Made by a program: the position numbers and the translations under genes | DNA from: a virus | DNA length: 24,772 bases | Direction: 5' to 3' (one strand) | IMG/VR virus record: IMGVR_UViG_3300022752_000374 | Span: 1 to 24,772 of that record | The notes under the pieces: model-generated | Database searches by the model: none | What the model was told of the DNA's origin: nothing | Seen by the model: the letters and a program-made list of their open reading frames with translations, nothing else | Shown here: positions 1 to 24,772 of the stretch, piece after piece | How the letters are laid out: every line of letters begins with the position of its first letter | How positions within the stretch are numbered: the stretch's first letter is position 1

Positions 1-156
1 TGGGCCATACTTTTCCACAAAATCAGGGAATGCATCAAGCAAACGTTGACGATTCACTGGATCTGCAAAACGCAGTGCTTGTGCAATGGCATTAACAAAT
101 GAACCACCGTGTGATTGCATGAGGCAAATCATGGCGGTGAGCTGAGCTGAGTTCAT
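1..156 (-). CDS. Hypothetical protein, 3' end outside window
   Basis: Partial gene: 52 N-terminal residues are visible and the frame stays open to the window edge. It begins MNSAQLTAMICLMQSHGGSF and continues with FADPVNRQRLLDAFPDF, reading as a helical soluble protein; no family assigned. The ATG at 154-156 is preceded by an A/C-rich leader without a Shine-Dalgarno. The same frame is open upstream to a GTG at 247-249, one base after the stop of the gene at 251-400, so a start at 249 giving 31 extra residues is possible; the extra part looks less protein-like. Most downstream gene of the leftward operon visible here. Confidence 0.7.
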   Translation of the reverse strand, partial: MNSAQLTAMICLMQSHGGSFVNAIAQALRFADPVNRQRLLDAFPDFVEKYGP

Positions 157-250
157 TGAATGTAGTTGAAATGGTAAATAAAAACTGGGACTTACACTGC
201 GTCTTTCTAAGCTCCAAGGCTTAACGACTACAGACGCCCAGATTTTCACA

Positions 251-400
251 TTAATTTAATACTTCGTTTGCTTGAGCTGTTGTGAATTTATCAATAATTG
301 AAGCGCAATCCTTTTGCTCTTCTAAATTAAATTCATATTCTTGTTGCTCTAAACAATAAAGCAACAATTCAATTTCATCATTTGTAAGTTGAATGTTCAT
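251..400 (-). CDS. Hypothetical 49-aa acidic protein
   Basis: ATG at 398-400, stop TAA at 251-253. Encodes a Glu/Gln-rich, probably helical peptide starting MNIQLTNDEIELLLYCLEQQ. Its ATG overlaps the TGA of the upstream gene in an ATGA arrangement (397-400), a classical sign of translational coupling and the main argument that this short frame is real. No family recognised. Two further genes upstream (397-597 and 597-803) are joined in the same way, forming a three-gene coupled set. Confidence 0.7.
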   Translation of the reverse strand: MNIQLTNDEIELLLYCLEQQEYEFNLEEQKDCASIIDKFTTAQANEVLN

Positions 401-597
401 AGGATTTGAATGTTGCGTTTTGATAAACCTGTGCCCGGCAACGCGATAGATCCACGTACACCAGATTCTCTGGCATTGAGTGTGACTTGGAACGGACCTA
501 GTTTGATTGATTTAGTAAACGATTTAATACCACGTTCTGTGATGTTGACACCACAAATTGTTTTATCAAAGTTAAATAATGATTTATCTTTAGTCAT
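397..597 (-). CDS. DUF4236-like small protein
   Basis: 66 residues from the ATG at 595-597, which shares one base with the upstream TGA (TGATG). The C-terminal half, KSIKLGPFQVTLNARESGVR followed by GSIALPGTGLSKR, resembles the short DUF4236 pattern (basic residues, 'GP..+LN.+.SG..GS...PGTGLS'). DUF4236 proteins are small and of unknown function, so no activity is inferred. The N-terminal 25 residues, which contain one cysteine, have no recognisable motif. The coupled neighbours suggest co-expression with the genes on either side. Confidence 0.7.
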   Translation of the reverse strand: MTKDKSLFNFDKTICGVNITERGIKSFTKSIKLGPFQVTLNARESGVRGSIALPGTGLSKRNIQIL

Positions 598-803
598 CAC
601 TTCAAGTCCTTTGGAAGCAATGCATTGGTATCAGTATCATCCATATTGGTCATTACAAACTTTTCTCCGTCTGGTGTAATAAATCCACCGACGAATCCAA
701 TGCCGTATTTATCGGCAGATTCTTTCATCTTTGCAACGAATTGCATAGCAGATAAACGTTGGAGATCAATTGAATCAGGAATACGAGGAGTGTTGTCAGT
801 CAT
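597..803 (-). CDS. Hypothetical 68-aa protein
   Basis: ATG at 801-803, stop TGA at 597-599 overlapping the next ATG. The protein begins MTDNTPRIPDSIDLQRLSAM, then a helix (QFVAKMKESADKYGIGF) and a Gly/Asp-rich end; no family recognised. The leader reads CACTTAACTCAACAC just before ATG: no Shine-Dalgarno, but an ACTCAAC box also found before other leftward genes. It is separated from the next gene upstream by a 143-nt structured gap (804-946). Confidence 0.75.
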   Translation of the reverse strand: MTDNTPRIPDSIDLQRLSAMQFVAKMKESADKYGIGFVGGFITPDGEKFVMTNMDDTDTNALLPKDLK

Positions 804-835
804 GTGTTGAGTTAAGTGAGTGAGCGATGGAAGTC

Positions 836-933
836 TACCAGGGATGTCAAGGATTGGTTAGAGGTAAGTAATAAAAGATTACTTATATAAATAAAAGGAT
901 TTCCCTGGTACTCCCCCACGGGGTTATAGGGGG
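836..933 (-). other. Structured intergenic leader with nested hairpins
   Basis: The gap between two leftward genes holds a nested fold. An outer stem TACCAGGGA (836-844) pairs with TCCCTGGTA (902-910). An inner 8-bp stem TAAGTAAT/ATTACTTA lies at 865-872 and 878-885. Next to it is a CCCCC/GGGGG stem at 913-917 and 929-933. All pairings are exact. The G/C stem is not followed by a T-run, so a simple rho-independent terminator is not evident. Role unknown: mRNA processing, stability or attenuation are all possible. Confidence 0.5.
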
Positions 934-946
934 CAATCTTATGTTC

Positions 947-1273
947 TTAACGGTGCATCTCTTGGTGCTGCTTCCATGCAGCTGCGTGCATTTCTGCAGC
1001 AGTCATGGGTGGTTCACCAGTCAGATCATCGTCTGTTGGTTCGTCCCACTCAGTTGCTCTTTCGAGCGAACCGATTGCATCCAAGATCAGCTCTTGAGCG
1101 TGATATGGAAGTTGAAGACAATCCAACGGACGCCTCTCTTCACGTCTGTAGATGGCACTTAGTTCTTTGAGGATGAGTTCGATGCGTTTGCAATCGTTCA
1201 TCTGAAAGACAACCTGTGTGCCATCAGATTTTTGATAAACGGTTGGTTCAAAGTGAAGTTCAGTTTGTGACAT
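947..1273 (-). CDS. Hypothetical 108-aa protein
   Basis: ATG at 1271-1273, stop TAA at 947-949. The protein starts MSQTELHFEPTVYQKSDGTQ. It has a central helical segment (ELILKELSAIYRREERRPLD), then LPYHAQELILDAIGSLERA, an acidic linker and a His/Met-rich C-terminus. It looks soluble; no family recognised. The leader is A/C rich (CACTTCACACAACACC) with no Shine-Dalgarno. Two hairpins occupy the gap between this gene and the one upstream (1296-1360). Confidence 0.75.
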   Translation of the reverse strand: MSQTELHFEPTVYQKSDGTQVVFQMNDCKRIELILKELSAIYRREERRPLDCLQLPYHAQELILDAIGSLERATEWDEPTDDDLTGEPPMTAAEMHAAAWKQHQEMHR

Positions 1274-1295
1274 GGTGTTGTGTGAAGTGATTGTT

Positions 1296-1327
1296 AGCTC
1301 AGCCTTCTAGTTATGAAGGAATGAGCT
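1296..1327 (-). repeat. Stem-loop in leader of the 947-1273 gene
   Basis: AGCTCA at 1296-1301 pairs with TGAGCT at 1322-1327, and CCTTC at 1303-1307 pairs with GAAGG at 1315-1319, giving a two-part stem. Its outer end shares bases 1326-1327 with the neighbouring 15-bp stem, so the two stems compete at that edge. It sits in the 5' leader of the downstream gene. Confidence 0.45.
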
Positions 1328-1360
1328 AAGTACATATAAGAAAAACTTATATGTACTTAG
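1326..1360 (-). terminator. Perfect 15-bp hairpin over a stop codon
   Basis: CTAAGTACATATAAG (1326-1340) and CTTATATGTACTTAG (1346-1360) are exact inverted repeats with a five-base loop. On the coding (minus) strand the loop is TTTTT. The stem includes the last codons and the TAA stop of the gene at 1347-1595. There is no T-run after the stem, so termination is only one option; it may instead be an RNase processing or 3'-end protection site. Confidence 0.5.
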
Positions 1361-1595
1361 GTTCACGCATGATCCATGCTGTGTAATTATCAGCGGTGCG
1401 ATCAATGGAAATTAATCGCTTTTCTTCAAGGACTTCCAGTGCACGTAAGTAGTCTTTTGTGCGGTTACCTTGAAGGCTGATCTTTGGTACAAAGCATGGA
1501 GTGTGCTTGTACTTCTTCTTGTGGTTTAAATAATACAAGTAGAGATTACGTTGATTAATACTGAGTGTTAATGGAGCAGAGTTGTCGATTTGCAT
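1347..1595 (-). CDS. Winged-helix-like DNA-binding candidate (82 aa)
   Basis: The chosen start is the ATG at 1593-1595 (MQIDNSAPLTLSINQRNLYL), preferred over an upstream TTG. The C-terminal half contains KDYLRALEVLEEKRLISIDR followed by a strand-like end (NYTAWIMREPKYI). A helix, a recognition-type helix and then a basic wing is the usual layout of small winged-helix proteins. The family is not identified and the regulatory role is inference. The stop codon lies within a 15-bp hairpin. The start follows the stop of the upstream gene by about 20 nt. Confidence 0.7.
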   Translation of the reverse strand: MQIDNSAPLTLSINQRNLYLYYLNHKKKYKHTPCFVPKISLQGNRTKDYLRALEVLEEKRLISIDRTADNYTAWIMREPKYI

Positions 1596-1614
1596 GGTGC
1601 ACCCAAACAATTAC

Positions 1615-1953
1615 TTAGATCAATCCAAGGATTGAAAGCCAAGAGTCTGGGTGGTCCGGCTCGACTTCTTCGTCGTCCGGCGTGAACGCGACTGAGTCGA
1701 ACGCCCATTCCTCGATGTCTTCGTTATTTGGGACATCGTACCAACCTTCAAGTTGCTTGTCGGCATACTTAGGTTTCCAGTAGCAACGCAGGATTCCACG
1801 CTTGTTTCGGTAGACACTACCGTTGCGTGGTTCACCTCCGTTTTCTGAATCGTAGTTGATATCTGCTTCGAACTGTTCCTGGCCTTCTTCTTCGGAGAAT
1901 GGGATGTAGCCAGTGAGCTCTTTAGCAATTTCTTGGGTGATGGGATGAAGCAT
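1615..1953 (-). CDS. Hypothetical acidic 112-aa protein
   Basis: ATG at 1951-1953, stop TAA at 1615-1617. Begins MLHPITQEIAKELTGYIPFS. It is strongly acidic with many aromatic residues (YRNKRGILRCYWKPKYAD, EGWYDVPN, EEWAFDSVAF) and ends PDSWLSILGLI. High net negative charge and small size are common in phage DNA-mimic or host-inhibitor proteins, but nothing here proves that. A frame overlapping it on the same strand (1620-2060) is Ser/Thr-rich and looks like a shadow. Codons are ordinary for the region. Confidence 0.75.
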   Translation of the reverse strand: MLHPITQEIAKELTGYIPFSEEEGQEQFEADINYDSENGGEPRNGSVYRNKRGILRCYWKPKYADKQLEGWYDVPNNEDIEEWAFDSVAFTPDDEEVEPDHPDSWLSILGLI

Positions 1954-1990
1954 GAGATGAATTCCGTAATGATGATTGAGATAATTGCAA

Positions 1991-2016
1991 TGATTACTTC
2001 AATGAAGTGATAATCA
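1991..2016 (-). repeat. Hairpin containing a stop codon
   Basis: TGATT (1991-1995) pairs with AATCA (2012-2016), and ACTTCA pairs with TGAAGT around a one-base loop, with a GAT bulge. The TGA of the gene at 2014-2223 (2014-2016) is part of the stem. Same architecture as the stop-codon hairpin at 1326-1360. Confidence 0.4.
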
Positions 2017-2223
2017 TTTCTGGGAGTATTCGTCGTCATAAGTGACGCCCTCCCATTCATCTTTCATTGAATTAGTTGTTGTAAACCCAATGAATCTGTC
2101 GCCATGTTCAATAAGCGACCATTCGGTTTCTTCAGCTTCACGCATTGCTTCTTCTTGCTCATACGCCATGTCAGCCATGGCATCAAGCAAGTCAGCATTG
2201 TGATTGTTGTCAAGTTGAGTCAT
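2014..2223 (-). CDS. Hypothetical acidic 69-aa protein
   Basis: The start is taken as the ATG at 2221-2223 (MTQLDNNHNADLLDAMADMA). A longer frame from the ATG at 2266-2268 adds 15 residues but overlaps an 18-codon mini-ORF (2228-2284) that would bridge the gap from the upstream gene. Rich in Asp/Glu/Met with one aromatic-rich stretch (ERGD-like EHGDRFIGFTTTNSMKDEW). No family recognised. Small acidic phage proteins of this type are often early, but function is unknown. Confidence 0.65.
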   Translation of the reverse strand: MTQLDNNHNADLLDAMADMAYEQEEAMREAEETEWSLIEHGDRFIGFTTTNSMKDEWEGVTYDDEYSQK

Positions 2224-2227
2224 GATC

Positions 2228-2284
2228 TCAATGAGAGTACAGTGATTTGTTAAGCAGTTTAAGGACATGCTTAGGTCCAGTCAT
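2228..2284 (-). CDS. Possible 18-codon coupling mini-ORF
   Basis: The ATG at 2282-2284 overlaps the TGA of the upstream gene (TGATG), and the frame ends at a TGA (2228-2230) four bases before the ATG at 2223. The peptide would be MTGPKHVLKLLNKSLYSH. Its placement would carry ribosomes from one gene to the next. It may equally be chance; only its placement supports it. Confidence 0.3.
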   Translation of the reverse strand: MTGPKHVLKLLNKSLYSH

Positions 2285-2706
2285 CAGTTAACTTGTGACC
2301 ATGCTTTGCCCTTTGCAATATTTGCAATGGCATGCAAGCTAACTTTATAAGCCTTACCAATTTCAATATAGGCCTGATGCCTAGAGTTGAACTTAGACAT
2401 GATGCCGTGATCACCAAGCATTGCTTTGATCTCACGAACATCAGACTCTGTCAACTTGTTGTTATGAAATTGAACAGGCTTAATACGTGCTTTAACATTT
2501 CCTTGGCTCTCCTTAACAGCCATTAGCTTTGGTGCTGGCTGTTGCAACGGGGGCCTGGGGGTCATGTTAAAGACCTGACCTTTGATTGGAAAGCCGACAG
2601 TGACTTCGGCTCCATCCTTCTTAACTGAGATAGTGACCTTGCCAGCCCTGGTGATCACAGAGACATGATCTGGGTTGGCAACGTCAAGTTGGCTGAGCAA
2701 TTCCAT
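2284..2706 (-). CDS. HTH protein related to homing-endonuclease DNA-binding domains (140 aa)
   Basis: Start taken at the ATG at 2704-2706 (MELLSQLDVANPDHVSVITR) rather than the TTG further upstream. The N-terminal half is beta-rich; a Pro-rich linker (TPRPPLQQPAPK) follows. The C-terminal 60 residues contain LTESDVREIKAMLGD, then IEIGKAYKVSLHAIANIAKG and KAWSQV. This 'DV..IK...(Y/F).V...AI..I.KG..W' pattern is the helix-turn-helix tail seen on many phage HNH endonucleases, including the one at 22337-22882 in this window. No HNH motif is present, so it is more likely a DNA-binding protein than a nuclease. Confidence 0.75.
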   Translation of the reverse strand: MELLSQLDVANPDHVSVITRAGKVTISVKKDGAEVTVGFPIKGQVFNMTPRPPLQQPAPKLMAVKESQGNVKARIKPVQFHNNKLTESDVREIKAMLGDHGIMSKFNSRHQAYIEIGKAYKVSLHAIANIAKGKAWSQVN

Positions 2707-2745
2707 GTGAATTGGAGTAGTTGCGTGATTAGTATACAAGCAGTG

Positions 2746-2976
2746 TCAAGGGTGTGCTACGAAATCCGAATTGCTTAACAACTCATTAATCGTTAGCACA
2801 CTCATGTCTTTCAATGCTTCATCATTGTCTTCTTCATAATCTTGTGACTGATTTTCAATCACTTCACAACCAGCATCTTCAAGCTGGTCAATAGCATTAT
2901 TCCAAGTATCAGCTTGAACTGCAACCGTTGCATAACGCCCAGTTGCATCTGCGATAAGTGCAATGAAACGAGACAT
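2746..2976 (-). CDS. Hypothetical 76-aa protein
   Basis: The ATG at 2974-2976 gives MSRFIALIADATGRYATVAV, then QADTWNNAIDQLEDAGCEVI and an acidic, Gln-rich tail. The alternating hydrophobic start followed by a helix suggests a small alpha/beta fold. No family recognised. It begins four bases after the stop of the membrane-protein gene upstream (2981-3190), so the two are probably co-translated. Confidence 0.7.
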   Translation of the reverse strand: MSRFIALIADATGRYATVAVQADTWNNAIDQLEDAGCEVIENQSQDYEEDNDEALKDMSVLTINELLSNSDFVAHP

Positions 2977-2980
2977 GTAA

Positions 2981-3190
2981 TTAATAACCAGCAACAGGTT
3001 TAGTGGATTGAACGTGCATAGTTGGCACCTTGGTAATATCAATACCAAATAATGCGCCGATCGTTAATGCACTGATGGCAACAGCAATGAATCCAACCGT
3101 GAATGATTCCAAGGGATGAGACTTGTGCGTCTTACCGTAAGAATCAAGTTGGATATATCTGTTGACACCCAAAGACACAATGTGTTTCAT
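2981..3190 (-). CDS. Single-pass membrane protein, 69 aa
   Basis: Start taken at the ATG at 3188-3190 (MKHIVSLGVNRYIQLDSYGK); an upstream extension is possible but would run through a strong hairpin. A hydrophobic segment FTVGFIAVAISALTIGALFG at about residues 30-49 is long enough to span a membrane. It is preceded by a basic N-terminal region, so the C-terminus is probably outside. No family recognised. The leader contains CACACTCAACC, the box common to leftward genes. Confidence 0.7.
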   Translation of the reverse strand: MKHIVSLGVNRYIQLDSYGKTHKSHPLESFTVGFIAVAISALTIGALFGIDITKVPTMHVQSTKPVAGY

Positions 3191-3209
3191 GTGAATACGG
3201 TTGAGTGTG

Positions 3210-3290
3210 ACTACAGACCTCAGATGTGAGGCCTGCAGAAAACCCACCGTTCGATACGAATTCGTATCAGATGGTAGGGTTAAGTGCAGG
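3210..3290 (-). promoter_or_regulatory. Structured gap with a 16-bp palindrome
   Basis: Between the SSB-like gene and the membrane-protein gene. A perfect palindrome GATACGAATTCGTATC lies at 3253-3268, inside a wider stem (ACCCACC side near 3242-3248, GGTAGGGT side near 3273-3280). A second 9-bp stem (loop of four) follows around 3212-3235, with the CCTCA/TGAGG core. A near copy of the 16-mer is at 5574-5589. It could be a repressor operator or a transcript-level structure. Confidence 0.45.
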
Positions 3291-3292
3291 CG

Positions 3293-3682
3293 TCAGACAG
3301 CCAAAGTTTCTTCTAGTGTGACTTGTGCCATCTTAAGTTCAGCCTTTGGCTTGGCACCAAAAGCATAACTGATGACACGCACATTAAACTCTGGATTCTT
3401 CAACGGAGTTAGTACATCGTCTTTCATATAGAAAGAACGAATGCTTTTGATAGTTCCGCCAATGGTCAGCTCCTGGCCAATGACAAGGTTGCCATTGATA
3501 AATGCAGTCAACAAGCCGTTGCTATTAGTGAACTTCACACGGACATCCGTGTTCTCACTAATCGTATGCATGAGTGTTACTGCCAAGAATTCTTTGCCTT
3601 CATGCACGGCTTTCTCCATGTAAGCAATGCGTCCATGGAAGGTGACCTGCTGGAAGTCAGGGAGCTTCTTAAGATCAGTCAT
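3293..3682 (-). CDS. OB-fold / single-stranded DNA-binding protein candidate
   Basis: 129 residues from the ATG at 3680-3682. The pattern fits an OB fold: strand VTFHGRIAYM, strand EFLAVTLMHTI, strand DVRVKFTNSNGLL, then IGQELTIGGTIKSIRSF, and an edge strand FNVRVISYAFGAKPKAEL. Repeated 'V.G+I' and 'G..I.S.R' with a basic end are typical of phage SSB-like proteins, which coat single-stranded DNA in replication. There is no clear acidic C-terminal tip. The assignment rests on fold reasoning only. The leader has TTAACTCAACTCAGTACTAA, nearly identical to that of the gene at 3968-4225. Confidence 0.6.
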   Translation of the reverse strand: MTDLKKLPDFQQVTFHGRIAYMEKAVHEGKEFLAVTLMHTISENTDVRVKFTNSNGLLTAFINGNLVIGQELTIGGTIKSIRSFYMKDDVLTPLKNPEFNVRVISYAFGAKPKAELKMAQVTLEETLAV

Positions 3683-3815
3683 GGTTAGTACTGAGTTGAG
3701 TTAACGGTCGTAGTACATATGTACCACGGCAGACAGTGAAGTCTGCAGGAAAAGGAGTTATAACTCCCGTTTCAATAAATGAAACGCAACTTATAACTCC
3801 CTTAAGTGCAAACAT
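3675..3815 (-). CDS. Possible 46-aa mini-ORF across a repeated junction
   Basis: The ATG at 3813-3815 directly follows the TAG of the upstream gene. The frame runs through three hairpins and ends inside the start of the SSB-like gene. The peptide begins MFALKGVISC and contains PADFTVC. The shorter mini-ORF at 4244-4297 also begins MFA and contains PADFTVC, so the two junctions share both sequence and frame. Coding status is uncertain. Confidence 0.3.
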   Translation of the reverse strand: MFALKGVISCVSFIETGVITPFPADFTVCRGTYVLRPLTQLSTNHD

Positions 3816-3819
3816 CTAC
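3683..3819 (-). repeat. Junction repeat type 2, copy 1
   Basis: Shares four blocks with 4226-4301: the leader TTAACTCAACTnAGTnCTAA, the 18-bp hairpin GCAGACAGTGAAGTCTGC (3729-3746), CTGCAGG, and GCAAACATCTAC (3808-3819), which includes the upstream stop codon. Between them this copy carries a 12-bp palindrome GTACATATGTAC (3713-3724), a 14-bp palindrome GGAGTTATAACTCC (3754-3767), a GTTTCA/TGAAAC stem (3769-3785) and a second TTATAACTCCC. The flanks are conserved and the middle is variable. Confidence 0.6.
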
Positions 3820-3968
3820 CAGTCACAGATTCGCACTGCATTAATCTCAACAATCTTCTTGTTGAGAAGTTCAGCGCCTGTAACCAATGCTTCAGTCTGT
3901 GTTCGAGCCAATAGCTCAATTACTGACTGATCATGCCACACGCGCCAAACAGTGTATGTATCATCCAT
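3816..3968 (-). CDS. Hypothetical 50-aa protein
   Basis: Reads MDDTYTVWRVWHDQSVIELL, then ARTQTEALVTGAELLNKKIV and EINAVRICDW. The ATG at 3966-3968 overlaps the TAA of the gene upstream (TAATG), a coupling signature, and the TAG stop (3816-3818) is followed at once by the ATG of a mini-ORF. A short alpha/beta-looking protein with no family recognised. Confidence 0.65.
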   Translation of the reverse strand: MDDTYTVWRVWHDQSVIELLARTQTEALVTGAELLNKKIVEINAVRICDW

Positions 3969-4225
3969 TATTCCTCAACGCCATATTCTTGTTCCCACTT
4001 CAAAGCAGCACGGTTGATGTCAACCTTCTTCTGAAGTAGTGTACAGATTGGCAACAGGTCTTCAAACTTTGCCATGCCGTCTTGAAATTGAAAGAACAAT
4101 TCCAGAGCAGCTTGACGCCGCTCTTCAATATTCCAATCAATACAAGGCCGTTTGGACGTTGAATCCCTACGAGCCAACAGTCTGGCATCTTGGGTTAACA
4201 GATGTTCAACTTGTGCAACGTTCAT
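3968..4225 (-). CDS. Hypothetical 85-aa helical protein
   Basis: ATG at 4223-4225; begins MNVAQVEHLLTQDARLLARR and ends LKWEQEYGVEE. Mostly helical, with a Gln/Phe-rich middle (ALELFFQFQDGMAKFEDLLP) and two cysteines. No family recognised. The leader has the TTAACTCAACT box and no Shine-Dalgarno. The stop overlaps the next start. Confidence 0.7.
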   Translation of the reverse strand: MNVAQVEHLLTQDARLLARRDSTSKRPCIDWNIEERRQAALELFFQFQDGMAKFEDLLPICTLLQKKVDINRAALKWEQEYGVEE

Positions 4226-4301
4226 GATTAGAACTAAGTTGAGTTAAGAGCAGACAGTGAAGTCTGCAGGGAGGACCGAAGTCCTCCGGGCAAACATCTA
4301 C
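4226..4301 (-). repeat. Junction repeat type 2, copy 2
   Basis: Same blocks as 3683-3819: TTAACTCAACT leader box, the identical hairpin GCAGACAGTGAAGTCTGC (4250-4267), CTGCAGG, and GCAAACATCTAC (4290-4301) over the upstream TAG. The middle of this copy is a single hairpin GGAGGAC-CGAA-GTCCTCC (4270-4287), different from copy 1 in sequence but also a perfect stem. Confidence 0.6.
4244..4297 (-). CDS. Possible 17-codon mini-ORF MFARRTSVLPADFTVCS
   Basis: Starts directly after the TAG stop of the upstream gene (4298-4300) and ends TAA at 4244-4246, shortly before the ATG at 4225. It shares MFA and PADFTVC with the mini-ORF at 3675-3815. It may be a coupling or leader peptide; no direct evidence of expression. 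Confidence 0.3.
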   Translation of the reverse strand: MFARRTSVLPADFTVCS

Positions 4302-4498
4302 TGACAGTAGTTGTAAAAGTCAACTAATTCAGCATGCAGTTCAGATACTCCTGCTGGTATGCCACCACCAAGAGTACGAACAACTTCGTCATGCCATTCA
4401 CCGTTGTCATCACATGTTTCGTAATGCAACTGAGTTGATTCACCGCCATACCAAACGGTACGAGCGTATAAATCAGCTGGTGGTTGATAGATAAACAT
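4298..4498 (-). CDS. Hypothetical 66-aa protein
   Basis: The ATG at 4496-4498 gives MFIYQPPADLYARTVWYGGE and ends ELVDFYNYCQ. The ATG is preceded by ACTCAAGTCA, like other leftward leaders. The frame is also open to a GTG at 4550-4552 located in the loop of the type 1 junction element; that start would add MQTLVQLLPHNECGLLKS, and the first nine codons match the other two element copies by synonymous changes. Either start may be used. Family not recognised; aromatic-rich and acidic. Confidence 0.6.
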   Translation of the reverse strand: MFIYQPPADLYARTVWYGGESTQLHYETCDDNGEWHDEVVRTLGGGIPAGVSELHAELVDFYNYCQ

Positions 4499-4532
4499 TG
4501 ACTTGAGTAGGCCACACTCATTGTGTGGCAAT

Positions 4533-4576
4533 AACTGGACCAGGGTTTGCACCTGGTCACCCGCTTTGACGGATCA
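4533..4576 (-). repeat. Junction element type 1, copy A
   Basis: Runs from the stop codon of the 4574-4822 gene into the next leader. On the minus strand it has hairpin CCG-loop-CGG (4561-4572), then stem GACCAGG/CCTGGTC (4538-4544 with 4552-4558) around the loop TGCAAAC. The GTG (4550-4552) lies 20 nt after the TGA, at the loop. Copies B (4837-4910) and C (5002-5075) have the same spacing with compensating stem changes. This copy lacks the distal GCGGAGAT block. Confidence 0.65.
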
Positions 4577-4822
4577 GCCGTAGTCCTCGGGAAGCTCAAA
4601 AAGCTCCGCAAGAACTTGGTGCTGCAACGCCGAGTAGCCAGCAACTTTCAGACCCCATGCGGCGATTTGAAGTGCTTGCTCACGGCTAAGAAGCTGCGAG
4701 TGCCCGTCTTCCATCCAGAAACGGATGGTATCGAAGGCTCGTGCACCAAGCTCCTCCCTGGTAGGAAGAAGCAGACCTTCTTGTTGAAGGCCGTTGGTGC
4801 TGGCGGTGTTGAAGACGCTCAT
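4574..4822 (-). CDS. Hypothetical 82-aa protein
   Basis: The ATG at 4820-4822 is preceded by CGGAG at SD distance, one of the few leftward genes with a Shine-Dalgarno. The protein starts MSVFNTASTNGLQQEGLLLP and has a helical core (REELGARAFDTIRFWMEDGH, LLSREQALQIAAWGLKVAGY). No family recognised. The frame beginning at the GTG in element B (4886) overlaps this gene in another frame for much of its length and is probably a decayed or leader frame. Confidence 0.75.
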   Translation of the reverse strand: MSVFNTASTNGLQQEGLLLPTREELGARAFDTIRFWMEDGHSQLLSREQALQIAAWGLKVAGYSALQHQVLAELFELPEDYG

Positions 4823-4836
4823 GGCGCTCCGTAGTG

Positions 4837-4910
4837 TGTGCGGTACCCATCTCCGCTGTGGGTAAAAACTGGGACAGGGTTTGCACCTGCCCGCCCGCTT
4901 TTACGGATCA
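4837..4910 (-). repeat. Junction element type 1, copy B
   Basis: From the stop of the 26-aa gene (4908-4910) to the leader of the 82-aa gene. Hairpin CCG/CGG near 4894-4906. Stem GGGaCAGG (4871-4878) with CCTGCCC (4886-4892), one bulged A, loop TGCAAAC. The GTG at 4884-4886 is 20 nt after the stop. The distal block TGTGCGGTACCCATCTCCGC starts at 4837 and differs from copy C only at third positions of the GTG frame. Confidence 0.7.
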
Positions 4911-4988
4911 GTCATGTACGTAACCAACAACACAGCTGATCACAAAGATCAGAATCAGTGCAGTTGTTTCGTAGTTAGTAAAAGCCAC
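4908..4988 (-). CDS. Tiny single-pass membrane protein (26 aa, or 47 aa with leader)
   Basis: The GTG at 4986-4988 sits five bases after a good Shine-Dalgarno (GGAG, 4995-4998). The peptide is MAFTNYETTALILIFVISCV followed by VGYVHD: nearly all of it is one membrane span. The same frame is open to the GTG at 5049-5051 in element C, which would add MQTLRQQLPPAEIGTAQQ and a short linker, giving 47 residues. The short form has the better ribosome site; the longer is supported by synonymous conservation between element copies. No family identified. Confidence 0.6.
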   Translation of the reverse strand: MAFTNYETTALILIFVISCVVGYVHD

Positions 4989-5001
4989 AGGAATCTCCTG
5001 T

Positions 5002-5075
5002 TGTGCGGTGCCTATCTCCGCTGGAGGCAACTGTTGCCGGAGGGTTTGCACCTCCGGACTCGCTTAAACGAATCA
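5002..5075 (-). repeat. Junction element type 1, copy C
   Basis: From the TGA of the 5073-5381 gene. Hairpin TCG/CGA (copies A and B have CCG/CGG, a compensated change). Stem CCGGAGG (5037-5043) with CCTCCGG (5051-5057), loop TGCAAAC. GTG at 5049-5051, 20 nt after the stop. Distal block with GCGGAGATAGGCACCGCACA, matching copy B except at wobble positions. Confidence 0.7.
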
Positions 5076-5381
5076 ACTTGCAAGTTCTGCTTTACGCATC
5101 TCAAGCAACACATCAACCAATGCCTGGTTGTAGCTTCTGCCTAAATCCTTGTGAGCATGCTCAGCAATAATTTGTGCATCAGCTAAGTCCTTGTTGCTGA
5201 ATGTTGCCATGAACTTAAACAACTGTTCATAAGTAACAGTCTTCGTCTCAGGCTGGATCCAGTCAGCCAACTTACGTCGGCTAACTATCATTGCAGCCTG
5301 AAGCTTCTCCTTGCTTGTGTCCTGCTCAATAGCATTGGCTAATGACAGGAGCTTGTCAGCAAGAAACTTACGCATTGCCAT
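5073..5381 (-). CDS. Hypothetical 102-aa helical protein, first gene of leftward operon
   Basis: Start taken at the ATG at 5379-5381 (MAMRKFLADKLLSLANAIEQ); a longer upstream frame reads poorly. All-helical with charged amphipathic stretches (KLADWIQPETK, SNKDLADAQIIAEHAHKDLG, ALVDVLLEMRKAELAS). No family recognised. The leader contains CACACTCAACCACAGG. It is the most upstream gene of the leftward block, so the early promoter should lie between here and about 5.8 kb. Confidence 0.75.
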   Translation of the reverse strand: MAMRKFLADKLLSLANAIEQDTSKEKLQAAMIVSRRKLADWIQPETKTVTYEQLFKFMATFSNKDLADAQIIAEHAHKDLGRSYNQALVDVLLEMRKAELAS

Positions 5382-5573
5382 TGAACTAACCTGTGGTTGA
5401 GTGTGAAATGTATGCGTTGTAACGGATGCGCATCCCCCGTAAACTCCCTGTGCTAAAAAAAGCCACCGTTCTATACCGCGCCGTGAGGTCGGGTGCAGCA
5501 CTACTTAACCCCAATTGTTAGCGTTTGCTGACATTAGGATGTGTTAAGTTGGCCGGGGTTTAGGCTACGGCGT

Positions 5574-5589
5574 GATACGAATCCGTATC
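5574..5589. repeat. Near-palindrome shared with 3253-3268
   Basis: GATACGAATCCGTATC differs by one base from the perfect palindrome GATACGAATTCGTATC at 3253-3268. Both lie in non-coding gaps of the leftward block. Two-fold symmetric 16-mers of this type suit a dimeric repressor. Confidence 0.45.
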
Positions 5590-5771
5590 GCCCGTAATTT
5601 AGGGGTTCGGCTCTCACGCCAGGGGCTGTTCGCCGCCACAACCCATCCCCTCAAAAATTCAACCCCTCACACCTTTCTTTTTTTCTCCCCACATTTTATG
5701 TCGGGTGGGTGTGTGGAGAAGCGTCAGGTAATTTTCTACCCCATTTGGGGGTATATTGACCCCTTTTATAA

Positions 5772-5812
5772 GTACAAAAACCCTACTTTTAAATAAAAGT
5801 TAATTTTTGTAC
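5772..5812. repeat. Large AT-rich hairpin / possible cruciform
   Basis: The outer arms GTACAAAAA (5772-5780) and TTTTTGTAC (5804-5812) are exact; the inner arms form ACTTTTAAATAAAAGT (5785-5800), a 7-bp stem with a two-base loop. A/T-runs flank both sides, so it could terminate transcription from either direction, or act as an unwinding element. Confidence 0.5.
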
Positions 5813-5843
5813 GTATTTTCCCTACTTAGCCCAAGAATTTAAA

Positions 5844-5870
5844 CAAAAAAACCGGGGTGTAATCCCCGGT
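5844..5870 (-). terminator. Rho-independent terminator of the 5897-6121 gene
   Basis: On the minus strand a perfect 7-bp stem ACCGGGG/CCCCGGT (5851-5870) with a six-base loop is followed by seven Ts (read as A-run 5845-5851 on the plus strand). Located about 27 bp after the gene's stop. Confidence 0.85.
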
Positions 5871-5896
5871 AATTTACCAATATTCCCTAATTACAA

Positions 5897-6121
5897 TCAA
5901 AAACCAAACCCTTGTTCTTTTTGCTGCTTATAAGCCAGTGTTGCCTTGGCGGCATTATGGAATGCTTCTTCGTCTGGGTACTCATATGCGACACGTTTGG
6001 CCCCTTCATTTACAAAGTGCCGCACTTCAAGGGCGTTAGCACCTTCATCAGCCATTTTCATGGCCTGTTCTTTAACAGCCTGGAGGCCCTGAACTTTATT
6101 AATGCGTTGTTGTACGTCCAT
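5897..6121 (-). CDS. Hypothetical 74-aa helical protein
   Basis: The ATG at 6119-6121 gives MDVQQRINKVQGLQAVKEQA, then helical charged segments (ANALEVRHFVNEGAKRVAYE, AFHNAAKATLAYKQQKEQGF). Predicted soluble and all-helical; no family recognised. Monocistronic: it has its own terminator at 5844-5870. It is transcribed away from the late genes, so 6122-6231 is a divergent promoter region. The leader contains a perfect hairpin GATGTTT/AAACATC (6127-6144). Confidence 0.75.
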   Translation of the reverse strand: MDVQQRINKVQGLQAVKEQAMKMADEGANALEVRHFVNEGAKRVAYEYPDEEAFHNAAKATLAYKQQKEQGFGF

Positions 6122-6231
6122 TTCTTGATGTTTTACTAAACATCCGGCATTTATCTACTATACAACCCATGTTTTTTAAATTTATCCCATATAAAATGTA
6201 ATGAAGAGCCAAATAATCACAATAAAATCCA
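6122..6231. promoter_or_regulatory. Divergent promoter region
   Basis: 110 bp between a leftward and a rightward gene. Rightward: TAAAAT boxes at 6192-6197 and 6223-6228, the first placed like the late-gene boxes elsewhere. Leftward: a TATAGT near 6156-6161 is a possible -10. The hairpin GATGTTT/AAACATC (6127-6144) lies in the leftward leader. No strong -35 is visible for either. Confidence 0.4.
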
Positions 6232-9200
6232 ATGCCCCTGTCACCTGCTGATTTTTATGCTTACAGCCGTGCAACAGGAGCTCCAGTTGCTGATACACCG
6301 GAAGATCGCGCTAAACAAGCACCTGAAGTCTTAGCGTTTCAACAAAATCGACTTCAAGCACCCAAACAGGGACCTGGGTTGCTTGATTTTTTGGGCGGCG
6401 CAGCCCTACTTGCTGGCGTTGGAGCAGGTGGTTATGGCATTGCTCGTGCAATGCGTAATCGCAACTTAGGCCAAACGGCAGCAAAAGTTGCAGTAGAAGA
6501 AATTACACCACAAGCCGTACAAAATGTACGTCGTGTTGCAGCTGCCGCACCCATTGCAGATCCCTGGGGACAAGGCAGTGTTCCTCAACCACCAAGTTCA
6601 CGTTATATTCCAAGTGCTCCTTGGTTTACAGAAGCAGCCGTTAAACCTTCAACGGTTGATTTAAATAAACAAATAACAACTTTAGTTGATTTTCAAAATG
6701 CACAAAAGCCGTTACACAACAATCAAATAGCTAACGCTATTAATGCAGCCGAAGATCAAATGACAGGTCGCATGAAGCACGCGCTTCAGCAAAACCCTCA
6801 TTTAGACATGAGTCAAATTGAAGTTTTAGAAGATATTGCTGAACACACTTATCGTTTGGGAATGGAACAAGATGAACCAATTAATTTAGCTGCTACACAA
6901 GTTATTGGTCATGTTCCCAATGATCAAGCTGAGAGCGCCGCTAATTTTGCGCAAGCTGCTGTACAAAAACAACGTGAATCTTTTTCTGGACTTGCAACAC
7001 CGGGTTCTGGTTTTAAAGCATTTAGTCAAAAGGCTACACGTTCTGAAAACCTTCGTAAACTTGCGGATGCAGTATGGGCACAAGAAGAATTATTAGAACA
7101 GTTAGGTGCGCAATCACGGGCAGAACAAGCCGCAAGAAATGTACCTAAAATTTATACTGCGCAAGATCTTACGGGCCTTATTAAAGTCCCTGGTAGAACA
7201 AAAGGTATTTCTTATGCAGAAAGTGCACTACCTTCTAGTTATGGTTTAAGCCATACAGAAGTGCGTGATCGCCTAATGGCTGCGGCTAGCGCTTCACCAG
7301 AAGAAGCTCAGTTGTTATTAAATCCTAATGTTCCAACTGAAAAAGTACGGCATTTATTAGGCACTACCGGCGGAATTAATCCAACTATGGAGATGCGGAC
7401 CCATGGTCAAATGGGCCCAACTGATTACGAAAGTTTTGCTACACGTCGCGTAGAAGAACAAGCAGGTCCAGAAGTTGCTCAAAAATTTTTAGAGCAGCGT
7501 CTTGGTACTGCTGGCACCGTTACTGGGATTCGTGAAGTAAATAATCCAGAATATGAAAATTTACTTTTTAATCATTTTATTCCTCATTGGGATGCAAATT
7601 CAGCAGAAGGTTATTATTCAGAAGGACAATTAATTAAAACAAATCCTAAATCTGGATTTTTACATCCGCGTAATACAACAGTTACGGCAGAAGATGTTAA
7701 ACGTTATGGATTAGATCCAGAGCGTTTGCATTCAAATATGTCGTTCATGGAACGCAAAGGTTTAGAGCAAAAAATTAATGAAGATTGGGATAAGGCTGGA
7801 ACTGGCCTTTATCTTTACGAACATGGAAAAGCACTTGGCATGCAAGATGTGCCACAAACCATTTTGCAAGAAAACCTTGGTCAACCCCTTATTGAAACTT
7901 TAGGATTTAAAGAACGGACCAATACCGGTACAACTTTTGTACCAGGTGAAGTGCAAGAAGTTGAAGGTATTCCAACTGCTTCTATTCGTCAAGAACGCAC
8001 TAAAGAAGGTGTTTTATATCCACGTTCCAATTTACTTGGGGAACAAAGTACCGGAGTTGAAGTCACTGCTAATCTTGAAAATCCATTCACTTTAGTTACT
8101 GAACCTATTACAAGTACAAAACTTATTGGTGGCTATGAAATTCCAGAAGCAACCCCACACTTCTTAACAGGTCCTGCCGTTGCTGGCAAACGTCCTGATA
8201 TTCAAATTAGTATTAAAGATAACGGCCAAATGGTGCCGGTTGTTAAAACACAAACCGAACATTTCCCTGTTAATCGTTTAGATCAAATTAAATATTTACC
8301 AGCAGAAGGTGCACATCAACCCGGTAGCCAAACAGTAAGCATTCAACCTTACATGGTTGGTGATTTAGTTGAACACGAAGGTCAAAACTTCGTTGTATCA
8401 AAACCAATTTATGGTCCGCTTATGAAACGGACTTCTGAAGGTTTAAAACCCACAACAGTTGATATTGCAGCACTTCAAAATGCTGCAGAAGTAGCTTCAT
8501 CCAAATGGAATAATCTAGGTCAAACCAAGTTGGATTATTTGGCTAATACTGGCGACGAAAGAGATCTAAATTATCTGGCAGACCATGGTTATGAAGTTAT
8601 TGAACAACGTTATCGAGATGGTCAAACTGTAAATAAAGCTGTTGCCGTTCGCAGTGATGCAACAGATCCCAACAAGCTTGGTGAGGCTTATCACCATACT
8701 GGTTACGTTGCCGATCAACTGCATCAACACTTATTAAACACACAAGGTATTGACTTACCTGTTCTTCAAGATCCTTCAGCTAAACATCAGTTTGTTGGTG
8801 ATGTTACAAATGTCACCGCTGAACGTAATGTTTATGGTTCGCCATATACCGGAGAAATTCAAAAAAAAGTAAAAGATCCGCTTAATTATGGACGTTATGG
8901 CCGCACCTGGGTAGAAGGTGAAGGTTATGCAACACAACAGCTGCCAGGCCGACATCGTCAACTTGGTTTGAGTGGTGCAGATCCAATGCAGTTTGAAGAC
9001 GCTGGTGAAGTTGTCGCCGAAGGCACTGGCGTTGCTTTTCACACACCTCGCGTACAAACAACCCCGGCTCGCGTGACTGGTGATGTACCGGCTTCACGTG
9101 TTTTACCTTCAGCAATTCCTTTGGGCCAAGCGCGTTCCAGGGAAGATATTGAAAACACTTTAATGAATCAAGCTGCCAACCGTCAAGAAATGATGGAAAC

Positions 9201-9591
9201 AGCACGACTAACTCCTGGTGGCCGCATAAATCCCGAAGCTCTTGAAAGTGAAACAGAAGTTCTTAATAAATATGGTATATCTTCTGCTAGGTTAATTGAA
9301 CAAGCCAATACTCAAATGGCGCGGTCTCAACAATTTTTAAATCAACTTCCTGGCGCACGCCGTGCTTTAACTGCACAACAACAAACTTTGACTTCAGATC
9401 AAGAACGTGCAAATGCAATGGCTCAACACTTAGCAAATTATATTTCGTCCGCTGCACAACGCGTAGAAGGTCCAATGAGCTGGAAAAGCGATGTTAAACT
9501 CAAAGGAGTTGGACAGAATCGTTTGATGCCATACGCATCTCCTTCTGAAGGAATGATTCAAGCCCTTATCAATAAAGCGCGTAATCGTTAA
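6232..9591 (+). CDS. Large virion protein, 1119 aa (ejection/internal candidate)
   Basis: The longest gene in the window, starting MPLSPADFYAYSRATGAPVA. A hydrophobic Gly/Ala-rich segment (LLDFLGGAALLAGVGAGGYG, about residues 50-69) lies near the N-terminus; the rest is Gln/Glu/Pro-rich with long helical stretches and no enzyme motif I can name. Codons are A/T-ending, unlike the capsid genes. It heads a run of Gly/Ala-rich late proteins upstream of the terminase, so an internal, possibly ejected, virion protein is the best inference. No peptidase or muramidase signature was recognised, and a tail or host-contact role is not excluded. Confidence 0.85.
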   Translation: MPLSPADFYAYSRATGAPVADTPEDRAKQAPEVLAFQQNRLQAPKQGPGLLDFLGGAALLAGVGAGGYGIARAMRNRNLGQTAAKVAVEEITPQAVQNVRRVAAAAPIADPWGQGSVPQPPSSRYIPSAPWFTEAAVKPSTVDLNKQITTLVDFQNAQKPLHNNQIANAINAAEDQMTGRMKHALQQNPHLDMSQIEVLEDIAEHTYRLGMEQDEPINLAATQVIGHVPNDQAESAANFAQAAVQKQRESFSGLATPGSGFKAFSQKATRSENLRKLADAVWAQEELLEQLGAQSRAEQAARNVPKIYTAQDLTGLIKVPGRTKGISYAESALPSSYGLSHTEVRDRLMAAASASPEEAQLLLNPNVPTEKVRHLLGTTGGINPTMEMRTHGQMGPTDYESFATRRVEEQAGPEVAQKFLEQRLGTAGTVTGIREVNNPEYENLLFNHFIPHWDANSAEGYYSEGQLIKTNPKSGFLHPRNTTVTAEDVKRYGLDPERLHSNMSFMERKGLEQKINEDWDKAGTGLYLYEHGKALGMQDVPQTILQENLGQPLIETLGFKERTNTGTTFVPGEVQEVEGIPTASIRQERTKEGVLYPRSNLLGEQSTGVEVTANLENPFTLVTEPITSTKLIGGYEIPEATPHFLTGPAVAGKRPDIQISIKDNGQMVPVVKTQTEHFPVNRLDQIKYLPAEGAHQPGSQTVSIQPYMVGDLVEHEGQNFVVSKPIYGPLMKRTSEGLKPTTVDIAALQNAAEVASSKWNNLGQTKLDYLANTGDERDLNYLADHGYEVIEQRYRDGQTVNKAVAVRSDATDPNKLGEAYHHTGYVADQLHQHLLNTQGIDLPVLQDPSAKHQFVGDVTNVTAERNVYGSPYTGEIQKKVKDPLNYGRYGRTWVEGEGYATQQLPGRHRQLGLSGADPMQFEDAGEVVAEGTGVAFHTPRVQTTPARVTGDVPASRVLPSAIPLGQARSREDIENTLMNQAANRQEMMETARLTPGGRINPEALESETEVLNKYGISSARLIEQANTQMARSQQFLNQLPGARRALTAQQQTLTSDQERANAMAQHLANYISSAAQRVEGPMSWKSDVKLKGVGQNRLMPYASPSEGMIQALINKARNR

Positions 9592-9593
9592 TC

Positions 9594-9812
9594 ATGGCTG
9601 ACGATAAGAAAAAAGATAAAAAATGGATCCAAGGCATGGATATGGAAGAAGGTGCTTTTACGGCTAAAGCCAAAAAGAAAGGTATTACTTCTGCTCAATT
9701 ACAAGAAAATGTCCTTGCTAATCCGGAAAAATACGATGATAAAACCGTTAAACAAGCACGTTTACGTCAAACACTTGTAGGATTACATAAGAAGAAAAAA
9801 GGTGAAAGCTAA
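9594..9812 (+). CDS. Small Lys-rich protein, 72 aa
   Basis: Starts MADDKKKDKKWIQGMDMEEG, two bases after the previous stop, and ends at the base before the next ATG. Very basic, rich in Lys with a helical middle (AKAKKKGITSAQLQENVLAN). No family recognised. The tight spacing to both neighbours argues for a single transcript and coupled translation. A virion or nucleic-acid-binding accessory role is possible. Confidence 0.75.
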   Translation: MADDKKKDKKWIQGMDMEEGAFTAKAKKKGITSAQLQENVLANPEKYDDKTVKQARLRQTLVGLHKKKKGES

Positions 9813-10415
9813 ATGCAAGGCACAGATGATCGTCTTGATTTAAACAAATATATTGGCGCCGTTAAAGATCCTAAAAACAAAACAAAAACAACATTTTCTG
9901 ATCAATTTAGAGTTGAAGCAAATTCTGGAATAGGTGGTCAATATCCTTGGGATCCAGGGCGGTTTAATACGTCTGATATTCTTAATCGTGTTCAATCACG
10001 TAAACGTACATTAAATGCTCATTTGGGCTCAGTAGATCCTGACGCACCGTTGGAAGCACAGCTGTTTATTGGCCTTGGTCGTTTTGTACGTCATACCGAC
10101 TATGACTTTCAAAAAGGACAACCAAACACTGCACACAAACCACAACAAAATCCGGATTTTAATCCCATCTGGCTGGATGCGTACAAAATCAGCCCTACTA
10201 TTCCTCCCAACAAAAGAGCAAAAGACCCTATGCCCAAAGCATCCAACCCCGATCCGCATGGATACATCATGCAAATGGCACAGTCACAAGCCGAGAATAC
10301 GGTTGATCCACAACCTTCTGTCGCCAATCTTCTTTCTAAATCTAAAAAACCACTACTCGAAAAAGAACTTAATACTGAAAAACCAGAAGAAGTATTTAAA
10401 TCACAAAATGCTTAG
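9813..10415 (+). CDS. Hypothetical 200-aa protein
   Basis: ATG immediately follows the previous TAA. Begins MQGTDDRLDLNKYIGAVKDP; the middle reads GGQYPWDPGRFNTSDILNRV and FIGLGRFVRHTDYDF; the C-terminal third is Pro/Lys-rich and probably disordered. No membrane segment. No family recognised; by position a late virion-related protein. A plus-strand frame overlapping it at 10069-10431 is a shadow. Confidence 0.75.
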   Translation: MQGTDDRLDLNKYIGAVKDPKNKTKTTFSDQFRVEANSGIGGQYPWDPGRFNTSDILNRVQSRKRTLNAHLGSVDPDAPLEAQLFIGLGRFVRHTDYDFQKGQPNTAHKPQQNPDFNPIWLDAYKISPTIPPNKRAKDPMPKASNPDPHGYIMQMAQSQAENTVDPQPSVANLLSKSKKPLLEKELNTEKPEEVFKSQNA

Positions 10416-10426
10416 GTTATCTGAAA

Positions 10427-10432
10427 TATAAT
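10427..10432 (+). promoter_or_regulatory. Late TATAAT box
   Basis: TATAATTAAAG begins 25 bp before the ATG of the next gene. One of a set of similar boxes before late genes (12092, 13563, 14059, 15003, 16066). No convincing -35. Confidence 0.4.
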
Positions 10433-10451
10433 TAAAGAAAAGTGTTGATAT

Positions 10452-11072
10452 ATGGCACCCAACGCCGCCACAAAAGGATTAGCAAGTAGTCTTAGAAACC
10501 TTGCAGGACGTTTGGGTCAAACCGGTATGCTTTCTGTTGCTGAACAAGCAGAGAAACAAGCTGTTAATAAAGCTCTTTTAGGTAGTTCAGTACCTGGTGC
10601 CATTATGGTGGCAGGGTTTAACATGCTTGGTGGTGTTGATCCAATGACTTCCCTTGCTGCTGGTGCAATGGATCTTGGCATCAATTATGGCGGCATGAAG
10701 CTTGCAGGAAGATTATCTCCTGGAAGGATGGGAACACTGTCGTATCAACAAGATGGCAAAACAGTTACCAAACAAGAGTTTATTCCTTCTAGGGCACAAG
10801 GAATTGTTCAAGGTGTATCGCCAATTATTTCCAGTATTGCTGCTATGCCAATGATTCAAAATTCTTTAATTCAAAAACAACAAGAAGACATGGATCAAAC
10901 TGTTTCAATGCAACAACAAGCATTACAACGTCAACTGGTTAATGGTTTGCAAGCACAGGCTTTATCTCCCGGCACTCAATTTCAAATGCAAGGATTAGAG
11001 CAGACGATTGATCCAAGTACGTTAATGGCAAATATGGCTGATCCCTATGGTTACGGACGAGGTGTAATTTAA
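10452..11072 (+). CDS. Gly/Ala-rich membrane-active virion protein candidate, 206 aa
   Basis: Starts MAPNAATKGLASSLRNLAGR. Residues about 45-85 form a Gly/Met/Ala hydrophobic stretch (SSVPGAIMVAGFNMLGGVDP then AAGAMDLGINYGGMKL), followed by a segment with SPIISSIAAMPMIQNS and a Gln-rich coiled C-terminus. Similar composition in the following genes suggests a set of internal virion proteins that insert into the host envelope during DNA delivery, as known for T7 and P22. No homology is claimed. Its TAA overlaps the next ATG. Confidence 0.7.
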   Translation: MAPNAATKGLASSLRNLAGRLGQTGMLSVAEQAEKQAVNKALLGSSVPGAIMVAGFNMLGGVDPMTSLAAGAMDLGINYGGMKLAGRLSPGRMGTLSYQQDGKTVTKQEFIPSRAQGIVQGVSPIISSIAAMPMIQNSLIQKQQEDMDQTVSMQQQALQRQLVNGLQAQALSPGTQFQMQGLEQTIDPSTLMANMADPYGYGRGVI

Positions 11073-12091
11073 TGCTATTACCGCAAAGTGTTATTGAATT
11101 TGGCCAAGCTCTAAAAAGAGGTTATAAAACTGGTGAACAAATTATGCAAGAAGCGGGTGATACCGCTGTGCATAGCATTTTTAATCCAGCATTTAATAAG
11201 GCATTAACAGCAGGGGCCCCTGGCAAAAGAGTTATTCAAGATGTGGAGGGTGTTCCCAGGCCCGTTCAACAGCCTGGGCGTGAGCCAATTACGGCTAAAG
11301 CCAATCCAGCAGAGTTTGCCGGAGCTTATGCCGCTAGATTAATCACTGATCTTGGCACTGACCAATCTCGTCGTTATTGGTGGAAATATAATAACCCACT
11401 AGCTATTTCTCAACAATTAATAGCTAAAACAGGAAAAGTTGGGGAACAAGTTTCACAAATGACACCAACCCAAAAGGGTTTGTTGGGTCTTGCAACGATG
11501 ACGCCTGTTGCTGCATCAATGGGTATTTATGATATTACCAATCCAGGTGAATTGTTTAGGCCAAAAGGTTTTGCTCAACAGTATGCAGAACCAGGCTCAG
11601 AAGATCGTCGTGAAACTGCTCAACCTGCGGAAGAATTATTTGAACGTTTCTTTTTGCAACGTCAAGGACAACCATTGAAATATGAAACAGCAAAACAAGA
11701 TATTCCTGATTTAACACCTCAAAGGTACGGTAATTTTATGCGTACTTATTACCAAGATAAAGGTTTATTAAATCTTGGTGTTTTAAAAGGAACCATGGAG
11801 AATCTTCAAGGCGTGCCGGAAGCGCGTCTTCTTGGATTCCCCATTACCATTCCATCGGCTGCTGCAACAGCCGGTGCAGCGGCCGGACTTGCTATGGCAG
11901 GCAGGCGTGGTGTTAGCCCTAATCGCACCATCTTGGCAGGCCTTGCTGGTTCTGTTGGTGGCGCTGCAATTGGTAATGTGGTCAATGAAGTTATTGCAAT
12001 GGCTAACCGCCCTAAACTTCCTGACTTACATGATTATCAAGAACACTACAGTACAGTTCCCCTGGATCCAACACAACAAAATATAGGCTGA
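11072..12091 (+). CDS. Virion protein with glycine-zipper segment, 339 aa
   Basis: ATG overlaps the previous TAA (TAATG). The N-terminal part is helical (MLLPQSVIEFGQALKRGYKT); an aromatic cluster RRYWWKYNNPL lies near residue 100; a hydrophobic run GLLGLATMTPVAASMGIYDI is at about 136-155. A long Ala/Gly zipper region (PSAAATAGAAAGLAMAGRRG, TILAGLAGSVGGAAIGNVVN) at about 261-305 looks membrane-active. An ejection or pore-forming internal virion protein is inferred from composition and neighbours; no family named. Confidence 0.7.
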   Translation: MLLPQSVIEFGQALKRGYKTGEQIMQEAGDTAVHSIFNPAFNKALTAGAPGKRVIQDVEGVPRPVQQPGREPITAKANPAEFAGAYAARLITDLGTDQSRRYWWKYNNPLAISQQLIAKTGKVGEQVSQMTPTQKGLLGLATMTPVAASMGIYDITNPGELFRPKGFAQQYAEPGSEDRRETAQPAEELFERFFLQRQGQPLKYETAKQDIPDLTPQRYGNFMRTYYQDKGLLNLGVLKGTMENLQGVPEARLLGFPITIPSAAATAGAAAGLAMAGRRGVSPNRTILAGLAGSVGGAAIGNVVNEVIAMANRPKLPDLHDYQEHYSTVPLDPTQQNIG

Positions 12092-12097
12092 TAAAAT
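12092..12097 (+). promoter_or_regulatory. Late TAAAAT box
   Basis: TAAAATTAAAA begins 30 bp before the ATG at 12122. Member of the late-gene box set. Confidence 0.35.
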
Positions 12098-12121
12098 TAA
12101 AACATATAGAAGACTAAAAAC

Positions 12122-12991
12122 ATGGCAGGTCCTTACGCTTTTCCAACGGATCCGATGATGGGGCCATCATCTCCTATTGATCGTATTAGCGCAAAAAATA
12201 CTGTTTTTGATCCTAAAAATCGCACAGTAGCTGATATTACTTCGCCTGTTAATCCTGCCGGTCCATTTGATGCCTTGCTTCAAAATGTTTCGAATTTAAC
12301 ACAAACAGTTGGAGAAATGCCGGGCGGAGTCCGAACTCTTGCATCCAGAACAGCTCGTTATGCTCCCGGCGCTGCAACCGCTCTTCAACAGTTTCCAACA
12401 GATCCTCTCGCAGGTATTGCAACTCTTGGTCTTACTGCTTTAGGCGGTAAAGGGATTCAAAATTTAAGTGCAATGGTACCCGGCGGCCCTTTGGCTCGTG
12501 GCGCTGTTCAACTTGCGGGCGGCTTGCTTGCTGCTCCAATTGCAGGCCAACTTGGTAAAGGTGTTTCCGCACTTGGTAATCAACTTATCGGTGGCGCTCA
12601 AGCTGCTACGCAAGGTGTTGTGAGCGCTGTAGCCGGCGCACAACGCGAATCTGGCCAAGCTGCTGGTACAGGCACACAACCCGGTGTACCCACTGACCAG
12701 GCAATGGCACGTCAGCTTGAAATTCTTAAGCAAGTAGGGGTTAATATTCCTGGTCAATATTTAACCCAAAACTATCAAATTTTACAAAAATATAAAGATG
12801 CTGATGTTTCGCGTCAAATGCAACTGAATCAACAAAATGCTCAATTAATGGGTCAATTAAATCAACAGATTATTGCAGGTCAACTTGCTTCTGGTGCCCA
12901 GGCGCAAGCTGGTGCAACAACCCGTGACATCTTGACTTCTAATCCTTACGCTGCTTCTGTGCTTAATACCGGCGCTGTTCGTGGTATTTAA
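12122..12991 (+). CDS. Gly/Ala-rich virion protein, 289 aa
   Basis: Starts MAGPYAFPTDPMMGPSSPID. The central region is glycine-zipper-like (GIATLGLTALGGKGI, RGAVQLAGGLLAAPIAGQLG, GGAQAATQGVVSAVAGAQ), suggesting amphipathic membrane-associating helices. The C-terminal third is Gln-rich with heptad-like spacing (QMQLNQQNAQLMGQLNQQII). No known domain. Part of the run of similar proteins from 10452 to 14055; probably an internal virion component. Confidence 0.7.
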   Translation: MAGPYAFPTDPMMGPSSPIDRISAKNTVFDPKNRTVADITSPVNPAGPFDALLQNVSNLTQTVGEMPGGVRTLASRTARYAPGAATALQQFPTDPLAGIATLGLTALGGKGIQNLSAMVPGGPLARGAVQLAGGLLAAPIAGQLGKGVSALGNQLIGGAQAATQGVVSAVAGAQRESGQAAGTGTQPGVPTDQAMARQLEILKQVGVNIPGQYLTQNYQILQKYKDADVSRQMQLNQQNAQLMGQLNQQIIAGQLASGAQAQAGATTRDILTSNPYAASVLNTGAVRGI

Positions 12992-12993
12992 TT

Positions 12994-13476
12994 ATGGGAT
13001 TTGATATTGCTAAACAATATGCTGCAGATGCACCGGCATTGGCCGGACGCGGTGCTTATGGCTTTGCGCCAATTGCTGGTTCTTCCAATCTGTTTAGTGC
13101 CACTACGCCAATTGCCGGTTCTTGGCAAGACGCTTTAAATAAAGTAATGAGTAGCCAAGATCCTTTTGGCGCTGCAGCTGCTTATGGCATTATGTCTAAT
13201 CTTGATCCACAACGCCAAAATGAATTACGCAAACAACAGCTAGCAGATGCTGCTGCTTTTTATAAAGAGCAGGGTGATCAACAAATGAAATATAACTTAA
13301 TTAATCGTGGTTTAACCGCATTGCAAACAGGCCTGGAACGCGGCCTGACCCCATATCAAGATCCCTATTCAATTGCCAATATGATTGCAAACGGTTACGC
13401 TGAAGGAGCAAGATCTAGTGCAGGCTTGGCGCAACTTGGGGCAGGCATTCCAACCCGGCAATACTATCGCGCCTGA
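12994..13476 (+). CDS. Hypothetical late protein, 160 aa
   Basis: Starts MGFDIAKQYAADAPALAGRG two bases after the previous stop. Ala/Gly/Tyr-rich, with a helical middle (RNELRKQQ-type Gln/Arg stretch, LADAAAFYKEQGDQQMKY). No membrane segment of full length. No family recognised. It ends the transcript unit before a 123-bp gap that carries a new TATAAT box. Confidence 0.7.
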   Translation: MGFDIAKQYAADAPALAGRGAYGFAPIAGSSNLFSATTPIAGSWQDALNKVMSSQDPFGAAAAYGIMSNLDPQRQNELRKQQLADAAAFYKEQGDQQMKYNLINRGLTALQTGLERGLTPYQDPYSIANMIANGYAEGARSSAGLAQLGAGIPTRQYYRA

Positions 13477-13562
13477 TAACATCTAATTTTTATTTAAATA
13501 CACATAGGCATAGCACTGCTTGCGCTAATTATTGCGTTCAAATTTAAACAATACAATTCAAG

Positions 13563-13568
13563 TATAAT
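13563..13568 (+). promoter_or_regulatory. Late TATAAT box in a 123-bp gap
   Basis: A perfect TATAAT in an AT-rich gap between 13476 and 13600, 31 bp before the next ATG. A TTCAAA upstream is spaced about 20 bp, longer than usual for a sigma70 promoter, so the -35 is doubtful. Confidence 0.45.
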
Positions 13569-13599
13569 AATTATAAAGTTCTAATAGCGGCAAAACAAT

Positions 13600-14055
13600 A
13601 TGCTTATTGGACCCGAGCTAGCTTTTGCGGGTATTAGTTCCGCAATTGGGGGCATTGCTTCTGGCTATGGCGCCAGTCGGCAGGCAAATGCGATGATTCA
13701 AGCTGCGGGCATTCAAGCCCAAGCGCAGCGTGATGCCGCATTCCAAAACCTTCTTGCTGGTCAGTATGCGTTAACAGGTGCTAAGCAGTTTGACAGATTA
13801 GAGCAACAAAAAGCTGCAGACTATCAACAGGCTTTTTTAGACCCACGTACTAGTCAACTTACTTCTGAAGATCGTCAACGTGGCATCACAGATATGCTTT
13901 CCCCTGGGGCACAAAAACTACGTTGGCAGCAAAATACAGATCAATTAAATCGTACACTTGCTGAACAACGTGCACGAACTGACGCAATGTTTGGCCCAGT
14001 TGCGGAACGTCCTTTTGCATATGGCAATATGCCCGGCTATGCAGCGGGTTCATAG
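13600..14055 (+). CDS. Internal virion protein candidate, 151 aa
   Basis: The N-terminus MLIGPELAFAGISSAIGGIA followed by SGYGASRQANAMIQAA has a Gly/Ala hydrophobic segment and then a Gln/Ala-rich helix. This layout, a short hydrophobic glycine zipper followed by a long Gln-rich helix, is seen in several short-tailed phage internal proteins. The C-terminal half is helical (QQNTDQLNRTLAEQRARTDA). Function is inferred from this resemblance and from the neighbours; no named family is claimed. Confidence 0.65.
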   Translation: MLIGPELAFAGISSAIGGIASGYGASRQANAMIQAAGIQAQAQRDAAFQNLLAGQYALTGAKQFDRLEQQKAADYQQAFLDPRTSQLTSEDRQRGITDMLSPGAQKLRWQQNTDQLNRTLAEQRARTDAMFGPVAERPFAYGNMPGYAAGS

Positions 14056-14058
14056 GTT

Positions 14059-14064
14059 TAAAAT
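14059..14064 (+). promoter_or_regulatory. Late TAAAAT box
   Basis: TAAAATTAAAG begins 31 bp before the ATG at 14090, just after the stop of the preceding gene. Confidence 0.35.
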
Positions 14065-14089
14065 TAAAGTAACTAATAGGTAACACAAC

Positions 14090-14989
14090 ATGGGTAGCGG
14101 TGGTGGCGGAACAACAATTAATGCTCCAGGACCCGATCCTTCTCAGGTTGCTTACAACAACTACATGTTGGAGCACCAAAAACGTCTTGATGCACAAGCA
14201 GAAGCCGCTGCCGCAGAAGAAAAAGCTAATTTAGCTGCCGTCAAATCCACTGGTACTGCTGGTTATAACACATATCGCCAAAACCTTTTAAATCAATTTA
14301 ACGCCGGTTTAATCAATGATCAACAAGCTGTACAACAACTTAAAGACTACGAAGATCGCTATAAGCTGGGAACGGGTTATACACAATCTGATATTAATAG
14401 TTTTGTTGAGCAGGCCACACAAGGGGCTGCGGGTAAATATGCAACGCTTGCGGGCCAAACCTATAAAGACATCTTGGGCCGTGAAGCAACACAGGCAGAG
14501 CTTGATAGTTTTGCAAACTTACAAAAAACTGGACAATACAAATTAACTGACCTTGTTAGTTCAATTAAAGCCGGCAGTGAATACCAGAACAAATTTAACG
14601 ACAATTATTTAAGCAATTATTACGACACAATGTATGGTAAACAGGAAACTACAACAGACGAAAAAGGACAAACCATTAAAACAGGCAAACGCACCTTTAC
14701 ATACAACACTGCTTTAGACCCCACTTTTACGGGTGATATTGCTAAAGCCACTGGCGTAACGGGCCCAGCTGCAGCAACATCAATCACTGGTACGCCCGCC
14801 GAAATTGAAGAGTATCAGCAAGCAATGCGTCAAAAACGTGATTTTATGTATAACGCTGGTCTGACCAATTTGCAAGGCCAGATTGATAAAGACACGCAAA
14901 AAATCAAGAATGAAGGCGCTGCAGATGTTGCTAAAATTAGTACGCAAGGACAGTTGTTGTCTAATTTAACCGCAGGGTTCTGGTCTTAA
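14090..14989 (+). CDS. Virion structural protein with DUF4214-like segment, 299 aa
   Basis: Starts MGSGGGGTTINAPGPDPSQV. An N-terminal Ala/Glu helical region is followed at about residues 124-168 by TYKDILGREATQAELDSF and KLTDLVSSIKAGSEYQNKF. This matches the DUF4214 pattern (Y.DILGR.A...EL..F ... L...I..S.EYQ), a repeat found on phage and bacterial surface or structural proteins. The C-terminal half has a short Thr/Lys-rich stretch and a final helix. It likely sits in the virion; the exact position is unknown. Confidence 0.75.
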   Translation: MGSGGGGTTINAPGPDPSQVAYNNYMLEHQKRLDAQAEAAAAEEKANLAAVKSTGTAGYNTYRQNLLNQFNAGLINDQQAVQQLKDYEDRYKLGTGYTQSDINSFVEQATQGAAGKYATLAGQTYKDILGREATQAELDSFANLQKTGQYKLTDLVSSIKAGSEYQNKFNDNYLSNYYDTMYGKQETTTDEKGQTIKTGKRTFTYNTALDPTFTGDIAKATGVTGPAAATSITGTPAEIEEYQQAMRQKRDFMYNAGLTNLQGQIDKDTQKIKNEGAADVAKISTQGQLLSNLTAGFWS

Positions 14990-15002
14990 AAACTAACCTT
15001 GC

Positions 15003-15008
15003 TATAAT
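15003..15008 (+). promoter_or_regulatory. Late TATAAT box
   Basis: TATAATTTAAAAAG begins 31 bp before the ATG at 15034, in a 44-bp gap. Extended form (GC before TATAAT). Confidence 0.45.
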
Positions 15009-15033
15009 TTAAAAAGTTCTTAAAAGAATTAAG

Positions 15034-15282
15034 ATGGCTACTTACGACAGTTACAAAGACGATCCTATTTATCAAGGATTGTCTGATGAAGATAAAGCTA
15101 TTTTTCAAAAGCAGCAGCTTCAACAAACGTATGGCGGGATGGGCGCTGCTTCCTTGGGCGACTTTAAAACTCTTTTAGGCCGTCTGGAAGCTTCTAAAAT
15201 CCGTCAACAGCAAGCCAAAGACATTTCGGCGCGTCCTAACATCTACGCACAAGGTCTTGCTCAAATGATGAGCAACTTCTAA
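15034..15282 (+). CDS. Hypothetical 82-aa late protein
   Basis: Starts MATYDSYKDDPIYQGLSDED. Helical, with Gln-rich middle (AIFQKQQLQQTYGGMGAASL) and the C-terminal tail NIYAQGLAQMMSNF. A near copy of that tail (GIYAQGPAQMMNKF) occurs at 16278-16322 without its own gene. No family recognised. Placed among small late genes before the terminase. Confidence 0.7.
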   Translation: MATYDSYKDDPIYQGLSDEDKAIFQKQQLQQTYGGMGAASLGDFKTLLGRLEASKIRQQQAKDISARPNIYAQGLAQMMSNF

Positions 15283-15297
15283 GATTAGGAAAATAAC

Positions 15298-15558
15298 GTG
15301 GCAACTACTTGGGGCTATAAAACTGATTCTGGTGATTGGCAAGAAGCTGATCCTTTCTCCGATAAAACCGGAGATTCAGCTGCTGATTTTCCATTAGAAA
15401 CGTATAAAAAAGCTGCGGGTGTTGCCTACGAATTTTCCAAGAAAAAATTAGAGGACACCCGTGCCCAACAAGAAGCTCTTGCAGCCCAACAGCAACAGTA
15501 CAAGCAACAAGACGAATCCAGGGATTATCAACAGGCACAACAAGCTTATAAGTATTGA
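15298..15558 (+). CDS. Hypothetical Gln-rich 86-aa late protein
   Basis: The GTG at 15298 is preceded by TTAGGAAAATAAC, an AGGA at suitable distance. Reads MATTWGYKTDSGDWQEADPF, then a helix (ETYKKAAGVAYEFSKKKLED) and a Gln-rich coiled end (QQEALAAQQQQYKQQDE). The TGA (15556-15558) overlaps the upstream limit of the next frame. No family recognised. Confidence 0.7.
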   Translation: MATTWGYKTDSGDWQEADPFSDKTGDSAADFPLETYKKAAGVAYEFSKKKLEDTRAQQEALAAQQQQYKQQDESRDYQQAQQAYKY

Positions 15559-15559
15559 G

Positions 15560-16045
15560 TTGTTTGATACCTGGGTCGATAATCTTGACTCAGCCACTCA
15601 AGAGTCTTTTTGTTCTTTTGCCGAAGATAATTACTCAGTAATAGAATGCTTCCTGTATGCCAAATTCCTTGGTTATACGGGAAGCATTTCTTCGTGTGAA
15701 GAATGGGTCAAGCAACATTACAAAAAACCTGATCATCGCAAAATTCTCCTGGATGAAATTGCAGAAATGCAGGAGGATATTCGAAAACTTAGGGAAGATA
15801 TTGAAAATTACGGTGTTAAACGTGATGCAGGCGTAGCGCGTATTGCCAGCATGCAAAAAGAATTGCGTGGCACTATTGCACAAGTAGAACAGTTTACTTC
15901 CGCCAAAGATCGCAAAGGTCTTTTAATGGCTGGAGCCGATCGCGCAATTCGTGAATTAATGTTTATTTTTAAAGATGACCCAATTGAAGCTCCGTTGCAA
16001 GAAGCATCAATGAGCGTATGGGCACGAATGCAGCTGGAAGAATGA
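15560..16045 (+). CDS. Helical/coiled-coil protein, small terminase candidate (161 aa)
   Basis: The start is uncertain. The frame is open from 15461, but the upstream part mirrors the Gln-rich gene, so the TTG at 15560-15562 (or ATT at 15554) just after its stop is preferred. The protein reads LFDTWVDNLDSATQESFCSF, then YTGSISSCEEWVKQHYKKP, a long coiled coil (LLDEIAEMQEDIRKLREDIE) and a C-terminal helical domain. An N-terminal helical DNA-binding-like part plus a coiled coil, located shortly before terL, fits a small terminase, but this is inference from layout only; no motif proves it. Confidence 0.6.
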   Translation: MFDTWVDNLDSATQESFCSFAEDNYSVIECFLYAKFLGYTGSISSCEEWVKQHYKKPDHRKILLDEIAEMQEDIRKLREDIENYGVKRDAGVARIASMQKELRGTIAQVEQFTSAKDRKGLLMAGADRAIRELMFIFKDDPIEAPLQEASMSVWARMQLEE

Positions 16046-16065
16046 AAATAAAACAATACTTCTTT

Positions 16066-16071
16066 TATAAT
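16066..16071 (+). promoter_or_regulatory. Late TATAAT box
   Basis: TATAATTAGGAAT begins 28 bp before the ATG at 16094. Member of the late-gene box set. Confidence 0.4.
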
Positions 16072-16093
16072 TAGGAATAACAGCATAAATATC

Positions 16094-16267
16094 ATGCCAG
16101 CTCCCGTTCCCCCTAAGGGCAAACCTGCCGCCGGTAAAGCCGTTCCCCCCAAAGGTAAACCAAATTCCACTGGTAAGTCAACTGCAGGTAAAGCGGTACC
16201 CCCCAAGGAAAGCCCTAAAGATAAGATGGCTCGTCTGCGGGAAATGCAAAACAAAAAAGGTAAATAA
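16094..16267 (+). CDS. Lys/Pro-rich repeat protein, 57 aa
   Basis: Reads MPAPVPPKGKPAAGKAVPPK, then GKPNSTGKSTAGKAVPPKES and a helical end (DKMARLREMQNKKGK). It holds tandem repeats of GKxxxGKAVPPK; the nucleotides repeat too. The composition resembles linker-histone-like tails (Lys/Pro/Ala), so nucleic-acid binding in packaged DNA or packaging is possible. It precedes the terminase block. No homology claim. The repeat makes it prone to slippage. Confidence 0.65.
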   Translation: MPAPVPPKGKPAAGKAVPPKGKPNSTGKSTAGKAVPPKESPKDKMARLREMQNKKGK

Positions 16268-16277
16268 ATTATGGCCC

Positions 16278-16322
16278 GGCATTTATGCACAAGGACCTGC
16301 TCAAATGATGAATAAATTTTAA
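16278..16322 (+). pseudogene. Orphan copy of the 3' end of the 15034-15282 gene
   Basis: In frame this 45-nt stretch reads GIYAQGPAQMMNKF and then TAA; the end of the gene at 15034-15282 reads NIYAQGLAQMMSNF and then TAA. The DNA similarity extends through the whole tail. There is no start codon or upstream coding part in this copy, so it looks like a duplicated remnant. Confidence 0.6.
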
Positions 16323-16334
16323 TAATTAATAACC

Positions 16335-16754
16335 ATGGGCGCTCAATCTAAATTTCCAACTTCCGGTACGCCAGGATCAGGTGGGTCTGGATTTTATCAA
16401 AATGCTTTAAATCAACAAAAGCAAGCCGTTGCTAATGTGCCAGCAACTCAAGTTGCACAAAATCGACCCAATACCCCACCCAATCGTCCTGTTTCTCCCC
16501 CTGGACAACAGCCATCTGCCCCTGGGGAGGATACACGTTATTTAGATGCATATAATACTTATATGCAACAACAAGCAGGTGGGTCGCAATATCCACCAGC
16601 CCAAGCATCTCCTTTTGGTCAATCCCAACCACCCGCTCCACAACCTCAACAACCAGCAATGGGGCGTCGCCCCGTAAGACCACAAGAACAACCACCAGCC
16701 TCTCCCAGAGGAATTACCATGAGGGCTGGATATGCTAACCGTCCTTTTGGCTGA
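16335..16754 (+). CDS. Pro/Gln-rich disordered late protein, 139 aa
   Basis: Starts MGAQSKFPTSGTPGSGGSGF. Mostly Pro, Gln and Gly (TPPNRPVSPPGQQPSAPGED, QSQPPAPQPQQPAMGRRPVR), ending RAGYANRPFG. Almost certainly intrinsically disordered. No domain recognised. Its TGA overlaps the next ATG (TGATG), so it is coupled to the 52-aa gene. A packaging accessory, linker or assembly role is possible; nothing decides it. Confidence 0.7.
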   Translation: MGAQSKFPTSGTPGSGGSGFYQNALNQQKQAVANVPATQVAQNRPNTPPNRPVSPPGQQPSAPGEDTRYLDAYNTYMQQQAGGSQYPPAQASPFGQSQPPAPQPQQPAMGRRPVRPQEQPPASPRGITMRAGYANRPFG

Positions 16755-16912
16755 TGTCTGATTCCAAAATGCCACCGGCACTTGTTGCACATTTCAAAAA
16801 GAAAGAAGCAACAAACGAAGATGGTACCGAAATGTCTGATAAAGATAAACGAAAAGCAGCTCTTGATAAAGCGCGTCAATATCAACAACAAAGACAAAAG
16901 AAAGAGAAATGA
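16754..16912 (+). CDS. Small basic protein, 52 aa
   Basis: The ATG shares a base with the preceding TGA. Reads MSDSKMPPALVAHFKKKEAT, then NEDGTEMSDKDKRKAALDKA and a Gln/Lys end. Strongly basic, helical C-terminus. The coupled overlap and sensible composition make this a real gene despite its length. It lies directly before the hairpin and terL. Family not recognised. Confidence 0.7.
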   Translation: MSDSKMPPALVAHFKKKEATNEDGTEMSDKDKRKAALDKARQYQQQRQKKEK

Positions 16913-16943
16913 GTTAGTATTCAGTAATACCTGGTACTAACTC
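16911..16943 (+). promoter_or_regulatory. Hairpin ending at the terL start codon
   Basis: GAGTTAGTA (16911-16919) and TACTAACTC (16935-16943) are exact inverted repeats; the ATG of terL begins at the next base. An inner alternative stem GTATT/AATAC is also possible. There is no Shine-Dalgarno in the gap, so the hairpin may control access to the terL start. Confidence 0.5.
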
Positions 16944-18470
16944 ATGCCTTCTTACGTTCATCTCGCATATCGGCGTAATGCACGTGCGGCGGCAAAAAGT
17001 CATCAAATCAAAGAGCCTAAAAATTACGAGCAGGCAAAACTTGCACGTGAAGACTTTGGTTATTTTTGTGATTATGTAGCCGATAAACCTCCGGCTGCCC
17101 ATCATAAAGAATGGCATCGTCACTTTGTTACGGGTGAAGACAGTAACTGTTTGATTAAAATTGCTGGTCCAAATGTTGATCTATTGGCTCCCCGTGGATC
17201 AGCAAAAAGTACAGTTCTTGGACTTTTAACTGCATGGGCAATCGGCATTCATACAGAAGCCAAACTTCCCTTGCAGATTCTCTATCTTTCTTATACCGTT
17301 GATATTGCACGTTCTAAATCTGCAACCATCAAACGAATCATTGAAAGTAAACGATATCAAGAAGTTTTCCCCAAGGTACGACTTCTCAAGAATGTAACAA
17401 GCAATGAGTATTGGTCAATTGATCATAAATTTGCTGGCATTGATGTAACAGGTGATGAACAGTTTACGCTTTGCGCCGCAGGCCTTAAAGGTTCAGTGAC
17501 TTCTAAGCGTTCACATTTAGTAATGATTGATGACGCTATTAAGTCTGCTGCTGATATTGGTAATCCTGACATTCGTAAGACAATGCAGGATAACTGGAAC
17601 GCAGTGATCGCACCAACTATGTTTGAAGGCGCTAGAGCCATTTGTCTTGGTACTCGTTTTAGGCACGATGACATTCATGCCACTACCTTTAACGAACAAA
17701 ATAACTGGACGCAAATTGTTTTGTCAGCAATTCAAAACAATCCCAAAACAGGTGAAGAGGAATCCTACTGGCCTGATATGTGGTCGCTAGAGTACCTAAA
17801 AGAAAAGAAACGGCAAGCTCCAATTGCTTTTTCTTTTCAATACATGAATCAAATTGTCAGGCAAAATGAACTCTCATTGGCGCCAGAACTTATTGTTAAG
17901 GCAGAAATTGCAACAGAGTTTGATGCCCTGGGCGTTGGTGTTGACTTGTCTGCAGGTGTTAAAGAGAAGAATGATTACACGGTGTTTGTATTGGGTGGTC
18001 GGATTGAGGATCGTATCCATATTATTGATTATCGACGTATTCGCGTCATGGGGAACTTGGAAAAACTAGATGCCCTTAAAGAATTACTTAATGATTGGTC
18101 TATTATCGGACAAGATGAAAATAAAAATTATTTCCCTACTTATTCAACATGTGATGTTTGGTCAGAAGCTGTCCAATACCAGGCTTCTCTCGAAGCTGAC
18201 TTTAAGCGGGTCTGCTTGAATGACGAAGGTCTCTACAATTTGATTTGGCATCCAGTCAAAGGATTCCGTGCAGATAAGCTCGCACGGTTCAGGGGAATTA
18301 TTGGTATGTTTGAAGATCGAAAAATTATCTTTAATCGTTTCCGGAATTTCACAAATCTCTTCGAGGAACTCACAAATTTCGGTGTAAGTGGCCATGATGA
18401 CTGTGTCGATGCTCTCGTTTGGTTAGTTACTGGATTAGCAAGGAAAGGCAATTTACATCTTGATTACTGA
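16944..18470 (+). CDS. terL: Terminase large subunit (packaging ATPase-nuclease)
   Basis: 508 aa, usual length for TerL. The N-terminal ATPase has a Walker A APRGSAKST (residues 82-90), Walker B LVMIDDA (192-198) and the coupling motif GTRF (236-239). The C-terminal RNase H-like nuclease has acidic residues in GVDLSAG (D334), NDYTVFV (D344), CDVW (D404) and GHDDCVDA (D485, D486, D489). It pumps DNA into the prohead through the portal and cuts the concatemer. Start codon directly follows a hairpin with no Shine-Dalgarno. The 3' end overlaps the next gene by 11 nt. Confidence 0.97.
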   Translation: MPSYVHLAYRRNARAAAKSHQIKEPKNYEQAKLAREDFGYFCDYVADKPPAAHHKEWHRHFVTGEDSNCLIKIAGPNVDLLAPRGSAKSTVLGLLTAWAIGIHTEAKLPLQILYLSYTVDIARSKSATIKRIIESKRYQEVFPKVRLLKNVTSNEYWSIDHKFAGIDVTGDEQFTLCAAGLKGSVTSKRSHLVMIDDAIKSAADIGNPDIRKTMQDNWNAVIAPTMFEGARAICLGTRFRHDDIHATTFNEQNNWTQIVLSAIQNNPKTGEEESYWPDMWSLEYLKEKKRQAPIAFSFQYMNQIVRQNELSLAPELIVKAEIATEFDALGVGVDLSAGVKEKNDYTVFVLGGRIEDRIHIIDYRRIRVMGNLEKLDALKELLNDWSIIGQDENKNYFPTYSTCDVWSEAVQYQASLEADFKRVCLNDEGLYNLIWHPVKGFRADKLARFRGIIGMFEDRKIIFNRFRNFTNLFEELTNFGVSGHDDCVDALVWLVTGLARKGNLHLDY

Positions 18471-18729
18471 TCGTAAAATAAAAGAAAATACATTTACTTA
18501 CGTGTCACCACTTTCTGCTAATTTTTGGGGTCGTCACCAAGATCGCTTGCATGCGTTATACGACCGCATTCTAGAGAATGAAAGGAAGGTAGACAACCTT
18601 CAAGAGCAGATTAATCGAATGCCCCTGGAATATGTATTAAAAGTTGACTTCCTTAGGGAATTACAACAAATGCATGACAACTTTAAACAGATTAACGCAA
18701 AACTTGATAAACTTATTGAAAAACTTTAA
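18460..18729 (+). CDS. Coiled-coil protein, 89 aa
   Basis: The TTG start at 18460 lies inside the end of terL. Reads LITDRKIKENTFTYVSPLSA, then a helix (DRLHALYDRILENERKVDNL) and a heptad-patterned coil (LRELQQMHDNFKQINAKLDK). Likely a two-helix oligomeric coiled coil. Small coiled-coil genes next to terL are frequent in phages without a settled role. The start is inferred from overlap; no ATG is available in a sensible place. Confidence 0.7.
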   Translation: MITDRKIKENTFTYVSPLSANFWGRHQDRLHALYDRILENERKVDNLQEQINRMPLEYVLKVDFLRELQQMHDNFKQINAKLDKLIEKL

Positions 18730-18734
18730 GCTTT

Positions 18735-18917
18735 ATGAGTTACGTTCTTGAGGTTCAAGAAGACGAAGACGGTAATCAATTTATTGTCCTTCCAGAAGAA
18801 GTGCTTGAAAATCTTGATTGGCATGAAGGCGATGTCCTTGATTGGAAAGTAAAAAGTGAAGGAATTATTCTCAGCAAATTGAACGATCCTGCTGGGTATG
18901 AGGTTTTAGAGGAGTAA
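18735..18917 (+). CDS. AbrB/MazE-like (SpoVT-type) small protein, 60 aa
   Basis: Reads MSYVLEVQEDEDGNQFIVLP, then EEVLENLDWHEGDVLDWKV and GIILSKL. This 'V.LPEEVLE.L.W.EGD.L.W....GI.L' layout is that of the swapped-hairpin AbrB domain found in antitoxins and regulators. There is no toxin gene next to it. It could be a regulator or a small structural protein; DNA binding is inferred from the fold only. ATG is five bases after the previous TAA. Confidence 0.7.
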   Translation: MSYVLEVQEDEDGNQFIVLPEEVLENLDWHEGDVLDWKVKSEGIILSKLNDPAGYEVLEE

Positions 18918-18942
18918 AATAAAAATAACGCGATATTGATTG

Positions 18943-19254
18943 ATGTATTACCAAGGCGAATCTAATGTCCCTGGCGCACCTGGTAATTTGGCGCAGGGCA
19001 TCCCCGTGGGACAAGATCCCCGATTCCCAATGCCGCAAGAAGTTTTTCATCAATATGTAGATGAACGTCGTACCCCAAAACTTCTTGCTCCATATGGCGG
19101 AAGTATGTTGGAAATGATTCGCCAAACCCAGGGTAGATCTCCTCAGGCGCAACTTGCACCTGGTGTTGCCCCGATGGGAAATGCTGGCTTCTTCTATGGT
19201 CCCCAGCTTGGACAAGGTGTTCCCCCTGGATATCAATCTAAAACGGTGTCATGA
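18943..19254 (+). CDS. Pro/Gly-rich late protein, 103 aa
   Basis: The ATG at 18943 (MYYQGESNVPGAPGNLAQGI) is preferred over an adjacent TTG. Rich in Gly, Pro and Gln, with QDPRFPMPQEVFHQYVDERR and FFYGPQLGQGVPPGYQSK. The end resembles the FYMGPQAGQGYF region of the capsid protein at about 23951 only in composition. No family. Its TGA overlaps the ATG of the next gene (ATGA), indicating coupling. Confidence 0.7.
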   Translation: MYYQGESNVPGAPGNLAQGIPVGQDPRFPMPQEVFHQYVDERRTPKLLAPYGGSMLEMIRQTQGRSPQAQLAPGVAPMGNAGFFYGPQLGQGVPPGYQSKTVS

Positions 19255-19397
19255 CCAAGAAAAAAAAGTTGATTAAAGAAGCGCTTAAAAAGCCTTGGCT
19301 TTATACGTTTGGTGAGTTAGCTTTTTTTCGGCTTTGGTTAAAACATAGAAAGGAACGCAAAGCTGCTAAGATTCAAAAAGAACAGGTTAAAGATTAA
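19251..19397 (+). CDS. Small basic protein, 48 aa, coupled to portal
   Basis: Reads MTKKKKLIKEALKKPWLYTF, then GELAFFRLWLKHRKERKAAK and IQKEQVKD. ATG overlaps the upstream TGA (ATGA) and its TAA overlaps the portal ATG (TAATG), which strongly supports it in spite of its length. Very basic, with a Trp/Phe-rich middle. Function unknown; it may bind DNA or the portal, by position only. Confidence 0.75.
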   Translation: MTKKKKLIKEALKKPWLYTFGELAFFRLWLKHRKERKAAKIQKEQVKD

Positions 19398-21745
19398 TGG
19401 CTGTTGATACCAAGGCGCGGTTAAAAGAAATTATTGACGCTGCGGTCGAAAAAGATCCTGGTGCTCATGTTGACACCATGATTGTGGGCTCGCATCTTGC
19501 CCAAATGAAGATGTTTGGGATTCGTCAAGGTGTTGAATTTTTTCCAACTCAAGATAACTTTGGCAATCAACGCAAAGATTTTCTCGACCGTGTAATCAAG
19601 TACAACCAATTAGATGTGCGTCTGGATTCTATCTGGGATTATTTCTTGTGTGATGGCAAAGGCATTTTTTATATTCGACCTACTAAAGCCAACTATCGTC
19701 TTTATTACTTCCGCAGTCATGAATACCGTAGTTATTACAACGTTGACGGCGAACTGGACGAAGTTGTAATCATCTACAGCTACAAAGTTAAACAAGGCAA
19801 TGGGTTTGGCGATAATGTAAACGTCTCCAATCTTACTGGGACAGCAACCCTTGGCAGTCAAGGTGCCAAACGTTTTATTCGTCTTTCCATTAAACGACGC
19901 ACCATTGAAGAAACTCACTCTGAAAGTGAGATGTCATTTGATTTGCCAAACTATACGGCTCTTGGCAAAACTAAAACGTTTAAAAATAGTTTAGGTTTTA
20001 TTCCTTGTGTTGAAATTTTTAATAACCCAAAAGGTTTCTCAACTGAAGGCACCGGCGAATTTGATGCCATGGCCAGCCACATTGTGGTGCATGACGAATT
20101 AGTTCGCACCATGCGTAAAAACGTTCAGTTCTTTGGTAACCCAACCCTTCTTTCGTCTCGTCCCAAAACAGACCTTATGGAGTCTGGTGCGGATACCACC
20201 GTTCAACGTCCATCTATTGCAGCCAATTCTGGATTCGGCAGTTTGTCTGCATTAAGCCGTTCTACGTTTAAGCAAGATCCAATTGGTCGCGGCATTGACG
20301 GTCAAATTCGTGTGCCACGCGTCATTGCAAACTTAGAACCTAACGATCGAGTTGGTTATATTGTTCCAGATGCTATTACTGGCGATCAAAATGCATTTGC
20401 TCGTCAATTTAGAGAAGAAATTCGTACCGCACTTGGTGGTGTGGATGAGCTTTCAATTTCAGCGGGCGTTACCGCAACTGAGTACAAATCGTTATTTGGC
20501 CGTGTTTCTGCAACATCAAAGAAAAAAGCAACTGCCATTTATTCGTATGGCATTGCACGTTGTCTTGAATTAATTATTTTTCAAGAAGAACGTTTATTCC
20601 GTGCAACGTTAGCCAAAGCTTCTGGCTTGGAAGAGCCTATTGAGCCACCAGAAGATGCGCCTGCCGAAGAAAATGAACTGTACAAGCAGGCAATGATTGG
20701 GTTTGACGAGAAAGTCAAGCAGATCATGATGGCTTGCATGGAAACAAAAATTGTTCCTCCCGGTGTTACTGGACTTATTCCGGATGGAGACCTGACAGTG
20801 TTATGGCGTTGGACGGGTCCGGTATATGAAGAGTCAACTCAAGATGTTCTTAACAACTCAATTGTTGTAAGAAACCTACAAGAATTAGGTGTTGATAGCA
20901 TTGAAGCACTGAAGTTCTTATTTCCGTCTAAGACGGATGAAGAGCGAGCCGCAATGCTAAGCGGTTTCCCGTTCAGGATGGTGGGCGAATTGCAAAATGC
21001 GTTTTCGCAATTTGCTCGCCTGGTGGGTGGAATGATGCAGACCCCTCACCCAGAGTCACCGGATCTTCCGATGGCTGCGGATCCAAGGCTGGACCTTACC
21101 CCCTATCTGTATCGAACCTTAGAAGCATTACAAAAGGAGATGAGTTATGCAGGACGCTACCGTCCAATCGACCCCACAGACGAGCCAAGCACCGTCAGTA
21201 GCGCCAAGCAGCTACGTGATGGCAGCTCCAGCTCCAGTGGCGGCACCAGCCCCCAGTTACCAACAAGCAGCACCGGTGGCGTATCAGGTGGGTACCAGCT
21301 ACCCGCAAGCGGTCCCTCAAGCGACTACCAGCTACCAATCCGCCCCTACTCAGTACGCCCCCCAATCCCAACCGAATTATTCGGTGGCAGCGCCAGCGGA
21401 AGCACCGGCGACCAATCCATGGGAATCGGCGTTCAACAAGGTGGTGGGGCTGCTGAGCTCACCAGTCCAATCCCCCTTCCAGGCTCAACCATCGACGACG
21501 ACACCTCAGTACGCCCCGGCCAACTTTGGGACTCCCAGCGCCCAAGTTACGCCACAATTGGGGACGCCGACCTCATATCCCAGCCCGGAATCTTATCTCA
21601 ACTCTTCCCTAATCTCTTCAACGCCCTTACCGGCGGCGGAAGCCCAGGAAGTGGACCGGGCAATCGCGGATTATTACCACCTGAGCAACGAAACCCGTCA
21701 GGTGTTCGACGCGTTCGGTCCAGAAGCTCCAGCAATTCTAAATAA
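19397..21745 (+). CDS. Portal protein (head-tail connector), 782 aa with overprinted C-terminus
   Basis: Forms the ring through which DNA is packaged. Recognised from EFFPTQDNFGNQRKDF, the 'DYFLCDGKGIFYIRP' and RLYYFRSHEYRSYYNVDGEL region, the crown-type ALGGVDELSISAGVTATEYK and the long helix with KKKATAIYSYGIARCLELII. The first about 583 residues are standard; the last about 199 are Ser/Gly/Pro-rich and share the DNA with the first about 200 codons of the scaffold gene in another frame. The extension keeps a C-ending, RNY-like codon pattern, which supports real coding. TAATG overlap with the upstream gene. Confidence 0.92.
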   Translation: MAVDTKARLKEIIDAAVEKDPGAHVDTMIVGSHLAQMKMFGIRQGVEFFPTQDNFGNQRKDFLDRVIKYNQLDVRLDSIWDYFLCDGKGIFYIRPTKANYRLYYFRSHEYRSYYNVDGELDEVVIIYSYKVKQGNGFGDNVNVSNLTGTATLGSQGAKRFIRLSIKRRTIEETHSESEMSFDLPNYTALGKTKTFKNSLGFIPCVEIFNNPKGFSTEGTGEFDAMASHIVVHDELVRTMRKNVQFFGNPTLLSSRPKTDLMESGADTTVQRPSIAANSGFGSLSALSRSTFKQDPIGRGIDGQIRVPRVIANLEPNDRVGYIVPDAITGDQNAFARQFREEIRTALGGVDELSISAGVTATEYKSLFGRVSATSKKKATAIYSYGIARCLELIIFQEERLFRATLAKASGLEEPIEPPEDAPAEENELYKQAMIGFDEKVKQIMMACMETKIVPPGVTGLIPDGDLTVLWRWTGPVYEESTQDVLNNSIVVRNLQELGVDSIEALKFLFPSKTDEERAAMLSGFPFRMVGELQNAFSQFARLVGGMMQTPHPESPDLPMAADPRLDLTPYLYRTLEALQKEMSYAGRYRPIDPTDEPSTVSSAKQLRDGSSSSSGGTSPQLPTSSTGGVSGGYQLPASGPSSDYQLPIRPYSVRPPIPTELFGGSASGSTGDQSMGIGVQQGGGAAELTSPIPLPGSTIDDDTSVRPGQLWDSQRPSYATIGDADLISQPGILSQLFPNLFNALTGGGSPGSGPGNRGLLPPEQRNPSGVRRVRSRSSSNSK

Positions 21746-22169
21746 TTACGCTCTTCAACTTGAAGGGATGCTGGATAGTGCAGTGGCCTGGGGCGCCCAA
21801 GCCAATGATGTGATGGGTCGTTTTGCCAACTTCTCGGTCAATGAGCACCAAGAAAACCTGGCTTATAACGAAATTCTGACCAACCCCGATGTTCTTAGCG
21901 ATTACACGCTGAAATTCTTTGGTCCTGAAGGTCCGTACCCTGTGTACGAAAACGAAGCTGAGCTTAGCTCCCGTGGTTATCGCACTCAACCCATCGGCGG
22001 TGGTATTGCCGAGCTCCCTGCTCCCCCCAACGCCGCTGGCCCCCAGCAACCAGAAAACTTCTGGGGTAACTTTAGCGAAGTGATGAATCGTGATCCCCAG
22101 AACGCCTGGCGTGTCCTGAATCAAGCTCAACCCGGAACCGTTGCAAACAAACTGTTTGTGATGGAGTAA
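21147..22169 (+). CDS. Scaffold-type / capsid assembly protein, 340 aa
   Basis: A strong AAAGGAG lies seven bases before the ATG. The N-terminal 200 residues are Pro/Ala/Gln/Tyr-rich and disordered (PVAAPAPSYQQAAPVAYQ). The C-terminal part is helical (QEVDRAIADYYHLSNETRQV, LNNYALQLEGMLDSAVAWGA) and ends VANKLFVME. Position between portal and major capsid, disordered N-terminus and helical, charged C-terminus fit an internal scaffold that directs coat assembly. The reading frame is +1 relative to the portal, whose tail overlaps it by 599 nt. C-ending codons, as in the coat gene. Followed by a terminator. Confidence 0.8.
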   Translation: MQDATVQSTPQTSQAPSVAPSSYVMAAPAPVAAPAPSYQQAAPVAYQVGTSYPQAVPQATTSYQSAPTQYAPQSQPNYSVAAPAEAPATNPWESAFNKVVGLLSSPVQSPFQAQPSTTTPQYAPANFGTPSAQVTPQLGTPTSYPSPESYLNSSLISSTPLPAAEAQEVDRAIADYYHLSNETRQVFDAFGPEAPAILNNYALQLEGMLDSAVAWGAQANDVMGRFANFSVNEHQENLAYNEILTNPDVLSDYTLKFFGPEGPYPVYENEAELSSRGYRTQPIGGGIAELPAPPNAAGPQQPENFWGNFSEVMNRDPQNAWRVLNQAQPGTVANKLFVME

Positions 22170-22184
22170 TATCCAAACCTTAAG

Positions 22185-22215
22185 CCAGGTGGTATTTATT
22201 TACTACCTGGTTTTT
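22185..22215 (+). terminator. Rho-independent terminator after the scaffold gene
   Basis: Stem CCAGGTGGTA (22185-22194) with TACTACCTGG (22201-22210), one G-T pair, six-base loop, then TTTTT (22211-22215). Ends the portal/scaffold transcript 15 bp after the stop. Confidence 0.85.
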
Positions 22216-22223
22216 AGTATGTA

Positions 22224-22252
22224 TTCACACATAAATTATCAACTGCTAAAAT
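22224..22252 (+). promoter_or_regulatory. Sigma70-type promoter for the major capsid gene
   Basis: TTCACA (22224-22229), exactly 17 bp spacer, then TAAAAT (22247-22252) with an upstream TGC (extended -10). It follows the terminator at once, so the capsid gene is an independent unit. The -10 matches the late-gene box set. Confidence 0.65.
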
Positions 22253-22260
22253 TTTAAATA

Positions 22261-22282
22261 AGAAAGGACCTTGGTCCATTCT
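22261..22282. terminator. 22-nt hairpin in capsid leader, antisense terminator candidate
   Basis: AGAAAGGACC and GGTCCATTCT pair with one mismatch around TT. Read on the minus strand it is followed by TATTTAAAATTTT, so it can end the antisense HNH transcript. On the plus strand it lies in the 5' UTR of the capsid mRNA, where it may protect the end. Confidence 0.5.
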
Positions 22283-22322
22283 TTCACCCGAATAAAAACA
22301 AGACACTGGAGGATAAACCAAA

Positions 22323-24312
22323 GTGTTTATTGATAGCTAGTTCAGATCCTGGTAGGTGTGTCCTTTTAGGATTTGGTAAATAGCTCCGTGATTACAGTTA
22401 AATTTTTCGGCAATCTTTCTATATGAAAGTCCAGCCTCTTTCAAAGATTTAATTTGCATCACGTCTTCCGAAGAAAACTTTCTCAAAGACTTCTTCGGCT
22501 TTCCTTTACTGGCAAAACCATTATTTTGGTAGCAACCAGATTCCCAAGCCCTCGTTAAATTCTCTTGTTTGGTAACAATTTCTAGATTCTCAAGTTGATT
22601 ATTCCGTTTGTTTTTATCTAAGTGATTTACCTGAAGAGAAAAGTTATGACTGCCATGGGACCTTGGATCTAAACCAAGAAAGGCAATTGCCATTAACACG
22701 TGTAAATGAAAACGTTTCTTTCTTCCATTTACAAGAACTGAAACTCTGTCATATGCACTGGTCGAACTAATAGGAAGTTCTTCAAGTTCTTCTTGATCCT
22801 GTTCATTAAGTTTTTTCTTAAAAGCTCGACCGTCTTCTGTTAAGTAAAGGTTACCAAACCCAGGTACAAGTTTTGGTTCCATGTTGTTTATCAACATTTT
22901 TCCAAAGCATAGCATGCCTCAACTGAACGCTCAACGTTGTCACCTCACCGAGCAATCGATGAGTGCAAACCGGATGAATTCAGGGAAGCCCTAACGTAAA
23001 GCCGAGGGTAATCCTGAGCCAAGCCAATCAAGATCGTGATTGGAAGGTGCAGAGACTACTGGGGGTAACACGCACTTGTTACGTAATACCAGATTTAGCG
23101 TCCGGCATCCCACAGGGATGAAGAGATAGTCCACCCCTCTAAGAAACTAGAGACCAGGAGAACGATTTTCCAAAAATCTTGGGTGCGGAACTCTATCGTC
23201 CTCACCCCGCCTACATTGCCGAGATGGCTGTGGAGCCCGTGGTTGTCCACGACTTCACCCGTCAACCCGGTCAAACCGTGCAGCTCGACCGCTATAAGTT
23301 CTGGGGAACCCCTGGCACGAAGGATAGCCGCGAGCGTATTGCCGACCAAACCATTGGTACTGCTAACAGCCGCAACATCACCAAGGAGAAAGTCCTGGTG
23401 GTGCTTAAGGAATACACTGGTCCTGCCGATCCGGGCGATCCGACTCAGCCTTCTACCTTCAAGATTGCTCGTGAAACCCTGATTACCGCCCAGCGTCTGC
23501 TGCTGGACACCGGTAACCTGAACATGTTCCACCAGTCCATCGGCAGCCTCACCCTGCTGGATGACTACCGTCGTTGGCGCGACCGCGTCTTCATTGACGA
23601 ACTGTCCAAAGCTGAAGCCAACGGCCAAGCTTCTACCACCCAGGGCGGTTACTACTTCGCTGGTAACAAAGCCAAAGATTCCTCTGGCCGTGTTTCCTAC
23701 ACTGCCACTGAATATGGCGCGCAAGTTCAACAGTTCCAAGTCCGTACTGACTTGCTGAACGTTGTTAAAGACCTGCGTAAGCGCAACGTGCCGACCTATT
23801 CCGATGGTCTGTATCGTTGCATCTGCGATCCTACTTTCATGCTGCACCTGCGGCGTGATCCTGACTTCCGTGAGATCGCTCGTTACGCTGGCAATCCTGG
23901 TCAGGGGATGTACATGGGCAACCCTGCGATGCCCAACAACTCCAGCTTCTACATGGGTCCCCAAGCTGGCCAAGGTTATTTCCTGGCTGGTGAACCTGTC
24001 ATGCCGACCGGCGTGCAGTTTGAAGGTGTGAAGTTCTTCGAGTCGACCAACTTCCCCACCAAGACCCTGAGTGCATCTTTCGACGGTGGTTCCAACTATT
24101 CGACTCAAGAAGTTGCCCAAGGTTACTTCTTTGGTCCTCAAGCCATCGGCGTCGGTATTGGTGGTCCTAACGCCCAAGTGCTGATCAACAATAACGATGA
24201 CTTCAGCCGCTTTATCATTCTGATTTGGCAGCTGTACGCTGGTTTTGAAATCCTGAACAAAGATTTCGTCACCACCGGTTTCAGCTTCATTCAAGACGAC
24301 GGTATCGTTTGA
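22323..24312 (+). CDS. Major capsid protein, split by a group I intron
   Basis: Proposed exon 1 is GTG TTT ATT GAT (22323-22334), preceded by GGAGG ten bases upstream; exon 2 is 23161-24312. Joined product is about 387 aa and begins MFIDNDFPKILGAELYRPHP. The protein has GRYKFW-type LDRYKFWGTPGTKDSRERIA, LLDDYRRWRDRVFIDELSK, and coat-like ending LIWQLYAGFEILNKDFVTTG. It is the abundant head shell protein by position (after scaffold) and composition; codons are strongly C-ending. Without splicing, the frame ends after five codons (MFIDS, TAG). The exact splice bases are inferred. Confidence 0.85.
22337..22882 (-). CDS. HNH homing endonuclease, antisense inside the intron
   Basis: Start taken as the ATG at 22880-22882 (MEPKLVPGFGNLYLTEDGRA), with alternative in-frame ATGs at 22897 and 22915; about 181 aa. 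The nuclease core is FHLHVLMAIAFLG (His59, His61), VNHLDKNKRNN (Asn86, His87, Asp89) and LENLEIVTKQENLTRAW, the HNH_3 arrangement. The C-terminal helix-turn-helix is SSEDVMQIKSLKEAGLSYRK with IYQILKGHTYQDL (about 138-180). It makes a cut at intronless alleles so that the intron copies in. Stop is three bases inside the intron. Opposite orientation to its host gene is unusual. Confidence 0.93.
   Translation of the reverse strand: MEPKLVPGFGNLYLTEDGRAFKKKLNEQDQEELEELPISSTSAYDRVSVLVNGRKKRFHLHVLMAIAFLGLDPRSHGSHNFSLQVNHLDKNKRNNQLENLEIVTKQENLTRAWESGCYQNNGFASKGKPKKSLRKFSSEDVMQIKSLKEAGLSYRKIAEKFNCNHGAIYQILKGHTYQDLN
22906..22934 (-). promoter_or_regulatory. Candidate promoter of the antisense HNH gene
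   Basis: On the minus strand TTGAGC (22929-22934), a 17-bp spacer, then TATGCT (22906-22911) with an upstream TGC. It overlaps the candidate P2 strand CTGAAC (22923-22928). Only fair matches to consensus, but spacing and place are right. Confidence 0.4.
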
Positions 24313-24339
24313 TACTTATAAAACCTTAAGGAGAAATAA

Positions 24340-24772
24340 ATGACTTACTTGTCTGCTAAAAAAATCTACCCAGGTAACTGGGCAGAACCCCTGAACGGCT
24401 GGTATAAAAACATTGATACCACCGCTCAAGGTGGTACCAGCTATAACGCTTCCAAGGCAGGCCCCACTTCGGTGCTGGCTGTCCCTGGATATCGTTATTT
24501 CCAAACCCGTGGTTATGTGCCCGTGACCTGGGCCTCTGGTTCTGCCGCAACTAGCGGTCAGACCATGGCTGTGATCGTTCCTTCGCCTTACCGCCAGGAC
24601 GACACCCGCACCGACATCACCGGCATGGTGATTTCTGGTTCTTCCGCCCAAGCTGCATACGTTTATCGCACTGCGATTTCTGTTGCTTCCGGTTGGGATG
24701 GTCGTGCCGCCTCTGGTGTTTATGCCGCCACCGGCAACGTGATTTCGTTTGGCCGTAACAACTCCGGCAACC
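24340..24772 (+). CDS. Structural protein, 3' end outside window
   Basis: ATG at 24340 with AAGGAG seven bases before it; open to the window end (144 codons). Starts MTYLSAKKIYPGNWAEPLNG, then WYKNIDTTAQGGTSYNASKA, VLAVPGYRYFQTRGYVPVTW and an Ala/Ser/Gly-rich, beta-looking continuation. C-ending codons as in the coat gene. Likely a head decoration, completion or major tail protein by position directly after the coat; no motif decides. Confidence 0.85.
   Translation, partial: MTYLSAKKIYPGNWAEPLNGWYKNIDTTAQGGTSYNASKAGPTSVLAVPGYRYFQTRGYVPVTWASGSAATSGQTMAVIVPSPYRQDDTRTDITGMVISGSSAQAAYVYRTAISVASGWDGRAASGVYAATGNVISFGRNNSGN

Follow-up and report, generated by a model that had tools for sequence, protein, structure and literature searches.

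A 49-nt structured RNA element that holds the stop codon and last codon of a gene within a conserved helix recurs between small genes in a widespread lineage of dsDNA phages of freshwater cyanobacteria. In the DNA analysed here (the window, a 24,772-nt virus record taken at its full length), the first three genes of a leftward cluster are each followed by one copy. Base-pairing patterns across the family indicate that every copy acts in cis as a structured RNA in a leftward phage mRNA, with the upstream stop codon in its closing helix. Judged by Rfam and the searchable open literature, a scope to which the original description of phage S-EIV1 does not belong, this strongly covarying, uncatalogued family is apparently new. 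Cis-acting structured phage RNAs and tRNA-like mimics are already known as kinds; we know of no precedent for an architecture with an embedded stop codon.

Genomic setting and the three copies in the window

The window is kin to Synechococcus phage S-EIV1 (KJ410740), with ~76% DNA identity over the structural genes, and S-EIV1 was the sole convincing match in blastn comparison with phages. Terminase, portal-like and capsid genes occupy the plus strand, and many small genes the minus strand. A group I intron at 22910-23153 (+) (RF00028, 92.5 bits) adjoins an HNH endonuclease gene at 22337-22915 (-) (HNH_3) and lies directly 5' of the capsid gene at 23179; the capsid match is in two pieces in several relatives. 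The large terminase of S-EIV1 (L004 16439-18979 (+)) carries an in-frame insertion matching the Intein_splicing domain (PF14890), which is absent from the terminase of the window, and record G002 has the same enlarged frame. A tRNA-Leu(TAA) gene occurs in loci L019, L024, L028, L036, L103, L122, L126, L143 and L157; the window and the examined S-EIV1 stretch gave none.

The element copies and the genes around them are as follows, in the direction of transcription.

5073-5381 (-): upstream gene 1, no family found in PHROGs; its stop codon lies within copy C
5031-5079 (-): copy C, three-way junction; P1 (4 bp) 5074-5077/5033-5036, P2 5069-5072/5059-5062, P3 5051-5057/5037-5043, loop 5044-5050
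5073-5075 (-): UGA of copy C, ending the gene at 5073-5381
5002-5032 (-): 3' module of copy C, S1/S2 type, UGCCU/AGGCA and GCGG/CCGC
~4908-4981 (-): small gene 2, between copies C and B; GTG start behind AGGAG likely; stop codon within copy B
4866-4914 (-): copy B, three-way junction; P1 4909-4913/4867-4871, P2 4904-4907/4894-4897, P3 4886-4892/4872-4878, loop 4879-4885
4908-4910 (-): UGA of copy B, ending the small gene at ~4908-4981
4837-4867 (-): 3' module of copy B, S1/S2 type, UACCC/GGGUA and GCGG/CCGC around GAGAU
4574-4822 (-): small gene 3, 82 aa; stop codon within copy A
4532-4580 (-): copy A, three-way junction; P1 4575-4579/4533-4537, P2 4570-4573/4560-4563, P3 4552-4558/4538-4544
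4574-4576 (-): UGA of copy A, ending the gene at 4574-4822
4545-4551 (-): T-loop-like UGCAAAC of copy A; unpaired A at 4532, then UU
4511-4531 (-): 3' module of copy A, UU linker and simple hairpin GCCACAC-AAUGA-GUGUGGC (4523-4529/4511-4517)
4298-4498 (-): small gene 4, downstream of copy A; ATG at 4498 the likely start

A sequence-only reading of the window had described three copies of a stop-to-start element, each with two hairpins. All three are present on the minus strand, and the small hairpins (CCG/CGG, CCG/CGG and TCG/CGA), the heptaloop TGCAAAC and the compensating stem changes are as it described. Its spacing of 20 nt from stop codon to GTG is actually 21 nt, and the mismatched "a" that it marked in copy B turns out to be a G.U wobble in gene-strand RNA (GGGCAGG/CCTGUCC), which tells the sense strand. 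The two hairpins exist, but as arms of a three-way junction whose closing helix, P1, had been overlooked: a third helix encloses both (CGGCTG/CAGTTA, TGACTG/CAGTTT and AAGTTG/CAACAG in copies A, B and C). With cmsearch, exactly three copies were found in the window (E = 1e-25, 4e-23 and 5e-22, all three being within the training set of the covariance model). These values, together with occurrence on more than 100 independent contigs, place the element far beyond chance.

Other repeats lie in the same cluster. A second RNA-like element, (C)CTGGGC...GTAAGTCCCAGG, stands between genes at window 178-247 (-) and recurs at L005 40720-40785 (-) and 41435-41480 (-), L145 4315 and L112 5618; Rfam gave nothing relevant for the window copy. 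The next two intergenic regions downstream, window 4222-4300 (-) and 3680-3816 (-), carry a different repeated element made of a hairpin, GCAGACTTCACTGTCTGC, and a leader, TTAACTCAACTNAGTNCTAANCATG.

Architecture and covariation

Alignment of 125 distinct copies defines a 49-nt three-way junction plus a 3' module. P1 (5 bp) is formed by the upstream gene's last codon and the UG of the stop codon, paired with the five bases directly 3' of P3. P2 is UCCG/CGGG with the loop UNNAAG, and P3 has 7 bp and a heptaloop. On the 3' side the strands of P1 and P3 run on directly, without an intervening unpaired base; on the 5' side P2 separates them. Pairs are formed in 98.5% of cells, and double changes occur in 11 of the 16 pairs; double-change cells number 357 against 99.6 in shuffles. 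Cells here count sequences, which are not independent events, and a pattern search supplied the loci. The signal is lost when partners are slid, and RNAalifold, unprompted, returned the same junction. Both loops contain numerous invariant unpaired bases. The earlier proposal that RNA shape is under selection is thus strongly supported, for a structure larger than the one proposed.

P1 is convincing by itself. The alignment contains AACUG/CAGUU, GACUG/CAGUC, AGCUG/CAGCU, AAGUG/CACUU, UGCUG/CAGCA and GAUUG/CAAUC; last-codon positions pair in 349 of 375 cases, against 304 +/- 3.9 when shuffled (shuffle maximum 324), and five of the seven UAA copies have the partner UA opposite. The outermost P1 pair is formed in ~77-81% of copies. 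Over P1 and P3 of all copies, 90 G.U combinations were counted against 6 A.C, so that gene-strand RNA is what is selected. A further candidate pairing between the P3 loop and the linker (GCAA/UUGC) was dropped when no covariation was seen.

A second subtype (subtype II, 28 copies) pairs CUGA with UCAG; its P1 is displaced by one base with respect to the stop codon, and where P3 meets P1 there is usually a U.U.

Distribution

Core patterns matched at least 119 stretches in IMG/VR, a second anchor in which the stop codon was not required matched 76, and an anchor leaving the P3 stem and loop free matched 98. The collection comprises 169 distinct copies on more than 100 IMG/VR contigs, plus subtype II. 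A covariance model, the kind of check suggested by the sequence-only reading, found three copies in the window and two in S-EIV1, a phage of Synechococcus sp. PCCC-A2c, where the linker behind P1 lies at about 43450 and 43745 of the record (minus strand). Forty carrier records were tested: a relative of the window capsid protein is encoded in 28 and one of the window terminase in 29; the records lacking such a relative are mostly short fragments. Twenty long records have one to three matches each; the matches whose positions were compared are on the strand opposite to the terminase gene, ~10-14 kb away from it. When 84,980 bacterial and archaeal genomes were scanned with an exact pattern, six scattered matches turned up in unrelated phyla, none cyanobacterial, which by a rough estimate is about chance level.

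Rfam 15 returned nothing relevant in gathering-score scans of the window and four loci or in a permissive scan of the region, so the claim that no element of this form has been described holds against that catalogue. No covariance model of a known riboswitch or self-cleaving ribozyme in Rfam 15 matched. Invariant unpaired bases in both loops would suit a ligand-binding riboswitch or an aptamer for a trans-acting factor. We regard this as quite unlikely, given that the element precedes many unrelated small unknown genes, one to three times in a row, and is linked to the stop codon upstream and not to an expression platform.

The neighbouring genes vary greatly: 140 junctions comprise 104 distinct pairs of upstream and downstream families, as would be expected if the element were a recombination boundary, in the form of a DNA hairpin or a patch of homology through which small genes are exchanged as cassettes. 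Nearby element-free junctions are equally variable (0.23 vs 0.24), however, and element-driven shuffling was rejected on that ground; G.U-rich pairing in one strand sense likewise points to RNA. A role of this kind is very unlikely, and sequence identity may produce shuffling as a side effect.

The embedded stop codon

The stop codon occupies a fixed place in 169 of 169 copies (162 UGA, 7 UAA and no UAG), a count that allows a register shift of 1-2 nt in variants. Some of the collection scans had TGA in the pattern; the second-anchor scan (76 stretches) did not. In 149 of the 169 copies this codon closes an in-frame ORF that is 30 codons or longer; among control frames the figure is 54 of 338. 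In subtype II the UGA is in frame with the upstream gene in 27 of 28. The ~20 exceptions, one S-EIV1 copy among them, mostly have a short open stretch before the element. Stop-codon readthrough was considered and rejected: the frame behind the stop reads TAA whenever the second N of the P2 loop is T (28 of 169), and the sequence there tracks RNA pairing, not coding.

The GTG frame

The GTG at the P3 loop had been proposed to open a short peptide, selected along with the RNA. Its reading MQTLxQxLP is correct for all three window copies, and across the family stops within 15 codons are somewhat rarer in this frame (15 of 169) than in the other two (41 and 43), a mild, weak deficit. The wider collection nevertheless points away from a peptide. 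The frame stops within 10 codons in 11 of 169 copies (e.g. VQTLRQ* and VQTLV*), and downstream of the stem the first and second codon positions are as variable as the third (TTA to TCA, CTA, CAC, CAA and TAA), so that neither an open frame nor a synonymous bias is seen; the synonymous differences among the three window copies are a small-sample effect. GTG CAA ACC is near-invariant in its third positions too, which places the constraint on nucleotides. With the GTG at the stem-loop boundary, no Shine-Dalgarno sequence could serve it, and downstream genes stand in all three frames relative to it (69/48/47). Translation of a conserved peptide from this GTG together with the RNA structure is hardly credible; the conserved reading is a by-product of RNA constraint.

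Such constraint can mimic a conserved peptide and mislead annotation. In S-EIV1, the annotated ATG (43732) of gene AHV82201 (L005 43496-43732 (-)) falls inside the 3' module of an element, and a GTG behind AGGAG further downstream is the likelier start.

A T-loop and a 12-bp arm

The consensus of the tRNA T-loop is U54-U55-C56-R57-A58-N59-Y60. The P3 loop of the element matches it with a G at position 55. When the collection was scanned with the loop left free, 94 of 94 distinct copies fit UGCRANY, all of one length where 11 lengths were allowed, and the only variants were UGCAAAC, UGCAAUC, UGCGAAC, UGCAAAU and UGCGAUC. All 207 heptaloops located from a P2 anchor within the fetched loci fit U-G-C-R-A-N-Y as well, and the U55 variant had no match in IMG/VR.

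The arm beneath this loop is also of tRNA dimensions: P3 (7) and P1 (5) give 12 positions without a spacer (11 pairs in copy C), as do the acceptor (7) and T stem (5) of tRNA. A base, mostly A, and then UU follow the arm; an N-U is found 12 nt beyond the loop in 209 of 216 cases, and subtype II keeps the 12 positions and the N-UU despite its shifted P1. Features expected of an acceptor/T half are thus present, namely the gapless 12-bp arm and N-UU in nearly all copies and the T-loop sequence, and P1 and P3 are predicted to stack coaxially. ARAGORN called a malformed "tRNA-???" over one subtype II copy (L039 13268-13362), taking it as a tRNA 3' half that ends at the predicted discriminator base; it called no tRNA in the window, and the Rfam tRNA model (RF00005) did not match the element. 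The likeness to tRNA is partial. The D-loop GG is absent from the P2 loop UNNAAG, so the canonical elbow is lacking, as are U55 and CCA, and the insertion point lies at 5 rather than 7 bp.

The 3' module and the downstream gene

Beyond the linker, 87 of 169 copies carry a simple hairpin and 81 a two-helix module, in which S1 (UGCCC/GGGCA) and S2 (GCGG/CCGC, GUGG/CCAC, GCAG/CUGC or AGGG/CCCU) are arranged around GAGAU. Both helices covary, with 99.8% of cells paired. In the window, copies B and C have the two-helix form and copy A the hairpin. S1 and S2 could with equal possibility form a true pseudoknot or mutually exclusive hairpins; a coaxial H-type knot looks strained, because no spacer separates the two 3' strands. 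Only two to three U stand between P1 and the next helix, which does not make an intrinsic terminator. Start sites behind the two-helix module often consist of a small inverted repeat containing the Shine-Dalgarno sequence and start codon (CAACAGGAGATTCCTGTG, CACGGAGAACACCGTG, CATGGAGAGATCCATG); such repeats, found at window 4977-5000 (-) and at many loci, possibly hide the start.

The class of 3' module tracks the downstream gene (z 9.5) above the upstream gene (z 3.7), and Shine-Dalgarno use differs sharply between the classes (37 of 73 vs 1 of 87). These associations and the stop codon embedded in every copy, usually in frame with the upstream gene, fit translational control. A terminating ribosome would melt P1 and P2, after which the junction, as it refolds, would set re-initiation downstream together with the 3' module (with two alternative hairpins in half the copies), or a phage or host protein would bind the T-loop junction as an operator. 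Such control is rather doubtful as the element's function, for the next start codon lies at widely varying distances, a Shine-Dalgarno sequence is missing from some starts, ~20 copies end no gene, and downstream genes occur in every frame.

Proposed mechanism

Our tentative preference, held at less than even probability, is that the element serves as an intercistronic processing signal with tRNA-type recognition. The more specific proposal, that it is a tRNA-half mimic used as mRNA punctuation, with host tRNA 3'-processing enzymes cutting just after each small gene, is possible but on balance doubtful. With the last ribosome gone from the stop codon, P1 and P3 would stack into a 12-bp arm capped by the T-loop, mimicking the acceptor/T half of tRNA. 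The polycistronic mRNA would then be cut by a host endonuclease able to measure the arm, RNase Z being the likeliest, or by another one acting in the A-UU linker. The upstream message would keep its stop codon and gain a folded 3' end, and the downstream message would start with a protective hairpin. The element would thereby act as a punctuation mark for the operon's first small genes.

RNase Z leads the candidates because its cut falls behind the discriminator base, because it recognises the elbow (PMC10100781, PMC4810234), and because a U within 2 nt of the discriminator stimulates it ~200-fold (PMC10100781). The action of RNase P on phage M3 RNA, phage C4 RNA and T4 gene 32 mRNA (PMC11143913) establishes that tRNA enzymes do act on phage transcripts; RNase P is less attractive here because its cut would fall 5' of the stop codon.

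The 12-bp total of the two helices could be coincidental, and RNase E cutting in the A-UU linker and translational coupling are close rivals. In a general stability and processing role, the junction would block 3'-5' exonucleases on the upstream message, RNase E would cut the single-stranded A-UU linker and the 3' hairpin would protect the new 5' end, the T-loop resemblance reflecting compact folding only. A short, nearly invariant linker (AUU/CUU) between two stable folds, and an element that begins exactly at the stop codon, are consistent with this role, which is conceivable if somewhat improbable; it leaves unexplained the invariant UGCRANY rule and the fixed 12-nt spacing in both subtypes.

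Comparison with known systems

The PeSLs of T4-type phages pair a promoter with a terminator-like hairpin. Their cassettes share with the element the placement of repeated stem-loops between small, shuffled phage genes, whereas the element folds into a three-way junction, embeds a stop codon and lacks a T-run. The glnA and Downstream-peptide (glutamine) riboswitch motifs (PMC2864571) share its cyanobacterial setting and a small unknown ORF downstream, but the element differs from them in sequence and structure, has no Rfam match and is anchored to the upstream stop codon. The L17 downstream element (PMC2864571) is likewise a structured RNA directly 3' of a stop codon, differing in structure, host and genes.

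A further likeness is to mascRNA/menRNA, the TYMV TLS and the phage M3 and C4 RNAs, in which, as is predicted for the element, a 12-bp coaxial acceptor/T-type arm with a T-loop is found in a longer transcript. Those RNAs are processed by tRNA enzymes, while the element is only a possible substrate of RNase P or RNase Z. In place of the D and anticodon arms it has one inserted hairpin, within 49 nt; its acceptor-like helix includes an mRNA stop codon, and it repeats at gene junctions. If the tRNA-half reading is true, it would amount to tRNA punctuation of phage mRNAs by host enzymes.

Follow-up and report, generated by a model that had tools for sequence, protein, structure and literature searches.

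Background

Long out-of-frame overlaps between genes are usually associated with small RNA and single-stranded DNA viruses, and those of double-stranded DNA viruses are mostly of a few nucleotides. In phage lambda, the Nu3 scaffold is initiated from its own Shine-Dalgarno sequence within the preceding head gene, C, and the lysis gene Rz1 is embedded or partly embedded in Rz in the +1 frame. The scaffold gene of T7- and P22-like phages is located between the genes of the portal and the major capsid protein (MCP), and the T7 scaffold, gp9, is strongly acidic. Sense overlaps in the +1 frame are a common class with a median length of 14 nt, and among overlaps shared across families at 95% identity the longest reported has 185 nt (Munoz-Baena and Poon 2022, PMC8903798; Schlub and Holmes 2020, PMC7017920). 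In the GenBank record of Synechococcus phage S-EIV1 (KJ410740; AHV82224-AHV82225), a 767-aa 'hypothetical protein' includes the portal tail discussed below, annotation of the scaffold gene that follows is confined to its 3' part, and the overlap between the two is unmarked. Here we describe the corresponding locus in a relative of this phage.

The head gene module and its products

The window (the whole stretch of DNA that was analysed, 24,772 nucleotides) is a fragment of a virus of the S-EIV1 lineage of cyanobacterial viruses. Homologs of TerL, portal, scaffold and MCP are present in the same order in the window and in S-EIV1, with amino acid identities of 81% for TerL, 81% for the portal core, 64% (64-67%) for the scaffold and 86% for MCP. 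The head module consists of TerL (16944-18470), small ORFs, the portal gene, a second ORF and the MCP gene, which contains a group I intron. On the + strand, the portal ORF (19397-21745) encodes 782 aa, comprising a core (residues 1-583; 19397..21145) and a Ser/Gly/Pro-rich C-terminal tail (residues 584-782, 199 in all; 21146..21745 with the stop codon). The second ORF (21147..22169, + strand) encodes a putative scaffolding protein of 340 aa in frame +1 to the portal, so that 599 nt (21147..21745) appear to be read twice. Elsewhere in the window, a 1119-aa ORF (6232-9591) has no PHROG or Pfam match and is followed at 9813-14989, upstream of the terminase, by several unmatched ORFs. In GTDB, a bacterial MAG from Lake Lanier includes a contig of an S-EIV1-like phage (RFNU01000069).

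IMG/VR was searched for relatives with the portal and the scaffold as queries, with a degenerate DNA pattern and by walking from the most divergent member. The most distant relatives reached have a portal-core identity of 76% or more, or are S-EIV1 itself.

A first, sequence-only reading of the window had named the two products portal and scaffold. The former label is supported by PHROG_64, the position behind the terminase and weak fold matches; the latter is suggested by gene order and acidity, with no family match. The portal protein matches PHROG_20475 'virion structural protein' (E 3e-289) and the PHROG_64 portal family (E 5e-4; 9 of 17 relatives match at E 0.1 or less), and no Pfam match was found for it. 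The six best PDB matches of its structure model (mean pLDDT 35) are portal or tail-complex entries at E 0.009 or worse, the best fold matches being T7-type portals, also weak. Its gene follows TerL and precedes MCP (22323-24312). The AlphaFold models of both proteins have mean pLDDT values of 35-36, too poor for claims of disorder or fold.

The second ORF lies between the portal and MCP genes, and its product is acidic in 170 of 170 relatives (pI 4.05-4.58); from this gene order and acidity, the protein is most likely a scaffold. No family or structure match was found for it in PHROG, Pfam or PDB, so the protein is named for its presumed function and not as a member of a known family. Both ORFs might code and the second specify something else, such as a minor capsid or internal protein, as the missing scaffold match and the low confidence of its structure model would allow; but the location corresponds to that of the scaffold gene in T7- and P22-like phages, the strong acidity is like that of T7 gp9, and the C-terminal half is predicted, at low confidence, to be mostly helical, all of which make this alternative rather unlikely.

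Reading frames across the overlap

Past the ATG of the scaffold at 21147, the portal frame continues open for 199 codons (584-782), just as the sequence-only reading had it, with the scaffold in the +1 frame. The overlap was intact in 170 of 170 distinct complete relatives by a first count, with lengths of 497-662 nt, and these loci represent 66 clusters at 90% and 18 clusters at 80% nucleotide identity of the overlap. With more distant members added, it is kept in 188 of 189 distinct relatives (497-668 nt). The sole exception, IMGVR_UViG_3300047546_001245, has TAG in place of a TAC codon in the portal tail, 8 nt from the contig end, which is probably a contig-edge error; apart from this TAG, no early portal stop, which would have spoken against the overlap, was found among the 189. 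The scaffold frame, for its part, is closed by a stop codon shortly before its ATG in the relatives (median distance, 2 codons). Across the overlap in the 170 relatives, the third sense frame contains 4-11 stops per relative, and two of the three antisense frames carry stops in every relative.

Openness of the portal frame was compared with a resampling null in 14 genomes, in which scaffold-synonymous codons were drawn from the usage of the gene outside the overlap. In these trials the portal frame stayed free of stops at a rate of 0-0.24% (0-0.02% in all but one of the genomes), with 5.7-10.8 stops expected. When the codons of the overlap itself were permuted, it was open in 0.2-9% of trials per genome. 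These per-genome chances do not simply multiply, because the genomes share ancestry. Chance openness of the portal frame is excluded.

The RNY, C-ending codons of the portal tail, offered by the sequence-only reading as a sign of coding, turned out to be circular evidence, since the third positions of the tail are the second positions of scaffold Pro, Ala, Ser and Thr codons: C occupies 48% of either. The portal core is T-ending (39% T and 20% C at third positions).

The portal stop codon is found at two main places and has shifted its position within the scaffold gene over evolution. The short form of the protein ends near ...RRSK, and the long form has about 22 extra residues, ending in GQRRRVGKPRK; relatives L021, L035 and L059 differ in this respect from L014, L046 and the window.

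Selection on the two frames

Within the overlap, scaffold codon positions 3, 2 and 1 are portal positions 1, 3 and 2, respectively. Close pairs of sequences differ at scaffold positions 1, 2 and 3 with frequencies of 0.014, 0.042 and 0.071 in the overlap and of 0.013, 0.008 and 0.166 past the portal stop; thus, change at position 3 is reduced, and change at position 2 increased, only in the stretch that doubles as portal sequence. In pairs of 93-98.5% identity, substitutions that are silent in the scaffold and change the portal number 0.082 per site in the overlap versus 0.219 past the portal stop, and those that are silent in the portal and change the scaffold number 0.046 versus 0.017. Changes that create stop codons are rare (0.006 per site).

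In close pairs, the dNN/dSN ratio of the portal is 0.25 (0.16-0.37) and, within the overlap, the dNN/dNS ratio of the scaffold is 0.14 (CI 0.09-0.21), these intervals being from a codon bootstrap only; sequence pairs are non-independent. Control ratios, all from the same identity band, were 1.68 for the third frame of the overlap, 0.69 (CI 0.41-1.32) for a phantom portal frame past the portal stop, and 0.82 for a phantom frame in the portal core. At larger divergence, with saturation, the portal ratio climbs to 0.50 and then to 0.67, nearing the portal-core control (0.74-0.80), so the two-frame claim rests on close pairs and on the contrast within the gene. Suppressed synonymous change in both frames, which the sequence-only reading had predicted, is borne out by the dual-frame substitution classes and by the contrast between codon positions. 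Judged by these substitution patterns, purifying selection maintains both frames of the overlap.

An RNA or DNA element, such as a structure or a packaging signal, might suppress synonymous change in place of a second protein, and the block of sequence around the scaffold start is indeed fixed at the nucleotide level; but the suppression depends on codon position exactly as the portal frame predicts, and no unusual RNA folding was detected in the region of the scaffold start (z 0.55), which leaves this explanation with hardly any credibility. Almost as hard to credit is the arrangement implied by the S-EIV1 annotation, in which the portal alone codes across 21147-21745, the second protein starts past the portal stop (as MLDSAVAW..., about 133 aa) and the frame upstream is accidental. 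The methionine at that annotated start (scaffold residue 208) is invariant, as this arrangement would have it, but it leaves unexplained the strong purifying selection on the scaffold frame in the overlap (the ratio of 0.14), the scaffold segment PWESAFNKVV, which is almost unchanged while scaffold-silent sites vary, and the invariant Shine-Dalgarno sequence and ATG, with the frame's stop codon so shortly upstream.

Constraint on the two frames was also compared along the overlap in windows of 45 nt. For the most part the scaffold frame is held more tightly, most clearly at 21417..21461 (PWESAFNKVVGLLSS), where changes that affect the scaffold and are silent in the portal are nearly absent (SN 0.003 versus NS 0.167). 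Over 21552..21641 (ATIGDADLISQPGILSQLFPNLFNALTGGG), the portal is constrained no less than the scaffold: portal-silent changes equal or exceed scaffold-silent ones in frequency, and in the first half (21552-21596; ATIGDADLISQPGIL) the portal is the more constrained frame. In the adjoining segment, QLFPNL, the constraint is common to both frames. Where the portal dominates, the scaffold is of low-complexity Ser/Thr/Pro composition and motifs of the portal tail are still conserved, and the first 45 nt of the overlap are almost frozen in both frames. Protein alignments agree with this pattern.

Greater constraint on the scaffold over most of the overlap is what would be expected if the scaffold alone were functional there, the portal tail being tolerated read-through without a role or being removed by proteolysis. 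The low-complexity Pro/Ala/Ser-rich scaffold, which lowers the frequency of stop codons, and the basic end of the tail, which largely follows from the scaffold frame (see below), are further points for it. We nevertheless consider it improbable, given the strong suppression of scaffold-silent sites, the rarity of stop-creating changes, the portal dNN/dSN of 0.25-0.50 at low divergence and the portal-dominant segment at 21552-21596.

Start signals and expression

The strong Shine-Dalgarno sequence to which the sequence-only reading had pointed, AAAAGGAG, is located inside the portal gene (21132-21139, + strand), 7 nt before the scaffold ATG at 21147, and was found in 170 of 170 relatives, portal-synonymous sites included. 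Nearly all relatives have the block TACAAAAGGAGATGAGTTATGCAGGAC unchanged, again with its portal-synonymous sites, and 162 of the 170 share an identical TACAAAAGGAGATGAGTTATGCAGGACGCT block. A strong Shine-Dalgarno sequence is absent from the portal start, which is preceded by GGAG in only 8 of 145 relatives and overlaps the stop codon of an upstream 48-aa ORF (19251..19398, + strand; TAATG). This suggests that initiation of the portal is coupled to the 48-aa ORF and weaker, and the start signals would fit low, coupled synthesis of the portal together with high, independent synthesis of the scaffold. The message would be read from the portal start, with its weak Shine-Dalgarno sequence, through to 21745 to give a portal with a 199-residue tail, and ribosomes would separately initiate at the invariant strong Shine-Dalgarno sequence at 21132, in the +1 frame, to give the acidic 340-aa protein. 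No proteomics or ribosome profiling of the portal and scaffold products was found in the literature searched; translation of both ORFs is predicted from the sequence features above. Taken together, the locus is very probably a genuine same-strand dual-coding overlap, in which the portal is read through, the scaffold is initiated internally and both are under selection.

The portal tail and the origin of the overlap

Because the portals of tailed phages point their C-termini towards the inside of the capsid, the portal tail is probably a flexible (disordered) arm inside the procapsid that may contact scaffold, internal proteins or DNA. Its C-terminal end is basic in all relatives, with a net charge of +3.8 to +9.8. 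A docking site for the acidic scaffold at this basic end was considered and set aside, as about 60% of the charge is forced by the scaffold frame: a null that keeps the scaffold protein gave a mean net charge of +4.4 versus +7.3 observed. The basic end is mostly a by-product: when reading is shifted to one base earlier, the GAN codons for acidic residues yield Arg or Gly codons.

Extension of the portal into an existing scaffold gene seems likelier than the reverse, given that the end of the portal core coincides with the start of the scaffold. A portal stop codon near 21150 would have been lost and the portal thereby extended into the pre-existing scaffold gene. Codon usage was uninformative as to which frame is older (-0.31 versus -0.38 per codon). 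Scans of viral and genome contigs and tblastn searches against phages reached no relative without the overlap. More tentatively, the portal may have gained a 200-residue interior arm with an essential function, the docking of scaffold or internal proteins at the portal vertex, by reading through the front half of the scaffold gene; we regard this as a possibility worth stating, although the odds are somewhat against it. If it were so, two assembly partners of the portal vertex would share nucleotides, with constraint alternating between them.

The major capsid protein gene

The MCP gene (22323..24312, + strand; PHROG_1357 major head protein, E 1e-15) has a GTG start and is interrupted, 12 nt into the gene, by a group I intron (22335-23160; Rfam RF00028, 92.5 bits), the opposite strand of which encodes an HNH endonuclease (22337-22915). 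The splice junction agrees with intron-less relatives, which read straight through; one relative (L148) appears to carry an intron in its MCP gene as well. For S-EIV1 (KJ410740 60784-61545, corresponding to 8248-9009 of locus L081), GenBank has a hypothetical protein on the wrong strand in place of the front of the MCP gene and gives what remains of the gene as a short CDS of its own. A 399-codon ORF also runs antisense to the capsid gene of the window (23095-24294, - strand); it is probably an effect of codon bias, an artefact of the same type as that which misled the S-EIV1 annotation.

Comparison with known overlapping genes

S-EIV1, in which gene order is alike, contains the same overlap, of 554 nt, on re-reading of its sequence. 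Its record is an example of how automated annotation truncates such overlapping genes. The overlap also draws attention to a hitherto undescribed extension of the portal, which may have a role in assembling the capsid. No earlier report of an out-of-frame portal/scaffold overlap was found in the literature covered, which excludes the S-EIV1 genome paper. A phage lineage with genomes of about 80 kb (79 kb in S-EIV1) retains a 600-nt overlap across many aquatic cyanophages, and the locus offers a natural laboratory for the sharing of sequence by two proteins.

The sequence-only reading had called overlaps of this size rare in tailed phages, in accord with the published statistics: the overlap in the window exceeds the +1 median of 14 nt about 40-fold, and the largest shared one is 185 nt. 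If the portal did gain a functional interior arm as suggested above, the overlap would rank with the longest out-of-frame ones that a tailed-phage lineage has fixed between genes for head morphogenesis. As in lambda C/Nu3, the scaffold start is internal to the preceding gene, but Nu3 is in frame with C and shares its amino acids, whereas the pair in the window is read in different frames and yields unrelated proteins. Rz/Rz1 is likewise a tailed-phage gene pair that overlaps out of frame on one strand, with both products in use; the pair in the window differs in that two head-morphogenesis genes share about 200 codons. Overlap between genes is a familiar phenomenon; in the window, two morphogenesis genes are overprinted over a long stretch, and the arrangement is fixed in the lineage.

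Follow-up and report, generated by a model that had tools for sequence, protein, structure and literature searches.

The locus studied here raises the question of whether the major capsid gene of a phage is split by an intron that carries an oppositely oriented endonuclease gene and, if so, how such an arrangement would be maintained and spread. The window, by which we mean the whole 24,772-base virus record analyzed (IMG/VR IMGVR_UViG_3300022752_000374), belongs to a phage close to Synechococcus phage S-EIV1, with a capsid protein identity of 86.5%. The best 80 of at least 600 IMG/VR stretches matching the same capsid gene were taken for comparison, which together with S-EIV1 make 81 related loci. 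Since contigs recur among the loci, and a single one may carry several identifiers (e.g., L013, L113, and L228), the figures for the endonuclease gene and the intron are counts of distinct sequences. The reading that we favor, at a probability of about 0.92, is that of a mobile IA-like group I intron in a late structural gene, which would self-splice, home by means of its antisense HNH endonuclease, and copy its flank along as proposed below.

Regarding the capsid gene, its spliced reading would start with exon 1 at 22323–22334 (plus strand; GTG TTT ATT GAT, that is, MFID), preceded by a likely ribosome-binding site, GGAGG at 22309–22313 (GGAGGAT in relatives), and would continue in exon 2 at 23161–24312, giving a protein of 387 aa that begins MFIDNDFPKILGAELYR. 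The frame 23179–24312 matches the major head protein family PHROG 1357 (E 1.1e-15), and the unspliced reading gives VFIDS followed by a stop. In 59 of the 80 loci and in S-EIV1, exon 1 is joined straight to exon 2 with few substitutions near the GAT|AAC junction, and intronless alleles such as L003 read GTGTTTATTGAT/AACGATTTTCC uninterrupted; the remaining 21 loci have an insert exactly at this junction. Compared with the intronless alleles, the insert of the window is exactly 22335–23160, 826 nt, the size that the sequence-only reading of this DNA had predicted, and, also as proposed there, it ends at a G (23160) directly followed by the coat frame (from 23161). From sequence alone this border could slide by one A, being fixed by the group I rule that a U ends the exon and a G ends the intron. 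The claim that the gene is split by an intron is thus borne out by the alignment to intronless coat genes, where 60 of the 81 related loci are continuous at the site, and the match to the group I model RF00028, the conservation of the helices, and the protein families agree with it.

A different explanation would be that an ordinary intergenic HNH gene lies upstream of a capsid gene starting at TTG 23179, the group I match being a relic that does not splice. Although the 23179 frame begins with a possible start codon and an AGGAG is present at 23156–23160, this motif ends 18 nt ahead of the TTG. Moreover, (N/T)DFPKILGAELYRP is found in 81 of 81 related loci, across intron-bearing and intronless alleles, and all 60 intronless relatives have an MFID-like exon with GGAGGAT just upstream, at most 25 nt away; a coat protein beginning at 23179 and lacking the upstream exon, which would have spoken against the intron, was not found among them. 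Together with the splice-site pairings and the core helices, which are kept with compensatory changes, this makes the intergenic arrangement extremely improbable.

As a separate observation on this gene, the annotation of the S-EIV1 record (KJ410740.1, 60784–62010) leaves out the greater part of the capsid gene: a minus-strand ORF is given at 60784–61545, and the capsid frame is represented by its 3' part alone (61540–62010), while the capsid match covers 60889–62007. The window has a similarly placed open frame of 399 aa opposite the capsid exon (23095–24294, minus strand), which is possibly a by-product of codon use; its S-EIV1 counterpart is listed as a gene.

With respect to the ribozyme, a covariance search with RF00028, the check suggested by the sequence-only reading, gave a match at 22910–23153 (plus strand) of 92.5 bits (E 7.4e-23) against a gathering score of 50. 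Introns were then collected via patterns covering the splice sites, and 65 distinct reduced introns out of 180 sequences (window and loci, among which contigs recur) entered a helix alignment. Seventeen of 36 candidate stretches corresponded to the same intron, and the other 19, without core or capsid gene, were dropped, as were the apparent introns in L060 and L062, which are chance matches of the 3' pattern 5.3 kb off. The fold drawn earlier by eye, P3 to P9 with the P7 pairing GACTA/TAGTC and P7.1, is kept in the aligned relatives, and P1, P10, P7.2, and an extension of P1 are added to it. The placement of P1 by Rfam, from 22910 on, was discarded, the true 5' strand being about 570 nt further upstream: UGAU|AGC at 22331–22337 pairs with 22936–22942, leaving a U.G at the splice site. 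The internal guide sequence, CGUUGUCA at 22935–22942, provides GUUGUCA for P1 and CGUU (22935–22938) for P10, which pairs with AACG at 23161–23164. The P1 extension is formed by GUUCAG (22340–22345), complementary to the two final HNH codons (L-N), and CUGAAC (22923–22928), and the HNH gene occupies its loop. The remaining elements are the P2 hairpin with a GCAA loop (22944–22963), P3 (22970–22976 with 23099–23105), P4 (22979–22984 with 23013–23018), P5 (22988–22992 with 23005–23009), the P6a hairpin (23024–23043), P7 (GACUA at 23054–23058 with 23127–23131), P7.1 and P7.2 (23059–23092), the P8 hairpin (23106–23120), and the P9 hairpin with GAAA in its loop (23137–23152).

Across the 65 distinct introns, P1, its extension, P10, P3, P4, P6, P6a, P7, and P9 have standard pairs in every cell, with the other helices close to this (P2, 475/520; P5, 319/325; P7.1, 254/258; P7.2, 320/325; P8, 386/390). 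The U.G at the cleavage site is present in 65 of 65 introns and the P10 pairs in 260 of 260 cells; for P10 and the P1 helices, part of this invariance follows from the collection patterns, which include the splice sites. Compensatory changes, with both sides altered and the pair kept, occur in P2, P6, P7 (one pair, in 8 of the 65 sequences), P7.2, and P9. Also, outside the pattern-collected set, the intron of L279, which lacks the homing endonuclease gene (HEG), carries C-G in place of a U-A pair of the P1 extension. P7.1 and P7.2, a feature of subgroup IA, are present in the intron and in its aligned relatives. Based on this comparison, the element is a group I intron, possibly of subgroup IA, with splicing as a prediction. 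In the 60 intronless alleles the junction is followed by AACG (46), AATG (8), or ACCG (6); one P10 pair would be lost with ACCG, and one would be weakened to U.G with AATG. Alleles of these two types may be resistant to the intron or to its endonuclease.

The HNH gene is located in the 5' part of the intron, on the minus strand, at 22337–22882 (181 aa), antisense to the capsid gene as had been claimed. Its product matches HNH_3 (PF13392, E 9.7e-9) and, under the Pfam cut-off, a helix-turn-helix; a longer frame reaching 22915 matches PHROG 59 (E 1.1e-28). Residues H61, H87, N94, N95, and N99 are invariant among 11 aligned relatives. A profile search matched one solved protein, I-HmuI (1u3e_M, 5e-8), which also ranked first when the AlphaFold2 model (mean pLDDT 82.7, pTM 0.63) was compared by Foldseek (E 3.5e-7, TM about 0.5, rmsd 9.1). 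On these matches, the antisense ORF is a predicted I-HmuI-like HNH endonuclease. The most likely start is 22882, given that all 57 distinct sequences have ATG or GTG at this position (compared by eye); the alternatives 22915 and 22897 were rejected, only 22882 retaining a start codon in all 57. The stop codon coincides with intron positions 3 to 5, within a CTAG palindrome (22337–22340) that holds both the stop of the unspliced capsid reading (22338–22340) and that of the HNH frame (22339–22337, minus strand). Intron position 5 is A in the window and in all 73 distinct HEG-bearing introns from relatives, against G in three of eight distinct HEG-less introns (Fisher p 0.0007, relatedness ignored). 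In none of the 170 loci holding both genes, among which contigs recur, are the HNH and capsid genes on the same strand.

Sequence variation in the HNH gene bears on whether it is more than a passenger. The frame is open and TAG-terminated in 74 of 74 distinct HEG-bearing introns, its variable columns are distributed 58/21/126 over the codon positions of 181 codons, and the median dN/dS is 0.098 over 2595 usable pairs with none above 1 (106 of the 2701 pairs were left out, their synonymous divergence being too small or saturated). From this pattern of substitution, the antisense HNH gene is maintained by selection.

The distribution of the intron was compared with the history of the capsid gene. 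In a capsid tree of 82 rows (60 empty, 22 with intron), intron presence needs at least 13 changes; this is a quick tree with weak branches, built with the 23179 frame shortened by its initial 150 nt. Three of its intron rows (L029, L034, and L057) are truncated where their contigs end, and L052 is labelled HEG-bearing with only 229 nt of its intron covered. A closer example is given by L013, which has the intron, and L014, which is empty. The two are nearly alike far upstream (98.6% identity) and downstream (99.1%), but they differ over the approximately 570 nt preceding the intron, and L014 lacks the intron itself. This 5' flank of L013 and its intron are 99.7 to 100% identical to those of L227, with 88% identity in the 1.1 kb of 3' flank. 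Mismatches in exon 2 occur at 14 and 17 nt and the next at 185, which suggests that at most some 20 nt of the 3' flank were carried along. For L013 alone an assembly chimera is possible because it is a 4.9-kb metagenome contig.

Pairs of alleles were compared as well. In the 200 nt before the site, 27 carrier-empty pairs with 3' parts at least 96.5% identical have a median identity of 69% (62–87), compared with 96% (74–100) for 13 empty-empty pairs and 96% (71–100) for 45 carrier-carrier pairs, the pairs sharing members. In two of 19 listed carrier pairs (L143-L214 and L001-L201), the low 3' identity arises only from a second intron shifting the comparison. The exchanged 5' flank of the carriers is what homing would leave, that is, a co-conversion signature read from natural alleles. 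In this regard, exon I is likewise the favored side in the homing of T4 td, according to the available part of PMC2988022.

These data can be set against the possibility that the intron is real and spliced, with the antisense HNH gene a chance passenger, barely expressed, and ordinary phage recombination as the means of spread. HEG-less introns at the same site would fit, and so would the absence of a convincing HNH promoter in the two scans described below. In addition, some empty-empty pairs fall to 74–76% in the 5' flank, so intron-free recombination, exchanging this flank between empty alleles, happens there too. However, decay would be expected of a silent gene, and the 74 intact frames and the low dN/dS described above are contrary to this; moreover, the loss of 5' flank identity is far greater in carrier-empty than in control pairs. 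We therefore regard the passenger explanation as very unlikely. The comparison of alleles establishes the intron, its borders, the P1/P10 guide pairing, the selected antisense HNH gene, and natural exchange together with the 5' flank, as far as these can be read from DNA.

For the mobile intron that we favor, the capsid pre-mRNA would self-splice, and on unspliced RNA the ribosomes would halt at codon 6 (UAG). The HNH protein would be made from a minus-strand transcript at some stage of infection and would cut or nick the intronless capsid gene of a co-infecting relative at or near GAT|AACG, after which repair would transfer the intron, along with as much as about 0.6 kb of 5' flank, to the empty allele. 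The HNH gene is likely to have been inserted into the P1 loop in reverse, as an element of its own, and would since have been deleted more than once, giving introns of 256–325 nt. Eight distinct full HEG-less forms of 271–325 nt are present, together with further forms, the shortest being those of L278 (257 nt) and L279 (256 nt). Remnants of the HNH gene are kept in L154, from both of its ends, and in L138, from the C-terminal end; none were seen in the introns of L278 and L279. The same site thus occurs in three states among these phages: empty, with a full intron, and with a stripped one.

Concerning the expression of the HNH gene, a consensus scan of 22160–23500 gave three promoter-like sites, none of them upstream of HNH, and on the minus strand even the best sites do not outscore the plus-strand control. 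A weak sigma-70-like candidate, TTGAGC-17-TATGCT at 22906–22934 (minus strand, 8 of 12 matches), was rejected as the HNH promoter, since it is no better than the opposite-strand control and is absent from the L104 group. In the ORF layout of the window, the left end to about 6121 lies on the minus strand and the remainder on the plus strand, and transcription seems to follow this division; in S-EIV1, the primase, DNA polymerase, and ssDNA-binding genes are on the minus strand, with terminase and capsid on the plus strand. The direction of the HNH gene is opposite to that of the late operon, and the scan of 22160–23500 gave no terminator-like site, so the HNH mRNA may run past the 5' splice site and over the ribosome-binding site of the capsid gene. 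It could then be asked whether the antisense orientation is itself functional, the HNH message doubling as an antisense regulator of the coat gene. If so, it would hold down capsid splicing and translation until late transcription overwhelms it, and this role would account for the repeated occurrence of antisense endonucleases at phage capsid genes (the S-EIV1-like family, LittleE, and T4 segD). A general rule of this kind is disfavored by two introns with sense LAGLIDADG genes in the capsid gene of relatives, and for the same reason the idea that highly expressed capsid genes force endonucleases into antisense was discarded. We consider the regulatory role unlikely.

The two sense introns are located further into the capsid gene. 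One, of about 1 kb, follows residue about 80 in L138, L169, L186, and L224, and bears a LAGLIDADG_2 gene (6.5e-16 in L169:1407-2168, with similar ORFs in the other three); its RF00028 score in L169 is 37.6 bits, below gathering. In L138 and L169 it occurs together with the HEG-less first intron. The other is placed around residue 38 in L201, L216, L278, and L279, with LAGLIDADG_2 on the capsid strand (6.4e-22 in L201:1272-1964, and a similar ORF in L216) and 39.4 bits in L201, again below gathering; for L278 and L279 it is seen only as a break of the capsid frame at residue 38/39. A further insertion of another kind is found in the S-EIV1 terminase (KJ410740.1 54080–56620; L303:4080-6620), where an in-frame insert of about 330 aa matches an intein splicing domain (PF14890, 1.4e-11) and is unnamed in the feature table; the terminase of the window (16944–18470) is without it.

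The antisense layout is not new because nuclear rDNA introns and the capsid intron of mycobacteriophage LittleE have it, at least as described in the accessible parts of the reports. In LittleE, the capsid gene has an 819-bp insertion with a leftward endonuclease gene (gene 14), and splicing was demonstrated by RT-PCR and N-terminal sequencing (PMC3706429). This locus, gp13/gp14 (JF937101), resembles that of the window in having a major capsid gene split by an intron of about 820 bp, most likely group I, with an opposite-strand endonuclease gene. The LittleE core scores 30.7 bits against RF00028 (E 1.9e-5), below gathering. However, its endonuclease gene is 3' of the core (core 559–762, gene 765–1298 of L424) and matches LAGLIDADG_3, whereas that of the window is 5' of the core, in the P1 loop, and belongs to HNH_3. 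A direct comparison found no similarity between the two proteins, and common descent of the endonucleases was rejected on these three grounds. Being unrelated and differently placed, they suggest that in phage capsid genes the antisense layout probably originated on at least two occasions.

Antisense HEGs of nuclear rDNA group I introns include I-DirII of Didymium S956-2 and I-DsqI of D. squamulosum L2066, for which the available text of PMC9548176, PMC3679873, and PMC3073962 reports expression and, for I-DsqI, DNA cleavage. These differ from the window in being eukaryotic, with a His-Cys enzyme in P9 for L2066 and a proposed RNA polymerase II transcript. Phage IA2 introns with HNH genes, I-HmuI of SPO1 and I-PfoP3I of cyanophage Pf-WMP3, lie in DNA polymerase genes; in Pf-WMP3 the HNH gene is in P6a and the host gene is not the capsid, and the portion of PMC3428280 at hand describes no antisense orientation for either. 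T4 segD is, like the HNH gene, an antisense endonuclease gene beside the major capsid gene (23) for which an own promoter was not found, but it is a free-standing GIY-YIG gene and an intron is absent (PMC2988022, in part). In the available text of the review of bacterial group I introns PMC3984707, the terms "antisense," "opposite," and "orientation" are absent, and that of PMC8557907 mentions no intron in S-EIV1.

The view that phage intron endonucleases usually run with the host gene agrees with at least 120 other IMG/VR loci having a generic IA-like P7 signature (125 sites), where motif expressions applied from -1500 to +900 nt gave a sense ORF with an endonuclease motif, putatively intron-borne, at 17 loci and an antisense one at none. 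Also, no annotated minus-strand gene was present within 1 kb of a core-like match in 7 of 27 similar phage records, judged by annotation only. The rarity of the antisense case stands to this extent, but the LittleE capsid intron had already been published (PMC3706429, as far as the text is available). What is new here is the HNH family, the position in P1, and the record of natural alleles.

Finally, empty, full, and stripped alleles are available in many related environmental phage contigs, including an apparently near-fresh transfer, which makes the homing cycle testable in a lytic phage lineage. Testable too is how an antisense intron endonuclease would be expressed without harm to its host gene. 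Moreover, in these phages a single capsid gene is the target of at least three different introns.
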